A stretch of DNA of 64,000 nucleotides from Clostridium sp. (GTDB lineage: Bacteria > Bacteroidota > Bacteroidia > Bacteroidales > Bacteroidaceae). The stretch is taken from NCBI GenBank assembly GCA_023663705.1, contig JAMPGY010000005.1, positions 64,001-128,000 on the forward strand, read 5' to 3'. Numbering within the stretch: the stretch's first letter is position 1; each line of letters starts with the position of its first letter. The notes below the pieces were generated by a model, which was given only the letters and a program-made list of their open reading frames with translations, had not been told where the DNA came from and did no database searches. Below are positions 1 to 64,000 of this stretch, in pieces. Made by a program: the position numbers and the translations under genes.

Positions 1-1
1 T

Positions 2-1498
2 TTTTCTGCTGCAGAAGCAGCGTCGCTTATCACCAACGGCGACACAATCGGTCTGAGCGGTTTCACGCCGGCCGGTGCCCCCAAATGTGTTCCGGCTGAA
101 ATAGCCCGGAAGGCAGAACACGAACATAAAGAAGGAAAAGATTTCAAAGTCAACGTGTTGACAGGAGCTTCCACAGGACAAAGTTGCGACGGTGCACTGA
201 CCAACGCACAGGCCATCCGTTTCAGAGCGCCCTACACGACAAACCCCGATTTCCGCAAACATGTCAACAACAACGAATTGTCTTATTCCGACCTCAATCT
301 GTCCAACATGGCTACCCAGATTCGCCAAGGATATCTTGGCAAAGTGGACTGGGCTGTCATCGAAGCTTGCGAACTGGAACAGGCCGGAGACAAAACCCGC
401 ATTTATCTGACAGCAGCCGGTGGCATCAGCCCCACCATCTGCCGACTGGCACAAAAGGGCATCATCATCGAACTGAACGCCTTCCACAGCAAGAGTTGCA
501 TGGGCATTCATGATGTTTACGAGATTGAAGATCACCCTTTCCGCACTCCCATCATGATCACCAAAGCCAATGACCGTATCGGCAAGCCTTATATTGAAGT
601 GGACAGCCGACGGATAGCCGGTGTCGTGGAATGCAACGTGCCGGACGAAGCACGCGCTTTCAAGGATCCGGATCCCATCACCTCGCAGATCGGACAGAAC
701 GTGGCCGACTTTCTGCTGGCCAATATGCGTTGCGGCAAGATACCTCCCACCTTCCTCAATCTGCAAAGCGGTGTGGGCAGTGGCGCCAATGCCGTGCTCG
801 GCGCGTTGGGCCAGTGTCCGGAAGTGCCCAACTTCAACATCTACACCGAAGTGCTGCAGGACGCACCGGTGCAACTGATGCGCGACGGCCGTGTGCTGTC
901 GGCTTCGGCCTGCTCGCTCACCGTCACCAACGAGTGTCTGCAAGGTATCTACAACGACATGGACTTCTTCAAGGACAAACTCGTGCTGCGTCCCTCTGAA
1001 ATATCCAACTGCCCGGAAGTGATCGCCCGCATCGGTGTGTGCTCGCTCAACACGGCGATAGAGGTGGATATCTACGGTCATGTAAATTCAACCAAGATCT
1101 GCGGCACCAAGATGATGAACGGCATCGGCGGTTCTGCCGACTTTACCAACAATGCCTATCTGAGCATTTTCACCTGCGGATCCACCACCAAGGGCGGCGC
1201 CATCAGCAGCATCGTGCCCTTCTGCTCGCACATCGACCACACCAGCCACTTTGTGGATGCCGTCATCACGGAATACGGCGTGGCCGACCTGCGCGGCAAG
1301 TGCTCCATGGAAAAAGCCGAAGAACTGATCAAGGTGGCCCATCCTGACTACCGCCCGATGTTGCTCGACTATCTGAAGCATGCCGACAAGTTCAAGGGAC
1401 ACACCCACCATTGCCTGTCTGCCGCCTTCGCCATGCACGACACGTTTGTCCGTAAAGGAGATATGCGCCTCACCGACTGGAGCGAATATCTCAAATAA
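2..1498 (+). CDS. Acetyl-CoA hydrolase/transferase family protein (probable succinate CoA-transferase), 5' end cut by window
   Basis: The reading frame is open from base 2, so the N-terminus lies outside the window; 498 codons are visible, close to the family's usual length of about 500. It matches class I CoA transferases of the succinyl-CoA:acetate/propionate type. Visible hallmarks are the GSGANAVLGAL stretch and, after it, IYTEVLQD, where this family carries the catalytic glutamate that forms the glutamyl-CoA thioester. In Bacteroidota such enzymes move CoA between succinate and acetate or propionate in the cytoplasm, which fits the fumarate reductase operon at 35-39 kb. A strong hairpin follows directly, so it ends its transcription unit. 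The exact acyl donor cannot be read from sequence; acetyl-CoA hydrolase is the alternative. Confidence 0.9.
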   Translation, partial: FSAAEAASLITNGDTIGLSGFTPAGAPKCVPAEIARKAEHEHKEGKDFKVNVLTGASTGQSCDGALTNAQAIRFRAPYTTNPDFRKHVNNNELSYSDLNLSNMATQIRQGYLGKVDWAVIEACELEQAGDKTRIYLTAAGGISPTICRLAQKGIIIELNAFHSKSCMGIHDVYEIEDHPFRTPIMITKANDRIGKPYIEVDSRRIAGVVECNVPDEARAFKDPDPITSQIGQNVADFLLANMRCGKIPPTFLNLQSGVGSGANAVLGALGQCPEVPNFNIYTEVLQDAPVQLMRDGRVLSASACSLTVTNECLQGIYNDMDFFKDKLVLRPSEISNCPEVIARIGVCSLNTAIEVDIYGHVNSTKICGTKMMNGIGGSADFTNNAYLSIFTCGSTTKGGAISSIVPFCSHIDHTSHFVDAVITEYGVADLRGKCSMEKAEELIKVAHPDYRPMLLDYLKHADKFKGHTHHCLSAAFAMHDTFVRKGDMRLTDWSEYLK

Positions 1499-1520
1499 AA
1501 TTGTAACCGACTTTTCCTCA

Positions 1521-1562
1521 CAAAGAGTGTATGCCGGGTCGTCGCCCGACATACACTCTTTG
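1521..1562 (+). terminator. Intrinsic terminator after the CoA-transferase gene
   Basis: A 13-bp perfect stem (arms begin CAAAGAGTGTATG) is extended past one mismatch by four more pairs and closes a short GC-rich loop. It begins 22 bases after the stop codon. There is no long T-tract beyond the three T that form part of the stem. Confidence 0.75.
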
Positions 1563-1669
1563 CCGTTTCACGCACCCTTTCCCGTCCATCAAGACATTCC
1601 CATACCGTAAAATCATCGCACTACGGTATATTTTCCTTTAGGAAACAGTATTTTATCACAAAAAAAACT

Positions 1670-1677
1670 TATTTTTG
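1670..1677 (+). promoter_or_regulatory. Bacteroidota -7 promoter element for the GH84 gene
   Basis: TATTTTTG matches the TAnnTTTG consensus and lies 39 bases before the start codon. No convincing -33 TTTG is seen at the usual distance, so support rests on the -7 box and its position. Confidence 0.5.
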
Positions 1678-1716
1678 TCCCAAACTTAATTAATCTTTTA
1701 TCTTAAAATTTCTTTT

Positions 1717-4620
1717 ATGAGAATCAAAACATTAGCATCCTTGGGTCTACTGACGGGAACTTTGGGTACTGCAACAGCCCAGACCGTGACCATTTCCCCG
1801 CTTCCACAAAGCATCGAATGGGGAGCCAAGGCCTTCGACAAGACTGCATCATTCACGCTGACAGGCGAAGAGACCGCAGATGCAGAAGCGGTCAATGTAC
1901 TGAAATCCCATTTCACCACTACAGGCGGCAATGTGGAGATTGTCATTGGCGAACGGGGTGATGAAGCCGTTGCCAGCTACGAAAGTTTCATACCGGAAAA
2001 GAGTGAAGGATATTACCTCAAGGTGGAACCGGGCAAGGTTGTTATTGCCGGAAACGACGGACAAGGCACATTCTATGGCGTTCAGTCATTCCTTCAGGTA
2101 GCCGGCCAGCCGGAAGTGATGAGCGTGACAGTCAGCGACTACCCCGATGTAGCCGAACGCGGTGTCGTGGAAGGATTCTACGGCAACAACTGGAGCCAGA
2201 CCGACCGTATCCGCCAGTTTGAGTTTTATGGTGCCAACAAGATGAATGTCTACATCTACGGTCCGAAAGACGACCCTTACCACCGCTCCAAATGGCGTGA
2301 GAACTATCCGGCAGACAAAGCGCAACAAATGAAGGAACTGGTGGCAGCCGCACAACGGAACAAAGTGAACTTCGTGTGGGCACTCCATCCCGGTGTGAGC
2401 ATCAAATGGAACAACGCCGACTCCCTGAATGTAGTCAACAAGCTGGAAAGCATGTACGAACTGGGAGTGCGCTCATTCGCCATCTTCTTCGACGACATCA
2501 GCGGCGAGGGTGCACGCGGCGAAAAACAGGCACAGCTGCTGAATTATGTGACGGACGAGTTCGTGAAGAAGCACGACGACATACAACCGCTTATCATGTG
2601 TCCCACGGAATACAATCGGGGATGGTCGGGAAACACCTACCACTTCGAACTGCGCGACAACATGTATGAGGACGTACGTATCATGTGGACAGGAAACTCC
2701 GTGGTTGACTTCATCAATAAGTCGGACCTGGAATACATCAACCCGCGCATTGGACGCAAGGCTTACATCTGGCTCAACTACCCCGTGACGGACTATTGCG
2801 GACGCCATCTGCTGATGGGTCCCACCTTCGGTAACGATCTTGACATTGCGGATATGGTGAGCGGATACACATCCAACCCGATGGAGTATGCCGAAGCCTC
2901 CAAGGTGTCGCTCTATAGCATTGCCGACTACACATGGAACATGAGCCAGTATGACTCCAATGCTTCGTGGGAACGTGCCATCCGCTACCTGATGCCGGAA
3001 CACGCCGATGCTTTCAAACTGTTCTGTGAAAACAATGTGGACCTGGGAACCAATACACACGGACTGCGCCGAACGAACGAATCGCCTGCATTCAAAGCTC
3101 TCGTAGACCGATATACAGCCACATTGGACGAAGGCTACAACGCCGAAGCCATTGCAGCATTCAACGCTGAGTTTGAACGCATGATACAAGCTTCGGACGA
3201 ACTGCTCGCCAACACAGACCAACCTGAACTGACAGCTGAAATCACACCGTGGGTACAGGTGATGAAGATTATCAGCCAGCGCGGTAAACTGGTCATGAAT
3301 CTGTTTGCCCACATGAACGACGACAACAAAGAAGCCTTTATCGAGGATTATCTGAAGATTGCCGAACTGGAACAGGCGCAAAAAGCCGTTATGTCCCGCG
3401 ACTTTGACGGTTCCATCATGAAAGTGAATCCCGCTGTGGCCGAAGTGGTTGTCGAACCGTTCATCAAAAAGTATCAGGCCATTCTCATACAGGAGTACAA
3501 GCACAAATACGACTACAGACTGGACGTATTCCCCGCCGTATTGCTTGAGGACGGTTCCTACTACATCATGTACAACGGAAAATACCTCAGCAATCCGAAC
3601 GCAGGCACGGTGGGCGGCAATCCCGTGTTCCAGGCAGACAAAGACCTGATCAACCCCACCCGTCAGGAATGGACGATTTCCTGGGATCTGGAAACCGAGC
3701 GATACAAGATTGTCAACGTGAAAGACAACCGTTACATCAACGAGAACGGTGCATTCAGCGCCGGTGACAACAATCCCTACGAGGCCGTATGGCACACCTA
3801 CAACATGTATCGCATGAACGGTCGGTACGCCATTCAGAATGCAGGACGTTCCGGCAATAAGTTCTGGGCAGCCAACGACACGCGTATCAACCAAGGGGCA
3901 AGCAACGCTATCGAATACAGCAACTTCATCTTTGAGATTGTCCCCACTGAAGGCCCCGTCAACCATCCGGTCATCATCGAGAACGAGATGTACTATATAT
4001 TGGACGAGAACGGCAATGTCCTCACCAACACCAATCCGAACAAGAGCGGAGGTACTCCCACCTTCAAGACCAGAGAAAGCGACGTGATACGCAGCCAGGT
4101 GTGGAAATTCTCCATCGACGCCTCAACCGGACGTTTCAAACTGGTCAGCGCCTCCGACAACAGATACGTCAACGAATTGGGCAACTTCGGAACAAACAGC
4201 TACGATGCCACATGGAACACATACACCATGACCGAATTCGACGGCCGCTTCTCCATCCAGAATGCGGGCGAGGCAGGAACCAACTACTGGTATGTAGACG
4301 GGAACCGTATCTCCAAGAAGTCGATGGAGCGCAACGAAAGCTACCTGTTCCGCATCGAGCACTATACTCACTTTACCGGTATCAACACAGCGACCGAGAA
4401 AAACTCGGCAATCGGCCTGCAGGCCGAGAACGGCAAACTGACGGTAAAGAGCGAAGCTCCTGTCAAGAGCATCACGGTAAGTAGCATAGACGGCAAATTG
4501 ATGACAGAATGTAAGAACGCAAGCGAACTTGACATCAATGGCATGGCACGGGGCACCTACGTGGTGGACATCCAGTGCGCCAACGGCCAGAAGCGCACCG
4601 CGAAAATCCTATTGCCGTAA
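1717..4620 (+). CDS. Secreted GH84 beta-N-acetylglucosaminidase with C-terminal lectin-like repeats
   Basis: 967 residues. Residues 1-21 form a signal peptide ending in ATAQ. Next come the GH84 N-terminal alpha/beta domain (about 25-140) and the TIM barrel, which begins near the ERGVVEGFYG motif (148-156). The paired catalytic aspartates are in FFDDISGEG (D259, D260), as in the characterised Bacteroides GH84 O-GlcNAcase, which uses substrate-assisted catalysis on terminal beta-GlcNAc. After the catalytic part are two similar beta-trefoil-like modules (about 605-750 and 760-895), each with a YYI...NG..L, W.I..., DNRY(I/V)NE pattern. The last 70 residues resemble a Bacteroidota secretion-tail domain (SSIDGKLM, then RGTYVVDI). 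The protein is clearly longer than minimal GH84 enzymes. Likely role: trimming GlcNAc from host glycoproteins in the periplasm or at the cell surface. Confidence 0.93.
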   Translation: MRIKTLASLGLLTGTLGTATAQTVTISPLPQSIEWGAKAFDKTASFTLTGEETADAEAVNVLKSHFTTTGGNVEIVIGERGDEAVASYESFIPEKSEGYYLKVEPGKVVIAGNDGQGTFYGVQSFLQVAGQPEVMSVTVSDYPDVAERGVVEGFYGNNWSQTDRIRQFEFYGANKMNVYIYGPKDDPYHRSKWRENYPADKAQQMKELVAAAQRNKVNFVWALHPGVSIKWNNADSLNVVNKLESMYELGVRSFAIFFDDISGEGARGEKQAQLLNYVTDEFVKKHDDIQPLIMCPTEYNRGWSGNTYHFELRDNMYEDVRIMWTGNSVVDFINKSDLEYINPRIGRKAYIWLNYPVTDYCGRHLLMGPTFGNDLDIADMVSGYTSNPMEYAEASKVSLYSIADYTWNMSQYDSNASWERAIRYLMPEHADAFKLFCENNVDLGTNTHGLRRTNESPAFKALVDRYTATLDEGYNAEAIAAFNAEFERMIQASDELLANTDQPELTAEITPWVQVMKIISQRGKLVMNLFAHMNDDNKEAFIEDYLKIAELEQAQKAVMSRDFDGSIMKVNPAVAEVVVEPFIKKYQAILIQEYKHKYDYRLDVFPAVLLEDGSYYIMYNGKYLSNPNAGTVGGNPVFQADKDLINPTRQEWTISWDLETERYKIVNVKDNRYINENGAFSAGDNNPYEAVWHTYNMYRMNGRYAIQNAGRSGNKFWAANDTRINQGASNAIEYSNFIFEIVPTEGPVNHPVIIENEMYYILDENGNVLTNTNPNKSGGTPTFKTRESDVIRSQVWKFSIDASTGRFKLVSASDNRYVNELGNFGTNSYDATWNTYTMTEFDGRFSIQNAGEAGTNYWYVDGNRISKKSMERNESYLFRIEHYTHFTGINTATEKNSAIGLQAENGKLTVKSEAPVKSITVSSIDGKLMTECKNASELDINGMARGTYVVDIQCANGQKRTAKILLP

Positions 4621-4750
4621 GGCTCCCGGTTTGCCGGCTTAACCCCGAGAAGGATACGACTCTCTACGAAGGTCGTATCCTTCTCTGTTTTTCAGACACG
4701 CCACAAATAAAGAATCTTATCCTCCGACTCACCGGCATAAATATTTTATG

Positions 4751-4758
4751 TATCTTTG
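4751..4758 (+). promoter_or_regulatory. Bacteroidota -7 promoter element for the C1B peptidase gene
   Basis: TATCTTTG is a perfect TAnnTTTG match 18 bases before the chosen ATG. The TTG inside it could be read as an in-frame start codon, but that would place translation initiation inside the promoter. Confidence 0.65.
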
Positions 4759-4776
4759 TGTCTGAAACAAATCCAA

Positions 4777-6174
4777 ATGAATATGAACACTAAAGTATGG
4801 TACCTCAGCCTACTGCTGGCTTCAGGCTCGGCCTCTGCCCAAAAGGCATTGACACCCGATGTGCTGAAAACACTATCTTCCTCCTACGAAGGAACGGCAG
4901 CCGACAAGGCACTGCGCAATGCCATCAGCGCCAATTCGTTGAAGACATTGGCCTTGAACCAGGAAAACACTGCCGCTCCCGACACGTGGTTCAGTACCTC
5001 GGTCAACAGTTCCGGCATCACCGACCAGAAAAGCAGCGGACGCTGCTGGCTTTTCACCGGGACCAATGTCATCCGCGCACGCGTGGGCGAACAGTTGGGC
5101 ATGCCCAATTTTCAGTTTTCCCACGTCTACCTATTCTTCTACGATCAGTTGGAAAAGAGCAACTTGTTTCTGCAAGGCATCATAGACACACGCAAGAGTC
5201 CGATGGACGATAAAACCGTAGAATGGCTGTTCCGCAATCCCCTGAGCGACGGTGGACAGTACACGGGCATCTCGGACTTGGTGATGAAATACGGACTCGT
5301 ACCGCGCGAAGTGATGGCCGAGACGCACAACAGTAACAACACCAGTGAATTTAACACTCTGCTCAAGCGCAAACTGCGCGAATTTGGCATCACCCTGCGC
5401 GAAGAAAGCGAAAATGGAGCTTCGGAACGTACACTGGAACAGCATAAAGTGGAAATGATGAAAACGGTGTACCGCATGCTTGTCTTGGCCTACGGCGAAC
5501 CTCCCGCCACTTTCTCATGGGCGCCCACAAAGAACGGCAAGGCTATGACTGAACCCAAATCCTACACGCCGATGAGTTTCTACAAGGAAGTGTGTGGAGG
5601 CGAAGACCTATATGCCAACTACGTAATGCTGATGAACGACCCCACACGCCCGTACAACAAGGTGTATGAGATTGACTACGACCGTCACACCTACGACGGC
5701 CACAACTGGCTTTACCTCAACCTGCCCATCGAGGACATCAAACAGGCCGCCATTGCCAGCCTCAAAGACAGCACGATGATGTATTTCAGTTGCGATGTGG
5801 GCAAGCACCTCAATAGCAAGAACGGTATGCTCGACCTGAAGAGCTACGACTACGGAAGTCTGTTCAACACATCCTTCGGCATGAACAAAAAACAGCGCAT
5901 ACAGACGTTCGACAGCGGCAGTTCGCACGCCATGACACTGATGGCCGTGGATTTGGACGCAGAGGGACAACCCAAGAAGTGGAAGGTGGAGAACAGTTGG
6001 GGACCCTCTTATGGACACAATGGTTTTCTGATTATGACTGATGAGTGGTTCAATGAGTATATGTTCCGCCTGGTGGTCAACAAGAAGTATTGCACCGCCG
6101 ACATGCTGAAACTGCTTAAGGAGAAACCCGTACGCCTGCCAGCTTGGGACCCGATGTTCAGCAACGAACAATAA
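4777..6174 (+). CDS. Secreted C1B-family cysteine peptidase (aminopeptidase C / bleomycin hydrolase type)
   Basis: 465 residues from the ATG at 4777 (a second ATG two codons later is equally possible); an upstream in-frame TTG is rejected because it lies in the promoter. A short signal peptide ends near SASAQ. The papain-like triad of family C1B is complete: Cys90 in KSSGRCWLF, His384 in SGSSHAMTL and Asn406 in VENSWGPSYG. Family members are aminopeptidases that often assemble into hexameric barrels; the cytosolic bleomycin hydrolase lacks a signal peptide, whereas Bacteroidota versions like this one are exported. Probable role: degradation of peptides in the periplasm or outside the cell. 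It is monocistronic, with its own promoter and a strong hairpin downstream. Confidence 0.93.
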   Translation: MNMNTKVWYLSLLLASGSASAQKALTPDVLKTLSSSYEGTAADKALRNAISANSLKTLALNQENTAAPDTWFSTSVNSSGITDQKSSGRCWLFTGTNVIRARVGEQLGMPNFQFSHVYLFFYDQLEKSNLFLQGIIDTRKSPMDDKTVEWLFRNPLSDGGQYTGISDLVMKYGLVPREVMAETHNSNNTSEFNTLLKRKLREFGITLREESENGASERTLEQHKVEMMKTVYRMLVLAYGEPPATFSWAPTKNGKAMTEPKSYTPMSFYKEVCGGEDLYANYVMLMNDPTRPYNKVYEIDYDRHTYDGHNWLYLNLPIEDIKQAAIASLKDSTMMYFSCDVGKHLNSKNGMLDLKSYDYGSLFNTSFGMNKKQRIQTFDSGSSHAMTLMAVDLDAEGQPKKWKVENSWGPSYGHNGFLIMTDEWFNEYMFRLVVNKKYCTADMLKLLKEKPVRLPAWDPMFSNEQ

Positions 6175-6212
6175 AGGGCGGGGATTCTATTCGATAAATA
6201 CACCCGTATATC

Positions 6213-6269
6213 CTAACGTAAATGGCCAAGACACGTGAAAAACTCATGCGTTTTGGCCATTTACGTTAG
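6213..6269. terminator. Bidirectional hairpin between convergent genes
   Basis: A perfect 17-bp inverted repeat (left arm 6213-6229, right arm 6253-6269) with a 23-base spacer sits between the stop codons of the convergent peptidase and helicase genes. It can serve either strand. Confidence 0.75.
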
Positions 6270-6287
6270 AGGGATTCCCCTTAATGC

Positions 6288-8189
6288 TTATTTCTTCTTC
6301 GGGAAGCGACGTGCCCATCCCTCCTCACTGAAGTCGGGTTCCGGCCCGGACAACTCCTTGTAACCGGGATCAAAAAACTTTTTCCAGTCGTCCTTGGTCT
6401 TTCTGCCACGCGGAGCCGTGTAGCCACGCTCTTCGCGACTGGGTTTCCCCTCCACACGCTTTGCCGGCTTTCTGTCGGCCGGCTTGCGTCCGTTCTCTTT
6501 CTTATCGGTTCTACCGCCCTTACCGTTGCGTTTTCCCGCTTTCCTGTCAGCAGTCGAGACCCCCTCATCCGATGAAGCGTCCACCACCACGCGGCGTCCC
6601 TTCACCTTCACGCTGTCGAAAGCCGAAACCACCCGGTCGGCATCCTCCTCGGGCACCTCAAAAAACGAGAAATTTTTCATCAGGTCGATACGGCCAATCT
6701 CCACCTTACCGGACACGTGCTCGTTGACCAGCTTCATAACTTCCTTAGCATAGAAACCGTCCACCTTACCCAAATTGAGGAACAGACGGGTGTAACCGGC
6801 CTCTGCCGTCCGGTTTCCACCCTTCTTGCCACGCTCGCCTTTGCCTTTTGCAGCTTTCTCAGCCGGCTCTTCTATCTCGGGGGCATTGGCGTAGTATTGC
6901 AGGAAACGACCGAATTCCCGACTGACCACACGCTTGATCAGATCCTCCTTGTCCAACCACTCCAGCTTGCGGTATACCTCAGGCAGAAACTGGGCAATTT
7001 CCTCCTCATCCACTTCCACACGCTCGATGTCGTCAATTACCTTATACAACTGCTTGGCACAAATATCCTTTCCGCTGGGCAACTCTCCCTTCACAAATTG
7101 TTTGGCGATGACCTTCTCCACCTCACGTATCTTGCTCCGTTCACGCACATGGATGATACAGATGCTCGTTCCCTTCTTTCCGGCACGTCCTGTACGCCCA
7201 CTGCGATGGGTATAATTCTCAATATCATCGGGCATTCCGTAATTAATCACGTGAGTCAGATCATCTACGTCCAGTCCACGTGCCGCCACATCCGTAGCTA
7301 CCAGAAATTGCGTGCGGTGCTGACGGAACTTCTGCATGGTGAGATCGCGCTGCTGCTGCGACAATTCTCCGTGCAAGGCATCCGCATTGTATCCGTCCTG
7401 AATCAGTTTATCCGCCACTTCTTTCGTCTCCAATCGCGTGCGGCAGAATATGATGGCGTATATTTTCGGATAATAGTCCACCACACGTTTCAATGCCAGG
7501 TACTTGTCCTTTGCTTGCACGAGGTAATACACATGATTTACATTCTCGGCTCCCTCGTTGCGCGATCCCACCACTATCTCCCGGGCATCGCGCAGGTAGC
7601 TCTTCGATATACGCTCTATCTCCCGGCTCATGGTGGCCGAGAAGAGCAGTGTGTTATGCACCTCGGGCACACCGGCCAATATGCGGTCTATGCTCTCGGT
7701 GAACCCCATCGACAACATTTCATCGGCCTCATCGAGCACGACATTCACCACCTCGTCCAGCGTGGCCACCTTGCGTTCCATCAAGTCTATCAAACGACCG
7801 GGCGTAGCCACAATCACCTGCACTCCGCGTTTCAGCGCACGTATCTGATGCTCAATGCTCGCACCGCCATATACAGGAAGCACACGCACTCCCGGCAAAT
7901 ATTTTGAATATGCCTCCAAATCATCAGCAATTTGCAAGCAGAGTTCTCTTGTGGGCGAAAGGATTACGGCCTGCGGAGTCTTCCGCCCGGCATCAATTTT
8001 CTGCAGGACAGGCAATCCGTAGGCCGCAGTTTTGCCAGTTCCGGTCTGCGCCAAGGCTACCACATCATTATTCTCACCTAATAAAAAAGGAATTACCTGC
8101 TCTTGCACCGGCATGGGATGCTCGTATCCCAGCTCTTCAATAGCTTGTCTGATCTCCGATGAGACACCAAGCTCTTCAAATGTTTTCAA
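6288..8189 (-). CDS. DEAD-box ATP-dependent RNA helicase with DbpA-type RNA-binding domain
   Basis: 633 residues. Both RecA domains are complete: Walker A AQTGTGKT, motif II DEAD in VLDEADEMLS, motif III SAT and motif VI HRSGRTGRAG. A DbpA/CsdA-like RNA-binding domain follows (about 465-540), then a long, strongly basic Lys/Arg/Gly tail of about 90 residues typical of Bacteroidota homologues. It unwinds RNA for ribosome assembly, mRNA decay or cold adaptation; the precise paralogue (CsdA, RhlE or DbpA type) cannot be fixed. The start is a TTG codon: no in-frame ATG precedes it before a stop, and the protein begins normally with KTFEELGVS. A Bacteroidota -7 box lies 28 bases upstream. Confidence 0.95.
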   Translation of the reverse strand: MKTFEELGVSSEIRQAIEELGYEHPMPVQEQVIPFLLGENNDVVALAQTGTGKTAAYGLPVLQKIDAGRKTPQAVILSPTRELCLQIADDLEAYSKYLPGVRVLPVYGGASIEHQIRALKRGVQVIVATPGRLIDLMERKVATLDEVVNVVLDEADEMLSMGFTESIDRILAGVPEVHNTLLFSATMSREIERISKSYLRDAREIVVGSRNEGAENVNHVYYLVQAKDKYLALKRVVDYYPKIYAIIFCRTRLETKEVADKLIQDGYNADALHGELSQQQRDLTMQKFRQHRTQFLVATDVAARGLDVDDLTHVINYGMPDDIENYTHRSGRTGRAGKKGTSICIIHVRERSKIREVEKVIAKQFVKGELPSGKDICAKQLYKVIDDIERVEVDEEEIAQFLPEVYRKLEWLDKEDLIKRVVSREFGRFLQYYANAPEIEEPAEKAAKGKGERGKKGGNRTAEAGYTRLFLNLGKVDGFYAKEVMKLVNEHVSGKVEIGRIDLMKNFSFFEVPEEDADRVVSAFDSVKVKGRRVVVDASSDEGVSTADRKAGKRNGKGGRTDKKENGRKPADRKPAKRVEGKPSREERGYTAPRGRKTKDDWKKFFDPGYKELSGPEPDFSEEGWARRFPKKK

Positions 8190-8216
8190 TATAAGTCTAC
8201 TTTATTAATTCATCGG

Positions 8217-8224
8217 CAAAGGTA
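8217..8224 (-). promoter_or_regulatory. -7 promoter element for the DEAD-box helicase gene
   Basis: On the minus strand this reads TACCTTTG, a perfect TAnnTTTG match 28 bases upstream of the TTG start. Confidence 0.55.
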
Positions 8225-8277
8225 GGGAAAAATAACGGATAATGAGTCCATCACATAGTCTTTTCCGAATTTTATCG

Positions 8278-8285
8278 TAAGTTTG
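8278..8285 (+). promoter_or_regulatory. -7 promoter element for the PfkB-type kinase gene
   Basis: TAAGTTTG matches TAnnTTTG 28 bases before the ATG at 8314. It is divergent from the helicase promoter about 55 bases away. Confidence 0.55.
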
Positions 8286-8313
8286 TAGCATCAAACCTAC
8301 CATAGACAAAACC

Positions 8314-9261
8314 ATGCGCAAGATTATCGGAACCGGTGAAACCATTTTGGACATACTTTTCAGAGGATCGCAACCCACGGCAGCCATACCCGGCGGATCA
8401 GCTTTCAATGCCGTCGTGTCCATGAGCCGGGCCGGGTTGCCGGTATGGTTTGTGGGTGAAACGGGAGATGACCGGATCGGACAACAGATTGTGGACTTTC
8501 TGCAACACAACGGTGTACACACCGAATATGTGTACCGGAGACCCGGTAGCCGCTCTTCCGTCTCTCTGGCCTATCTCAACGAAAACAACGATGCCGATTA
8601 TCTGTTTTTCAAGCAACCTCCACGCCCGTTTAAACTGTCCGAACAACCGGACATAACAGCAGACGACATCCTGGTATTCGGCTCCTACTACGCCATTTGC
8701 GCCTCCACACGCCGGCAAGTGCTTGATCTGTTGCAACTGGGTCGGAAGCAAGGGGCCATACTCTACTACGACCTGAATTTCCGCAGCAGTCATCGTCACG
8801 AACTGGATGAACTGACACCTGCCTTGCAAGAGAATTTCCGACTGAGTACCGTGGTAAGAGCTTCGGCAGAAGATTGCCATATCATGTACGGAACTCATGA
8901 TGCCGCCTCGGTCTATCATCGGCACATCGCCCCCTTCTGCCCGCTGTTTATCTACACCGACGGTGATAAGCCGACGGTAGTGTGCACACCGAAGGGCTTG
9001 TTCTCCATCCCCGTCATCCCCGTGACTTCGGTGAGCACAGTGGGAGCCGGAGACAACTTCAACGCCGGATTTGTATACGGTCTGATTCGGGAAAAGGCGA
9101 AGCGGAACAGATTGCTCCATCTGCAGGAAAAGCAATGGAGACAGTTAGTCGGCTACGGACAGCGATTTGCCGCCAATGTCTGCACCAGTCTCAACAACAG
9201 CATCGACCCTCAAATGGGGCAACAACTACGCCAGGAACTGGAAAAATGCCTGAAAGAATAA
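8314..9261 (+). CDS. PfkB-family carbohydrate kinase (fructokinase-like)
   Basis: 315 residues, the normal length for the ribokinase/PfkB fold. The N-terminal glycine signature (GGSAFNAVVSMSRAG, then FVGETGDDRIG) and the C-terminal signature with the catalytic aspartate (VGAGDNFNAGFVYG) are both present. These cytoplasmic enzymes transfer the ATP gamma-phosphate to a sugar hydroxyl. Similarity is closest to fructokinase-like members, but sugar specificity is not deducible from motifs. It stands alone with its own promoter and ends 21 bases before the convergent LOG-family gene, so context gives no substrate hint. Confidence 0.88.
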   Translation: MRKIIGTGETILDILFRGSQPTAAIPGGSAFNAVVSMSRAGLPVWFVGETGDDRIGQQIVDFLQHNGVHTEYVYRRPGSRSSVSLAYLNENNDADYLFFKQPPRPFKLSEQPDITADDILVFGSYYAICASTRRQVLDLLQLGRKQGAILYYDLNFRSSHRHELDELTPALQENFRLSTVVRASAEDCHIMYGTHDAASVYHRHIAPFCPLFIYTDGDKPTVVCTPKGLFSIPVIPVTSVSTVGAGDNFNAGFVYGLIREKAKRNRLLHLQEKQWRQLVGYGQRFAANVCTSLNNSIDPQMGQQLRQELEKCLKE

Positions 9262-9282
9262 AGTTAAAAGAGAGACGTTACG

Positions 9283-9816
9283 TCAATCAAGCAAGACGGC
9301 CAACTCATCCAAGGAATTCGCTACTATCAAGCTGTTGACCAAGGGGGTATTCATGAAATTCTCCTCGTCCATACCGGCCAACATCTGCAACAACCGATCC
9401 CAAAAACCACCCTCATTATAGAGCACTACCTTCTTGTGATGATAGCCGATGGAATGGGCTGCCAACACGGTGAATATCTCATCCAATGTGCCCACACCGC
9501 CGGGCAACGCGACCAGAATGTCACTTTGTTCCACCATCAATGCCTTGCGGTCGTTCAAGTCTACGCAGGGTATCACCTCGTCTGCATACGCACTCACACG
9601 ACGCTTACGCTCAAGGATGGAAGGCACCACTCCCACCACATGGCCACCCGCAGTTCGTGTGGCACAAGCCAGCCGCTCCATGATGCCGGAATCGGCTCCT
9701 CCATAAATCAGCACCTTGCCATGGCTCCCCAACCAGCGCCCCACAGCTTCCGCCCGCTCGTAATAAACAGCGTCCAACTTGTCTGACGCCGAACAAAACA
9801 CACCTATACGATTCAT
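9283..9816 (-). CDS. LOG-family (TIGR00730) Rossmann-fold protein
   Basis: 177 residues from the ATG at 9816; a GTG twelve codons upstream would lengthen it, but homologues begin at about MNRIGVFCSASD, so the ATG is chosen. The diagnostic PGGVGTLDEIFTVL motif (PGGxGTxxE) is present, and the usual phosphate-binding glycine loop appears as YGGADSGIMERLA. Characterised LOG proteins are nucleoside 5'-monophosphate phosphoribohydrolases that release free bases (cytokinins in plants); many bacterial members probably hydrolyse AMP or other nucleotides. It lies 38 bases downstream of the RIC-LuxR regulator on the same strand and may be co-transcribed with it. Confidence 0.88.
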   Translation of the reverse strand: MNRIGVFCSASDKLDAVYYERAEAVGRWLGSHGKVLIYGGADSGIMERLACATRTAGGHVVGVVPSILERKRRVSAYADEVIPCVDLNDRKALMVEQSDILVALPGGVGTLDEIFTVLAAHSIGYHHKKVVLYNEGGFWDRLLQMLAGMDEENFMNTPLVNSLIVANSLDELAVLLD

Positions 9817-9854
9817 ATCTGCTATGTTTTTTTGAGAAACAGGTGATTCCACCG

Positions 9855-10835
9855 CTATATTTTAATTTCATCCAATGTGATCAGCCCGTTCACAATGGCA
9901 TAAATGGTCAAACCGGCCGGAGAATGAATCTGCAATTTCCGACTGATGTTGCGGCGATGAGTCATCACAGTATTCACTGAAATAAACAATTGCTCAGCAA
10001 TTTCCTTGTTGGACATCCCCTTCACCACACACACAATCACCTCGCGCTCACGCTCGCTCAATCCGCCAGTGCCATTGTTATCCTGAGGCATACCGTCTTC
10101 CTCTGCAGACGGTTCCGTCTCGGCCTTGCGCAGACACTCCTCTTCCAACTGATGAACAGCCTCGGCAAAAAGCGTATCTTCCATATGGCAGTGACTAAAG
10201 AGATCCTCCTCCATAATATACAAGTCCATCAACACATCGTTGAGCAACGAACTGTTGCTATCGCTGGGATAGTATTTGATGATGATGCTTTTCAGTTCGG
10301 AGAGGCTCTTCTCGATGGAGGCATGGTTATCGTGGTGTTGATGCACAAGCGTGTAGATATTCTCCGTTTCATCGGGCTTTTTCCCGGTCAACAGTCCATT
10401 GACATAAGAGTGGATATACTTGTTTTCGTACTCCATATGTCGCCCCACCTCGGCCGCAAACTCATCGTAAAACTTCAGTATGAGAAAGGCAATCTGATTG
10501 CGGGCCGAACAATCGATGGATTCTATCAATTTGCGTCGTATGGAAGGCAAACGGAAATCCACGAAATAGGTGTGGGAACTTTGCAAATACTTCACCATTG
10601 CCTTCACCGAAATGTTTTCCACCATTTCACCCACATTCACCCTACCGTTGGACTTGATAAAGCTCACTACGGCCAAAAACGTGTCGGTATCCACCCCACT
10701 GGCCTCACATGCCGAAGCCACAGTTTGGTCTCCAAATCCCAAAGTCAGACCAAACCGGCTAATGACCTGCAACAACCGATAATCGTCACTGATAATATCG
10801 CTCATGCGGTCGGTCTGCTTATACTTCTCTGCCAT
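9855..10835 (-). CDS. LuxR-type regulator with RIC/YtfE-like di-iron hemerythrin domain
   Basis: 326 residues from the ATG at 10835 (an upstream in-frame start at 10898 adds an unconvincing hydrophobic leader). Residues about 13-65 resemble the N-terminal ScdA/RIC domain, but the usual CCGG cysteine pair is replaced by GFGD. Residues 85-230 form a HHE four-helix bundle: His88, His133, Glu137, His165/168/171, His215 and Glu219. The 45- and 4-residue spacings match the iron ligands of E. coli YtfE (H84, H129, E133, H204, E208). Residues 258-326 are a LuxR helix-turn-helix (LSEREREV, then SNKEIAEQLFISVNTVMTH). Inference: a cytoplasmic regulator that senses NO, O2 or redox state through a di-iron site. 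Targets are unknown; the neighbouring LOG gene is a candidate. Confidence 0.88.
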   Translation of the reverse strand: MAEKYKQTDRMSDIISDDYRLLQVISRFGLTLGFGDQTVASACEASGVDTDTFLAVVSFIKSNGRVNVGEMVENISVKAMVKYLQSSHTYFVDFRLPSIRRKLIESIDCSARNQIAFLILKFYDEFAAEVGRHMEYENKYIHSYVNGLLTGKKPDETENIYTLVHQHHDNHASIEKSLSELKSIIIKYYPSDSNSSLLNDVLMDLYIMEEDLFSHCHMEDTLFAEAVHQLEEECLRKAETEPSAEEDGMPQDNNGTGGLSEREREVIVCVVKGMSNKEIAEQLFISVNTVMTHRRNISRKLQIHSPAGLTIYAIVNGLITLDEIKI

Positions 10836-10938
10836 AATTACTATATTCCTTAATAACAAAAGGCAAAGAAAACACTTTTCAACGAAATACGCAATCACCC
10901 AAGTTAGGTATTTTCACACTACACATGTTGCCTGTATT

Positions 10939-10946
10939 TACCTTTG
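10939..10946 (+). promoter_or_regulatory. -7 promoter element for the Rid-family gene
   Basis: TACCTTTG matches TAnnTTTG; a TTTTC run about 23 bases upstream is a poor -33. It would give a 5' untranslated region of roughly 105 bases before the ATG at 11058. Confidence 0.45.
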
Positions 10947-11057
10947 GACTCTACATCCTCGAAGCGAACAACCGTTTTTATTATATAGTAAAGATTCTAT
11001 ACTCGCATTTCCGTTTTTTTTCGGAACTTGCGGCCTGAAAAATGAAACATCTTTATC

Positions 11058-12269
11058 ATGGAGCCCACCAACCACATGATTCATCGCCGCACCATAGCCG
11101 GCACAGACCCTCGCATCGAAGGCGAAACCGCGGTGTATGGCGACACCGGTACCGTGGAGGAACTGCACGCCTGCCTGCGACTGCAACCGGGCGTTGACCT
11201 CGAGACGGCACTCACACTGCTGGACGAAACCGTGCGCCGCCTGACCACGCCCGCCAATCAGAAACCCTACACCGTGATCTGGCAAAGGATATTCCTCAGC
11301 GACATCACCAACCAATATCCCGTCTTGGCCTATGCCCAAAAAGAGGTACAAGGAGCCCGATCCATCATCGGACAAAGTCCGCTGAACGGCGGGAAGGCCG
11401 CCCTGTGGCTGTATGCCGTCCGCACCGCAGACGCCGACGACACACAACAACTGACGCTCCGCCCCGGCGAGACACTATGGACCCACAACGGACTGACCCA
11501 CATCTGGTCGGCCAACCTTGAGCACCGCGAGGAATCGTCCGAACAACAGACCCGCCACATCCTAAACCGCTATATGGACGACCTGAACGCACGGGGCGCC
11601 GGCCTCACCGACCACTGCGTCCGCACGTGGTTCTACGTGAGGGACATCGACCTCCACTATGCCGGACTGGTGAAAGCCCGCCGCGAATTGTTCACTGCCA
11701 ACGGGCTCACCCCGGACACCCACTACATAGCCAGCACCGGCATCGAGGGTAAAGGAAGCCATCCGCACGCGCTGGTGCACATGGACGCCTATGCCATAGC
11801 CGGCCTACAACCCGCACAAATATCCTATCTGCATGCGCCCACTCACCTCAACCCCACTCATGAATACGGAGTCACCTTCGAGCGTGGGACAGCCGTGGCT
11901 TATGCAGACCGCACCCATCTGTTTATCAGCGGAACGGCCAGCATCAACAATCAGGGCGAGATTGTTCATCCCCTGAACGTGGAGGCACAAACCCGGCGGA
12001 TGTGGGACAACGTGGAGGCGCTGTTGACCGAACGCGGAACCAACGGCCAAGACATCATGCAAGCCATCGTCTATCTGAGAGACGCCGCAGACTATCCTTC
12101 GGTGAAGCGCATCCTGAGACAGCAGATGCCCCTCACACCGATAATCTTCGTGCAGGCTCCCGTCTGTCGTCCCGGCTGGCTCGTGGAGATGGAGTGCATC
12201 GCCATCAGTCAAAGAGGTATCGGTTTTGTCACCGGTGAAAAAGCCGCCAATTCCGTTCCCCTTTTCTGA
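11058..12269 (+). CDS. Rid-family (YjgF/chorismatase-like) two-domain protein
   Basis: 403 residues. The C-terminal third (about 275-395) is a clear YjgF/Rid domain: LFISGTASIN, a helix with VEALLTERG, AIVYLRDAADY, and VCRPGWLVEMECIA near the end, which carries the arginine of the Rid ligand pocket. The N-terminal 250 residues look like a second, diverged YjgF-type half, the layout of chorismatases (FkbO/Hyg5) and related proteins. Known activities in the superfamily are hydrolysis of reactive enamines/imines (RidA) and of chorismate; which applies here is not decidable. It has its own promoter, and the FeoAB gene follows after about 100 bases with a separate promoter. The start is the first ATG; another lies six codons later. 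Confidence 0.7.
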   Translation: MEPTNHMIHRRTIAGTDPRIEGETAVYGDTGTVEELHACLRLQPGVDLETALTLLDETVRRLTTPANQKPYTVIWQRIFLSDITNQYPVLAYAQKEVQGARSIIGQSPLNGGKAALWLYAVRTADADDTQQLTLRPGETLWTHNGLTHIWSANLEHREESSEQQTRHILNRYMDDLNARGAGLTDHCVRTWFYVRDIDLHYAGLVKARRELFTANGLTPDTHYIASTGIEGKGSHPHALVHMDAYAIAGLQPAQISYLHAPTHLNPTHEYGVTFERGTAVAYADRTHLFISGTASINNQGEIVHPLNVEAQTRRMWDNVEALLTERGTNGQDIMQAIVYLRDAADYPSVKRILRQQMPLTPIIFVQAPVCRPGWLVEMECIAISQRGIGFVTGEKAANSVPLF

Positions 12270-12317
12270 GAAACCCGGGCATGCAGAGAGCAATCCATAA
12301 ATCATCATTTCTGAGTA

Positions 12318-12348
12318 TTGGTCTTCCCACACGGAATACATATCTTTG
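12318..12348 (+). promoter_or_regulatory. Promoter for the feoAB gene (-33 TTG, -7 TATCTTTG)
   Basis: TATCTTTG at 12341-12348 is a perfect -7 box with TTG at 12318-12320, 20 bases upstream. Transcription would start around 12354, shortly before the GTG start. No clear Fur-box-like palindrome was seen beside it. Confidence 0.6.
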
Positions 12349-12375
12349 CAGGTTGAACCAAACCGGAACAAAACA

Positions 12376-14721
12376 GTGGAACAGGATTTGAAAACAACAA
12401 ATTTGGCAGCTCTTCCCCAAGGGGAGCCAGCCGTTATCACTCAGATACAGGGCACAGGTGCTTTCCGTGCACGATTGGGCGAAATGGGCTTCACAAAAGG
12501 ACAGTCCATCCGGCAGTTGTTCACAGCTCCTACCGGTGACCCCATCGTGTTTGAAATCATGGATAGCCACATCGCACTCCGACGCGAAGAAGCCCGGAAT
12601 ATAACCGTAAACCTGTCTGCGCAAACAACAGAGGAAACGATAGCCGGGCACAGTGAAGACCCCGTCAAAGCACACACACAACATCTGCACGACAAACCGG
12701 CACATCCCATCCGCCCCCGCGAAACACATGCTTCACTCTGTTCCTGCTCCGGAACATCAAGCACCACAAAAAAGGCAGACGATGAACTGACACTGGCCTT
12801 GGTGGGCAATCCCAACTGCGGCAAGACATCGCTCTTCAATGCAGCCTCGGGCGGACACGAACACACGGGAAACTACAGCGGAGTGACCGTGAGAAGCATC
12901 ATCGGACACATCACCTTCGAGGGACGCAAACTGCGTATCATCGACCTCCCCGGCACCTACTCGCTACGTGCATTCAGTCCGGAAGAAGCCTATGTGGATC
13001 ACGAACTTGAAGAAGGAGACATCGATGCCGTCATCAACGTGATCGATGCCACCAACCTGCAACGCAACCTGTTGCTCACCTTGCAACTAAAGGAGCGCAA
13101 GCAACCGTTGGTGGGTGCCCTCAACATGTATGACGAATTGGAAAGCAGCGGCAGCCATCTGGACATCAAGGAACTGGAACAGCGCCTGCAAATGCCGTTC
13201 ATCCCCACCGTAGCCCGCCAGAAAAAAGGTATAAACGCACTGCTGCGCGAAGCCATCCGGATGGCCGACGAACACCACGGTGCCCACCATATTCATGCGG
13301 AAAATCCACACAGCGCAGGCACCCATTGTGCCCACCCCGAGCATTGCTCTTGTGACCACACAAGCACCGATGCACAGGGAAAAACCATACGACAATGCCC
13401 CTGTCCCGAACGCGAAAAAGAAGATGAAGCCCGCTACCGTTCCATCAGCCGCTTGCTACAAGGCATCTATATACGCAAGCACGGTCCCACCGACCACATC
13501 ACCCGCACTTTGGACAAATGGCTCAACAACCGCTGGCTGGCCTACCCGTTGTTTCTGCTGCTCATGTGGCTCATATTCTGGGCCACCTTCGTTTTGGGCG
13601 AATATCCCATGAATCTGATAGACGAAGGGGTGGCCGCACTGGGCGATCTGCTCAAAACACACATGGAGGAAGGTGTGCTGGCCGACCTGCTCATTGACGG
13701 CATATTGGCCGGTGTGGGCAGTGTCATCGTGTTCCTGCCCAATATTCTCATCCTTTATTTCTTCATCTCCTTACTTGAGGACTCGGGCTATCTGGCTCGG
13801 GCAGCCATGCTGGCCGACCCCTTTCTGCGCCGCACCGGCCTGCACGGCAAGTCGTTTATTCCCTTGCTGATGGGATTTGGTTGCAACGTGCCTGCCGTCA
13901 TGGCCACACGCACCATCGAGAATTACAAAAGTCGCCTCATCACCATGCTCGTGACTCCACTCATGTCGTGTAGCGCCCGCATGCCGGTGTATATTGTATT
14001 CACCGGAGCCTTCTTTGCCCGACAGGCCGGCAACGTGCTGTTCATACTCTACACTTTGGGAATCATCACCGCCCTGATTGCCGCCTGGCTGATGAGCAAG
14101 GTGTTCCTGCGCGATCAGGAATCCCACTTTGTGATGGAACTTCCTCCTTACCGTTTCCCGGCACTCCGGAACACCTTCCGCCACACCTGGGAAAAAGGTC
14201 ACCAATATCTCCATAAGATGAGCACCATCATCCTGATGGCCAGCATTGTCATCTGGGCATTGGGTTACTTCCCCGTCAATCACGACGAAACCCTTACCCC
14301 CACCCAGCAACAGGAACAATCCTATCTGGGACGTATCGGCCATGCCGCCGAACCGATCCTTCATCCGCTGGGCTACGACTGGCGGATGGGCATGGGCATA
14401 TTGGCCGGTGTGGGCGCAAAAGAACTTATGGTAAGTACACTCAGCGTGCTCTACAACTGTTCGGAAGATGATGCCGAAGCGGAAAGCGCCGAAGACGCCT
14501 CACAAACCCGTTTGGCTCAGACACTGCGCCAACACACCACTCCTGCCGCTGCCATCAGTTTTCTGGTATTTGCCTTACTCTATTTCCCCTGCATGGCCAC
14601 CATCAGCGCCATCATAGGCGAGAGCGGAAGCTGGAAATGGGGACTGTTCACCATAGTATATACCACCAGCCTGGCCTACGCCATTGCGTTTGTGGTCTAC
14701 CGATTAGCTCTTTTATTCTGA
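12376..14721 (+). CDS. feoB: Ferrous iron transporter, FeoA-FeoB fusion
   Basis: 781 residues from a GTG start; the only upstream in-frame alternative is a TTG inside the promoter. Residues about 8-80 form the FeoA SH3-like domain (ALPQGEPAVITQIQG). FeoB follows: G1 LVGNPNCGKTSLFN, a GVT switch (HTGNYSGVTV), G3 DLPGTYSL and the NMYDE base-recognition region. A C-terminal polytopic inner-membrane part has two Gate regions (including GFGCNVPAVMATR and LMSCSARMPVY). It imports Fe2+ using GTP-dependent gating. Two linkers are rich in His and Cys: one between FeoA and the G domain, and one at residues about 299-347 with 10 His and 5 Cys before the membrane domain. The M16 peptidase gene starts 6 bases after the stop and is probably co-transcribed. 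Confidence 0.95.
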   Translation: MEQDLKTTNLAALPQGEPAVITQIQGTGAFRARLGEMGFTKGQSIRQLFTAPTGDPIVFEIMDSHIALRREEARNITVNLSAQTTEETIAGHSEDPVKAHTQHLHDKPAHPIRPRETHASLCSCSGTSSTTKKADDELTLALVGNPNCGKTSLFNAASGGHEHTGNYSGVTVRSIIGHITFEGRKLRIIDLPGTYSLRAFSPEEAYVDHELEEGDIDAVINVIDATNLQRNLLLTLQLKERKQPLVGALNMYDELESSGSHLDIKELEQRLQMPFIPTVARQKKGINALLREAIRMADEHHGAHHIHAENPHSAGTHCAHPEHCSCDHTSTDAQGKTIRQCPCPEREKEDEARYRSISRLLQGIYIRKHGPTDHITRTLDKWLNNRWLAYPLFLLLMWLIFWATFVLGEYPMNLIDEGVAALGDLLKTHMEEGVLADLLIDGILAGVGSVIVFLPNILILYFFISLLEDSGYLARAAMLADPFLRRTGLHGKSFIPLLMGFGCNVPAVMATRTIENYKSRLITMLVTPLMSCSARMPVYIVFTGAFFARQAGNVLFILYTLGIITALIAAWLMSKVFLRDQESHFVMELPPYRFPALRNTFRHTWEKGHQYLHKMSTIILMASIVIWALGYFPVNHDETLTPTQQQEQSYLGRIGHAAEPILHPLGYDWRMGMGILAGVGAKELMVSTLSVLYNCSEDDAEAESAEDASQTRLAQTLRQHTTPAAAISFLVFALLYFPCMATISAIIGESGSWKWGLFTIVYTTSLAYAIAFVVYRLALLF

Positions 14722-14727
14722 CATAAA

Positions 14728-16011
14728 ATGAAAACCCTCACCCACACCCTGCCTTGCGGCCTGCGCATTGTGTGCGCCGAATCGGCCTCCGACGTAACCT
14801 ACTGCGGCATAGCCCTCAATGCCGGCACACGTGACGAACACGACAACGAGAACGGCATGGCACACTTTTGCGAACACCTGACGTTCAAGGGAACCTACCG
14901 TCGACGCTCGTGGCACATACTGAACCGCATGGAAAACGTGGGAGGAGACTTGAACGCTTACACAGGCAAGGAGGAGACGGTGTATTATACAGCCTTTCTG
15001 AAAGAGCACTTCAACCGGGCAGTCGATCTGCTGTGCGACTTGGTGTGGGGCAGTCTATATCCTCAAAACGAAATGGACAAGGAGGCGGAAGTGGTGATAG
15101 ATGAAATAGAAAGCTACAACGACTCACCATCCGAACTAATCTTTGATGACTTTGAGAATCTGATCTTCGACGGTCACCCTTTGGCTCGCAACATTCTGGG
15201 TCAGGCGGATCATTTGCGGACTTACCGCAGTGCACACCTCAACGACTTTGCCAATCGGTTGTACACTCCACGCAATGCCGTCCTGTTTGTCTACGGACAG
15301 ATAACACTGAAAGAGGCCGTACAACAAGTCACCCGGGCTTTGGAACGCGTAGCCCGTTCACTGCCGGACGGACACCCCCGCCAACAATCGCTCAGACGTA
15401 CAGACGCCCCATCTCCCATCAGCAACGAGGAGCAGGCACGCACAGCTCCTGCCCATTACAGTCCTCGCGAACTGACAGTGGACAAACAGACCCACCAAGC
15501 ACACGTGATGATGGGCACACGAGCGTATCCCGCCACTGACCCACGTCACCTGAGCCTGTATCTGCTCAACAACATACTGGGCGGCCCGGGTATGAACTCA
15601 CGCCTGAACCTGAGTCTGCGCGAACGACGCGGACTGGTGTACACCGTGGAGAGTAACCTGACTACCTACACCGACTCCGGACTCTGGTGTGTCTACTTCG
15701 GATGCGACCCGAAAGATGTTTCCCTCTGCCGAAAATTAGTACTGAGCGAACTTAGGAAACTAACCTCCGCCCCCTTGTCCAAAAACGCATTGGCAGCCGC
15801 TAAGAAGCAGATCAAAGGACAGATAGGTATCTCATACGATAATTCCGAAAGTGTGGCCCTGAGTATGGGTAAAACGTTTCTGCACTACAACCGCACCCGA
15901 GATCTACAGCAACTCTATAACAAGATTGACGCACTGACAGCCGAGGATTTGTTTGAGGTGGCCTGTGAACTGTTTCGTCCGGAAAGACTCGCCACGTTGA
16001 TCTACAAATAA
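14728..16011 (+). CDS. M16-family zinc metallopeptidase
   Basis: 427 residues. The inverted zinc motif HxxEH is present as HFCEH (about residues 49-53), and the distal zinc-ligand glutamate lies in EAEVVIDEIESY (about 120-130). Like processing-peptidase and PqqL relatives, it has an N-terminal catalytic half and a C-terminal non-catalytic half with the substrate-gripping R/Y region (RERRGLVYTVES). No signal peptide is seen, so it is probably cytoplasmic. It follows feoAB with 6 bases between genes, suggesting one transcript; a functional link to iron uptake is not evident. A strong terminator lies 76 bases after the stop. Confidence 0.92.
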   Translation: MKTLTHTLPCGLRIVCAESASDVTYCGIALNAGTRDEHDNENGMAHFCEHLTFKGTYRRRSWHILNRMENVGGDLNAYTGKEETVYYTAFLKEHFNRAVDLLCDLVWGSLYPQNEMDKEAEVVIDEIESYNDSPSELIFDDFENLIFDGHPLARNILGQADHLRTYRSAHLNDFANRLYTPRNAVLFVYGQITLKEAVQQVTRALERVARSLPDGHPRQQSLRRTDAPSPISNEEQARTAPAHYSPRELTVDKQTHQAHVMMGTRAYPATDPRHLSLYLLNNILGGPGMNSRLNLSLRERRGLVYTVESNLTTYTDSGLWCVYFGCDPKDVSLCRKLVLSELRKLTSAPLSKNALAAAKKQIKGQIGISYDNSESVALSMGKTFLHYNRTRDLQQLYNKIDALTAEDLFEVACELFRPERLATLIYK

Positions 16012-16086
16012 TCCCTGAGCGGGTTCAACCGCCTCTTCAATACCCTCACACCACTCTTCCGCCATAGCCCTTGATGTAACCCGAAA

Positions 16087-16126
16087 GAGCGTATCCTGCA
16101 CGCTGTGTCAACTGCAGGATACGCTC
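16087..16126. terminator. Hairpin between convergent M16 peptidase and GH31 genes
   Basis: A perfect 14-bp stem (arms 16087-16100 and 16113-16126, beginning GAGCGTATCCTGCA) with a 12-base loop. It sits between two stop codons, so it probably works in both directions. Confidence 0.75.
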
Positions 16127-16160
16127 AAGGAAATGTCGTTTGCAAACGAGAGAACTATGC

Positions 16161-19100
16161 TTACCTTACCACAAACTTACGACCGTTACCGATATATATC
16201 CCCTTCTTCAACTGTCCTTCATCGTGGCGCATGCCAGCCAGATCGTAAATTGCAGACGGAGACTTTTCCTGTCGTTCGGCAATGAGTTGTCCTACGTGAT
16301 CAGGCACATCGGAATGGTTCAACACGCTGTACAACCGGAAATTGTCTATCTTGAACCACGTCTCGGAAGGCGCGTTGTCGGTAGCTACACCAATGCTGAA
16401 CGGTGAGGTGCAATCCGATATACTGAAATCCAAATTGAGCGTTTGCATGGGATAGGTGTCGCCACATCCGGGACTCATTACCTGATCTTTGAAGAAAGCG
16501 GTATTGTCTCCGGCAAACAAACGTTGATCGCCCACACGGGACACCGACAGGTTGCGGTTGGAAGCCTGCATATCCACCGTCAGTTTGTACTGTCCCTGCG
16601 GTAACGTAATATTCTGATATATGACAGCCGACTTACTGTTGCTTGAGTCCCATACACCAAAGATATGAGAGCCGTCGGTAGCCTCGGGATCACCGTTTCC
16701 ACCGCCCATGTTCACTCCACTCCACGACGTGGTGGTCTCCACAATCCATCCCTCCGTTCCATTCTGCTCAAAAGACGGATTGACGATATATTCCTGAGTG
16801 ATATCGTGCAATTCTACCGGGGTATCCGTCTCATCCAACACCACTTTCACTTCCTCGCCATTATACGTAACCATCGCATTAAAACGTGATTCATGTCCGT
16901 CTCCGATTCCCCTGTGTGTGGATACCAGGCAAATATTGAACGTGCGCACATCCAGCATTCCATCAAACGCCCCCTTGCGTTCACCGATAGTCAGAGTGTG
17001 CTTGTCCTCGTCCCAAACAAAAGGAATCTCAGAGTAACGGCCTTTCTCATAGTTGTAATTGTCATTCTCGTCTTCATAGAGTACGAAAGTTCCATCCTGT
17101 CCCGGATATACACGAATCTCCAGATTATCCCAATTCCGTTCGTTACTATACTGCACATCGGGTCCCCATGGCAGGATGGTTCCGGCTTTCACATAAAGCG
17201 GTATAATATCCATGGCGGCTTTCTTGTTTACGGTCTGTCCGCCCTCCATCGTCTCTCCCGTCCAAAAGTCAATCCACCGTTGATCGGCCGGAAGATATAC
17301 ATCGCGGCTGTCAGCCAGGTCTTTTACCACCGGAGCCACAAGGAAGGATTGCCCGAACATGTATTCGTCGCACACGTCATATCCCTGCCTGTCGGCGTTA
17401 AAGGCCACTGGAAGCGCCTGCATGAACGTTCTGTCGGCCGTGGTGACCTGCCAGGCCGTACTGTAGAGGTAGGGCAACAGACGATAGCGTAGTTTCACGT
17501 ATTTCAAGATATGATCGAAATCGCCAATGCCATCACCGGCCTGTCCAAACTGATAGATCTCGCGCGGTGTCCCATCGCCATGGAAGCGCATCATGGGGCA
17601 GAAGCAACTGAACTGTGTCCAACGCATGTAGAGACGGCGCCAGTCGGCATTGGTCACGCCACCCCGGTAGCCACCCACAAAGAAAGCTCCCGTATCGCTA
17701 TTCCAATAAGGAATACCCGTCACCGAGAAGTTGCAGGCCGCCGGTATCTGCCGGGCAAAATTCTCCCAACTGGCCGTCACGTCGCCACTCCACGTATTCG
17801 CTCCGTAACGCTGCTGTCCGGCAAAGGCCGAACGCGTCATGATGGACACACGCTTACCGGCCAGATGTGTATCACCCAAGGCCTCGGCTGCCCGATGATG
17901 ATCATGTACGCCCCCTACAGTGGCCAAAGGAAAGGCATTGCGCAACGAGCGCCAGGTGCGGCCTTCGTGACTCACACAGTCGAAATCAGCGTCACCCGTA
18001 AGCGGCCGATAATCCGGCTCGGTGGAATCCATCCAATAAGCATCAAGCCCTTTCGAAATAAGTCCGTTGTAGAGATACTTCCAATATATGTCACGCCCTT
18101 CTTCGCTGTAGCAGTCGTAAGGCCGTATTCCGTTGTTCCAAGGATAAGAGTTTGCCGTCAGCAAGAGTCCTTTGCCGTTCAGTTCGGCATAGGGTTCGGT
18201 GGCCGGACCGAAGTTGGCCCAGATGGAAATCATATATTTGGCGTTGTTAGCATGAATCATGTCTATCATCTCCTGATGATTGGCAAACGTGGGATTAAGA
18301 TAAGCCAATGCATTCCAATGCGCATCGTCTCCCCAATACTGCCAATCCTGTACAATGCAATCCAATGGCACGCCCAGCTCGCGATATTGCTTCACCACGT
18401 CCATTACTTCATCGGCACTCGTGTAACGCTGTTTGCTCTGATAGAGACCGAAATTCCACAGAGCCGGCATCGGACTATGCCCCGTGAGCCGGCGCATGCA
18501 GGCCAACACCTCATCACTGGTATCACCGGCCATCACATAGTAGTCTATCTCGTTACCGGTGGAGGTGAAACTCGTACCCTCCTCACCATCGGCAAACGTA
18601 GTGGGCGAATAGTTGTCCCAAAAGAGCGAATAATTTTTGGAAGACTGGAAGAAAGGGATGCACACCTTCATGTTATCCTGTTCCAGCTGATAAGTTCTCC
18701 CACGCAAGTTCAAAGCGCCGTCCTGTATCTGTCCCATACCGAATATATATTCGTCGGCATCGAGGGTAAAGCTGTTTTTTACCTTATAGCTATCGAAGGA
18801 TCCGTCCTTGGCTGGCGTGAATGTGGCGGCATAGTCCTGCTCCGCCAACAAGACGGTTCCATCCGTACGTCGAATAGTGAATGCAGCTTTAGCAAGGTCG
18901 TAGGTGACACACAGACGGGCTCCATTGAGGGTGAGCACTCCTTCGGCCTCCTCTACGGTAAAATCAGTCCTTTCCATCGACGGAAGCACCACTGAAAGGC
19001 TACGTTTGTCCACCGTTTCCGACTTTGACTTGCAGATACGCACGATGTCATCGGCATGAAACGTCAGACGGATGTACTCATCGTTCCAAGTCGCCAATAT

Positions 19101-19955
19101 CCCGTTGTCTGTCCGTACATAGCTATATGACGGACACTCGTGGCGATAGTCCTCAATGAGCCGGGGGAGTTTATCGTAATAAAGGTATACCGTAGCATAA
19201 TCTTCGCTGTCCACGGTCTGCAACATGTTTTCCGCTTCTTCCATGAAAGTCTTCAGTTCGCTGCCTTCAACAGGCTTGAGCTGACGGGCTTCCTCCACAG
19301 CAGCCTGCACGGCAGTCTTCAATTCCGCAGTCATAGATTCTGCCGTATAACCCAGTTGACCGATCATTTCAGGCCATTTCATCGCTACTTCATACACATT
19401 GTTGTAACTGATATCTGTCAGCGTGGCCGATGTGCCGGTGGCTGCCGTCAATCCCATAGCCATGATAAATTGCGCTCCACGAGCCGAAATATTGACTACA
19501 GGCGAGTCGAACACATTGCTCCAACCGAAATCATTCTTCAAGTTCCACAACAACACGGTTTTTCCATCTGCACGGACCGTAGTCAAAGCCGGCACGTACT
19601 GACTGTTGCGATTCTGTCCGTTCCACCACCACAAGCGGCTCTTGGTTGCATCGGTACTCAAATTGGTACCCGTCACCGCCATCCACACACGATCGTTGGG
19701 AATGACATAGGCATTGTCCTTGCTCTTGTCCATCTGAAAAGCAATGTTCTGATTGCCGACATTGCCCCGGATGGTGAAAGTGTTGGCCTCATCGTCATAG
19801 CTGAAGGCCGATTGAGGCGCCCGATTATCGTCGGTGGATATATAATCCCGACAGGCAAACCCGAATGGTTGCTGTGCACTGGCATCGTGCACATGGAGTG
19901 CCATCATTGCCGCGAAGGCGACTCCTGAGATTGTTGTAAAGATCTGTTTCATCAT
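16161..19955 (-). CDS. Secreted multidomain GH31 glycoside hydrolase
   Basis: 1264 residues from the ATG at 19955; open frame upstream of it lacks a signal peptide, whereas this start gives one (MMKQIFTTISG to DASAQQ). An N-terminal beta-rich module (about 25-200) and a helical linker precede a GH31 core. The catalytic nucleophile is Asp643 in YWMDSTEPDY and the acid/base is Asp725 in TWSGDVTAS. After the barrel come a DUF5110-type module (YEDENDNYNYEKGRY), a carbohydrate-binding-like module starting [12 protein letters not shown], and a C-terminal tail (AIYDLAGMR, then KKGIYIGNGRKF). GH31 enzymes cleave alpha-glucosides, alpha-xylosides and related links with retention; the WMDxxEP form fits alpha-xylosidase or alpha-glucosyltransferase-like members, but substrate is open. 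The AraC-type regulator 106 bases upstream on the same strand is its likely controller. Confidence 0.93.
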   Translation of the reverse strand: MMKQIFTTISGVAFAAMMALHVHDASAQQPFGFACRDYISTDDNRAPQSAFSYDDEANTFTIRGNVGNQNIAFQMDKSKDNAYVIPNDRVWMAVTGTNLSTDATKSRLWWWNGQNRNSQYVPALTTVRADGKTVLLWNLKNDFGWSNVFDSPVVNISARGAQFIMAMGLTAATGTSATLTDISYNNVYEVAMKWPEMIGQLGYTAESMTAELKTAVQAAVEEARQLKPVEGSELKTFMEEAENMLQTVDSEDYATVYLYYDKLPRLIEDYRHECPSYSYVRTDNGILATWNDEYIRLTFHADDIVRICKSKSETVDKRSLSVVLPSMERTDFTVEEAEGVLTLNGARLCVTYDLAKAAFTIRRTDGTVLLAEQDYAATFTPAKDGSFDSYKVKNSFTLDADEYIFGMGQIQDGALNLRGRTYQLEQDNMKVCIPFFQSSKNYSLFWDNYSPTTFADGEEGTSFTSTGNEIDYYVMAGDTSDEVLACMRRLTGHSPMPALWNFGLYQSKQRYTSADEVMDVVKQYRELGVPLDCIVQDWQYWGDDAHWNALAYLNPTFANHQEMIDMIHANNAKYMISIWANFGPATEPYAELNGKGLLLTANSYPWNNGIRPYDCYSEEGRDIYWKYLYNGLISKGLDAYWMDSTEPDYRPLTGDADFDCVSHEGRTWRSLRNAFPLATVGGVHDHHRAAEALGDTHLAGKRVSIMTRSAFAGQQRYGANTWSGDVTASWENFARQIPAACNFSVTGIPYWNSDTGAFFVGGYRGGVTNADWRRLYMRWTQFSCFCPMMRFHGDGTPREIYQFGQAGDGIGDFDHILKYVKLRYRLLPYLYSTAWQVTTADRTFMQALPVAFNADRQGYDVCDEYMFGQSFLVAPVVKDLADSRDVYLPADQRWIDFWTGETMEGGQTVNKKAAMDIIPLYVKAGTILPWGPDVQYSNERNWDNLEIRVYPGQDGTFVLYEDENDNYNYEKGRYSEIPFVWDEDKHTLTIGERKGAFDGMLDVRTFNICLVSTHRGIGDGHESRFNAMVTYNGEEVKVVLDETDTPVELHDITQEYIVNPSFEQNGTEGWIVETTTSWSGVNMGGGNGDPEATDGSHIFGVWDSSNSKSAVIYQNITLPQGQYKLTVDMQASNRNLSVSRVGDQRLFAGDNTAFFKDQVMSPGCGDTYPMQTLNLDFSISDCTSPFSIGVATDNAPSETWFKIDNFRLYSVLNHSDVPDHVGQLIAERQEKSPSAIYDLAGMRHDEGQLKKGIYIGNGRKFVVR

Positions 19956-20061
19956 GACATTAAATAATGTGTTGTTTTCCGATTGCAAGTTTACACAGAA
20001 ACCGGCAAGCAGAAGGCACACAAATGATGATTCGGATGGTACAAATGTTGAAAACGTCCCG

Positions 20062-22020
20062 TTACACCGCTGTTTTCGTATATTCGGAAGGCTTGCATCC
20101 ATACTCCCGCTGGAAACATCTGCTGAAATAACCCGGCGAACTGAATCCGGTGGCCTCCGCCACTTCGGCAATGGTCTTATCACCCTGTTCCAACAGTTGT
20201 ACCGCCCTACGCAGACGTATCATGCGGATAAAGGCCACAGGCGACTTATCGAGAATGGATGTGAGTTTTTTATACAGCCCCGAACGCTCCATGCAAATAT
20301 CGCGACTGAGCTGTTCCACGGAATAAGCAGAGTTGGACAAGTTGCGTTCCACAAGAGCCGTGGCACGATTTAGGAAGTCCAGTTCTGCCGCACTCATAAC
20401 CGGCTTCTCCATCGGTTCTTCCCGCTCTGTAAGCACCACATTCACGGCATTCTCATACTGATTGCATTTCTCTATCAGATTCTGTATACGCAGGAGCAAC
20501 CTGTCTTCCCGGTTTCTGCGTTCGGCGCGACGACGCAAACGACGGGCATAGAGCCATAGCATCAGCACCATCATGACCAACAGTGTCATTCCATAACCGA
20601 TATACGCCACTGTCGAAGCCCACCACGGCGCATGTATCACAAACGTTACGCGACGCACACCACCGTTCCAGCGTCCCTCGTCCGACGAGACCATCACCTC
20701 CAGTTCATATAGACCAGACGGCAAATTCACATACGACAATCGCAGACGTCCCCGATCGTCCACCAGCTCCGGATGGCTGTCGGCTGTGGCCTCGCACCAA
20801 ATGCCACGTCCCATACGGTAACGATAAACTACGCGTCGGGGATGCACATATTTCACCGGCGAGAAGAGAAAAGAAGGTGCATTGTCGGTATGCTCCAATT
20901 CCAGATGTTCCACAAAAGGTGCGTCCAAAGGCAAAAGCCCATTGTCCGCATCGGCTCTGCGCCCATGAAGCGATACGGAAAGCAACACGGGCGTGAGTGC
21001 AATGTCCCGCTCATACGTGTCGAATATGCCACTGAGAGGAGATGAATAAAGCACACCCTGATTGTAACTTCCCAGCCAAATACCTCCCTCACGATCCTGA
21101 CACACCGTATTGAATCCGGCGGCAAACTGAGTGCCGTCCGGCAACCGGAGAGACTCAAGCCATGTGCACTGCTCACTGCTCAGATTGTACACAAGATAGC
21201 CGCGGGAGGTGGAGATATAGGCCACACGGGAGGGTGTGACCACCAGAGTATGATAAAGTTCTGTGCTCTCAAGCAGAACGTTCCAGGATAATTCACGAGG
21301 ATCGAAAGAGAGAAACACGGAACCTCCGTTTCCGGTGCGCAATTGATAAAAGATCCCGTCAGCGGAACGAACGGTAAGGGACGTCAGAGCACAACGTGCA
21401 CACAAATCATCTCCATAAGCCGGACACACCGAAATCAACTTCCCGCTCTCCGACTCAAACACCACAACTTCCCCTCTGTGGGTAAACACACAGACACGCT
21501 TATCCATCACATCGATATCCTGCACCTCGCCTGCACCGGAAGGCATGGCAAACACCCTGTTGGTGCGACGATTAATGATCGTGTCACGACTCACACACCA
21601 AAGGTCCTTATCGGAATCCACAAAAAAGTCCTGCACGGAAGAAAGAGCCAGAAGAGAGTCGCAGCGAGGTATAAAACGGAGCGTGCGCAAATCCAAACAC
21701 GATACGGTGCCCAGATTCTTAATCCAGCAACGATAGTCAGCGTCTACATAGAGATGGGTATGACCACGGTAACCGGATATAGAGGACTCGAAAACCGGAT
21801 CACGACGTATACTGCGAAAGGAAATTCCGTCGTAAAGATTCACGTAACCGGAGGACACGAACACCATGCGCCCGTCCTCCAATTGCATCATCTGCATCAC
21901 GTCCATGCCTTTCAAACCTTGTTCATCGGTCAGTGTATACCAGGTCTTTTCCGCACGTATAGACAAGGAATACATCCATATTCCCATGCACAAATACGTA
22001 ATATAAGTCCATCTATTCAT
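20062..22020 (-). CDS. Membrane-spanning AraC-type regulator with periplasmic propeller sensor, no kinase
   Basis: 652 residues. A signal/anchor segment (about 1-23) is followed by a periplasmic beta-propeller sensor of the two-component 'reg_prop' type, a Y_Y_Y domain (about 385-470) and one transmembrane helix (about 478-500). A short, partly coiled cytoplasmic linker leads to a C-terminal AraC helix-turn-helix (about 550-650: YSVEQLSRDICMERSGLYKK, then EVAEATGFSSPGYFSRCF). Compared with hybrid two-component regulators of Bacteroides glycan loci, the histidine kinase, ATPase and receiver domains are absent. It could therefore act as a one-component, membrane-bound transcription factor responding to a periplasmic glycan. 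The GH31 gene directly downstream is the obvious target. Confidence 0.88.
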   Translation of the reverse strand: MNRWTYITYLCMGIWMYSLSIRAEKTWYTLTDEQGLKGMDVMQMMQLEDGRMVFVSSGYVNLYDGISFRSIRRDPVFESSISGYRGHTHLYVDADYRCWIKNLGTVSCLDLRTLRFIPRCDSLLALSSVQDFFVDSDKDLWCVSRDTIINRRTNRVFAMPSGAGEVQDIDVMDKRVCVFTHRGEVVVFESESGKLISVCPAYGDDLCARCALTSLTVRSADGIFYQLRTGNGGSVFLSFDPRELSWNVLLESTELYHTLVVTPSRVAYISTSRGYLVYNLSSEQCTWLESLRLPDGTQFAAGFNTVCQDREGGIWLGSYNQGVLYSSPLSGIFDTYERDIALTPVLLSVSLHGRRADADNGLLPLDAPFVEHLELEHTDNAPSFLFSPVKYVHPRRVVYRYRMGRGIWCEATADSHPELVDDRGRLRLSYVNLPSGLYELEVMVSSDEGRWNGGVRRVTFVIHAPWWASTVAYIGYGMTLLVMMVLMLWLYARRLRRRAERRNREDRLLLRIQNLIEKCNQYENAVNVVLTEREEPMEKPVMSAAELDFLNRATALVERNLSNSAYSVEQLSRDICMERSGLYKKLTSILDKSPVAFIRMIRLRRAVQLLEQGDKTIAEVAEATGFSSPGYFSRCFQREYGCKPSEYTKTAV

Positions 22021-22062
22021 CTGCCATACACTTTATTTGAAAAAGAATGGTTGTGCTTCCGT

Positions 22063-22725
22063 TCACTTCTTCCGAACCACATCACCGCAAAAGGAATCAC
22101 GGAGCACAAACAAACTTTCCGGTCCCATATTGAAGAGCAAATCCGCCACACTCAGATTGGGACGGAAACCATGTTTGTCGGCAAACACTTGATAATAGGA
22201 TACGGGACGGAAATCCGTATCTTCCGCAATCTCCACCTTAGGAGATAACAACGAACGGCAATCATCGGCCGTTTGTCCGGATGGCACGGCACCGAACCCT
22301 TGCGTCTCCATCCACAAGGGTTGCACATCAAGCAGTTCGCACACCTTGTGGCAAATAGCTTCGTTGAACTCATAAAGAAACTCCCATTTGTCCGTGTAGA
22401 ACCGCCGTATGTCATCGGCATAATATTCAAAATAGGGACTATTACGATAGGCACTCTCCAAGGCATTCCAATGCAGATGACGCCAATTGCCATGATCGGA
22501 TATACGAATGTCACGGATGGAACATTTTTCCGCATCGGGCTTCACCACGGGCACGGTGAGCACCTGAATGCCGGACGGAGAATCAATGACACAACGGTTT
22601 CGGTAGGTTTGTTTCACATAGTGCTCGCAAGCCTCCAGACACACCTGCGGATAAGCATACAGACGGGCATAATACTGCACAGGTCCCCAATAGGCCGTAG
22701 ATAGAAGAACTGTTGATTTCATCAT
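22063..22725 (-). CDS. WbqC-family protein
   Basis: 220 residues from the first of two adjacent ATGs; open frame farther upstream overlaps lepB-like coding sequence and is rejected. The start (KSTVLLSTAYWGPVQYYARL) and the internal pattern (RNRCVIDSPSGIQVLTVPV, HWNALESAYRNSPYFEYY) are characteristic of WbqC/DUF1820-like proteins. The family is linked with O-antigen or polysaccharide loci in some bacteria and, in Bacteroidota, is often encoded next to signal peptidases; its biochemical activity is not established. It is the last gene of the dapB-lepB-lepB-like cluster, 25 bases after its neighbour. A role in envelope polysaccharide or protein maturation is only inferred. Confidence 0.85.
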   Translation of the reverse strand: MMKSTVLLSTAYWGPVQYYARLYAYPQVCLEACEHYVKQTYRNRCVIDSPSGIQVLTVPVVKPDAEKCSIRDIRISDHGNWRHLHWNALESAYRNSPYFEYYADDIRRFYTDKWEFLYEFNEAICHKVCELLDVQPLWMETQGFGAVPSGQTADDCRSLLSPKVEIAEDTDFRPVSYYQVFADKHGFRPNLSVADLLFNMGPESLFVLRDSFCGDVVRKK

Positions 22726-22750
22726 AACTTTTGCTTTGAAAAGACATTCG

Positions 22751-23482
22751 CTAAGGGAGCGGGGCACCGATGCGGTCGCGACGCAAAGAACGATACCAGA
22801 CCACGTCTGGATCGAGCGAATAAAGCACGCGGGAAAGACGACCGATAAGGTGGGACTCAGGTACAAAACCAAACACCCGTGAATCCCTGACAACAGATGA
22901 GTCCGAAGTAGATGCCATCCAATAGAAATCTTGTTTGAAGCGATAGCGGGAATACAGTTTGCCGGACACACAAAGGGAATCATCAATGGCCGCGGCCTTG
23001 ATACCTTCGTGACCGTTTATAGCCGCAGCATAGAGCGGAGCACTCCAGGCCTCCACTTTCAGCACCTGGCCTTTGGCCGGCACAACCACAGGCCAGCGTG
23101 TTGCAACAGACAGACTGTGTTGCAACGAGGGATTACCATCGGCATCAAACCAAAGTGTATCTCCAGGCAGAGCCAGACAGCGCCCCACAAAAACCTCACG
23201 GCGGTCAAGCGGTACGGTCTGTGCACAAGCCGGATTGTTGAAAGCCACCCAATGACCACGCTCCACAGAGGTCAGCCCCAAACGCTTGTACCCCCACCAG
23301 CGGGACCACGGAAAGCGCACTCCGTAAGCCACACGCGACACCCACACACGATCGCCCGCCCACAAGACAGGACGCTCGCCGTCGGCCGGAATCACAAGCA
23401 TCATGGCGAAAAACAGACGCACACACATCACCGCCACACAAGCGGTAAGCAGCGCCATCAACAATCCTTTATAATGCTTCAC
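22751..23482 (-). CDS. Signal peptidase I-like protein lacking catalytic residues
   Basis: 243 residues with one N-terminal membrane helix (about 7-30). The S26 fold is recognisable: VIPADGERPVLWAGDRVWVSR aligns with the box B region, VGRCLALPGDTLWF with box D, and DSRVFGFVPESHLIGR with box E. The key residues are lost. The nucleophilic Ser position (IPSxS in active enzymes) is Gly35, and the general-base Lys position (KRxVGLPGD) is Gly100; the GDN of box E is also absent. The frame is intact and the fold conserved, so it looks like a maintained non-peptidase rather than a decaying gene. It lies 14 bases downstream of the active lepB and 25 bases upstream of wbqC. Possible role: partner or modulator of LepB. 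Confidence 0.88.
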   Translation of the reverse strand: MKHYKGLLMALLTACVAVMCVRLFFAMMLVIPADGERPVLWAGDRVWVSRVAYGVRFPWSRWWGYKRLGLTSVERGHWVAFNNPACAQTVPLDRREVFVGRCLALPGDTLWFDADGNPSLQHSLSVATRWPVVVPAKGQVLKVEAWSAPLYAAAINGHEGIKAAAIDDSLCVSGKLYSRYRFKQDFYWMASTSDSSVVRDSRVFGFVPESHLIGRLSRVLYSLDPDVVWYRSLRRDRIGAPLP

Positions 23483-23496
23483 ATTGCAGTTTGTTT

Positions 23497-24948
23497 TTAT
23501 TTAATGTCGTCCACCCAACGGAACAGCCGGTTCCACCGTACATGCCCATCCATCCATCCTCTGTCTTTGTCCAACGAAAGCCAGATGATGACAGGCTTGC
23601 CCACAATGTGGTCTTCGGGCACGAATCCCCAATAGCGGGAATCGAGCGAGTTGTGACGGTTGTCGCCCTGCATCCAATAGTAGTCCATCTTAAAGGTATA
23701 ATACTCTGTTTTCTCTCCGTTGATGAGAATGTCTCCGTCATCAGTCACTTCCAGCGTGTTGCCTTCATATACCCGGATGGGACGTTCGTAGACCGGCAGA
23801 TTGTCGAGGGTGAGTTTCAAAGTCTTTCCCTTGGCCGGGATCCACACCGGACCGTAGTTATCTCTTGTCCAACAGGTGTATCCGTTGAGAGGATAGATGC
23901 CATCGGTACTGTCGTCTTCTTCATAAACCAAACTCTCCACCAGATCGGGACGATCCATCAGAGCCTTGCAGGCTACCTGAGTAAGAGGCAATGTACCCGA
24001 GTGACGCCAATTCTGCAAGTCCTCCTGACTGATTCCCAACTCCCGCACCAGTTCTTCCGGCAAACGCTGCTTCAGCACCAATCTATAACTGTACTGCACA
24101 TTGTCCGGTTCCTTATTGGGTTTCCCGTCAAGATAGATAATGTGATCCTTAATCTGCAGAATCTGTCCGGACAACCCCACACAGCGCTTCACATAATTTT
24201 CACGCCGATCCACAGGACGCGACAATATTCTGCCATACTCCGCCGGATGCTGCCGCAAATAGTCGCGTCCCAAGGTGTACACGTAATTGTAGTAACGGCG
24301 ACGGTCGGTCTGCGACATGTTGTTGGGCAAGGGCAGCGAGGGGTTCACCTGAGCCGACAGTTGCTGGCCTATGCCGTAACACATGCCGTAGTAGTCCATG
24401 GCCTGATACATCGGATTGCTCACCACGGTGTCGCCGGCCGGATAGTTGAACACCACGATATCGTTGAGCGCCACGGGATGCCCGCCCTTCACGCGACGGT
24501 AGTCCCACTGCGGCCATTCGATATACGACTTGCAGTCCAGCACGGGCAGGGTGTGCTGCGTGAGCGGCATGGACAGGGGAGTCTGCGGCACACGAGGTCC
24601 ATAGGCCATCTTGCTCACAAACAGGTAGTCGCCCACCAGCAATGATTTCTCCAACGATGATGAAGGTATGGTGTAGTTCTGAAAGAAGTAGATGTTGACG
24701 AAATACACGGCCACCAAGGCAAACACTATGGCGTCCACCCAGCTCATCACCGTCCGCGTGACGGGATTCTCCAGGTCTTTCCACCATCCCCAGTTGATTT
24801 TGCGTGTGATGTAGGCGTCGAATATAAACGGTACGACCAGCAGTCCCCACCAGCTTTCCACCCACAGGAGGAAGGCCAGATAGAGTACCATCACCGTGGC
24901 CATCGTTGCCCACTGGCGCCACGTGGGCTTCTTATTCTTTTGTTCCAT
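23497..24948 (-). CDS. lepB: Signal peptidase I
   Basis: 483 residues, longer than E. coli LepB, as is usual for Bacteroidota because of a large insertion between catalytic boxes. The N-terminal 90 residues hold two or three membrane segments. Catalytic Ser98 is in TIPSSSLEKSLLVGD; catalytic Lys254 is in NYVKRCVGLSG; box E is intact as GDNRHNSLDSRYWGFVPE. It removes signal peptides from exported proteins at the periplasmic face of the inner membrane, and the window encodes several such substrates. It is the second gene of the dapB operon (12 bases after dapB) and is followed after 14 bases by the inactive paralogue. Confidence 0.95.
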   Translation of the reverse strand: MEQKNKKPTWRQWATMATVMVLYLAFLLWVESWWGLLVVPFIFDAYITRKINWGWWKDLENPVTRTVMSWVDAIVFALVAVYFVNIYFFQNYTIPSSSLEKSLLVGDYLFVSKMAYGPRVPQTPLSMPLTQHTLPVLDCKSYIEWPQWDYRRVKGGHPVALNDIVVFNYPAGDTVVSNPMYQAMDYYGMCYGIGQQLSAQVNPSLPLPNNMSQTDRRRYYNYVYTLGRDYLRQHPAEYGRILSRPVDRRENYVKRCVGLSGQILQIKDHIIYLDGKPNKEPDNVQYSYRLVLKQRLPEELVRELGISQEDLQNWRHSGTLPLTQVACKALMDRPDLVESLVYEEDDSTDGIYPLNGYTCWTRDNYGPVWIPAKGKTLKLTLDNLPVYERPIRVYEGNTLEVTDDGDILINGEKTEYYTFKMDYYWMQGDNRHNSLDSRYWGFVPEDHIVGKPVIIWLSLDKDRGWMDGHVRWNRLFRWVDDIK

Positions 24949-24960
24949 GATATTGCGCGG

Positions 24961-25716
24961 TTAAAATTGAAATAAATCGTCCATGGTGAGCAGCCCCGTA
25001 TGGGTGGCGGTGTATTCGGCGGCCAGCACGGCTCCCAGTGCGAACCCCTGCCGGCTATGCGCATCGTGGGTAATGGTGATGCTGTCGGCCTCGCTGTTGT
25101 AGGTGATACTGTGTATGCCGGGCACCTCATCGCGGCGGATGCTGTTGATGGGCAGCTCGTCGGCCGCACAACGGTCGGTGCCGCTCAGGGTGCCGTCCGG
25201 AGCCAGCAATGTGCCACGCGTCCAGCGTACCTTGCGGTCGATATGATCCAGTATGCCTTCGGCCAATGTGATGGCCGTGCCGCTCGGCGCGTCCAGCTTG
25301 TGCACGTGGTGCACTTCCTCCATCTTCACGTCGTAGGCGTCAAAGCGGTTCATGATGCGCGCCAAGTATTTGTTGACCGCACTGAAGATGGCCACACCCA
25401 GACTGAAATTGGAGCTCCAGAAGAGCGTGTGCCCCTCCTCGGCGCACATACGGCGCACGTCATCGCCGTGGGCGTCCATCCAGCCCGTGGATCCGGACAC
25501 CACTTTCACTCCCTGGCGGAAGGCCTTGAGGTAGTTGTCGTAGGCCACATGGGGCGCGGTGAACTCGATAGCCACCTCCGCACTACGGAAAGCGTCTGTG
25601 TCGAAATCCTGTTGATTGTCCACATCGATAATGCACACTATCTCATGCCCCCGGCCAATGGCTATCTGTTCAATCATACGGCCCATCTTGCCGTATCCTA
25701 TCAGTGCTAATTTCAT
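24961..25716 (-). CDS. dapB: 4-hydroxy-tetrahydrodipicolinate reductase
   Basis: 251 residues from the ATG at 25716, which places the Rossmann motif LALIGYGKMG right at the N-terminus; an upstream in-frame start is disfavoured because it crosses the promoter. Hallmarks are GSTGW (about 79-83) and the active-site region HHVHKLDAPSGTA. It reduces 4-hydroxy-tetrahydrodipicolinate with NAD(P)H in the diaminopimelate/lysine pathway, supplying meso-DAP for peptidoglycan. The length is typical of the shorter Bacteroidota form. It is the first gene of a four-gene operon with lepB, the lepB-like gene and wbqC, all with small gaps. Confidence 0.95.
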   Translation of the reverse strand: MKLALIGYGKMGRMIEQIAIGRGHEIVCIIDVDNQQDFDTDAFRSAEVAIEFTAPHVAYDNYLKAFRQGVKVVSGSTGWMDAHGDDVRRMCAEEGHTLFWSSNFSLGVAIFSAVNKYLARIMNRFDAYDVKMEEVHHVHKLDAPSGTAITLAEGILDHIDRKVRWTRGTLLAPDGTLSGTDRCAADELPINSIRRDEVPGIHSITYNSEADSITITHDAHSRQGFALGAVLAAEYTATHTGLLTMDDLFQF

Positions 25717-25738
25717 GTTTCTACAATAAATTCTCTCG

Positions 25739-25746
25739 CAAAGATA
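25739..25746 (-). promoter_or_regulatory. -7 promoter element of the dapB-lepB operon
   Basis: On the minus strand this reads TATCTTTG, a perfect -7 box 22 bases before the dapB ATG. Confidence 0.6.
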
Positions 25747-25771
25747 GGGATTTGTGCTGAATTTCATTACA

Positions 25772-25803
25772 TTTGTTACATATTTTATCCTTCTTTACCC
25801 TTG
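25772..25803 (+). promoter_or_regulatory. Promoter for the DUF2851-thioesterase-dprA operon
   Basis: TTTG at 25772-25775 and TACCCTTG at 25796-25803 are spaced by 20 bases; the -7 box has one mismatch to TAnnTTTG. The ATG at 25810 is only 6 bases beyond, so the mRNA would be leaderless or nearly so. Confidence 0.5.
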
Positions 25804-25809
25804 CAAGCC

Positions 25810-27123
25810 ATGGAAAAACTGTTGCATTACGTCTGGAAACACAAAATCTTCCCGCTTACACCTTTGCATACGCTTGATGGCGAACCGCTGGAGGTGATTG
25901 ATCCCGGACTGCCGAACACGAATGCCGGACCGGACTTCTTCAACGCAAAGATCAAGATAGACGGCACACTGTGGGTGGGCAATGTGGAAATTCATCACAC
26001 GGCAAGCGACTGGCAGGCACACGGTCACGAGAGCGATCCCTCCTACAACAACGTGGTGCTGCATGTGGTGGAGAACAACGACACAACCGTAACCACACAA
26101 GACGGAAAACCGGTACCCCAACTCACATTGCCCATACCGGACTACGTTCGCAACAACTACGCACGGTTGAATACAACCGACCGTTATCCGCGCTGCTACG
26201 AGGTGATACCCAGGCTGGACCGCCTGACCGTGCACAGTTGGATGAGCGCACTGCTCTGCGAACGATTGGAGACACGGGCCGCCAAAGTGACGGAACGCGT
26301 GGATGCACTGAGCGGAGATTGGGAAACAGCCTTTTTCGCCACTCTGGCACGCAACTTCGGCTTCGGCCTCAACGGAGACGCCTTTGAGTTATGGGCACGC
26401 CACATGCCCCTGTCGGCCGCAGCCAAGCACCGTGACAACCTGTTTCAGATAGAGGCACTCTTCATGGGACAGGCCGGACTGCTGGATCCGGAAGCCGTGC
26501 CGTGCAACTGCCGCAACGAGGCCACAGACGATCCTTACTTCAAACACCTGGCCGCCGAATACCACTATCTGGCACATAAGTTCAGCCTCACGCCTCTCTC
26601 CCACCACGAATGGAAGTATCTGCGCCTCCGACCGCAGAACTTTCCCCACATCCGATTGGCTCAAATGGCCCGGCTCTACCATAGGGGAAACGCTTCGTTC
26701 TCGCGCATCTTGGAGACATCCGAAACGGACAGGCTACACGAGTGCCTGCAATGCGAGCCTTCCGAGTATTGGGAGACACACTACATGTTCGGCTGCCCCG
26801 GACGAAAGAACCACAAGCATCTCAGCAAGGCTTCGCTCGATCTGATTATCATCAACACTGTGGCACCCGTTGTCTATGCCTACGGATTGCGGCACGGCAA
26901 CGAAACTCTCTGCGACCGGGCCATGCTTCTGCTGGAACAACTGAAAGCCGAGAACAATCACATCATACGCCAATGGAAGGAATGCGGACTGACCGTGCAA
27001 AGTGCGGCCGACAGCCAAGCTCTCATCCAACTGCGGCTGGCCTATTGCGACAAACGCGACTGCCTGCGCTGCCGCTTCGGCTATGAGTATCTGAAAACCA
27101 AACAGACTTATTTTCCCCAATAA
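25810..27123 (+). CDS. DUF2851 family protein
   Basis: 437 residues from the ATG at 25810; an in-frame TTG three codons upstream lies in the promoter. The sequence matches the Bacteroidota-restricted DUF2851 family: it opens with LLHYVWKHKIFP and contains DPGLPNTNAGPDFFNAKI, GNVEIHHTASDWQAHGH and a cysteine cluster near the C-terminus (CDKRDCLRCRFGYEYLK). There are no membrane segments and no signal peptide. The function is not known; the conserved D, E and H residues in the N-terminal block (PDFFNAKI...VEIHH) resemble metal-dependent nuclease-like arrangements, but that is only a guess. The next gene's ATG directly abuts its stop codon, so the two are translationally linked. Confidence 0.85.
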   Translation: MEKLLHYVWKHKIFPLTPLHTLDGEPLEVIDPGLPNTNAGPDFFNAKIKIDGTLWVGNVEIHHTASDWQAHGHESDPSYNNVVLHVVENNDTTVTTQDGKPVPQLTLPIPDYVRNNYARLNTTDRYPRCYEVIPRLDRLTVHSWMSALLCERLETRAAKVTERVDALSGDWETAFFATLARNFGFGLNGDAFELWARHMPLSAAAKHRDNLFQIEALFMGQAGLLDPEAVPCNCRNEATDDPYFKHLAAEYHYLAHKFSLTPLSHHEWKYLRLRPQNFPHIRLAQMARLYHRGNASFSRILETSETDRLHECLQCEPSEYWETHYMFGCPGRKNHKHLSKASLDLIIINTVAPVVYAYGLRHGNETLCDRAMLLLEQLKAENNHIIRQWKECGLTVQSAADSQALIQLRLAYCDKRDCLRCRFGYEYLKTKQTYFPQ

Positions 27124-27543
27124 ATGAAAGAAATGTATACCTATGAGTTGCGCATGAAAGTACGCGACTATGAATGCGACCTGCAGGGCATCGTCAATAA
27201 TGCCAACTATCAGCACTACATCGAGCATGCCCGCCACGAATGCCTGCTTGAGGCCGGCATCAGTTTTGCACGCCTCCACGAGGAAGGTACGGACGCCGTG
27301 GTGGCACGCCTCAACATGGCCTTCAAGACTCCGCTGCGCAGCGGCGATGAATTCGTATGCCGGCTCTACATCCGTAAGGAAGGCATCAAGTATGTGTTCT
27401 ATCAGGACATCTTCCGCCTGCCGGACATGAAGTGTGCCGTGCGCAGCCAGGTGGATACGGTATGTGTGATGAACGGGCGTCTGGCCGAATGTCCCGAACT
27501 GGACGAGAAATTGGCCGCAAAGCATTTACTCATCACCGAATAA
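27124..27543 (+). CDS. Acyl-CoA thioesterase, 4HBT/YbgC-type hotdog protein
   Basis: 139 residues, normal for a single hotdog domain. The active-site region reads VRDYECDLQGIVNNANYQHYIEHARHE, shown here as overlapping short motifs: DYECDLQGIV, with the catalytic aspartate followed by G, then NNANYQHYIEHAR. Members hydrolyse acyl-CoA or 4-hydroxybenzoyl-CoA thioesters in the cytoplasm; the chain-length specificity is not visible. The ATG follows the DUF2851 stop codon without a gap, and dprA starts 15 bases after its stop. The three genes form one operon without an evident shared pathway. Confidence 0.88.
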   Translation: MKEMYTYELRMKVRDYECDLQGIVNNANYQHYIEHARHECLLEAGISFARLHEEGTDAVVARLNMAFKTPLRSGDEFVCRLYIRKEGIKYVFYQDIFRLPDMKCAVRSQVDTVCVMNGRLAECPELDEKLAAKHLLITE

Positions 27544-27558
27544 CGTGCCCCACTCATC

Positions 27559-28686
27559 GTGAACGAACAAGAAACTCTCTGCTGCATGGCACTCAGTCGT
27601 GTACTTCACCTCAACTCACTCCACCAGCAGACACTGATACGCGCGGCAGGATCGGCCACCGAACTTTACCAGCAGCGCCACAACCTGAATGAGTTGGTGC
27701 CACAGGCTTCCACCCGACTGATGGAGGCGCTACAGGAGATGGACACACAAATGGAACGAGCCAAAGAGGAACTGGACTTTGCCCAAAAGAACCAGATACG
27801 CTGCCTCACTTATGCCGACGAGGACTATCCCCAGCGCCTGCACGAGTGTCCCGATGCACCCATACTGCTCTACTACCGGGGCACACGCGACCTGAACGCA
27901 CAGCGCATCGTGAGCATTGTGGGCACACGTCACTGCACGGAATACGGCAAGGACATCTGCCGCCATTTGGCCGAGGACCTGAGCCGGATGTGTCCGGACG
28001 TGCTGGTGGTGAGCGGACTGGCCTACGGAGTGGACATAGAGGCACACCGCCATGCACTGGCACAGGGACTGGACACTGTGGGCGTGCTGGCTCACGGACT
28101 GGATCAGATTTACCCGCGCATCCACCGCAGCACTGCTGTGGAGATGACCCGCCACGGCGGTCTGCTCACGGAGTTTATGACCCGTACCAATGCCGACAAA
28201 GTGAACTTCGTGCGCCGAAACCGTATTGTGGCCGGTATGGCGGATGCCACCATTGTGGTGGAATCTGCCGCCAAAGGAGGCGCCCTCATCACAGCCGAGC
28301 TGGCCGAGGATTATCACCGGGACGTGTTTGCCTTCCCCGGACGCATCACCGACCCCTATTCGCAGGGGTGCATCAATCTGATACGCACAAACCGGGCCAT
28401 GGTGGTGACGGGAGCAGAGGACATCGTGAATGCAATGGAATGGATTTCCCAGCAGGCAATGGATAAGGCGCGTCGGCAACCTATACAGCGCGACCTGTTT
28501 CCCGATCTCACCGACGAAGAGGCCACCGTGATAAACAGCCTGACCGGCTGCGACGACAAAACCGCCAATGCCTTGGCCATCGAGACCAACATGCCCATCC
28601 ACAAAATCAGCGCACTCCTGTTCACGCTGGAGATGAAAGGAGTGGTGAAGATGCTCAACGGAGGTCGATACAAACTGTTGAGGTGA
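27559..28686 (+). CDS. dprA: DNA-processing protein DprA
   Basis: 375 residues from a GTG start; an in-frame ATG nine codons later is an alternative. Layout: N-terminal helical (SAM-like) domain, a central Rossmann-like DprA domain (about 75-285) with VGTRHCTEYG, VSGLAYGVDIEAHRHAL and RRNRIVAGMADATIVVES, then a C-terminal winged-helix domain (about 305-375). DprA loads RecA onto incoming single-stranded DNA during natural transformation and is widespread in Bacteroidota. It ends the DUF2851 operon; a 21-bp perfect hairpin follows 47 bases after the stop. Confidence 0.94.
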   Translation: MNEQETLCCMALSRVLHLNSLHQQTLIRAAGSATELYQQRHNLNELVPQASTRLMEALQEMDTQMERAKEELDFAQKNQIRCLTYADEDYPQRLHECPDAPILLYYRGTRDLNAQRIVSIVGTRHCTEYGKDICRHLAEDLSRMCPDVLVVSGLAYGVDIEAHRHALAQGLDTVGVLAHGLDQIYPRIHRSTAVEMTRHGGLLTEFMTRTNADKVNFVRRNRIVAGMADATIVVESAAKGGALITAELAEDYHRDVFAFPGRITDPYSQGCINLIRTNRAMVVTGAEDIVNAMEWISQQAMDKARRQPIQRDLFPDLTDEEATVINSLTGCDDKTANALAIETNMPIHKISALLFTLEMKGVVKMLNGGRYKLLR

Positions 28687-28733
28687 AGAAAAGAACGCAA
28701 CATGAAAAAGCGCACTGCACAGGCCAATTATGC

Positions 28734-28786
28734 ATAAACCGAAAGATGGAACGCCCAAGTCTTAAGCGTTCCATCTTTCGGTTTAT
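28734..28786 (+). terminator. Terminator after dprA
   Basis: A perfect 21-bp inverted repeat (arms 28734-28754 and 28766-28786) with an 11-base loop. It is among the longest perfect stems in the window and may also stop minus-strand transcription from the peptide gene. Confidence 0.8.
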
Positions 28787-28894
28787 AGAGAAAAGGGGCG
28801 GTAAAAACAGGGAGAACGAGCCTCACGGTCCATCATACCCCTACTATTATGAGGATTGTTTCTTTTTACGCGCCACCTTTGTACCGGATCACTC

Positions 28895-29071
28895 TTAGTC
28901 ATCCCATAGGCTGGAACTCCAGCCTATGCTTCCGTCTCCGTCCGTATCGTTACTCAGAATCTGAGATTCATCATCTACAGTTCCGTTTGTAATACTCATG
29001 TCCAAAAACATATCCTCCACTTCCAAGTCTATCACTGTCAAGGCTGGAGTTGTATATCTACTTTTCTTCAT
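28895..29071 (-). CDS. Short acidic peptide of the Bacteroidales MKK...P...V...D type
   Basis: 58 residues read directly from the minus strand: it starts MKKSRYTTPALTVIDLEVED and ends IGWSSSLWDD. The stop is TAA at 28897-28895. The pattern (basic MKK start, aromatic, Pro, beta-strand VIDLE, then a Ser/Asn/Asp-rich tail ending in W and acidic residues) resembles small uncharacterised peptides I recall as common in Prevotella and Bacteroides genomes. It has no signal peptide and no recognised domain. It lies 21 bases downstream of the secreted lectin-like protein, so it is probably on the same mRNA. The last codons overlap a 10-bp hairpin (28905-28928). Function unknown; a peptide secreted with or by its neighbour is possible. 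Confidence 0.6.
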   Translation of the reverse strand: MKKSRYTTPALTVIDLEVEDMFLDMSITNGTVDDESQILSNDTDGDGSIGWSSSLWDD

Positions 29072-29092
29072 TGTTTTTCCTTTTTTTAGTCA

Positions 29093-32000
29093 TTACTTGA
29101 TAAATACCTTCTCGCCACGGCTGGTCACATAAATGCCCCGGGTGGGGAAATATACGCGACGACCGCTCAAATCGTAGTATTCCACAGCCTTGTCCGATGT
29201 GGCAGCGGCAACGCCCTCAATGCCGGTGACGAACTCATCGAATCGGATGCTGAATGCCGAAGCCGTAGTGGCGTTCTCCGGTTGCAGATAAGCCTTGAAT
29301 CCGGGCACCACACCGGTGTTGTTCACACCGAAAGCCACACGGCCCTCCAACATGGCCAACACATACGATGTGCCGTTATCAATGTTGATTTTTGCCGTGG
29401 TGCCTTTCAATTGGGTGTTCACGCCATCCGGCAATGCAGGATTCTCTGCTGCTATGGGGAAATAATAGGTATCCTTTTCCGCCGACAATAATACCGGCAA
29501 ATCGGCCGGAATCGTGCCGGTCAACTCTTCCATCACGAGCACGTTATTCTCCGCCGTTACACTCTTGGCATAATAAACTTTCACTCCGTCCGGTATGGTC
29601 AGGGCAACCGGTGCACAGAACGAAGCCCACTTGGCTGCGCTGACTGCTACAGGAAGAGATGTCAGACGTTCCACTGTCCACACAACACCATCATTCGCTC
29701 CATGTGTCTCGCTTTCAGTTGCAGCATTCTCTCCGGCTGCGAGATACTTCTGCCCATCGCTCAGGAAGGTGTAACCGTCGCCATCATTTCCGGCCTTCTT
29801 CACCGTCCAGATGTCAGCCTGTCCGACATCTCCGATCCGGCATACATTGTAAGCATACAGACCGCTCTTATAACTCAGCAGCCTTCTTTCGTTACCGAAA
29901 TAAAATACCGTAGACAAATCATCTGTTCCGTCTGCCACCAACTCCATGTTGCTGCCGCTTGCAGAAGTTGTCAGACTGCGTCCCTGAGCATCCGTGATGT
30001 GATAGAACGTCTTGGTGGGAATGGCTGAATAGATTTCAAATACATGGCAAGAACTACCGCCATCGGCACTCGTATATCCGCGCAGTGTTTTCTGTCCGTT
30101 AACAGTTCGCGTGTTGATGTAATTGGTATCACCCTGCCGTTTCCATGCGAATCCTCCCTTGTTTGGCTCTGCAGAACGGTACAGGAAGAACACATTATTA
30201 TCGTCTGTGGCAGACATTACAGAAGGACTGTCGCCGTTTGTTGCTTTGCGCAAGGTAACGGAACTTCCGGCTTCCTTATTGTAGATCTTAAATCCATTGA
30301 ACGGATCGCCCACGAAAGCCCATCTGCGGACATCGGAGAAATATCCGCCGTTGATGTCGGCTGTAGCATATTTGGGCGTAATGATATCCTCGTCTGTAGC
30401 CACATAAGTCCACAGATATGCGCTTGTTCCATTAAGCACATCCTGATGTTCTGTATCATAACTGTGTATATCCATAGCATACCAAGTGGCCGTTTCAAAG
30501 CTTTCAGAAGGCGTGAAAGGCAACTCATAGGTGCATGGAATGTTCACTGTGTTATTTTCTTGGTCAACATCCGGAGTTCCCAACGTTACGAAATCAACCG
30601 GAGCAACAAGGTTTCCTTCCGGATCATAGTCGGCTGTTACCGTCTTCACCACCACACCGTCTACCGTATAGTTGACTGTGGCATCCCACATAACATTAGA
30701 ATCTGCAATATCAAACTCAACCTGAGTAAACGTGAATGTACCGCCTGCATCGGCTGCAGAACTCTTATCAGTCCATACGCCTAAAACGTCATTTATATCA
30801 TTAAGATGTGTATCAGTGGTTCCCAGCAGTTTGAACTGATATCCACTATTTGTATTCTGACGAAGCCCGAAAGTGGCACCCTCAGCTGTGAATACACAAT
30901 GTTCTTTATTAGTATTGGTGACATAGAGTTTCTTGTTGGCGCCGGCACCACCATTGTAGATCTTAAAACCGTCAAACACATTGCCCGTGAAAGCAAAAAC
31001 ATTACGGGGACTTACACCATCGGGCTGAGCCGTCAGATTATCCACCTTTCCTGTTGTAGAATTATAACTCGGATATTTAGTGCTACGGATGGTCAGTGTA
31101 TGCCAATTGACATTGGAATCGTATGCCCCGTCAATTGTACTCACCGCGAAAGGAAGGGTCTCCACTATTGTTGCATCAAAGGTGCCGCTGGCAGTCACCA
31201 CACCTGTGGGAACCGTAAAGAACTGCGGACCGGAAGCAGCATCTTGTACTGTGGGATAAGGATCGCCCTCCATAACTTGATAAGGGCCACTTTCTCCCAG
31301 TTTGTTGCCATTGGCATCCTTCACGTTGTATGTGATGGTGTATACCGGCAAGTCAAGGTTGACCGGATAGATTTCCCATTTGTTATTGTCTCCGTTTGCA
31401 TCATGCCACGTTACCATCTTATAATTTGCATTTTCTTCTGCCAGTTCTCCCAATCCGTCTACATCTATATAGTTACCGTTTGACGAGAGCTTAAAATTCC
31501 ATATCCCGGCTTCTGCATTGGACTTTGCCACCAGCGAGAACGTTGATGCCTCAGACTCTGTTGTCGTCAAACCTGCTTCCTTAAAGTATCTTCCGTCACT
31601 TGTCTTCATTTTAAAACTGTTGGCGTCACCTTCTATCCGAAACAAATACATCTCGCCCATAGTCGACAAAACCAAATCATTCGCATTGTTCAAAAATACA
31701 TAAGAAGGATTGGTCTGTCCGGCAAAAGCCCAACCCGAACGTGAGCCTACTGCCTTAACAAGATACGTTTGTCCTTCCACAAGGCGACTGGTTTCTTTTA
31801 TTTTCGAACCACAATTGTACACCACTATCTCATAAAGATTGCAAACAGACCAGTTGCCTGGTCCATTTACAAATCTAATGCCACTACCCGTGTTATTTAC
31901 ATTAAGGTAAGTTTCACCCCCGCTTGTCGTAGCTGTTGTCAAGCGAATGGTTGTGGGATCAGAAGCATCTACCCCTGATGCCAAACCTGTAGGCACGTTA

Positions 32001-32359
32001 GAAGGTGCAGCAGCAGTAAACCAAGCAGCAGCGTTTTTTGCACCCAAGGTGGCATTCACAGCAGCACTACCGTTCCCCGTTGGCTGCTGGATATATCCGT
32101 TTTCTCCATCCTTCACCTTCCGCAAAGCAAACGCTGTTTCTTCGTCATTATAGACAATCTCAAAAGCAAACTCTTGCGAATAGGTGGCATTGGAGGCAGC
32201 ACCCACCTGCACCCAATTGGTATTGTTGTCTGCAATACCCTTGATGGCAATATATTTGCCATTGGTTAATTGGCTCGGTATTAGCTTACCGGCCTGCGCC
32301 CACGCACTGCCCCATCCTATCAGCAAGAGCATTACGGCAAGAAATGTAAATTTTCTCAT
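29093..32359 (-). CDS. Large secreted protein with repeated lectin-like (beta-trefoil) modules
   Basis: 1088 residues with a clear signal peptide (about 1-21, ending AWAQ). Several modules share the pattern of an aromatic opening, NGKY(I/L), then a W.(I/V) strand and a DGRYF or NYI(D/N) strand, reminiscent of ricin-type beta-trefoils and of the C-terminal repeats in the GH84 protein of this window. Two further regions start with (T)YNVKDANG- or NYTVDGVVV-type strands, like short Ig or MucBP-like linkers. No glycosidase or peptidase motif was found. The C-terminus ends in the tail YYDLSGRRV, then RGIYVTSRGEK. Probable role: glycan binding at the cell surface. A -7 box at 32504-32511 implies a 5' leader of about 140 bases. 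Confidence 0.8.
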   Translation of the reverse strand: MRKFTFLAVMLLLIGWGSAWAQAGKLIPSQLTNGKYIAIKGIADNNTNWVQVGAASNATYSQEFAFEIVYNDEETAFALRKVKDGENGYIQQPTGNGSAAVNATLGAKNAAAWFTAAAPSNVPTGLASGVDASDPTTIRLTTATTSGGETYLNVNNTGSGIRFVNGPGNWSVCNLYEIVVYNCGSKIKETSRLVEGQTYLVKAVGSRSGWAFAGQTNPSYVFLNNANDLVLSTMGEMYLFRIEGDANSFKMKTSDGRYFKEAGLTTTESEASTFSLVAKSNAEAGIWNFKLSSNGNYIDVDGLGELAEENANYKMVTWHDANGDNNKWEIYPVNLDLPVYTITYNVKDANGNKLGESGPYQVMEGDPYPTVQDAASGPQFFTVPTGVVTASGTFDATIVETLPFAVSTIDGAYDSNVNWHTLTIRSTKYPSYNSTTGKVDNLTAQPDGVSPRNVFAFTGNVFDGFKIYNGGAGANKKLYVTNTNKEHCVFTAEGATFGLRQNTNSGYQFKLLGTTDTHLNDINDVLGVWTDKSSAADAGGTFTFTQVEFDIADSNVMWDATVNYTVDGVVVKTVTADYDPEGNLVAPVDFVTLGTPDVDQENNTVNIPCTYELPFTPSESFETATWYAMDIHSYDTEHQDVLNGTSAYLWTYVATDEDIITPKYATADINGGYFSDVRRWAFVGDPFNGFKIYNKEAGSSVTLRKATNGDSPSVMSATDDNNVFFLYRSAEPNKGGFAWKRQGDTNYINTRTVNGQKTLRGYTSADGGSSCHVFEIYSAIPTKTFYHITDAQGRSLTTSASGSNMELVADGTDDLSTVFYFGNERRLLSYKSGLYAYNVCRIGDVGQADIWTVKKAGNDGDGYTFLSDGQKYLAAGENAATESETHGANDGVVWTVERLTSLPVAVSAAKWASFCAPVALTIPDGVKVYYAKSVTAENNVLVMEELTGTIPADLPVLLSAEKDTYYFPIAAENPALPDGVNTQLKGTTAKINIDNGTSYVLAMLEGRVAFGVNNTGVVPGFKAYLQPENATTASAFSIRFDEFVTGIEGVAAATSDKAVEYYDLSGRRVYFPTRGIYVTSRGEKVFIK

Positions 32360-32886
32360 AAATGATAAGTTTTGATATAAATTATATTTGGTTTTTCCTT
32401 ACGTTCAGCCAACCGCATTCAACGGTCTTACAGGCACAAATTACGACTCTACCCATAGTAAACAATACACAGACGATCCTCTTCTTTGCCTATAATTACA
32501 CGGCAAAAGTAATAACAAAAGCTAAAATTACCCCCCGAAAGCTAAATGATGTTAAATAATGGTTTTTTACCCTCATTTTGGTGAAAAAGAGAATATAACT
32601 CTATGTTCACCCGAAGAAACAGAACTAAAAGACTGCTTTTTCATCAGTACCTATTGCATAAGGAAACGGATGAAACCCAACCAAGATATGAGAAAGAAAA
32701 AACGACATCATCAGGACAGAGAAGAGACCAATCGCCCTCTCCATCCTTACTGGAAAGGAATCAACGAAGGAAAGGTTCAATCGTCCAAACCCATTGAAAT
32801 CTAAAGAGAAATGATGTACATAAGGTTCTGATAAGATTCAAAAACAGTTCATCCCATGTCTCTCATCGGATACCTTTATGTATGTA
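32360..32886. other. 527-base gap: leader of the lectin-like gene, otherwise nothing recognised
   Basis: AT-rich. It contains the minus-strand promoter box at 32504-32511. A plus-strand open frame in 32559-32804 has a low-complexity, basic composition, no promoter and no recognisable family, and is not called. No tRNA or hairpin of note was found. Confidence 0.5.
32504..32511 (-). promoter_or_regulatory. -7 promoter element for the lectin-like protein gene
   Basis: On the minus strand this reads TACTTTTG, matching TAnnTTTG. It lies about 145 bases before the start codon. Confidence 0.4.
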
Positions 32887-33432
32887 TTATACCTCCAGGG
32901 GCGTAAGTTCTCCGGTGGTGGAATCCATGATATAACCTTTCACCACCACGTCAGCCGGCACAAGGGGATGATTGCGCACCAGGTCTACCGTCTCGAGCAC
33001 GGCGGCCTCGGTGTCGTCGAAGCCATGGAGCCAACTGTCCAGGTCGATGCCGCAATGCTTCATCAGCTTGATATTCTGCTCGGAGATGCCGCGCTGCTTC
33101 ATGTGGTGCTGCATCTCAGCGCTGTCCATGCCCTGCACGCCACATCCCGTGTGACCCACAATCATCACTTCCTGCACGCCCAACTCGTAGATGGCCACGA
33201 GCAGGCTGCGCACGGCGCTGTCGAAGGGATTGGTGATGACGCCTCCGGCGTTCTTGATAATCTTCACATCGCCGTTTTTGAAACCTAAAGCAGCAGGCAG
33301 GAGCTCCACCAGACGGGTGTCCATACACGTCACCACGGCAATCCTCTTGTCGGGATACTTGCTGGTGATGTAGTCCTCATAACGCTTCTCGGCCACAAAG
33401 CGGCGGTTGTATTCAAGAATCTGGTCTATCAT
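32887..33432 (-). CDS. Beta-class carbonic anhydrase
   Basis: 181 residues. The zinc ligands are visible: Cys and the catalytic Asp/Arg dyad in VVTCMDTRLVELLP, and His and Cys in IVGHTGCGVQGM. It interconverts CO2 and bicarbonate in the cytoplasm, feeding carboxylation reactions; Bacteroidota need CO2/HCO3- for the succinate pathway that uses the fumarate reductase encoded nearby. The short length and motif spacing fit the small 'type II/III' beta-CAs. It is monocistronic with a -7 box 45 bases upstream of the ATG. The downstream neighbour is the lectin-like gene's leader, not an operon partner. Confidence 0.93.
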   Translation of the reverse strand: MIDQILEYNRRFVAEKRYEDYITSKYPDKRIAVVTCMDTRLVELLPAALGFKNGDVKIIKNAGGVITNPFDSAVRSLLVAIYELGVQEVMIVGHTGCGVQGMDSAEMQHHMKQRGISEQNIKLMKHCGIDLDSWLHGFDDTEAAVLETVDLVRNHPLVPADVVVKGYIMDSTTGELTPLEV

Positions 33433-33476
33433 AATGGTTCTTTCTTTAGATTGGTGTATCGTTGATATCCGACGGT

Positions 33477-33484
33477 CAAAGTTA
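33477..33484 (-). promoter_or_regulatory. -7 promoter element for the carbonic anhydrase gene
   Basis: On the minus strand this reads TAACTTTG (TAnnTTTG). A TTTG (CAAA on the plus strand, 33501-33504) lies 16 bases upstream, somewhat closer than usual. Confidence 0.5.
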
Positions 33485-33546
33485 CTACTTTTTCGCGAAA
33501 CAAAGCAATGGAATTACATCGGGAATATCTGGCCTCGGCTTTCCAT

Positions 33547-33580
33547 TTCTTTCCAATGTTTGCAGAATTGGAAAGAATTG
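33547..33580 (+). repeat. 34-bp palindromic direct repeat, copy 1 (upstream of fic)
   Basis: It begins TTCTTTCCAAT and ends ATTGGAAAGAATTG. The first 31 bases are an 11-bp perfect inverted repeat (33547-33557 and 33567-33577) around a 9-base spacer. The identical 34 bases recur after the fic gene at 34932-34965. This copy overlaps the -33 TTTG (33559-33562) of the fic promoter, the position of a repressor operator. Confidence 0.85.
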
Positions 33581-33590
33581 ATTAGTTTTG
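33559..33590 (+). promoter_or_regulatory. Promoter of the fic gene (-33 TTTG, 20 bases, -7 TAGTTTTG)
   Basis: TTTG at 33559-33562 and TAGTTTTG at 33583-33590 have 20-base spacing, an ideal Bacteroidota promoter. The -33 box lies in the spacer of the palindrome. The ATG is 24 bases beyond the -7 box. Confidence 0.7.
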
Positions 33591-33614
33591 CAAACATTCA
33601 AAACAGTAAGCATC

Positions 33615-34919
33615 ATGATTGAAAAGGCTCCGAAAATAAGCGATTCAGAACTGCTACAGGCCATGATAATCAAGCCTGATGAGGAAACGGCACTTTGCGT
33701 GGACCAGATAAATGATGACTACGATTATTGGGACACCGCAAAATACAAACCGCGGCCAAAGAACTGCAGTGCCAAGAAATTATGGGCTTATGTGAAGGGT
33801 AGCAGGGTGAGCAAATACATTCGTGTGTGGGATAAGTATGGCATCTTGTTGCCCATCACCAACCGCATGCAACGGATGTGTCACGAGTTTGACATGAACT
33901 TCGGGGGCACATGGGGCACCAGCTCCATTTTACCCACCGAAAGCAAGGAACAGTTTTTGGTGAGTTCACTCATGGAAGAGGCCATCTATTCAAGCCAGAT
34001 GGAAGGCGCATCCACCACCCGCAAAGCGGCCAAGGAAATGCTAAAAAACAAGATGACTCCCAAAGACAAGTCTCAGCAGATGATTGCCAACAACTACCAG
34101 ACCATACAATTTATCACACAAAATAAAGAGAAGCCCCTATCAGCCGAACTGCTGCTGCAAGTGCACCGTCTGATGACAGAACGCACCTTGGAACGGCCCG
34201 AAGATGCCGGACGCTTCCGCACAAACGATGACGTTGTGGTGGAAAACGGCATCACACACGAAGTGGTTCACACGCCTCCGTCCAAAGATGACATTCCGCA
34301 GTTTGTGGACACGCTATGCCGCTTTTTCAACGACAGCAATCCCAGGGTTTTCATCCACCCTATCATCCGCGGCATCATCATTCATTTCATGATAGCCTAC
34401 ATCCATCCGTTTGCCGATGGAAACGGACGTACAGCACGAGCCATGTTTTACTGGTATATGCTGAAACAGGGCTATTGGCTCACGGAATACCTGTCCATAT
34501 CCCGCGTGATTGCACGCTCAAAAAAATCGTATGAGAAAGCCTTTCTATATACCGAGGCTGATGATATGGATTTGGGGTACTTCGTGTCATACAACCTCCG
34601 GGTACTTGCCCTGTCCTTCAAACAGCTGCAAACCTACATACAGAAAAAGCAGAACGAGAAACGGGCTGCCAGCCTGTTCCTGCAAATCGATGGAATAAAC
34701 GAAAGGCAAGCACAGATCATACGCCTGTATTACGACAACGCCAAGGAGGTATTGACCGTGAAAGATGTGCAAAACCGATTTCTAATCAGTCCCACCACTG
34801 CCAAAACTGACCTGATGGGACTGGTGGAACGTGGCATGCTTGACGAAATATCATTTAATAAAGTGAAGAAGGGCTACGTGAGAGGCGAACGGTTTGAGGA
34901 AGCCATAAAGAATTTATAA
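33615..34919 (+). CDS. Class II Fic-family AMP-transferase with C-terminal winged helix
   Basis: 434 residues from the ATG at 33615; an upstream TTG lies in the promoter. Residues about 1-90 are a poorly conserved N-terminal region. A Fic_N segment follows, carrying the auto-inhibitory helix SSQMEGA (Ser126, Glu130, Gly131; the [S/T]xxxE[G/N] motif, N-terminal as in class II). The Fic core has HPFADGNGRTAR with catalytic His264. The C-terminal 110 residues look like a winged helix-turn-helix (VKDVQNRFLISPTTAKTDLMG). Fic proteins attach AMP (or another nucleotide part) to Ser/Thr/Tyr side chains of target proteins. The DNA-binding-like tail and the palindrome over its promoter suggest autoregulation. 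The gene is flanked by 34-bp direct repeats. Confidence 0.92.
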   Translation: MIEKAPKISDSELLQAMIIKPDEETALCVDQINDDYDYWDTAKYKPRPKNCSAKKLWAYVKGSRVSKYIRVWDKYGILLPITNRMQRMCHEFDMNFGGTWGTSSILPTESKEQFLVSSLMEEAIYSSQMEGASTTRKAAKEMLKNKMTPKDKSQQMIANNYQTIQFITQNKEKPLSAELLLQVHRLMTERTLERPEDAGRFRTNDDVVVENGITHEVVHTPPSKDDIPQFVDTLCRFFNDSNPRVFIHPIIRGIIIHFMIAYIHPFADGNGRTARAMFYWYMLKQGYWLTEYLSISRVIARSKKSYEKAFLYTEADDMDLGYFVSYNLRVLALSFKQLQTYIQKKQNEKRAASLFLQIDGINERQAQIIRLYYDNAKEVLTVKDVQNRFLISPTTAKTDLMGLVERGMLDEISFNKVKKGYVRGERFEEAIKNL

Positions 34920-34931
34920 ACAAGTCTCCGA

Positions 34932-34965
34932 TTCTTTCCAATGTTTGCAGAATTGGAAAGAATTG
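34932..34965 (+). repeat. 34-bp palindromic direct repeat, copy 2 (downstream of fic)
   Basis: Identical over 34 bases to 33547-33580, including the 11-bp inverted repeat, and starting 13 bases after the fic stop codon. At this copy no -7 box is found at the spacing seen upstream, so it is not an obvious promoter. It could fold as a terminator-like hairpin in fic mRNA. Confidence 0.85.
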
Positions 34966-35262
34966 GAGACTCATTGCATCTCCCAAAGCCATTCATCTCC
35001 CTTTGGAGCAAATTGCGCCACAAGAACCGAAGCACAAACAGACACCCAAGTAGTCAATTCTCCAGACATACAACCACACAAAACAGCAATACAAGAACAA
35101 AAAGAAAGCGTTTTACCTATCATCAAACAAACAAGGTAACACCATAAGGCGTGAGATTCGCCCGGAAAGCTACTTCCGATTCCCTGCCCGTAAATAATAG
35201 AAGGAAAACACGCTACTCCATGCCCCCACGTCGATGGATTCCGCACGAGAGAGGAGGCAAAC
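34966..35262. other. Gap between fic repeat and frdB terminator; no gene recognised
   Basis: About 300 bases, AC-rich on the plus strand (many CAAACA/ACCAC strings). Open frames that start inside the repeat (MFAELERI...) have no recognisable family. It may be a remnant left by whatever event placed the second repeat copy. Confidence 0.4.
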
Positions 35263-35293
35263 AAAAAGCGCGGGCATGAGGCTCGCGCTTTTT
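35263..35293 (-). terminator. Intrinsic terminator of the frdCAB operon
   Basis: A 13-bp stem with one G-U pair (arms 35263-35275 and 35281-35293) and a 5-base loop. On the minus strand it ends in a run of T that is part of the stem. It lies 35 bases after the frdB stop. Confidence 0.8.
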
Positions 35294-35327
35294 ATCTGTA
35301 TTTCCCCGTTGGGGGAAGACGTTTCGA

Positions 35328-36086
35328 TTAGTCGGCCAACTTAGCCTTGATGAACTCACGATTGAGACGGGCGATGTTGGAGATGCTCTCGCACTTGGGA
35401 CATACAGCCTCGCAGGCACGTGTGTTGGTGCAGTTGCCGAAGCCCAGTTCGTCCATCTTGGCAATCATCGCCTTGGCGCGACGTGCGGCCTCGGGACGTC
35501 CCTGGGGCAACAGAGCCAGCTGGCTCACCTTAGACGAAACGAAGAGCATGGCCGAACCGTTCTTACAAGCGGCCACGCAGGCACCGCAACCGATGCAGCT
35601 GGCGCAGTCCATAGCCTCGTCGGCATTCTGCTTGGGGATGAGGATGGCATTGGCATCCTGGGGCTGTCCGGTGCGTACTGTGACATATCCGCCGGCCTGC
35701 ATAATCTTGTCGAACGCCGTACGGTCCACCATACAGTCCTTGATGACGGGGAAACCGGCAGAGCGCCACGGCTCCACAGTGATTACATCGCCGTCCTTGA
35801 AGCGGCGCATGTAGAGCTGGCAGGTGGTGGCACCGCTGGCCGTCTTGCCGTGGGGCGTACCGTTGATGTAGAGCGAGCACATACCGCAGATACCCTCGCG
35901 GCAGTCATGGTCGAATACAAACGGCTCCTTGCCTTCGTTCACCAGTTCCTCGTTGAGGATGTCCAGCATCTCGAGGAATGAAGTGTCGCCGGGAATGTCT
36001 TTCATCTCACGCTCGTCAAAGTGACCCTTATCCTTCGGTCCGTTCTGACGCCAATATCTTAACTTAAATGATATATTCTTATCCAT
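35328..36086 (-). CDS. frdB: Fumarate reductase / succinate dehydrogenase iron-sulfur subunit
   Basis: 252 residues. The [2Fe-2S] cysteines are in CREGICGMC, with the fourth cysteine at TTC about 20 residues on. The [4Fe-4S] and [3Fe-4S] ligands lie in [17 protein letters not shown] and [11 protein letters not shown]. It carries electrons between the flavoprotein and the heme-bearing membrane subunit at the cytoplasmic face of the inner membrane. In Bacteroidota this complex reduces fumarate to succinate as the terminal step of anaerobic respiration. It is the third gene of the C-A-B operon, 34 bases after frdA, and is followed by a strong terminator. Confidence 0.95.
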
Positions 36087-36120
36087 CGTTTTTCTGTTTT
36101 ATCGTTGAACAAACCGTTGA

Positions 36121-38103
36121 TTAGCTCTTGTAGTTACGTGTCTGAACCTTGATTGCCTCATACACGAGCGGCTCCTTGTAGAGCACGGGAGCCTTGTCGT
36201 CCGAGCCCTGGTATTCCCAGCAGGCCACGTAGAAGAAGTTCTCGTCGTCGCGCTTGGCTTCGCCTTCCTCGGTCTGATACTCCTCGCGGAAGTGACCACC
36301 GCAGCTTTCCTCGCGGTTCAACGCATCGTAGGCCACCAATTCGCCCATAGTGATGAAGTCGTTCAGGCGAAGAGCTTTCTCCAGTTCCACGTTCACGCCT
36401 TCCTTGCTTCCGGGGATGAACAACTGAGTCTCGAACTCCTTGCGCACTTCCTTCAACTTGGCCAGACCGGTCTTCAAGCCTTCGGCGGTGCGACCCATGC
36501 CCACATACTCCCACATGATGTGGCCGAGTTCCTTGTGGATAGAGTCGACAGACTTCTTACCCTTGATGTTCATCAGATGATCGATGAGGTCGTTCACCTT
36601 CTTCTCGGCCTCTGCAAACTCAGGCAGTTCGGTGGAGAAGCGGGGCACGGTGATCTGGTCGGCCAGATAGTTCTGGATGGTGTAGGGCAACACGAAGTAA
36701 CCGTCGGCCAGACCCTGCATCAGTGCGGAAGCACCCAGACGGTTGGCACCGTGGTCGGAGAAGTTGCACTCACCGATGGCAAACAGACCCTTGATAGACG
36801 TCTGCAGTTCGTAGTCTACCCAGATACCGCCCATGGTATAGTGGATGGCGGGATAGATCATCATCGGGTTGTAGTACTTCACGCCGTTGATTTCCTTGGC
36901 CAGTTCGCCGGGGTTGACGTCGGTGATTTCCTCATACATGTCGAAGAGGTTGCCGTAGCGCTGACGCACGATGTCGATGCCCAGACGGTTGATAGACTCG
37001 GAGAAGTCGAGGAACACAGCCAGACCGGTGTTGTTCACGCCATAACCGTGGTCGCAACGCTCCTTGGCCGCACGTGAGGCCACGTCGCGGGGCACGAGGT
37101 TACCGAAGGCCGGATAGCGGCGCTCCAAGTAGTAGTCGCGGTCTTCCTCGGGGATGTCGCTACCCTTGATTTCGCCGGACTGCAGTTTCTTGGCATCCTC
37201 GATGTTCTTGGGCACCCAGATGCGGCCGTCGTTACGCAACGACTCGGACATCAGCGTCAGCTTGGACTGCTTGTCGCCGTGTACGGGGATACATGTGGGG
37301 TGAATCTGCACGTAGGCGGGATTGGCAAAGTAGGCACCCTTGCGGTAGCACTGCATGGCAGCCGAGCAGTTGCATCCCATAGCGTTGGTAGACAGGAAGT
37401 AGGCATTGCCGTAGCCACCGGTGGCGATTACCACTGCATGGGCGGCGAAACGTTCCAACTTACCGGTCACAAGATTGCGGGCGATGATACCGCGAGCGCG
37501 GCCGTCCACCATCACCAGTTCCATCATCTCGTAGCGGGTGTAGAGCTTCACCGTGCCGGCGTTCACCTGGCAGCTCAACGCCGAGTAGGCACCCAGCAGC
37601 AACTGCTGACCGGTCTGTCCCTTGGCGTAGAATGTGCGGGACACCTGTGCACCACCGAACGAACGGTTGGCCAGCATGCCGCCGTATTCGCGGGCAAAGG
37701 GTACGCCCTGTGCCACACACTGGTCGATGATAGCGTTGGACACCTCGGCCAGACGGTACACGTTGGCTTCGCGGGCACGATAGTCGCCGCCCTTCACGGT
37801 GTCGTAGAACAGACGATAGACGGAGTCACCGTCGTTCTGATAGTTCTTGGCAGCGTTGATACCACCCTGTGCGGCGATGGAGTGAGCACGACGGGGAGAG
37901 TCCTGAATGCAGAAGTTGAACACACGGAATCCCATTTCGCCCAGCGAAGCAGCCGCAGAGGCTCCGGCCAGACCGGTACCTACCACAATGATGTCCAGAC
38001 GACGCTTGTTGGCGGGGTTCACCAGTTTCTGGTGAGCTTTGTAATTGGTCCACTTCTCGGCCACCGGCCCTTCGGGAATCTTGGAATCTATTATCTTAGT
38101 CAT
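36121..38103 (-). CDS. frdA: Fumarate reductase / succinate dehydrogenase flavoprotein subunit
   Basis: 660 residues. The N-terminal dinucleotide-binding motif is [28 protein letters not shown] carries the histidine that covalently binds FAD; substrate-binding regions include [14 protein letters not shown] and the [10 protein letters not shown] loop. The sequence is of the long Bacteroidota/Epsilonproteobacteria type, paired with a single diheme cytochrome b subunit. It catalyses fumarate to succinate (reversible). Flanking genes frdC (36 bases upstream) and frdB form the complex. Long open frames on the opposite strand are compositional shadows. Confidence 0.96.
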
Positions 38104-38139
38104 AGTTCGTATCTATTTTAATGATTCATGAAATTAAAA

Positions 38140-38829
38140 TCAGCAGGCAGTGCAGCAGCTACCACCGAAGAATGTGAAATACAGAGCCACCACGAGGAAC
38201 ATCAGCATGATTACCGTAGAGTAGATGTTGCCGATGCACTTCCAGCGCTCAAACCAGATTTTGCCGCTCCAGCCCAACGTGTGCATAGCACTCCAGAAGC
38301 CGTGGGTGAGGTGAAGCCAGATGGCGCCCAGCCAGATGACATAGAGCACCGTGTAAATAGGGCAACTGAAGGTCTTCACGATGTAGTCGTATCCGTTGGT
38401 GGCCTCGATACCGCCCAGCATGGGATTGCCGATCAGCTCGGCAAACATCATGTTGTACCAGAAGTTCCACAAGTGGAGTGCCATGCCCAGCACCACGATG
38501 ATGCCCAGCACAAGCATGTTCTGGGAAGCCCATTCCACCTTGCCGGGTTTGTCGGTCACGTCGTACTTGTTGTTGCCGCGCGCACGGTTGTTCTGGATGG
38601 TCAGCCAGAAAGCATAGATGATGTGAATTGCCACCAAGGCAGCCAGACCGAGGGTAGCCGCCACGGCATACCAGTTGGCACCCAGGAATTCACAAATCAT
38701 GTTGTAGCCTTCTTTGGAGAAGAGAGCCACAAGGTTCATTGACGCATGGAACGTCAAGAAGAGGACAAGCGCGATACCGGTAACGGACATCACCACTTTC
38801 CTTCCGATAGATGAATCACATAACCACAT
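38140..38829 (-). CDS. frdC: Fumarate reductase / succinate dehydrogenase cytochrome b subunit
   Basis: 229 residues with five hydrophobic segments and several membrane-embedded histidines (for example FHASMNLVALF, AIHIIYAFWL, ALHLWNFWY, LHLTHGFWSAMHTLG), as in diheme type B subunits that anchor the complex and oxidise menaquinol. It is the first gene of the operon. The promoter lies 74 bases upstream with near-ideal boxes, and a palindrome sits at the predicted transcription start. The first codons (MWLCDSSIGRKVVMSVTG) match the usual start of Bacteroidota homologues. Confidence 0.93.
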   Translation of the reverse strand: MWLCDSSIGRKVVMSVTGIALVLFLTFHASMNLVALFSKEGYNMICEFLGANWYAVAATLGLAALVAIHIIYAFWLTIQNNRARGNNKYDVTDKPGKVEWASQNMLVLGIIVVLGMALHLWNFWYNMMFAELIGNPMLGGIEATNGYDYIVKTFSCPIYTVLYVIWLGAIWLHLTHGFWSAMHTLGWSGKIWFERWKCIGNIYSTVIMLMFLVVALYFTFFGGSCCTAC

Positions 38830-38880
38830 AGATTGTTGAATTTAAATTATTTATAAAAAGAAAATTAATATTCTCGCACG

Positions 38881-38900
38881 CGTACCTACTTTTAGGTACG
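38881..38900 (-). promoter_or_regulatory. Palindrome at the frdCAB transcription start (operator candidate)
   Basis: CGTACCTA and TAGGTACG flank a 4-base centre. The predicted transcription start of the frd promoter falls at about 38896, inside the palindrome, so a bound protein or an early RNA hairpin could control the operon. Confidence 0.55.
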
Positions 38901-38902
38901 TG

Positions 38903-38934
38903 CAAAATTAATCTAAATACTCGATTGAACCAAA
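38903..38934 (-). promoter_or_regulatory. Promoter of the frdCAB operon
   Basis: On the minus strand: TTTG at 38934-38931, 20 bases, then TAATTTTG at 38910-38903. Both boxes match the Bacteroidota consensus with ideal spacing. Confidence 0.75.
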
Positions 38935-38964
38935 GATTTGCTTATGTTATTCCCCAAAAAGCAT

Positions 38965-38972
38965 TACTTTTG
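38965..38972 (+). promoter_or_regulatory. -7 promoter element for mnmG
   Basis: TACTTTTG matches TAnnTTTG 25 bases before the mnmG ATG. A TTTG at 38937-38940 lies 24 bases upstream, next to the -33 box of the divergent frd promoter. Confidence 0.55.
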
Positions 38973-38997
38973 CAACGGTTTTTAACAGCACAAGACT

Positions 38998-40869
38998 ATG
39001 GTTTTCAACTATGACGTTGTGGTGGTGGGTGCAGGCCACGCCGGATGTGAGGCAGCCTCGGCCGCAGCACGGATGGGAGCAAAGACCTGCCTCGTCACCA
39101 TGGACATGAACAAAATAGCACAGATGAGCTGCAATCCGGCCATCGGAGGCATTGCCAAAGGACAGATTGTGCGCGAGGTGGATGCGCTGGGCGGATTCAC
39201 CGGCCTTGTCACAGACCGGACGGCAATCCAGTTTCGCATGCTCAACCGGTCCAAAGGGCCCGCCATGTGGAGTCCCCGCGCACAATGCGACCGAGGCAAG
39301 TTTATCTGGGCATGGCGGGAGATTCTGGAGAACACACCCGACCTGCACATCTGGCAGGATCAGGCAAAGGAACTCATCGTGGAGCACGGTGAGGCGGCGG
39401 GCGTGCGCACGTATCTCGACGTGGAGCTGCGGGCACGCTGCGTGGTGATCACCGCCGGCACCTTCCTGAACGGACTGATGCATATCGGACGCACCCGGTT
39501 GCCCGGAGGACGCATGGCCGAACCGGCATCCTACCATCTCACGGAGTCGATCACACGCCACGGCGTGACCGCCGGACGCATGAAGACGGGAACCCCCGTG
39601 CGCATCGACGGACGCAGCGTCCACTTCGAGGACATGACCGTGCAGGAAGGCGAAACCGACTTCCACAAGTTTTCCTTCCTGGGCGAACCGCGCCGCCTGA
39701 AGCAACTGCCCTGCTGGACGTGCTTCACCAATCCCGATGTGCATGAACGCCTGCGGCAAGGTTTGCCGGATTCACCGCTCTACAACGGACAGATCCAGAG
39801 CATCGGTCCGCGCTACTGCCCCAGCATAGAGACCAAACTGGTCACCTTCCCCGACCGGGAGCAACACCAGTTGTTTCTCGAGCCGGAGGGCGAATCCACA
39901 CAGGAATATTATCTGAACGGCTTTTCATCGAGCCTGCCGATGGACGTGCAGATCGAGGCACTGCGAAAAATCCCCGCATTCCGCGATATAACGATCTATC
40001 GGCCCGGCTATGCCATCGAATACGATTATTTCGACCCCACACAACTTAATCACTCACTGGAATCGAAGATTATCCCCGGCCTGTTCCTGGCCGGACAGGT
40101 GAACGGCACTACGGGATATGAGGAAGCGGCCGGACAAGGCATCGTGGCCGGAATGAACGCCGCCCTAAAGTGTGGCGGCAACGATCCGTTCGTCATGCAC
40201 CGCGACGAGTCGTACATCGGCGTGCTCATCGACGATTTAGTGACAAAAGGCGTGGATGAGCCCTACCGCATGTTCACTTCACGTGCCGAATACCGCATCT
40301 TGCTGCGACAGGACGATGCGGATGCCCGTCTCACCGAGAAATCATACGCTCTGGGATTGGCATCCACCGAACGCTATCAGGCATGGATGAAAAAGAAAGA
40401 ACAGGTGGAACGAATCGTGGATTTCTGCGAAGGATTCTCCATAAAACCGGCGCTGATCAACGATGCTCTCACACGATTGGGCACCACTCCGCTCAACCAC
40501 GGTTGCAGACTGAGCGAACTGATCAACCGCCCGCAGTTGTCGCTGACAAACCTCGCTCCCCATGTGCATGCACTGGATGAGTTACTGCGATCGCTGCCTG
40601 ACCGCAAGGAAGAGATCATCGAAGCTGCAGAGGTGCTCATCAAATATCACGGATACATCGAACGCGAACGGGTGATTGCCGATAAAATGCAACGGCTGGA
40701 GAACATCCGCATACGCGGCCGGTTCGACTACGGGAGTATGAATTCGCTCTCCACCGAGGCCCGGCAGAAACTTGCGAAAATCAATCCTGAGACTCTCGCA
40801 CAGGCCGGGCGCATCCCCGGCGTATCCCCCAGCGACATCAACGTCCTGCTGGTCTTATTAGGCCGTTAG
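38998..40869 (+). CDS. mnmG: tRNA uridine-5-carboxymethylaminomethyl modification enzyme MnmG (GidA)
   Basis: 623 residues, standard length. The FAD-binding motif VVVVGAGHAGCEAA is at the N-terminus. MSCNPAIGGIAKGQIVREVDALGG, the VITAGTFLNG stretch and GQVNGTTGYEEAAGQG are family signatures, and the helical C-terminal domain (about 555-623) that contacts MnmE is complete. With MnmE it modifies U34 of certain tRNAs using folate and FAD. Its promoter is divergent from frdCAB. A parS site lies 9 bases after its stop, consistent with the gidA gene often being found near chromosome origins. Confidence 0.97.
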   Translation: MVFNYDVVVVGAGHAGCEAASAAARMGAKTCLVTMDMNKIAQMSCNPAIGGIAKGQIVREVDALGGFTGLVTDRTAIQFRMLNRSKGPAMWSPRAQCDRGKFIWAWREILENTPDLHIWQDQAKELIVEHGEAAGVRTYLDVELRARCVVITAGTFLNGLMHIGRTRLPGGRMAEPASYHLTESITRHGVTAGRMKTGTPVRIDGRSVHFEDMTVQEGETDFHKFSFLGEPRRLKQLPCWTCFTNPDVHERLRQGLPDSPLYNGQIQSIGPRYCPSIETKLVTFPDREQHQLFLEPEGESTQEYYLNGFSSSLPMDVQIEALRKIPAFRDITIYRPGYAIEYDYFDPTQLNHSLESKIIPGLFLAGQVNGTTGYEEAAGQGIVAGMNAALKCGGNDPFVMHRDESYIGVLIDDLVTKGVDEPYRMFTSRAEYRILLRQDDADARLTEKSYALGLASTERYQAWMKKKEQVERIVDFCEGFSIKPALINDALTRLGTTPLNHGCRLSELINRPQLSLTNLAPHVHALDELLRSLPDRKEEIIEAAEVLIKYHGYIERERVIADKMQRLENIRIRGRFDYGSMNSLSTEARQKLAKINPETLAQAGRIPGVSPSDINVLLVLLGR

Positions 40870-40877
40870 CGGAAGCC

Positions 40878-40893
40878 TGTTTCACGTGAAACA
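40878..40893. promoter_or_regulatory. parS centromere-like site (ParB binding)
   Basis: TGTTTCACGTGAAACA is a perfect 16-bp palindrome identical to the widely conserved bacterial parS core. It lies in the 57-base gap between mnmG and apt. ParB would load here to organise the origin region and guide segregation with ParA and SMC. No second exact copy was seen in the window. Confidence 0.9.
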
Positions 40894-40926
40894 TTACTTA
40901 AATCAACAATAGATAAAATACTGGTT

Positions 40927-41457
40927 ATGAATAATGAATTTCTGTTGAAGAACTTGCGGAACATACCGGACTTCCCCATACCGGGGATACAGTTCAAGGA
41001 CGTCACCACGCTCTTCAAAAACAACAAGTGCATGAAGATTATGCTCAACGAACTGTATGAGCTGTACAAGGACAAAGGCATCACCAAGGTGGTGGGCATC
41101 GAGTCAAGAGGATTCGTTCTGGGCGCCGCACTGGCCGTGAAATTAGGTGCCGGATTTGTGATGTGCCGCAAGCAAGGCAAATTGCCGGCCGACACCCTGC
41201 AGGAAAGCTACATGAAGGAATATGGCAAAGACACCATAGAAATCCACAGCGATGCCATTGAAGAGAAAGACGTTGTGCTGATCCACGACGACCTGCTGGC
41301 CACCGGAGGTTCGATGAAAGCAGCCCACAACCTGGTGAAGAAGTTCCATCCCACCAAAACCTACATCAACTTCATCATCGAACTGACGGGCGAAGGACTC
41401 AACGGCCGGGAAGTGTTTGACAAAGACTGCGAGATAACCACACTGATACGGATCTGA
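40927..41457 (+). CDS. apt: Adenine phosphoribosyltransferase
   Basis: 176 residues. The PRPP-binding loop is VVLIHDDLLATGGSMKAA, and the upstream ESRGFVLGAALA and RKQGKLPADT motifs are typical of Apt. It salvages adenine to AMP with PRPP in the cytoplasm. The order apt-uvrC follows; a structured 111-base element fills the gap to uvrC. No separate promoter was identified, so it may be transcribed with mnmG. Confidence 0.96.
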   Translation: MNNEFLLKNLRNIPDFPIPGIQFKDVTTLFKNNKCMKIMLNELYELYKDKGITKVVGIESRGFVLGAALAVKLGAGFVMCRKQGKLPADTLQESYMKEYGKDTIEIHSDAIEEKDVVLIHDDLLATGGSMKAAHNLVKKFHPTKTYINFIIELTGEGLNGREVFDKDCEITTLIRI

Positions 41458-41481
41458 GAACAGGACACCCTCTCCCGACGT

Positions 41482-41592
41482 GTGCGGGGCACACGGAACA
41501 TACCGCAGCAACCGATGAACACGCGTTCATCCAAACGTTGATCGCAAGGAGCGACAGACCAACCGCCGACGGATGTTCCATGTGCCCCGCAC
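41482..41592 (+). ncRNA. Candidate structured RNA element between apt and uvrC
   Basis: Two 20-base arms (41482-41501 and 41573-41592) are complementary at 19 of 20 positions and enclose 71 bases. Inside are two small hairpins: GATGAAC-ACGC-GTTCATC (41513-41530) and TCGC-AAGGA-GCGA (41542-41554). This gives a branched fold in apt-uvrC mRNA. It may be a processing or regulatory element, an intergenic repeat, or part of a terminator; no T-tract follows. Confidence 0.4.
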
Positions 41593-41625
41593 CGCCTTAT
41601 CAAACCCACCCCAAAACATTCTGCC

Positions 41626-43449
41626 ATGACGCAAGAGGAGAAAGAAAAAACAGATGCTTACCTCAAAGGTATCGTGCTCAATCTGCCCGAACGCCCCGGT
41701 TGCTACCAATATCTCAACGACAAGGGGGAGATTATCTACGTGGGCAAAGCCAAAAACCTGAAACGACGCGTGTATTCCTACTTCAGCAAGGAACACACCA
41801 GCCGCAAGACGGCCATGCTGGTGAGCCGCATACGCGACATCAGATACATCGTGGTGAACACCGAGGCCGACGCACTGCTGCTCGAAAACAACCTCATCAA
41901 GAAGTACAAACCCCACTACAACGTGCTGCTCAAAGACGACAAGACTTATCCCTCCATCTGCGTCACCAACGAGTATTTTCCCCGCATATTCAAGACACGA
42001 AACATCGCACGCAACGGCTCCACCTACTTCGGTCCCTACAGCCACACACCCACCATCAACTCACTGCTCGAACTCATCAAGAAACTCTATCCGCTACGCA
42101 CCTGCCATCTGCCGCTCACCCCCGACAGCATCCGCAACGGACGCTATCAGGTGTGTCTGGAATATCACATCAAGAACTGCCAGGGACCTTGCGTGGGCAA
42201 GCAGACCCACGAGGAATACATGCGCTACATCGCCGAAGCCAAGGAGATACTGAAGGGAAATACGGCCGAGATAGGCCGCCGCATGCTGGCCGAAATGCAA
42301 CAGCTGGCCGCCGAACTGCGCTTTGAGGAAGCCCAGCAGCTGAAAGTGAAATACGACCTGATAGAGAACCACCGCTACCGCAGCGAGGTGGTGAGCAACG
42401 TGCTCCACAACATCGACGTGTTCGCCATCGAGGACGACGACAGTGTGGCCTACATCAACTACCTCCACGTGACCAACGGATGCATCAACCAGGCATTCAC
42501 CTTCGAGTACAAGAAGCGGCTCAACGAGACGCGCGAGGAACTGTTGGCGCTGGGCATCGTGGAGATGAGGGAGCGCTACAAGAGCACCTCACGGGAGATC
42601 ATCGTGCCCTTTGAGCTGGAGTTGCCGCTGGAGAACGTGACCCTCACGCTGCCCCAACGGGGCGACAAACGGAAACTGCTGGAGCTGTCGCAACTCAACG
42701 TGAAGCAGTATAAGGTGGATCGCCTGAAACAGGCCGAAAAGCTCAATCCCGAGCAGAAGAGCGTGCGCCTGATGAAGGAGATTCAGGAGCAGCTGAAACT
42801 GGACAGGATGCCCATGCAGATCGAATGTTTCGACAACTCCAACATCTCCGGAACAGACGCTGTGGCCGGATGTGTGGTGTTCAAGAAATGCAAGCCCAGC
42901 AAGGCCGACTACCGGAAATACAACATCAAGACGGTGGAAGGTCCGGACGACTATGCTTCCATGCAGGAGGTGGTGAGGCGGCGCTACAGCCGAGCCATGG
43001 AGGAAGGCGCTCCCCTGCCCGACCTGATCATCACCGACGGCGGACGAGGCCAGATGGAAGTGGTGAGACAGGTGGTGGAAGACGAGCTCCATCTGAATAT
43101 CCCGATAGCCGGACTGGCCAAAGACGACCGTCACCGCACCCGCGAACTGCTCTACGGATTTCCGCCAGCCGTGATCGGACTGAAGCAGGACAGCCCGCTC
43201 TTCCGTCTGCTGACACAGATACAGGACGAGGTGCACCGCTTCGCCATCACGTTCCACCGCGACAAGCGCAGCAAGCACCAGGTGGCCTCCGAACTGGACC
43301 GCATCAAGGGCATCGGCGAGAAAACAAAGACCACCCTGCTGAAGGAGTTCAAGAGTGTGAAGCGGGTGCGCGAGGCTTCACTCGTGCAGCTGGAGGACAC
43401 CATCGGAAAAGCCAAGGCCGAAATCATCTACGCCCACTTCCATCCGTAA
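41626..43449 (+). CDS. uvrC: Excinuclease ABC subunit C
   Basis: 607 residues. The N-terminal GIY-YIG nuclease domain is seen as GCYQYLNDKGEIIYVGKAKN; a UvrB-binding UVR segment lies at about 205-240 (AELRFEEAQQLKVKYDLI). The C-terminal RNase H-like endonuclease domain contains ECFDNSNISGTDAV and LIITDGGRGQ, and a helix-hairpin-helix ends the protein (IKGIGEKTKTTLLKEF). It makes the dual incisions in nucleotide excision repair with UvrAB. It is first of a uvrC-dtd-mazG-deoC gene order, although a 779-base gap separates it from dtd. Confidence 0.97.
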   Translation: MTQEEKEKTDAYLKGIVLNLPERPGCYQYLNDKGEIIYVGKAKNLKRRVYSYFSKEHTSRKTAMLVSRIRDIRYIVVNTEADALLLENNLIKKYKPHYNVLLKDDKTYPSICVTNEYFPRIFKTRNIARNGSTYFGPYSHTPTINSLLELIKKLYPLRTCHLPLTPDSIRNGRYQVCLEYHIKNCQGPCVGKQTHEEYMRYIAEAKEILKGNTAEIGRRMLAEMQQLAAELRFEEAQQLKVKYDLIENHRYRSEVVSNVLHNIDVFAIEDDDSVAYINYLHVTNGCINQAFTFEYKKRLNETREELLALGIVEMRERYKSTSREIIVPFELELPLENVTLTLPQRGDKRKLLELSQLNVKQYKVDRLKQAEKLNPEQKSVRLMKEIQEQLKLDRMPMQIECFDNSNISGTDAVAGCVVFKKCKPSKADYRKYNIKTVEGPDDYASMQEVVRRRYSRAMEEGAPLPDLIITDGGRGQMEVVRQVVEDELHLNIPIAGLAKDDRHRTRELLYGFPPAVIGLKQDSPLFRLLTQIQDEVHRFAITFHRDKRSKHQVASELDRIKGIGEKTKTTLLKEFKSVKRVREASLVQLEDTIGKAKAEIIYAHFHP

Positions 43450-44228
43450 TCCCCACAGGGCGCGAGAGGGCCTTTTGCGACCCTTTCCGCGCCTTTCCGT
43501 TCCCTTCCGGCGTCCCCCTCGCCCGACGGGCTAAAAGCCCTCGACAGGCCCGGAATGAAGCCTCCCGAACTTCATTGATCAACTCATATCATCCCCACTC
43601 CACAAAGCCTTTCAAACATGGCCTCGCACAAATTCCGGAGGCATTGCCGCAGATGCGTTCCACGAGCACCCGGCAACGCTTCCCACCTGCCTCCGGATGC
43701 CTTTGTCACTGGCTCCGGAATGAGTTTGCCACCAGTCCCATCCGACGTTCCGGACAAGCCTCCGCCTTCCATCCGCATGGTCTGCCGACAATCATTCCTC
43801 TGATGTCAGGATAACGGTTTCCACACCGTTCCCTCCACCCTCCTTCTGCCCGTCAACCCACTATCGAAACACTGTCTGCCCCCTACCGAAAGCCTGTCCA
43901 CCCCCTATCAAAAAGCAGTCAACCCGTCAGCAAAAAAGAGTCAACCCGCTACCCGATTTGTATTTGGTTGGACAACAAGGAATTACCTATCCATTCAAAC
44001 GATTGTAAACAATAAAGAACAACATAGGAGGATTATTGACAAATTCATCTTGTTCTCACCTTAACACAACTCATAAAGTACCCAAGCAAGAAGCACGACA
44101 AATCACAGCCGTCTGTCTATCAGAAAGAGTTTGCAGAAAATTCCTTAAAAAACGGCAAGTACTTGCACATGTGCGATTTTTTCACGAATATTGTAATGCG
44201 TTTCCACGCATAGAGAAAGAGAACAGAT
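43450..44228. other. 779-base gap between uvrC and dtd; no gene called
   Basis: The first 350 bases are GC-rich with a short GGGCT-AAA-AGCCC hairpin (43528-43540) near the uvrC end and look like decayed or non-coding sequence. A degenerate 22-base tandem repeat follows at 43850-43955. The last 230 bases are AT-rich and hold two small palindromes, ATTGTAAACAAT (44002-44013) and GCACATGTGC (44165-44174), which may be operators for dtd. An AGGAGG before a TTG at 44036 opens a frame that runs into dtd out of phase and is not accepted. Confidence 0.5.
43850..43955 (+). repeat. Degenerate 22-23 base tandem repeat, about 4.7 units
   Basis: Units start at about 43850, 43872, 43894, 43916 and 43939. 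They share a pattern close to C-YGTC-NACCC-NCTANC-RAAAR, where the first half (GTCNACCC) and the A-rich end are best kept. The repeats lie in a gene-free gap. Confidence 0.6.
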
Positions 44229-44681
44229 ATGAGAATCGTGATACAACGTGTGAGCCGTGCCTCCGTCACCATCGGTGGCACCTGCAGGTCGGCCATCGGC
44301 AAAGGGCTGCTTATCTTGCTGGGCATAGAGGAAGCCGACGGGCAGGAAGACGTGGAATGGCTGTGCCGCAAGGTGGCCGGACTGCGCATCTTCGACGATG
44401 AGGAGGGCGTGATGAACCGGAGCATACTGGATTGCGGAGGTGACGCACTGGTGGTGAGCCAGTTCACCCTGATGGCCTCGTACAAGAAAGGCAACCGCCC
44501 CTCCTACATCCGCGCGGCAGGACACTCCACAGCCATCCCGCTCTACGAGGCTTTCTGCAACACACTGAGCCATCTGCTGGGGAAACCCGTGGGAACGGGG
44601 GAATTCGGGGCAGACATGAAGGTAGACCTGCTCAACGACGGCCCCGTGACCATCTGTATGGACACCAAAAACAAAGAATGA
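44229..44681 (+). CDS. dtd: D-aminoacyl-tRNA deacylase
   Basis: 150 residues, the normal length. The two diagnostic motifs are present: SQFTL (VVSQFTLMAS, about residues 77-86) and the Gly-Pro motif in NDGPVT near the C-terminus. Together they form the chiral-proofreading site at the dimer interface. It removes D-amino acids and glycine mischarged on tRNA. The MazG-like gene starts 4 bases after its stop, and deoC overlaps that gene, forming an operon. Confidence 0.95.
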   Translation: MRIVIQRVSRASVTIGGTCRSAIGKGLLILLGIEEADGQEDVEWLCRKVAGLRIFDDEEGVMNRSILDCGGDALVVSQFTLMASYKKGNRPSYIRAAGHSTAIPLYEAFCNTLSHLLGKPVGTGEFGADMKVDLLNDGPVTICMDTKNKE

Positions 44682-44685
44682 CACC

Positions 44686-45015
44686 ATGACGATAGAAGAA
44701 GCACAGCAACGCGTGGACGAATGGATACGCACCTACGGCGTGCGCTATTTCAGCGAACTTACCAACATGGCCTGCCTGACGGAGGAAGTGGGCGAACTGG
44801 CCCGCGTCATGGCCCGGAAATACGGCGATCAATCGTTCAAGCCGGGAGAGAAGACCGACCCCTCCGAAGAGATGGCGGACATACTCTGGGTGCTCATCTG
44901 CCTGGCCAACCAGACGGGAGTGAACCTGACCGAAGCACTCGAAAAGAGCTTTGCCAAGAAGACAGACAGAGATAAAGACAGACATATAAATAACCCCAAA
45001 TTGCAATTGAAATGA
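44686..45015 (+). CDS. MazG-like nucleotide pyrophosphohydrolase
   Basis: 109 residues, a single MazG/dUTPase-superfamily helical domain. The metal ligands fit the family's EExxE...ExxD pattern: LTEEVGELARVM and EEMADILWVL. Such small enzymes hydrolyse NTPs or non-canonical dNTPs to monophosphates and pyrophosphate; substrate is not known here. The start is the ATG 4 bases after the dtd stop, and its TGA overlaps the deoC ATG by four bases (ATGA), implying translational coupling. Confidence 0.88.
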   Translation: MTIEEAQQRVDEWIRTYGVRYFSELTNMACLTEEVGELARVMARKYGDQSFKPGEKTDPSEEMADILWVLICLANQTGVNLTEALEKSFAKKTDRDKDRHINNPKLQLK

Positions 45016-45926
45016 GCGAACATCATCATGTGCATGAAGCTGAAACCAGCAAGTATGAACAGGCCTTGAAGAAGTATGACATACATCCGGACGACGAAGC
45101 TGTGAAAGCGGAAGTGGCCCGCATCATCGCCGAGAAAGTGCCGCAGAACGACACACCGGAAGTAAAGAAATTCCTGTTGGGCAGTGTGGAACTGACAACG
45201 CTGAAAACGACAGACAGCGAAGAAAGCGTATTGAAGTTCACTGAAAAAGTGAACGAATTTGAAGACAAATACCCCGATCTGCCCCACGTGGCGACAATCT
45301 GCGTGTATCCCTGCTTTGCACAGATTGTCAGCCAGTCGCTGGAGGTGGAAGGCGTGGAGGTGGCTTGTGTGTCGGGCAGTTTCCCCTCTTCGCAGGCCGT
45401 GATAGAAGTGAAGGTGGCCGAAACCGCTCTTGCACTGAAAGACGGTGCCACAGAAATAGACATCGTGATGTCCGTGGGCAAATTCCTGAGCGGGGACTAC
45501 GAGACCGTATGCGACGAAATCAGTGAACTGAAAGCCGTATGCGGAGACAAAAAGATGAAGGTGATTCTGGAAACCGGATGCCTGAAAACGGCCGGAAACA
45601 TCAAGAAGGCCTCCCTGCTGGCCATGTATGCCGGCGCCGACTATATCAAGACGTCCACCGGAAAACTGGAACCGGCCGCCACGCCCGAAGCAGCCTATGT
45701 GATGTGTCAGGCCATCAAGGAATATTACGACGAGACAGGTATACAAATCGGATTCAAGCCGGCCGGAGGTATGAACACGATACACGACGCTTTGGTATAC
45801 TACACCATCGTGAAGGAGGTGCTGGGCACAAAGTGGCTCACCAACCAATGGCTGAGACTGGGCACAAGCCGCCTGGCCAACCTGTTGCTGAGCGATATTC
45901 TGGGCAGCGAGACAAAGCATTTCTAA
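45012..45926 (+). CDS. deoC: Deoxyribose-phosphate aldolase
   Basis: 304 residues, somewhat longer than E. coli DeoC through a 40-residue N-terminal extension (including a His-rich start HHHVHEAE). The Schiff-base lysine is in ADYIKTSTGK; the preceding ATEIDIVMSVGKFLSGDY and KVILETGCLK strands are typical of the class I TIM-barrel aldolase. It cleaves 2-deoxyribose 5-phosphate to glyceraldehyde 3-phosphate and acetaldehyde during nucleoside salvage. It is the last gene of the dtd operon (ATGA overlap with mazG) and is followed by a terminator. Confidence 0.95.
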   Translation: MSEHHHVHEAETSKYEQALKKYDIHPDDEAVKAEVARIIAEKVPQNDTPEVKKFLLGSVELTTLKTTDSEESVLKFTEKVNEFEDKYPDLPHVATICVYPCFAQIVSQSLEVEGVEVACVSGSFPSSQAVIEVKVAETALALKDGATEIDIVMSVGKFLSGDYETVCDEISELKAVCGDKKMKVILETGCLKTAGNIKKASLLAMYAGADYIKTSTGKLEPAATPEAAYVMCQAIKEYYDETGIQIGFKPAGGMNTIHDALVYYTIVKEVLGTKWLTNQWLRLGTSRLANLLLSDILGSETKHF

Positions 45927-45944
45927 GATTCCGCCCGCGAAAAA

Positions 45945-45989
45945 ACAAACGGCTTGCCGGGGGCGCATACCCTCCGGCAAGCTGTTTGT
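45945..45989. terminator. Hairpin between convergent deoC and polyprenyl synthase genes
   Basis: A 16-bp stem with one G-U pair (arms 45945-45960 and 45974-45989) and a 13-base loop. It starts 19 bases after the deoC stop and probably serves both strands. Confidence 0.75.
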
Positions 45990-46035
45990 GTCATCTCCGG
46001 ACAAGACTCTCTTGCAGAGCGTTCCCCGCCTCCCC

Positions 46036-47010
46036 CTACAACGTTCTGTCCACCACAAAATCCACATATCCGCGGAGGGCTTCGGCCACGCGGCTGTCGC
46101 TGCATTCCTCCAGCAGTGCGTGGCTGCGGAGCCTGTAATTCTCGATAGCCGCATAGGCGTACTCTATCCCACCCCTGCGCTTGGTGAAGTCTACCAGCAA
46201 GGCTATCTCCTCTTCCGTAGCACTGCCGTCTCTCACCTTCAGGGCCAACCGGCGCATATCGTCCGCGCCCGGCTGCGAGACTGCATACAGCACGGGCAAC
46301 GTCAGTTTGCCCTCCTTCATGTCATTGCCGGTGGGCTTCCCCACCTCATCCTTGTAGTAGTCGAAAATGTCGTCCCGCAATTGAAAGCAGATACCGATGT
46401 TCTCGCCCAATATACGGGCACGCTCCACCTGCCACCCCTTGGCTCCGCCCAGAAGGGCACCGGCCTCGGCACAGATGGCAAACAGAGAAGCTGTCTTCTT
46501 GCGTATCACCTCGAAATAAGCCCCCTCCGAGAGGTCGGAAGACGATACATTGGACAACTGATGCAGCTCACCGTCGGACAGTGCCTGCCCCAACCAAGCC
46601 ACACGCTCCACCATCTGCAGGCAACCGGTGAGCGCGGCATGGCGCAGAGAGGTGGAAAGCAAATAGTCGCCCACAAGAACGGCAGACTTGTTGTCCATCA
46701 AGGCATTGACCGACTGCTGTCCACGTCGCCGGTCACTTTCGTCCACCACATCATCGTGTACCAGACAGGCCGTATGGAGCATCTCCAGCGACACTGCGGC
46801 ATGAAGCACGGCATCCGTTTTCCACCGACCGGCCTCCCGGGCCGACAGGAGCAACAACGTGGGGCGCATGAGTTTGCCACCTCGCTTCAATACGTGCTCC
46901 AGCGCTACTCTGAGCAAAGGATTCGTGTGGTGCATTTCCATCTGATACATGGCGCTGAAAGCCTCCAGACTGCCTTTTACAGGTTGCTGTATCCGTAACA
47001 ATGAACTCAT
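46036..47010 (-). CDS. ispB: Trans-polyprenyl diphosphate synthase (octaprenyl-type)
   Basis: 324 residues. The first aspartate-rich motif is VHDDVVDESDRRRG (DDxxD with the following arginines), and the second is LRDDIFDYYKDE. The ALRHAALTG and GKLMRPTLLLL stretches are typical of all-trans long-chain prenyl synthases. It extends FPP with IPP to make the side chain of menaquinone, the quinone that feeds electrons to the fumarate reductase in this window. Chain length is set by residues upstream of the first motif and cannot be stated with certainty. Confidence 0.9.
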   Translation of the reverse strand: MSSLLRIQQPVKGSLEAFSAMYQMEMHHTNPLLRVALEHVLKRGGKLMRPTLLLLSAREAGRWKTDAVLHAAVSLEMLHTACLVHDDVVDESDRRRGQQSVNALMDNKSAVLVGDYLLSTSLRHAALTGCLQMVERVAWLGQALSDGELHQLSNVSSSDLSEGAYFEVIRKKTASLFAICAEAGALLGGAKGWQVERARILGENIGICFQLRDDIFDYYKDEVGKPTGNDMKEGKLTLPVLYAVSQPGADDMRRLALKVRDGSATEEEIALLVDFTKRRGGIEYAYAAIENYRLRSHALLEECSDSRVAEALRGYVDFVVDRTL

Positions 47011-47033
47011 ATCAAAAGTGTCGTTTGAGAGTG

Positions 47034-47041
47034 CAAAAGTA
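47034..47041 (-). promoter_or_regulatory. -7 promoter element for the polyprenyl synthase gene
   Basis: On the minus strand this reads TACTTTTG (TAnnTTTG), 23 bases upstream of the ATG at 47010. Confidence 0.5.
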
Positions 47042-47103
47042 CATAAAAAAACGAAAGTGGATAACTTTTTTTGAGTAAATTTACGGATAAAAACAACGGC
47101 TAT

Positions 47104-49872
47104 ATGGATAAACTGTTTCTTCTGGATGCTTATGCTTTAATATACAGGGCTTACTATGCCTTTATCAAGAGTCCGCGAATCAACTCGAAGGGTGTGAACA
47201 CCTCGGCAGTACTGGGCTTTGTGAACACACTGGAAGAGGTGCTCACCAAGGAGAGACCCACCCACATCGGTGTGGCCTTCGACCCCGCCGGCCCCACCTT
47301 CCGCCACGAGGCTTATCCCGCCTACAAGGCACAGCGTGAGGAAACTCCGGAGGGTATACGCACGGCTGTTCCGTATATCAAGGACATATTGCGGGCCTAT
47401 CGCATACCCATCCTGGAAGTAGCCGGCTTTGAGGCCGACGACGTGATAGGCACACTGGCCACACAGGCGGACAAACTGGGCATAGACACCTATATGATGA
47501 CACCGGACAAGGACTACGGCCAGCTGGTGAGCGGGCACGTGAAAATGTACCGACCCAAGTTTGGCGACAAGGAGTTCGACGTGCTCGGTCCGGAGGAGGT
47601 GAAAGCAAAATACTCCATTTCATCGCCATTGCAGGTGATAGACCTGCTGGGACTGATGGGCGACTCCGCGGACAACATACCCGGTTGCCCCGGTGTGGGC
47701 GAAAAAACAGCTGTCAAGCTCATCACAGAGTTCGGCAGCATAGAGCAATTGCTGGAACAGACCGACCGATTGAAGGGAGCGTTGAAAAACAAAGTAGAGG
47801 GCAACATGGAGCAGATTCGCTTTTCAAAATTCCTCGCCACCATCAAGACGGACGTGCCCATCACGCTGAACATGGAAGCACTCCACACAGAAGAAGCCAA
47901 CCGCGAGGAACTGCAACGGCTGTTTGAGGAACTGGAATTCCGAACCCTGCTCGACCGAAAATACAAAAAGGAGAAAACGGCCGCTTCTAAGCCCGATCCG
48001 CAAGGCTCTCTCTTTGCAGAATTCACGCCCGACGGACAGGAAGACGATAAATATTCAAATCTCGAAAGCTACAACAAGGAATACTCTACATATAAACTAA
48101 TTGATACAGAAGAACAACGGTCTTCACTTTGTGATTTATTACTTACAAGTAAATTCATCAGTCTGGACACGGAGACCACCGGGACCGACCCGATAACGGC
48201 CGAATTGGTGGGCTTAAGCTTCAGTATAAAGGAAAACGAGGCTTTCTACGTGCCCGTCCCGGCAAATCGTGACGAAGCATTAAAGATAGTTAATGAATTT
48301 AAAAACGTCTACGAATCGGAACACATCCTCAAAATCGGTCAGAATCTGAAGTACGATCTGCTGGTGTTGCAGAACTACAGAGTGGAGCTACGTGGCGAGA
48401 TGTTCGACACAATGATCGCCCACTACGTGCTTCAACCCGAACTTCACCACGGAATGGACTATCTGGCCGAAGCCTATCTCCACTACAAGACCATCCACAT
48501 TGACGAACTGATAGGCGCACGGGGAAAGAACCAGAAGAACATGCGTGATCTGCCGCCCGAATCTGTCTATGAGTATGCCTGCGAGGACGCCGACATCACC
48601 CTGCGGCTGCGAAACATACTCGAACCCAAACTGAGGGAGGAAGGCGCCTACAACCTGTTTCACGACATCGAGATGCCGCTCATGCCTGTGCTGGCCTACA
48701 TGGAGCGCAACGGCGTACGCATCGACACGGAAGCCCTGGCCGAAACCTCACGCCTCTACACCGCACAAATGCAACGCTTGGAAACGGAAATCCATCAGTT
48801 GGCCGGCGGAGAGTTCAATATCTCGTCGCCCAAACAGGTGGGTGAGGTGCTGTTCGACCGCCTGAAAATCATAGAGAAACCCAAAAAGACAAAGACGGGA
48901 CAGTATGTCACCTCGGAGGATGTTCTGGAGTCACTCCGGAGCAAACATACCATCGTGGAAAAGATATTGGAGCACCGCGGACTCAAGAAGCTGCTCAGCA
49001 CCTACATAGATGCCCTGCCCAAACTGGTGAACCCCGTCACAGGACACATCCACACATCGTTCAACCAGACCATCACTTCCACCGGCCGTCTGAGCAGCAG
49101 CAATCCCAACCTGCAGAACATCCCCGTGCGAAACGCCGAGGGAAAGGAAATCCGCAAAGCCTTCATCCCCGATCCGGGCTGCGAGTTCTTCTCGGCGGAC
49201 TACTCCCAGATAGAGCTGCGCATCATGGCTCATCTGAGCGAAGATCCACACATGACGGAGGCCTTTGCCAGCAGACAGGACATCCATGCCGCCACTGCCG
49301 CCAAAGTGTACAAGAAGGATATAGCCGAAGTGACGCGCGAGGAACGAAGCAAGGCCAAGACAGCCAACTTCGGCATCATCTACGGCATCACGGTGTTCGG
49401 ACTGGCCGAACGCATGAACGTGAGCAGAGCAGAGGCTAAAGAACTGATAGACGGCTATTTCAGCACCTATCCGATGGTACGCCAATACATGGACAAGAGC
49501 ATCGAGACCGCCCGCACCAAGGGCTACACCGAGACTGTGTTCCACCGCAAATGTTACCTGCGCGACATCAACAGTCACAATGCCGTGGTGCGCGGATATG
49601 CCGAGCGCAACGCCATCAACGCGCCCATCCAGGGCACTGCCGCCGACATCATCAAGATAGCCATGGTGCGCATCTACCGCCGCTTCCGCGAGGAAAGGTT
49701 ACGCTCGCAGATGATACTCCAGGTGCACGATGAACTGAACTTCAACGTCTATCCTGAAGAGAAAGACCGCGTGCAGTCCATCGTCATCGAGGAGATGGAG
49801 CAAGCCTGTGCCATGCGCGTCCCCCTGCAGGCCGACTGCGGATGGGGAAAGAATTGGCTGGAAGCGCATTAA
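47104..49872 (+). CDS. polA: DNA polymerase I
   Basis: 922 residues from the ATG at 47104; an in-frame TTG 11 codons earlier gives an unconserved extension. Three domains are complete: 5' nuclease (1 to about 290; LLDAYALIYRAYYAF, then GDSADNIPGCPGVGEKTA), 3'-5' exonuclease (about 330-520; Asp355 and Glu357 in SLDTETTG, so proofreading looks intact), and polymerase (motif A DYSQIELR with Asp699, motif C VHDEL with Asp876). It processes Okazaki fragments and fills repair gaps, for example after UvrABC. It is monocistronic, with a hairpin 10 bases after the stop. Confidence 0.97.
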   Translation: MDKLFLLDAYALIYRAYYAFIKSPRINSKGVNTSAVLGFVNTLEEVLTKERPTHIGVAFDPAGPTFRHEAYPAYKAQREETPEGIRTAVPYIKDILRAYRIPILEVAGFEADDVIGTLATQADKLGIDTYMMTPDKDYGQLVSGHVKMYRPKFGDKEFDVLGPEEVKAKYSISSPLQVIDLLGLMGDSADNIPGCPGVGEKTAVKLITEFGSIEQLLEQTDRLKGALKNKVEGNMEQIRFSKFLATIKTDVPITLNMEALHTEEANREELQRLFEELEFRTLLDRKYKKEKTAASKPDPQGSLFAEFTPDGQEDDKYSNLESYNKEYSTYKLIDTEEQRSSLCDLLLTSKFISLDTETTGTDPITAELVGLSFSIKENEAFYVPVPANRDEALKIVNEFKNVYESEHILKIGQNLKYDLLVLQNYRVELRGEMFDTMIAHYVLQPELHHGMDYLAEAYLHYKTIHIDELIGARGKNQKNMRDLPPESVYEYACEDADITLRLRNILEPKLREEGAYNLFHDIEMPLMPVLAYMERNGVRIDTEALAETSRLYTAQMQRLETEIHQLAGGEFNISSPKQVGEVLFDRLKIIEKPKKTKTGQYVTSEDVLESLRSKHTIVEKILEHRGLKKLLSTYIDALPKLVNPVTGHIHTSFNQTITSTGRLSSSNPNLQNIPVRNAEGKEIRKAFIPDPGCEFFSADYSQIELRIMAHLSEDPHMTEAFASRQDIHAATAAKVYKKDIAEVTREERSKAKTANFGIIYGITVFGLAERMNVSRAEAKELIDGYFSTYPMVRQYMDKSIETARTKGYTETVFHRKCYLRDINSHNAVVRGYAERNAINAPIQGTAADIIKIAMVRIYRRFREERLRSQMILQVHDELNFNVYPEEKDRVQSIVIEEMEQACAMRVPLQADCGWGKNWLEAH

Positions 49873-49881
49873 AGCAAATGT

Positions 49882-49903
49882 TTTGGCATGAAAACATGCC
49901 AAA
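49882..49903 (+). terminator. Hairpin after polA
   Basis: A 9-bp perfect stem TTTGGCATG / CATGCCAAA with an AAAA loop, 10 bases past the stop. There is no T-tract afterwards, so it may act as an mRNA 3' end or only partly as a terminator. Confidence 0.5.
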
Positions 49904-49937
49904 GGAGGAAATAGAACTTCGTTTATATCATATTTAC

Positions 49938-50025
49938 GACGTGGGATAACTGCGTTGCCTATCTTGAGGTAAGGGTATGCGAGAACCTGAGGTCAGAGGC
50001 AAGCTAAAGCAGAGAATCCCACGTC
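49938..50025. ncRNA. Candidate 88-base structured RNA downstream of polA
   Basis: Outer arms GACGTGGGAT (49938-49947) and ATCCCACGTC (50016-50025) are perfectly complementary. Inside them CTGC/GCAG and TTGCCT/AGGCAA continue the helix past internal loops, and AGGT/ACCT closes a terminal loop. Three nested helices on one axis are unlikely to be chance. No promoter was recognised on either strand, so the transcribed strand is unknown. It does not match SRP RNA, tmRNA or a tRNA by eye. Confidence 0.45.
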
Positions 50026-50200
50026 ATTCTATTTAAACAGATAAATCTCAGAAAGCACGATAAACATCCCTTTTCTGTTGTAGAAAAGAAAAAAACCTCC
50101 GAGAACAACAGTACCCCCTATCCGCTCATGAACCATTCCCCAATAAACCTTATTACAATTTCTCTATCGCATCCCCAAAGCACGAAATATGGGGTGCTTC

Positions 50201-50231
50201 TTTCGGCTTACAATATTTATTTCTAATTTTG
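50201..50231 (+). promoter_or_regulatory. Promoter of ychF
   Basis: TAATTTTG (50224-50231) matches the -7 consensus, with TTTC (50201-50204, one mismatch to TTTG) 19 bases upstream. It lies 40 bases before the ychF ATG. Confidence 0.55.
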
Positions 50232-50271
50232 TATCCTCTATCTAAATAAGAAAATCATAAAAAGATAAAAT

Positions 50272-51375
50272 ATGGCTTTAAAAGCAGGTATCGTGGGATT
50301 GCCCAACGTGGGAAAGTCCACACTTTTCAATTGTTTGTCGAGCGCCAAGGCGCAGGCTGCCAACTTCCCCTTCTGCACCATCGATGCACAGATGGGACAG
50401 ATTTCCGTACCCGACGAAAGACTCAACAAACTGGCCGAACTGGTACATCCGGGACGCATCGTGCCCGCCACTTGCGACATCGTGGACATCGCCGGATTGG
50501 TGAAGGGTGCCAGCAAGGGTGAAGGTCTGGGCAACCAGTTCCTGGGCAACATCCGCGAGACAGACGCCATCATCCACGTGTTGCGCTGCTTCGACAACGA
50601 CAACATCGTGCATGTGGACGGCTCGGTGGACCCCGTGCGCGATAAGGAAATCATCGATACGGAACTTCAACTGAAGGATCTGGAGACGATAGAAAACCGC
50701 ATGAAACGCGTGGAGAAAGTGGCCAAAGTGGGCGGCGACAAACAGGCCAAGATAGAATATGACGTGCTGATGCAATACAAAGAAGCGCTCGAACAAGGCA
50801 AATCGGCCCGTACCGTAAGCTTCGACACGGAGGATGAGATTGCAGCTGCCAAAAACCTATTCCTGCTCACGTCCAAGCCTGTGCTCTACGTGTGCAACGT
50901 GGACGACCAGTCGGCTGCCGCAGGAAATCCCTATGTGGAAGCCGTGCGTGAAGCCATCAAGGATGAACAGGCCGAAGTCCTCATCATCTCAGCCCAGACA
51001 GAGGCCGACATAGCCGAACTGGAAAGCTATGAGGAGAAACAAATGTTTCTGGAAGACATGGGACTGAAAGAGTCGGGCTGCGACCGTCTGATCAAAGCCA
51101 TTTACCACCTGCTCGACCTGCAGACATTCATCACGGCCGGCGAGATGGAAGTGAAGGCATGGACCTTCCGCAAGGGCTGGAAAGCCCCTCAATGTGCCGG
51201 TGTGATCCACACCGACTTTGAGAAAGGATTCATCCGCGCCGAGGTAATCAAGTATGACGACTACATCCAATACGGCTCGGAATCCGCTGTGCGTGAAGCC
51301 GGAAAAATGGGCGTGGAAGGTAAGGAATACGTGGTTCAGGACGGTGACATCATGCACTTCCGTTTCAACGTATAA
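50272..51375 (+). CDS. ychF: Redox-regulated ATPase / GTPase YchF (OLA1 family)
   Basis: 367 residues, standard length. The P-loop is GLPNVGKST (residues 8-16), followed by the switch region ANFPFCTIDAQMG and DIAGLVKGASKGEGLGNQFL. A coiled-coil insertion and a C-terminal TGS domain (FLTAGEMEVKAW-type start, then GDIMHFRFNV at the end) complete the family layout. YchF binds ribosomes, prefers ATP to GTP, and affects translation and stress tolerance. lgt follows after 6 bases, so the two share a transcript. Confidence 0.96.
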   Translation: MALKAGIVGLPNVGKSTLFNCLSSAKAQAANFPFCTIDAQMGQISVPDERLNKLAELVHPGRIVPATCDIVDIAGLVKGASKGEGLGNQFLGNIRETDAIIHVLRCFDNDNIVHVDGSVDPVRDKEIIDTELQLKDLETIENRMKRVEKVAKVGGDKQAKIEYDVLMQYKEALEQGKSARTVSFDTEDEIAAAKNLFLLTSKPVLYVCNVDDQSAAAGNPYVEAVREAIKDEQAEVLIISAQTEADIAELESYEEKQMFLEDMGLKESGCDRLIKAIYHLLDLQTFITAGEMEVKAWTFRKGWKAPQCAGVIHTDFEKGFIRAEVIKYDDYIQYGSESAVREAGKMGVEGKEYVVQDGDIMHFRFNV

Positions 51376-51381
51376 GCCGTC

Positions 51382-52218
51382 ATGAACACCTTGCTCTATA
51401 TCCTGTGGAATCCGCCTCTCGAGGCCTTCCACGTGGGGAGTTTCGGCATACGCTGGTACTCTCTCTGCTGGTGTCTGAGCCTGCTGGCCGGCTATCTGAT
51501 CGTGCAGAAGCTCTACAGACGGCAACACATCAAAGACGAACTATTCGACCCTCTGTTTCTCTATTGCTTCGTAGGTATATTGGCCGGTGCCCGACTGGGA
51601 CACTGTCTGTTCTACGAACCCGCCTACTACCTCTCCCACCCGCTGGAGATGGTGCTTCCCATGCGCCACACCGCCGCAGGATGGGTATATACGGGATATG
51701 AAGGACTGGCCAGTCACGGCGGCACGCTGGGACTGATGATTGCCCTGTGGCTTTATGTGAGGAAAACCGGCATCAACCTGATGCGTGTGTTGGACAATAT
51801 CGCCATCGCCACACCCATTTGTGCCTTCTTCATCCGCATGGGCAACCTGATGAATTCGGAGATTATCGGCCGCCCCACCGATGTGCCTTGGGCTTTTATC
51901 TTCTCCCGTGTGGACGATCTGCCGCGTCATCCCGGACAATTGTATGAAGGATTGGTCTATCTGATACTTTTCTTCATCGGTTTGGCCATCTATCGCCGGC
52001 ATAGCAGCAAAGTGGGCACGGGTTTCTATTTTGGTTTTTGTCTGACGGCTATCTTCACAGCCCGTTTCTTCATCGAATATACCAAAGAGGTGCAGGAAGC
52101 TTTCGAGTCCACCCTATGGTTGAATATGGGACAGCTACTCAGTCTGCCGTTCGTGGCATTGGGACTCTACTGTATGCTGGGAGAACGGTATTGCCGGAAA
52201 CTTGGCGAGAAAAAATAA
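51382..52218 (+). CDS. lgt: Prolipoprotein diacylglyceryl transferase
   Basis: 278 residues with about seven membrane helices. The Lgt signature is present as [19 protein letters not shown], together with HPGQLYEG and the conserved arginine in FFIEYTKE near the end. It transfers diacylglyceryl from phosphatidylglycerol to the lipobox cysteine of prelipoproteins at the inner membrane. Bacteroidota rely heavily on surface lipoproteins. It starts 6 bases after ychF. Confidence 0.95.
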
Positions 52219-52335
52219 AAGAAGGAACCTGTACAAAGGCCATGTCATCAAGGGTCACACCCTCTCCATGTGATCCAAAGACAGGAATATGCGTGAAACG
52301 TTCCAGTCTTCTGTCTCAGGTAAATTAAAAATCCG

Positions 52336-52343
52336 TATATTTG
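52336..52343 (+). promoter_or_regulatory. -7 promoter-like element before the solo inverted repeat
   Basis: TATATTTG matches TAnnTTTG. Only a 31-codon open frame (from the ATG at 52365) follows, and it runs straight into the inverted repeat, so the original target gene may be lost. Confidence 0.35.
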
Positions 52344-52393
52344 CCTTAATACAGAATCCTACTGATGTTTCACACCCGTCCTATCTCCTACGG

Positions 52394-52464
52394 CTGTCTA
52401 ACAAGTGAACTGCACCCCAAAAGTTTTTTGTCTAACTTTTGGGGTGCAGTTCAGAGTTAGGCAG
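52394..52464. repeat. Solo inverted repeat, possible abutted insertion-sequence ends
   Basis: Two perfect 20-base arms, TGAACTGCACCCCAAAAGTT (52406-52425) and its complement (52434-52453), are separated by 8 bases. Flanking arms 52394-52402 and 52456-52464 pair at 8 of 9 positions plus a G-U. The TGAACTG... end resembles inverted repeats I recall from IS3-like elements of Bacteroidota, here without any transposase between them. It could also serve as the lgt terminator. Confidence 0.6.
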
Positions 52465-52521
52465 TCTCTTCATTTTTTCAAACCGCAGTATAACTGGCAC
52501 ATGACTTTAGAAAAAAATGAT

Positions 52522-52529
52522 TATTTTTG
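52522..52529 (+). promoter_or_regulatory. -7 promoter element for the GH43-like gene
   Basis: TATTTTTG matches TAnnTTTG 30 bases before the ATG at 52560. An in-frame TTG inside it is not used as a start. Confidence 0.55.
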
Positions 52530-52559
52530 CATCATAACTCTATTCAACACAAATATGTC

Positions 52560-53537
52560 ATGGCAAATAAAATATATTCCTTAATTCTGGCAATATTCCT
52601 ATCTACTACCCTCGCGGCCCAACGCACACAAGTGCCCTTAGACTCCATCGTGCTGAGCGACCCGTGCATACTCACCGACACGGCCACCCAAACGTATTAT
52701 ATGACCGGAACGGGCGGAAAACTGTGGAAAAGCACAGACCTGAAACGTTGGAACGGCCCGTATGACGTGGCACAGACCGACAGCACCTCGTGGATGGGCA
52801 AGCATCCCATGATATGGGCGGCCGAACTGCACAAATACCAAGGCAAGTATTACTATTTCGCCACGTTTACCAATCGCAACACCTTCATCGGCACATACCG
52901 GGGGAACCGTCTGGAGCGCAGGGCCTGCCATGTATTGGTGAGTCACCGGGCCGAAGGTCCCTACATCCCGATGGCCGATTCTGTCTACCTCCCGGCCGAT
53001 AAACTGACGCTTGACGGCACCCTCTGGATCGACACCGACGACAAGCCCTACATGGTGTATTGCCACGAGTGGCTGCAAAATTGGGACGGCACCATAGAGA
53101 AGATACAACTGAAGCCCGACCTGAGCGGAAGCATCGGCGAAGGCCATCTGCTGTTCCGCGCCAGCGAGTCGCCCTGGAGCCGTGAAGTGATAGACGGAGA
53201 GACACGCCCCAACCGTGTGACGGACGGCCCCTACCTGTTCCGCACAAAGACCGGACGGCTGGGCATGCTCTGGACCAGCTGGATCTACAACCGATACACA
53301 CAGGGAGTGGCCTACTCGGAAAGCGGCACATTGGACGGCCCTTGGATACAGGAAAGCGAACCCATCACCCCACCCGACTACGGGCACGGCATGCTGTTCC
53401 GCACTTTCGACGGCAAACTGCTTATGTCGGTGCACAGCCACAAAGACATAGGCGGACATTACCATCGTGTGCCCCATCTGTTTGAAGTAGACGATTCGGG
53501 AGACAGACTGGTGGTGGGAGCGGAATACAAGCCCTGA
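52560..53537 (+). CDS. Secreted GH43-like glycoside hydrolase
   Basis: 325 residues from the ATG at 52560, giving a signal peptide (about 1-20, ending LAAQ). The five-bladed propeller of clan F is indicated by the catalytic-base region SDPCILTD (Asp34) and the pKa-tuning aspartate in LDGTLWIDTDDKPYMVY (Asp152). Where most GH43 enzymes have the acid glutamate in a (T/S)EGP motif, this protein has VTDGPYL (Asp222), a variant seen in some Bacteroidota members. Likely an exo-acting arabinosidase/xylosidase/galactosidase-type enzyme; substrate unknown. The GH16 gene follows after 62 bases and is probably co-expressed. Confidence 0.85.
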   Translation: MANKIYSLILAIFLSTTLAAQRTQVPLDSIVLSDPCILTDTATQTYYMTGTGGKLWKSTDLKRWNGPYDVAQTDSTSWMGKHPMIWAAELHKYQGKYYYFATFTNRNTFIGTYRGNRLERRACHVLVSHRAEGPYIPMADSVYLPADKLTLDGTLWIDTDDKPYMVYCHEWLQNWDGTIEKIQLKPDLSGSIGEGHLLFRASESPWSREVIDGETRPNRVTDGPYLFRTKTGRLGMLWTSWIYNRYTQGVAYSESGTLDGPWIQESEPITPPDYGHGMLFRTFDGKLLMSVHSHKDIGGHYHRVPHLFEVDDSGDRLVVGAEYKP

Positions 53538-53599
53538 CACCGGCCGGCGGATAAGAACTGGAAACAGCAACATATACATACACCCAAAACGACTATCGC

Positions 53600-54964
53600 A
53601 TGATGAAAAAGCATCTCCTACTCCTCCTGCTCACCGTATGGACCGGACTGGGCATGGCCACCGTGCAGCCCGACAAAGACACCTACTACTTCATCACCTC
53701 GCAGGGCCAGGACTACTGTCGCCAACGTGTCATCTACAACACCAGCCGCCAGGCCGGAGCCGCCCTGCGATGGGGCGACCGCACGCTGGACGAGCATGCC
53801 CTGTGGCGCTTCGTTCCGGCCGGAGACGGCACTTACCGCCTGCAAAACTGCGCTACAAAACTCTATGTGGCCCGCTACGAAGCCGGACAGCAATTAGGCT
53901 GCATCACCACCACCGGACAGAAAAAAGAGGCCGGACTGTTCCGGATGAACACTACGGCAGACGGCAATGCCGTGTGGATAAGCTATCCCGACGGAAAAGC
54001 CCTGCACGCCCAACAACGCTACAACTTCGTGGTGCCCTGGGACGGACATGCCGACGGTTCGGCCTCCTGCTGGAGTCTGACACCGGTCCACAAGGACGAA
54101 CTGGCCCAAGCCGCAGCCAACGCCCGCATCAGCCGCAAAGGATACCGCCCCGTGTGGAACGAAGAGTTCAACCGCGATGGAGCACCGGATACCACCGTGT
54201 GGAACTACGAGCAGGGCTTCGTGCGCAACCACGAGGACCAATGGTATCAGCCCGACAATGCCGTACAGCAGGACGGCTGTCTGATGATAACCGGACGGCG
54301 CGAGCATAAACCCAATCCTTGGTACGAAGCCGGAAGCAACGAATGGGGACGCCAGCGGGAAACCATCGAATACACGTCTTCCTCACTCACCACTGCCTAC
54401 AAAATGGACTTCCTATACGGACGCATAGAGGTACGCGCGCAGATTCCCTGCCACAGCGGATCGTGGCCGGCCATCTGGATGCACGGCTACCGCGAAACGG
54501 CCGGCGAATGGCCTTCGTCGGGCGAGATTGACATTATGGAGTACTATCGGGACATGACGCTGGCCAATGTGGTGTGGGCTTCACCCCGTCGCTTTGTGGG
54601 CAATTGGGAATCGCGCCACGTGCCCGTGACGGGCTACTGGATGAAGCGTTTTCCCGGCTGGGAAAATCAGTTCCATACGTGGCGCATGGACTGGGACGAA
54701 GAAGCCATCAAACTCTATCTGGACGACGAACTGATCACCGTATGCGCCTTGAACCGCACCGAAAATGAAGGTCATTGGCATCAAGCCGACAATCCCTTCC
54801 GCACTCCGCAATACCTGATGCTCAATCTGGCCTTAGGCGGACAAAGCGGAGGCCGGATAGACGACAGCCGGATGCCCATGGTGTACAGGGTGGACTACGT
54901 GCGCGTGTATCAGCAGCCGCGTCACATCACAGGACGCACCTGCCACGTGGAGCGCAACAGGTAA
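53600..54964 (+). CDS. Secreted GH16 endo-glycanase with N-terminal lectin-like domain
   Basis: 454 residues with a signal peptide (about 1-20). Residues 25-170 form a ricin-like beta-trefoil (YYFITSQGQDYCRQR, then ALWRFVPAGDGTYRLQN), similar to modules in the GH84 and 1088-residue proteins of this window. The GH16 jelly roll follows, with the catalytic signature GEIDIMEYY (nucleophile and acid glutamates in ExDxxE) and SWPAIWMHGYRE upstream. GH16 enzymes cut beta-1,3/1,4-glucans or galactans with retention; substrate is not set by these motifs. It sits 62 bases after the GH43-like gene and is followed by a terminator. Confidence 0.92.
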   Translation: MMKKHLLLLLLTVWTGLGMATVQPDKDTYYFITSQGQDYCRQRVIYNTSRQAGAALRWGDRTLDEHALWRFVPAGDGTYRLQNCATKLYVARYEAGQQLGCITTTGQKKEAGLFRMNTTADGNAVWISYPDGKALHAQQRYNFVVPWDGHADGSASCWSLTPVHKDELAQAAANARISRKGYRPVWNEEFNRDGAPDTTVWNYEQGFVRNHEDQWYQPDNAVQQDGCLMITGRREHKPNPWYEAGSNEWGRQRETIEYTSSSLTTAYKMDFLYGRIEVRAQIPCHSGSWPAIWMHGYRETAGEWPSSGEIDIMEYYRDMTLANVVWASPRRFVGNWESRHVPVTGYWMKRFPGWENQFHTWRMDWDEEAIKLYLDDELITVCALNRTENEGHWHQADNPFRTPQYLMLNLALGGQSGGRIDDSRMPMVYRVDYVRVYQQPRHITGRTCHVERNR

Positions 54965-54995
54965 ACGGTCTTCCCTCTCCATCCGTAAATACAAC

Positions 54996-55053
54996 AACAC
55001 CCCATCCGCAAAGTCTGTCTTACATAAAAAAGCCTTGCGGATGAGGTGTTTTT
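54996..55053. terminator. Hairpin between convergent GH16 and mutS genes
   Basis: 16-base arms (54996-55011 and 55035-55050) pair at 15 positions and are followed by TTT on the plus strand. It lies 31 bases after the GH16 stop. Confidence 0.75.
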
Positions 55054-55098
55054 AGTCACAGAAATGAGTCTATCTTCAGTAAACCGGTTCCCCCTATC

Positions 55099-57723
55099 CT
55101 ACTTGCCCGTAAGAATCCGCTTGATTTCGTTGAGTTTGTTGAGCGCCTCCATGGGCGTCAGATTGTTGATATCGAGCGTGAGTATCTCGTCGCGTATCTG
55201 TCCCAGCACAGGATCGTCCAACTGGAAGAAACTCATCTGCATGCCATCGGTAGGATGAGAGACGGCCGCACTGGGGTGAATGGAAGATAAATTGCCTTTC
55301 CGGCTACGCTCCTCCAGTTCCGCCAGAATCACATTGGCACGCTCCACGATGGAGCGCGGCATACCGGCCAGCTTAGCTACATGAATACCAAACGAATGCT
55401 CGCTGCCCCCCCGCACCAGTTTTCGAAGGAAAATGACTTTCCCATCAGACTCTTTCACTGACACATTATAGTTTTTAATGCGCGGAAACGACTTCTCCAT
55501 CTCGTTCAACTCGTGGTAGTGCGTGGCAAAAAGCGTTCGTGCACGCCCCTTGGCATATTCGTGGATAAATTCAACGATGGCCCAGGCTATACTGATACCG
55601 TCGTAGGTAGACGTGCCTCGTCCCAGCTCGTCAAACAGCACCAGACTGCGCGCCGAAAGTCCGTTCAGAATATTGGCCGCCTCGCTCATCTCCACCATGA
55701 AGGTACTCTCTCCCATGGATATGTTGTCGCTGGCACCCACACGGGTGAAGATTTTGTCCACAAGTCCGATGCGGGCACTTTCGGCCGGCACGAAACATCC
55801 CATCTGCGCCATCAGGGTGATGAGCGCCGTCTGACGGAGCAAAGCCGACTTACCGGCCATGTTCGGTCCCGTAATGATGATTATCTGCTGACTCTGCGTG
55901 TCCAGTTGCACATCATTGGCCACATAATATTCTCCGGCTTCCATCTGCTTCTCTATCACCGGATGACGTCCCTGGCGGATGTCGAGAACATCACTGTCCT
56001 CCACCACCGGACGTATGTAACGGTTTTCCTCGGCCACCCGGGCAAAGGAAAGCACACAATCCAGCCGGGCCACCAGATTGGCATCGGTCTGTATCTCGGC
56101 GGCATGACGGGCCAGCTCCGCCACCAGTTCGTTAAACAGTTTGGTTTCCAGCACGAGTATCTTATCCTCGGCTCCCAGTATTTTTTCTTCGTATTCTTTC
56201 AGTTCCTGCGTGATGTATCGCTCGGCATTCACCAAAGTCTGTTTCCGGATCCATTCTGCCGGCACCTTGTCCTTGTGGGTGTTGCGCACCTCCAAATAAT
56301 ATCCGTACACATTATTATAGCCTATCTTCAGGCTGGGTATGCCCGTCAGTTCCGTTTCCCGTTGCTGCAATTTCAGCAGATAGTCCTTGCCCTGATAAGC
56401 CATCTGACGCAGTTCGTCCAATTCCTCATTCACGCCCTTGGCTATCACGCCTCCCTTGTTAATCACTAAAGGAGGATCATTGTTTACCTCCCGCTCTATG
56501 CGTTCCGTCAGCTCGGTACACAGATTCAACTGCTCCCCTATTCGTTTCAACGTGTCTTCCCCACTGACCTCGCAGGCGCGCTTTACGGGAATAAGAGCCT
56601 GCAAGGCAACCTTGAGCGTCACGACGTCCCGAGGCGACACTCTCCCCACGGATATTTTGGACACGATTCTTTCCAAATCGCTTATCTGCTGGAGCTGGTT
56701 GACAATCATCTCCTTGAAGTTCAGATTGCGGAAAAAGTAATCCACCAGATCCAGCCGCTCCGTGATTTGCTTCACATCTTTCAGCGGAAACAACATCCAC
56801 CGTCTCAACAATCGCCCTCCCATGGGCGTGAGCGTGCGGTCTATGACATTCAGCAACGAAATACCCCCTTCATTCATCGGACAAATAAGTTCCAGACTCC
56901 GCACGGTGAACTTATCCAGCCTCACGTATCGCTCCTCTTCTATGCGTGTCAGCGAAGTCACATGACCGATTCTGCTATGCTGTGTCATTTCCAGATATTG
57001 AAGAATGACACCCGAAGCCACAATACCGTTTTTCAGATGATCCACACCGAAACCTTTCAGATTCTTCACCTCGAAATGGCGCAACAGTTTTTTCAGTGCA
57101 TTGTCTTCGGTAAACACCCAGTCATCCAACTGGAATACAGTAAACTTGTTGCCGAAGTTCGATTCAAAGAAATCCTTTTTTCCCCGTTCGTAAAGCACCT
57201 CTTTGGGAGCAAAACTTCCCAACAGTTTATCCACATATTCACAACTGCCTTCTGCCGTAAGAAACTCTCCCGTACTGATGTCCATAAAGGCCACTCCACA
57301 GGCCGATTTCCCGAAATGAACCGCTGCCAGAAAGTTGTTCTCCTTGTAAGAAAGCACATTGTCATTCATGGCCACACCCGGTGTCACCAATTCCGTTATC
57401 CCCCTCTTCACCAACTTCTTCGTCAGTTTCGGATCCTCCAGCTGATCACATATAGCCACTCTCCTACCAGCCCGTATCAGTTTGGGCAAATACGTGTCCA
57501 GCGCATGAAAAGGAAAGCCGGCCATCTCTGTGGGCGTACCACCTCCCTTCGCTCCCCCGCTCCGGCGGGTCAACGTGATGCCTAATATTTCGGATGCCAC
57601 CAAAGCATCTTCGCAATACGTCTCATAAAAATCCCCGCAACGAAACAGCATGACCGCATCAGGATGTTTGGCCTTCAGCTCGTAAAACTGTTTCATCATG
57701 GGGGTCAGTCCTTCTTTTGCCAT
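55099..57723 (-). CDS. mutS: DNA mismatch repair protein MutS
   Basis: 874 residues from the ATG at 57723 ([15 protein letters not shown], the usual MutS start); open frame upstream is not conserved. The mismatch-reading motif is GDFYE (Phe32, Glu34), followed by connector, lever and clamp domains. The ATPase has Walker A GPNMAGKS (619-626), Walker [17 protein letters not shown] and the conserved LFATHYHEL. The beta-clamp/tetramer region at the C-terminus is present ([21 protein letters not shown]). It recognises mismatches and recruits MutL. Confidence 0.97.
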
Positions 57724-57752
57724 GATTAAAGAGATACGATGGAAATACCCTG

Positions 57753-57760
57753 CAAATGTA
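57753..57760 (-). promoter_or_regulatory. -7 promoter element for mutS
   Basis: On the minus strand this reads TACATTTG (TAnnTTTG), 29 bases upstream of the ATG. Confidence 0.55.
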
Positions 57761-57894
57761 CGATTAAAGCCCGGATTCCGTGCAGTCCGACTCACTTTTT
57801 TCTCCGGCAAATATTCAAAAAAGACGCATAGTAAAACCTATTGATACGTTTTATAGCCTACAAAACGCATAAGCTACCCTTCGACGGTAAGGAA

Positions 57895-58129
57895 CAAAAA
57901 AAACGGGGGCACTTTCCTCCACGGAAAGAACACCCGAAGCTAAATAATCTCTCAAATTTCTGTACTAAACGAACTCTTTGCTTTTTCCATAATCGTCTGT
58001 GTCCCTTGTATCTCTACATTCCACATACGAAAGAAATAGTCTTAGTTACCTTTTAAAACAACCTTTTCCTTAATCACTAATACCCAATATACTTCTCACG
58101 AAGAATTAAGTTATCATTTTGTCTTATCG
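57895..58129 (-). ncRNA. Candidate small RNA, about 235 bases, antisense to nothing recognised
   Basis: The minus strand has a perfect -7 box (58143-58136, TACCTTTG). About 200 bases on there is a CTTTCC-GTGGA-GGAAAG hairpin (57928-57912), then CCCCCG and a run of eight T (57903-57896), a classic intrinsic terminator. The longest ATG frame between them is 24 codons (MWNVEIQGTQ...), with no known family. A free-standing non-coding RNA or small-peptide mRNA is likely. Its identity (for example 6S-like) cannot be settled by eye. Confidence 0.45.
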
Positions 58130-58135
58130 ACGATG

Positions 58136-58143
58136 CAAAGGTA
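58136..58143 (-). promoter_or_regulatory. -7 promoter element for the candidate small RNA
   Basis: On the minus strand this reads TACCTTTG. A TTG about 23 bases upstream is a weak -33. Confidence 0.5.
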
Positions 58144-58491
58144 AGATGTTTTTAAACAGAAAAACACAATTCAGCTACACTATTTGCAAAAAAGAACCCT
58201 TTTATTGACCTATATCAAGAATAAAGGGCATATTGGGGGGCAAATAGAGTGGGGAATGAGACAGAGGAGGAAACATAAAGCATTCCGGACAAACATAACC
58301 AAACGCAATCAAAGCCTTTAACCTATCTATGATCATACGAATAACATGTACTTCCAAACTACTTCCGTCAGACATACTACAGTACTTTAACTGAAAGTAA
58401 GACCTTACTTCTACGAAAGTACTCCTGTATGTTTCTAAGAAGTAAGGTATCCATCAGTTCCATTTTGGAGAACCTATATCCATAGTTATCC
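58144..58491. other. 348-base AT-rich gap before the ABC ATPase promoter
   Basis: No open frame of interest and no strong hairpin. Several short direct echoes of AGTAAG/CTTACTT and AGTACT are present (58370-58450), which may be protein-binding sites or chance. A first TACATTTG lies at 58492-58499, just upstream of the better promoter. Confidence 0.4.
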
Positions 58492-58495
58492 TACA

Positions 58496-58526
58496 TTTGC
58501 CAGTCGCATTTTTTTGCGTACATTTG
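58496..58526 (+). promoter_or_regulatory. Promoter of the orphan ABC ATPase gene
   Basis: TTTG (58496-58499), 19 bases, TACATTTG (58519-58526): both boxes are perfect. The ATG at 58533 coincides with the expected transcription start, so the mRNA is predicted to be leaderless. Confidence 0.7.
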
Positions 58527-58532
58527 CATCGC

Positions 58533-59567
58533 ATGACACATACCGAGACCATACGCACACGCAATCTGTCAACCGGATATTGCAGCAAAGGACATACCAC
58601 CGTGGTAGCAAAGCATATCAATGCCTCGCTCCGCTCAGGCGAACTCACCTGTCTGCTGGGCGCCAACGGAGCGGGCAAATCCACATTGCTGCGCACCCTG
58701 TCTGCCTTTCAACCGCCACTGGAAGGCGAAGTGACAGTGATGGGACACCCCCTTGCGGAGTATACCGACCGCCGGCTGGCCACTACCGTCGGAGTGGTGC
58801 TCACCGAACGCTGGGACGTGAGCAACCTGACGGTAGAAGATGTGGTGGCTATGGGACGCAGTCCGTATACCGGATTTTGGGGCAAACTTAATGCTGAAGA
58901 CCGGGCGAGGGTGGAGGAGGCCATAGGGTGGGTGAGGATAGAGCACCTGACGAAACGCACCGTACAGACCCTGAGCGACGGCGAACAACAGAAAGTAATG
59001 ATAGCTAAAGCACTGGCACAGGAAACTCCCGTCATATTCCTCGATGAGCCTACTGCCTTTCTGGACTATCCCAGCAAGGCAGAAGTGATGCAATTGCTCC
59101 ATCGGCTGACCCGGATGATGGACAAGACCGTCTTTCTCTCCACCCACGACCTGGAGATGGCCCTGCAGACAGCCGACCGCCTGTGGCTGATGGACAAACA
59201 AACAGGGGTAGTGACCGGCACTCCCGAAGACCTGTCGATGAACGGAAGCATCGAACGGCTGTTTTGCCGCGAAGGCATATCATTCGACTCCGGCGAAGGC
59301 ATTTTCCGCATTCTGTATCCCACCACCGCAGAACTGAAACTGACGGGGGAGGGCACACGCCTCCGTATGGCGGCAAGAACTCTTGCCCGCAACGGCATTC
59401 ACGGTCACGCCGATTCCTCATCGCACATTCATATCCACGCCGACGACAACGGTATACGTGTAAATGGAATTTCAACAAACAGCCTGTCTGAAATGCAGGA
59501 GATGGTGGAGCACCTCATACACACGGAACAAACCGAACGATGTCCGCAATATTCTACCACCTATTGA
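58533..59567 (+). CDS. ABC transporter ATP-binding protein (FecE/BtuD-like)
   Basis: 344 residues from the ATG at 58533; an in-frame TTG upstream overlaps the promoter. Walker A is GANGAGKST (43-51), the signature loop is LSDGEQ (147-152; aspartate in the second-glycine place of LSGGQ), and Walker B is VIFLDEPT (Asp171, Glu172) with SLSTHDLE downstream. The ATPase part (about 1-250) is most like iron-siderophore and cobalamin importers. The last 95 residues are an extra domain of unknown role. No permease or binding protein lies next to it in the window, so the partner is encoded elsewhere. Confidence 0.88.
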   Translation: MTHTETIRTRNLSTGYCSKGHTTVVAKHINASLRSGELTCLLGANGAGKSTLLRTLSAFQPPLEGEVTVMGHPLAEYTDRRLATTVGVVLTERWDVSNLTVEDVVAMGRSPYTGFWGKLNAEDRARVEEAIGWVRIEHLTKRTVQTLSDGEQQKVMIAKALAQETPVIFLDEPTAFLDYPSKAEVMQLLHRLTRMMDKTVFLSTHDLEMALQTADRLWLMDKQTGVVTGTPEDLSMNGSIERLFCREGISFDSGEGIFRILYPTTAELKLTGEGTRLRMAARTLARNGIHGHADSSSHIHIHADDNGIRVNGISTNSLSEMQEMVEHLIHTEQTERCPQYSTTY

Positions 59568-59664
59568 ACCGCCAAGACCCATTTTTCATCATCTTTAGAT
59601 AAGATAAGCGGCATCTGGGCATAAATAATAAAGTAAACTTTATATTTCTGCGCCCGATTTGCAT

Positions 59665-59672
59665 TATCTTTG
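59665..59672 (+). promoter_or_regulatory. -7 promoter element for the flavin-reductase-like gene
   Basis: TATCTTTG is a perfect -7 box 28 bases before the ATG at 59701. Confidence 0.55.
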
Positions 59673-59700
59673 CACCTTATTAAAATAAGTAGGCACAACA

Positions 59701-60213
59701 ATGAAGAAACTGGAAATCTCCGATCTGACGGATAACTTTTTTGAAGCTATTGGCAAAGAATGGATGCTGGTAACAGCCGGAACACCCGAACGCTTCAACA
59801 CGATGACAGCCTCGTGGGGTGGAATCGGCTGGCTGTGGAACCGACCGGTAGCCTTTGTGTTCATCCGCCCCGAGCGATATACGTTTGAGTTTACGGAACA
59901 AACTGACTTCATGACACTTTCATTTCTTGGCAAGGAGAAAGCCGAACGGGATATCTACAACCTGTGCGGCACCAAGTCCGGCCGCGACATGGACAAGGCC
60001 AAAGAGAGTGGGCTGCAAATTGTGCCCACAGCAGACGGACAAGTGACCTTCAGTCAGTCAAGACTCACACTGGTGTGTCGCAAACTGTATGCCGAAGATC
60101 TGAAGGAAAGTTCCTTCACCGACAAAAGCGTAGCCGAAAAATGGTATGGAGAGAAAGCCGGAGGCTATCACAGGATATATGTGGTGGAAATCACGGACGT
60201 GCTTGTGCCGTAA
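59701..60213 (+). CDS. Flavin reductase-like (flavoredoxin-type) FMN-binding protein
   Basis: 170 residues. It fits the FMN-binding split-barrel family: MLVTAGTPERFNTMTASWGGIG is represented here by the short motifs NTMTASWGG and RPVAFVFIRPERYT, followed by TLSFLGKEKAE. Members bind FMN and act as electron carriers or NAD(P)H:flavin reductases in the cytoplasm; some reduce disulfides or metals. There is no added rubredoxin or iron-sulfur domain. It has its own promoter; leuS begins 36 bases after its stop and may be read from the same transcript. Confidence 0.88.
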   Translation: MKKLEISDLTDNFFEAIGKEWMLVTAGTPERFNTMTASWGGIGWLWNRPVAFVFIRPERYTFEFTEQTDFMTLSFLGKEKAERDIYNLCGTKSGRDMDKAKESGLQIVPTADGQVTFSQSRLTLVCRKLYAEDLKESSFTDKSVAEKWYGEKAGGYHRIYVVEITDVLVP

Positions 60214-60249
60214 TCCTTCCTTTAACAGAAAACAAAAACAACATAAAAA

Positions 60250-63090
60250 ATGGAATATAACTTCAGAGAAATAGAACAGAAATGGCATCGGCTCTGGGCC
60301 GAGAACCATACGTACCGGGTGACGGAGGACGATACAAAGCAGAAATTCTACGTGCTCAACATGTTCCCTTATCCCAGCGGAGCCGGACTGCATGTAGGAC
60401 ATCCGTTGGGCTACATCGCATCCGATATCTACGCACGCTACAAACGCCAGCAGGGATTCAACGTATTAAACCCCATGGGATATGACGCCTACGGACTTCC
60501 CGCCGAACAATATGCCATCCAGACCGGACAGCACCCGGCCATCACCACTGTGGCCAACATCAACCGCTACCGTGAACAGCTGGACAAGATAGGTTTCAGT
60601 TTTGACTGGGAGCGCGAGATACGCACCTGCGATGCCGACTACTACCACTGGACACAGTGGGCCTTTCAGAAAATGTTTGCCAGCTACTACAACACAGAGC
60701 TGCAGAAAGCATGTCCCATTGCCGAACTGACCGCCGCATTTGAGCAGAACGGAACCGAAGGCATCCATGCCGCACAGAGCGAGGAACTGCGTTTCACGGC
60801 CGAGGATTGGAACGCCAAGAGCGAGAAGGAAAAGCAGGAAATCCTGATGAACTACCGCATTGCTTATCTGGGCGAGACGATGGTAAACTGGTGTCCCAAA
60901 CTGGGCACTGTGCTGGCCAATGACGAAGTGGTGGACGGCGTGTCGGAACGCGGAGGCTATCCCGTGGTACAGAAGAAGATGCGCCAGTGGTGCCTGCGCG
61001 TGAGCGCCTACGCGCAGCGTCTGCTTGACGGACTGGATACGGTAGACTGGACAGACTCTCTGAAGGAGACCCAGCGCAACTGGATAGGCCGTAGCGAAGG
61101 TACGGAAGTGCAATTCAAGGTAAAAGACAGCAACAAGGAGTTCACCATCTTCACCACACGTGCCGACACCATGTTCGGCGTCACTTTCATGGTGCTTGCA
61201 CCGGAGAGCGAACTGGTGGCTGAGGTGACCACCGACGCGCAAAAGGCCGAGGTGGAGGCTTATCTCGAAGCCACCAAAAAGCGCACCGAGCGCGAACGTA
61301 TTGCCGACCGCAAAGTAACGGGTGTGTTCACCGGGTCGTATGCCATCAACCCCTTCACAGGCGAGGCCAACCCCATTTGGGTGAGCGACTACGTGCTGGC
61401 CGGATATGGTACGGGAGCCATCATGGCTGTACCTGCACACGACAGTCGCGACTATGCCTTTGCCAAACATTTCAACCTGCCCATCATACCGCTGGTGGAA
61501 GGATGCTACGTGAGCGAAGAGAGCTTTGATGCCAAAGAGGGCATCGTGACCAACTCACCGCGCAAAGACGTCATTCCGTATATCGACTTCTCTCTTAACG
61601 GACTCACCATCAAGGAGGCTATCGCTGCCACCAAAAAATATGTGAAAGAGCACAAACTGGGCCGCGTAAAGGTGAACTACCGCTTGCGCGACGCTATCTT
61701 CAGCCGTCAACGCTACTGGGGCGAACCGTTCCCCGTATACTATAAGGACAACATGCCCTACATGATTCCCGAGGAATGCCTGCCGCTGGAACTGCCCGAG
61801 GTGAGCAAGTTCCTGCCCACAGAAACAGGTGAGCCCCCCTTGGGCCATGCCACACGCTGGGCTTGGGACACCCAAGCCAACCAAGTGGTGGAGAACGAGA
61901 AGATAGACCACATCACCGTGTTCCCCCTGGAACTGAACACGATGCCCGGATTCGCCGGTAGCTCGGCCTACTATCTGCGCTATATGGATCCCAAGAACAG
62001 CAAAGCGCTGGTGGATGCGCGGGTGGACAACTACTGGCAGAACGTAGACCTTTATGTGGGTGGCACGGAGCATGCCACAGGCCACCTCATTTACAGCCGG
62101 TTCTGGAACAAGTTCCTCCACGACTACGGCTACAGCACCACGGAAGAGCCGTTCCGCAAACTGGTGAACCAAGGCATGATACAGGGACGAAGCAACTTCG
62201 TGTACCGCATCAAGGACACCAACACGTTTGTATCGCTCGGACTCAAGAACCAATACGACACCACACCCATCCACGTGGATGTAAACATCGTGACCAACGA
62301 TGTGCTGGATGTAGAAGCCTTCAAGGCATGGCGTCCCGAATACAACAACGCCGAGTTTATCCTCGAAGACGGCAAGTACATCTGCGGATGGGCCGTGGAG
62401 AAAATGAGCAAGAGCATGTTCAACGTGGTCAATCCGGACATGATTGTGGAGAAGTTCGGTGCCGACACACTACGCCTCTACGAAATGTTCCTCGGTCCCG
62501 TGGAACAAAGCAAACCATGGGACACAAATGGCATCGACGGTTGCCATCGTTTCCTGAAAAAGTTCTGGGCGCTTTTCCACAGTAAGGACGGACAATTCCT
62601 GCCCACCGGAGAGGAAGCCACCAAAGAGTCGCTCAAGTCCATTCACAAACTGATAAAGAAGGTGACGACGGACATTGAGAACTTCTCCTACAACACGTCT
62701 ATCAGCGCCTTCATGATTTGTGTGAACGAACTGAGCCAGCAGAAATGCCGCAGCAAGGATGTACTCGAACTCCTCGTGGTGCTTATCGCGCCGTTTGCCC
62801 CCCACATTGCCGAAGAACTGTGGCAGCAGTTGGGCCACAACACCAGTGTGTGCGACTCCCGTTGGCCGGAATGCAACGAACAGTATTTGGTGGAAGACAG
62901 CATGAAACTGAGCATTTCCTTCAACGGAAAAACCCGTTTCACATTGGATTTCCCCGCCGACGCAGACAATGCCTCGATAGAGAAGACGGTGATGGAAAAC
63001 GAACAGACACAGAAGTATCTGGACGGTAAACAGGTGGTGAAAATAATCATCGTACCGAAGCGTATCGTCAACATCGTCGTAAAGGGATAG
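60250..63090 (+). CDS. leuS: Leucyl-tRNA synthetase
   Basis: 946 residues. The class I HIGH motif is HVGH (residues 48-51, after PYPSGAGL), and KMSKS is at 718-722. The CP1 editing domain (about 240-450) has the [18 protein letters not shown] threonine-rich region and [18 protein letters not shown], so post-transfer editing looks intact. The anticodon-binding and C-terminal domains are complete. Bacteroidota LeuRS is longer than the E. coli enzyme, as here. A terminator follows 38 bases after the stop. Confidence 0.97.
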
Positions 63091-63128
63091 CACACAAATC
63101 AACCGCTACGATTAGTATGGAACCATAG

Positions 63129-63174
63129 AGATGACCACTGATAAACACACCATTTATCCTGTGGTCATCTTTTT
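63129..63174 (+). terminator. Intrinsic terminator after leuS
   Basis: A 10-bp stem (AGATGACCAC at 63129-63138 and its complement at 63161-63170) extended inward by GATAAA/TTTATC, ending in TTTTT. Confidence 0.85.
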
Positions 63175-63221
63175 ATGTAATCCTTTATTACAGAATAGAC
63201 CAAACTTTATACACAACCGAA

Positions 63222-64000
63222 ATGTATTCATTAAAACTAAATATCTGGCAGGAGGTGAAAGATTATCTGCTTATCTTTGTGGGTCTGCTTTGCTACAGCA
63301 TCGGATTCACTTGCTTCATGCTGCCATACCAGATTACCACGGGCGGACTGGCCGGTGTATCATCCATCATCTACTATGCCGTGGGATTTCCTGTGCAATA
63401 TTCCTATTTGATTATCAACGGTGCCCTGCTCATTGTGGCTGTGAAAGTGCTGGGCATCAAGTTCTGCATGAAAACCATAGTAGCCGTGCTTGCGCTCACG
63501 TTTCTGATGGGGTTGCTGCAGGAAATGATAATGGATGAACAGGGAAATTTGCCCCATGTACTGGGCAATGAAACATTCATGGCTTGCGTCATAGGCGGAT
63601 GTCTGGAAGGTATCGGACTGGCCATTGTATTTCTCAACAACGGCAGTACGGGCGGAACGGATATTGTGGCCGCCATCGTCAACAAATACCGTGACGTGAC
63701 GATGGGGCGTATGCTCATGTATTGCGACATCATCATCGTTAGTTCCTGCTATATTGTCTTTCACGATTGGCAGAAGGTAGTGATGGGCTATTCCACACTC
63801 ATCATTTCCAACCTGATGCTGGATTATGTGATGAATAGTGCGCGTCAGTCAGTGCAATTTCTCATCTTCTCCAACAAATACGACGAAATAGCCCAGGTGA
63901 TCAGCACAGAAGTAGGGCGGGGCATCACCGTCCTGAACGGCGAGGGATGGTATAGCAAGGAAGAGCGCAAAGTGCTGGTGATATTGGCCAAACGTCGTGA
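63222..64000 (+). CDS. YitT-family membrane protein, 3' end cut by window
   Basis: 259 codons are visible from the ATG at 63222 and the frame is still open at the window edge. It begins MYSLKLNIWQEVKDYLL, then has five or six hydrophobic segments typical of the DUF161 (YitT) domain, including the GITTGGLAGVSSIIYY-like stretch here read as ITTGGLAGV, and NNGSTGGTDIVAA. A C-terminal DUF2179 domain follows (GRGITVLNGEGWYS). The function of YitT proteins is not established; they are inner-membrane proteins of about 290 residues. Homologues often follow leuS in Bacteroidota, with an rdgB-type gene next. Confidence 0.88.
   Translation, partial: MYSLKLNIWQEVKDYLLIFVGLLCYSIGFTCFMLPYQITTGGLAGVSSIIYYAVGFPVQYSYLIINGALLIVAVKVLGIKFCMKTIVAVLALTFLMGLLQEMIMDEQGNLPHVLGNETFMACVIGGCLEGIGLAIVFLNNGSTGGTDIVAAIVNKYRDVTMGRMLMYCDIIIVSSCYIVFHDWQKVVMGYSTLIISNLMLDYVMNSARQSVQFLIFSNKYDEIAQVISTEVGRGITVLNGEGWYSKEERKVLVILAKRR

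What the first reader, a model, noticed from the sequence alone, without database searches (positions are those of the whole stretch)
33547..34965. Fic gene bracketed by identical 34-bp palindromic direct repeats
The same 34 bases, each with an 11-bp inverted repeat around 9 bases, stand at both ends of the fic gene (33547-33580 and 34932-34965). The upstream copy overlaps the -33 box of an ideal promoter, and the protein ends in a winged helix, so it looks like an autoregulatory operator. The downstream copy has no matching -7 box, which suggests the unit gene-plus-operator moved, was duplicated and then lost, or can recombine out.
Basis: partly seen in the sequence, partly recalled or inferred. 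Interest (0 to 1): 0.7.

Follow-up and report, generated by a model that had tools for sequence, protein, structure and literature searches.

The report
Fic gene flanked by matched operators
A bacterial Fic gene, probably a phage-defence toxin that can also bind DNA, has matching copies of what looks like its own control site at both ends, and some related genomes keep a single copy of the site with the gene gone.

Summary
In detail: the same 34 bases (11-bp arms around 9 bases) stand at 33547-33580 and 34932-34965, around an intact 434-aa class II Fic protein with a predicted C-terminal winged helix. The arrangement recurs in Bacteroidales. Upstream copies lie in the promoter (-7 box after 43 of 47 sites); downstream copies sit at the stop codon without one (0 of 24). 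In the 8 paired loci whose arms differ, both copies share the new arms, and the two protein columns that best track arm type, 394 and 397, lie in the recognition helix. So both copies are probably binding sites of the Fic protein; the upstream one resembles the operator of the known autorepressor CccR. The downstream copy is not a decayed leftover. The window's own locus shows no such scar: its nearest relative there has neither gene nor repeat. What the second copy does (loop, roadblock, recombination edge) is inferred; nothing was tested at the bench.

The parts
33547..33580 (+). upstream palindromic operator (arms 33547-33557 and 33567-33577, 9-nt spacer)
   Evidence: same position in 53 upstream sites of fetched loci, the window's own included
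33559..33562 (+). -33 box TTTG inside the operator spacer
   Evidence: consensus recalled
33583..33590 (+). -7 box TAGTTTTG directly after the operator
   Evidence: TAnnTTTG after 43 of 47 near upstream sites
33615..34919 (+). fic, 434-aa class II Fic protein, intact
   Evidence: PADLOC SoFic model E 1.4e-47
33990..34007 (+). N-terminal inhibitory motif SSQMEG, fits (S/T)xxxE(G/N)
   Evidence: motif definition from PMC9755527 passages
34404..34439 (+). catalytic Fic motif HPFADGNGRTAR with His264
34704..34889 (+). predicted C-terminal winged helix, about residues 364-425
34785..34814 (+). recognition helix ISPTTAKTDL, residues 391-400; columns 394 and 397 best track operator arm type
34923..34971 (+). 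downstream palindrome (core 34932-34962, arms extended to 20 nt), 3 nt after the stop codon
   Evidence: no -7 box on either strand in 24 of 24 downstream sites
33510..35326 (.). segment absent from sister genome G011, where 78 bp lie in its place between carbonic anhydrase and sdhB
35263..35293 (+). separate terminator-like hairpin followed by T run, about 300 nt beyond the downstream copy

Best explanation
This is a SoFic-like class II Fic protein (AMP-transferring toxin with a built-in inhibitory helix) that represses its own promoter. Its C-terminal winged helix, as a dimer, binds the upstream palindrome, whose half-sites lie 20 bp apart on one face of the DNA, and blocks RNA polymerase between the -33 and -7 boxes. 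The second, matched palindrome at the stop codon is a second binding site for the same protein, kept in step with it by selection. It most likely strengthens repression by bridging the two sites 1.4 kb apart (loop), or stops polymerases from running into or out of the gene. As a by-product the two sites are direct repeats, so recombination between them deletes the gene and leaves one copy as a scar. Shown: the pair, its recurrence, the promoter position, joint change of arms, link with the recognition helix, one-copy fic-less alleles. Inferred: binding, repression, loop or roadblock, toxicity, and that the one-copy alleles arose by loss rather than precede gain.
For: Promoter position: -7 box after 43 of 47 near upstream sites, 0 of 24 downstream sites in either direction. 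Paired copies: 34 of 65 loci with both flanks; in loci found by protein alone, 11 of 23, against 0 of 920 shuffled flank pairs at that score. Joint change: 8 paired loci with other arms (CTTGCTAAT, CTTTATAAT, TATCGCAAA, TCTCCTAAT, TAGGGGAAA, CTTGCAAAT types) match in 19-22 of 22 arm bases within the locus; 3 of 20000 re-pairings reach the observed sum. Spacers of 29 standard pairs agree in 7.55 of 9 bases against 5.81 in re-pairings, 0 of 20000. Protein link: of the 434 window columns, 394 (T in 52 of 53 standard-arm loci, 1 of 10 others) and 397 rank first and second, both in the recognition helix. Precedent: CccR, a class II Fic protein with a C-terminal HTH, binds inverted repeats in its own promoter and represses it (PMC9755527, section 10 part 1 read). 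One-copy alleles.
Against: No binding, repression or toxicity was measured. 31 of 65 loci with both flanks lack a matched downstream copy, so it is not needed everywhere. Seven divergent relatives (45-58% identity) show no clear pair or no assignable operator, and five plasmid relatives at 30-36% have no matched pair, two of them only an upstream palindrome. Shuffle tests ignore relatedness; several pairs are close kin (L062/L090, L040/L082/L087, L043/L147, L138/L139/L143), and the pair score is not arm-specific: 54 of 506 cross-locus pairs also reach it, mostly loci of one arm type. The downstream copy also makes a strong RNA hairpin (-30.6 kcal/mol, z -8.1). In 3 of 29 standard pairs (L007, L062, L090) the spacers match as reverse complements, so the copies are inverted there.
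Confidence: 0.62

Rival explanations
1. The downstream copy is an RNA hairpin: it ends or protects the fic transcript, and its likeness to the operator is secondary.
For: Very stable hairpin, -30.6 kcal/mol against a shuffle mean of -10.97; it sits right after the stop codon in many loci.
Against: Only 2 of 24 downstream sites have five T in a row within 25 nt; the window has a separate terminator-like hairpin at 35263-35293, and sequence read by eye shows such hairpins after the site in L007 and L052. A hairpin needs complementary arms, not arms with the same letters as the upstream site, yet the letters change together in 8 of 8 paired loci with other arms.
Confidence: 0.12
2. The two copies are core sites of a site-specific recombinase acting in trans, and fic is the cargo of a cassette.
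For: 11-bp arms around a 9-bp spacer recall recombinase core sites (recalled); one-copy fic-less alleles; homology breakpoints between Paraprevotella-type genomes lie 20 nt from, at, and 11 nt from palindromes; a metallophosphoesterase gene sits behind a fic-type operator and promoter before hsdS in L059.
Against: No recombinase in the unit; the site overlaps a promoter in 43 of 47 cases; arms follow the Fic recognition helix; spacers differ between the copies in most pairs and are inverted in L007, L062, L090; the window's relative shows an empty place with no copy. Ordinary recombination between 34-bp repeats would give the same scars.
Confidence: 0.1
3. The palindrome is the target of some other widespread regulator; fic is one of many regulated genes, and lone sites are its other targets.
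For: 33 of 37 genomes picked for a lone site had no Fic relative at E 1e-20, so something other than this Fic could read them; lone sites occur in phage-like DNA too.
Against: Only 5 of 43 sites classed as lone have a -7 box on either side, and one of those (L062) is in truth upstream of a fic gene; neighbours of lone sites are diverse; in an unselected sample of 393 genomes 4 of the 5 with a site at up to 1 mismatch carry fic; arm type follows the Fic helix.
Confidence: 0.08

Closest known systems
CccR of Yersinia pseudotuberculosis (PMC9755527; passages and section 10 part 1 seen)
   Same: Class II Fic protein with C-terminal HTH; inverted repeats near the promoter boxes; autorepression shown there by reporter, gel shift, footprint and ITC.
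   Different: CccR site is 10-bp repeats 26 bp apart; here 11-bp arms 9 bp apart. In what I read no second copy behind the gene is described. CccR is secreted by a T6SS; not examined here.
SoFic / Sofic anti-phage Fic proteins (PADLOC model; PMC12249575, passages seen)
   Same: Best PADLOC hit E 1.4e-47 over residues 85-422; Fic motif and winged-helix end align with SoFic structures.
   Different: Far below the NCBIfam SoFic cut-off (65.4 of 550 bits); the E. coli Sofic paper describes a 47-aa antitoxin gene downstream, whereas here a palindrome stands at that place; I did not search for an antitoxin homologue.
CbFic2 (PMC10628234, passages seen)
   Same: Class II Fic with winged HTH that binds DNA.
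   Different: Binding was shown with random DNA; no own-promoter site is reported in the passages seen.
Phd-Doc type operons (recalled; listing only)
   Same: Fic-fold toxin under autoregulation by inverted repeats.
   Different: There a separate antitoxin binds the operator; here one protein would do both.

Membership tests
class II Fic protein | Fic motif HxFx(D/E)GNxRxxR | tested here: met
   HPFADGNGRTAR, residues 264-275, invariant in most positions of 30 relatives
class II Fic protein | inhibitory motif (S/T)xxxE(G/N) N-terminal to the Fic motif | tested here: met
   S126..E130 G131, invariant in 30 relatives
class II Fic protein | AMPylation activity | not testable with these tools
   needs an assay
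SoFic anti-phage system | match to the defence-library model | tested here: met
   PDLC03963 SoFic E 1.4e-47
SoFic anti-phage system | NCBIfam equivalog cut-off of 550 bits | tested here: not met
   65.4 bits; so it is SoFic-like, not filed as SoFic
SoFic anti-phage system | phage protection | not testable with these tools
   needs phage challenge
Fic-HTH autorepressor (CccR-like) | C-terminal HTH | tested here: met
   by sequence only; window protein alone is below Pfam cut-offs
Fic-HTH autorepressor (CccR-like) | inverted repeat at own promoter boxes | tested here: met
   33547-33580 between TTTG and TAGTTTTG
Fic-HTH autorepressor (CccR-like) | binding and repression | not testable with these tools
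   indirect support
site-specific recombination cassette | recombinase encoded in or beside the unit | tested here: not met
   window 33510-35326 holds fic as its only long gene; other loci not checked one by one
site-specific recombination cassette | one-copy empty sites | tested here: inconclusive
   met at L070, L002, L004, not met at the window's place in G011
intrinsic terminator | hairpin followed by a T run | tested here: not met
   hairpin yes, T5 within 25 nt in 2 of 24 downstream sites

The most novel reading that the evidence does not exclude
A self-bounded toxin module: a Fic toxin whose own paired operators both silence it and mark the edges at which the gene is lost, replaced or regained, so that lineages switch a costly phage-defence toxin off by deletion, leaving an operator scar that can later take a module back by homologous exchange. 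In this reading selection keeps the second operator partly because it makes the toxin removable.
Probability: 0.22. Interest if true: 0.78.

Novelty: new variant of a known kind. Interest (0 to 1): 0.6.

Why it matters
PMC9755527 says that class II proteins are about 80% of Fic proteins and that almost nothing is known of how their activity is controlled (passage). Here is a family in which sequence alone names the probable operators, the arm types, and the helix residues that may read them, so specificity can be tested by swaps. The second operator behind the gene and the one-copy fic-less alleles give a concrete handle on how a toxin gene can be silenced and also lost, and they mark genomes that probably once carried it.

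Tried and rejected
Promoter or operator of the downstream gene: rejected for most loci, since 0 of 24 downstream sites have a -7 box within 32 nt on either strand and in the window the next gene, sdhB, is convergent.

Phage or plasmid carriage as the usual vehicle: the protein scan of viral contigs found no relative; the phage collection has one close record, a 5-kb unverified human-gut scaffold with a 66% Fic and a matched pair of another arm type; plasmid relatives are 36% or less. Seven viral-contig stretches carry the palindrome; none holds a Fic relative by tblastn.

Polarising the L070/L075 pair with an outgroup: 15 of 41 genomes of that genus have the flanking TPK gene, one of them G450 itself; none of the other 14 loci had the PPDK neighbour in the stretch held, so gain or loss could not be told there.

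Lone sites: 43 sites were so classed, but the class is impure. L044 has fic just beyond the stretch, L062-4040 is upstream of a fic gene, L009-3708 and L010-4251 lie near one, L030 keeps the last 51 aa of fic and L018 perhaps its last 8 codons (score at the top of the null). L077 looks like a fourth scar with worn flanks. For the rest no occupied counterpart was found.

Dropped rows: six duplicate loci (L100, L101, L102, L130, L146, L148) before the counts; seven unassigned and two downstream-only loci left out of the Fisher test. L134 was counted as standard although its helix is not; afterwards I found a nearer palindrome of another type (TTGATAAT / ATTATCAA, 9-nt gap, 74 nt before the start), which would remove the only exception. 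That reclassification is after the fact.

Tree: built on residues 1-360 of 72 proteins; 18 of 69 inner forks are open, so the number of independent arm changes is not firm.

Literature: searches gave no title or abstract that describes paired operators around a Fic gene; most papers were seen as listings only, and subscription papers and preprints are not held.

Full report
What is there. Two identical 34-base copies, each an 11-bp inverted repeat around 9 bases, flank an intact fic gene at 33615-34919. They are the only two such sites in the 2.74-Mb genome within 3 mismatches. The upstream one fills the gap between TTTG (33559) and TAGTTTTG (33583). The downstream one begins 3 nt after the stop as an extended palindrome and has 20-nt arms.

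The protein. Pfam finds only Fic above cut-off. The Fic motif HPFADGNGRTAR and an N-terminal inhibitory motif SSQMEG are present, so it reads as an intact class II Fic. The best defence-library hit is SoFic at E 1.4e-47, but NCBIfam's SoFic equivalog cut-off is far from met. A C-terminal winged helix is supported by weak Pfam hits across 30 relatives and by profile alignment to SoFic; no model could be made.

Recurrence. A scan of one genome per species for exact arms gave 94 stretches. In these plus the window, 120 sites with the inner arms fall into 53 directly upstream of a fic relative, 24 directly downstream and 43 without a fic beside them in the stretch held. The titles of the 80 stretches printed and of those are Bacteroidales or families of it where they name a group that fine. 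Because these loci were picked by the pattern, I also looked at 23 fic loci found by protein alone: 11 have a matched palindrome pair, against 0 of 920 shuffled flank pairs. Among all 72 non-duplicate fic loci, 65 have both flanks and 34 of these are paired.

Upstream copies are promoter elements. A TAnnTTTG box follows 43 of 47 near upstream sites within 32 nt, 0 of 24 downstream sites on either strand, and 5 of 43 lone sites on either side.

Both copies change together. In eight paired loci the arms differ from the standard: L129, L131, L136, L137, L138, L139, L143 and the phage record L171. Within each locus the two copies agree in 19-22 of 22 arm bases; 3 of 20000 random re-pairings do as well. 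In 29 standard pairs the spacers agree in 7.55 of 9 bases on average against 5.81 in re-pairings (0 of 20000), in either orientation. These controls do not allow for kinship. A decayed remnant would not follow the upstream site in this way.

The protein follows the arms. Standard-arm loci carry PTTAK, ATTAK or PTTIK in the recognition helix (52 of 53); other-arm loci carry SMTAR, AMTAK, QMTAR, PGTAK, NQTAR, IKTTR, VKTTR or HTTAK. Of the window's 434 columns, 394 and 397 separate the two sets best (Fisher p 4e-9 and 2e-6, kinship not corrected). The single exception, L134, has a nearer palindrome of another type, noticed afterwards. In a tree of the first 360 residues the other-arm loci fall in several places, some among standard ones, with limited support.

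Occupancy varies. Within the window's genus 4 of 18 genomes have a Fic relative at 62% identity or more, and the same 4 have the palindrome. The window's Fic is nearest to one from a Muribaculaceae MAG (99/92 support, 74% identity over the part compared), not to those of its genus-mates, and its GC is 47.8% against 56-57% for the flanking genes: signs of horizontal gain. In the sister genome G011 (carbonic anhydrase 92% identical) the two flanking genes are neighbours, with 78 bp where the window has 1817, and with no palindrome.

One-copy alleles. L070 (PPDK 98.6% and TPK 95.5% identical to L075) has one palindrome where L075 has palindrome-fic-palindrome; its left edge matches the left of L075's upstream copy and its right edge the right of the downstream copy. 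L002 stands in the same relation to L087, L040, L012, L043 and others, between hsdM and hsdS. L004 and L049 lie in one genome and share 83 bp on the left (97.6%) and 223 bp on the right (95.1%), which overlap exactly at the palindrome; L049 has fic in between and L004 has not. Of 37 genomes chosen for lone sites, 33 had no Fic relative at E 1e-20; many are MAGs, so some absences may be gaps. In an unselected 393 genomes, 5 have a site at up to 1 mismatch; 4 of these have fic, and the fifth, G218, has it upstream of a RhuM-Fic gene. Sites with exactly 2 mismatches occur in 5 genomes, about as often as the reversed control (4 genomes), so those are probably chance.

Edges. Between G003 and G004 of the window's genus, the fic block is 87% identical while its surroundings differ; homology stops 20 nt beyond one palindrome, at the downstream palindrome, and 11 nt beyond the upstream one. 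This fits recombination at or near palindromes but is one comparison.

Context. Of 72 loci, 15 have hsdM before or hsdS after fic, 11 both (Pfam of representatives). The others are scattered among unrelated genes, as in the window.

Reading. The simplest account is autorepression through the winged helix, as shown for CccR, with a second cognate site kept at the gene's end. A loop or a roadblock is my guess for its role. Recombination between the copies then explains the one-copy alleles without a special enzyme. Whether that removability is itself selected is open.

Noticed in passing
L059 401-1342; L018 1826-2659: A calcineurin-like phosphoesterase gene sits behind a fic-type operator and promoter before hsdS (L059), and a relative stands before a palindrome with what may be the last codons of fic (L018), as if another gene had taken the fic slot.
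   Followed up: partly
L199 1501-2625: In G218 a palindrome with one arm mismatch lies about 120 nt before a RhuM-Fic fusion gene, a different Fic architecture.
   Followed up: partly
L006, L029, L032 with L166-L168; L072 with L169; L163 with L165: The palindrome stands in phage-like DNA without fic, shared between bacterial genomes and IMG/VR contigs.
   Followed up: partly
L010, L017, L025, L049, L069, L061: Some fic genes have a further upstream palindrome 114-130 nt before the start, beyond the usual 40-71 nt.
   Followed up: no
L129 downstream of fic: A second palindrome of the TTAGGGGAA type, as in the L138/L143 group, lies between fic and hsdS.
   Followed up: no
L192 6892-12785; L194 3705-5293: A third palindrome marks the far side of a variable block beside fic; the block holds about 5.9 kb in G003 and an AAA/DUF4143 ATPase gene in G004.
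   Followed up: partly
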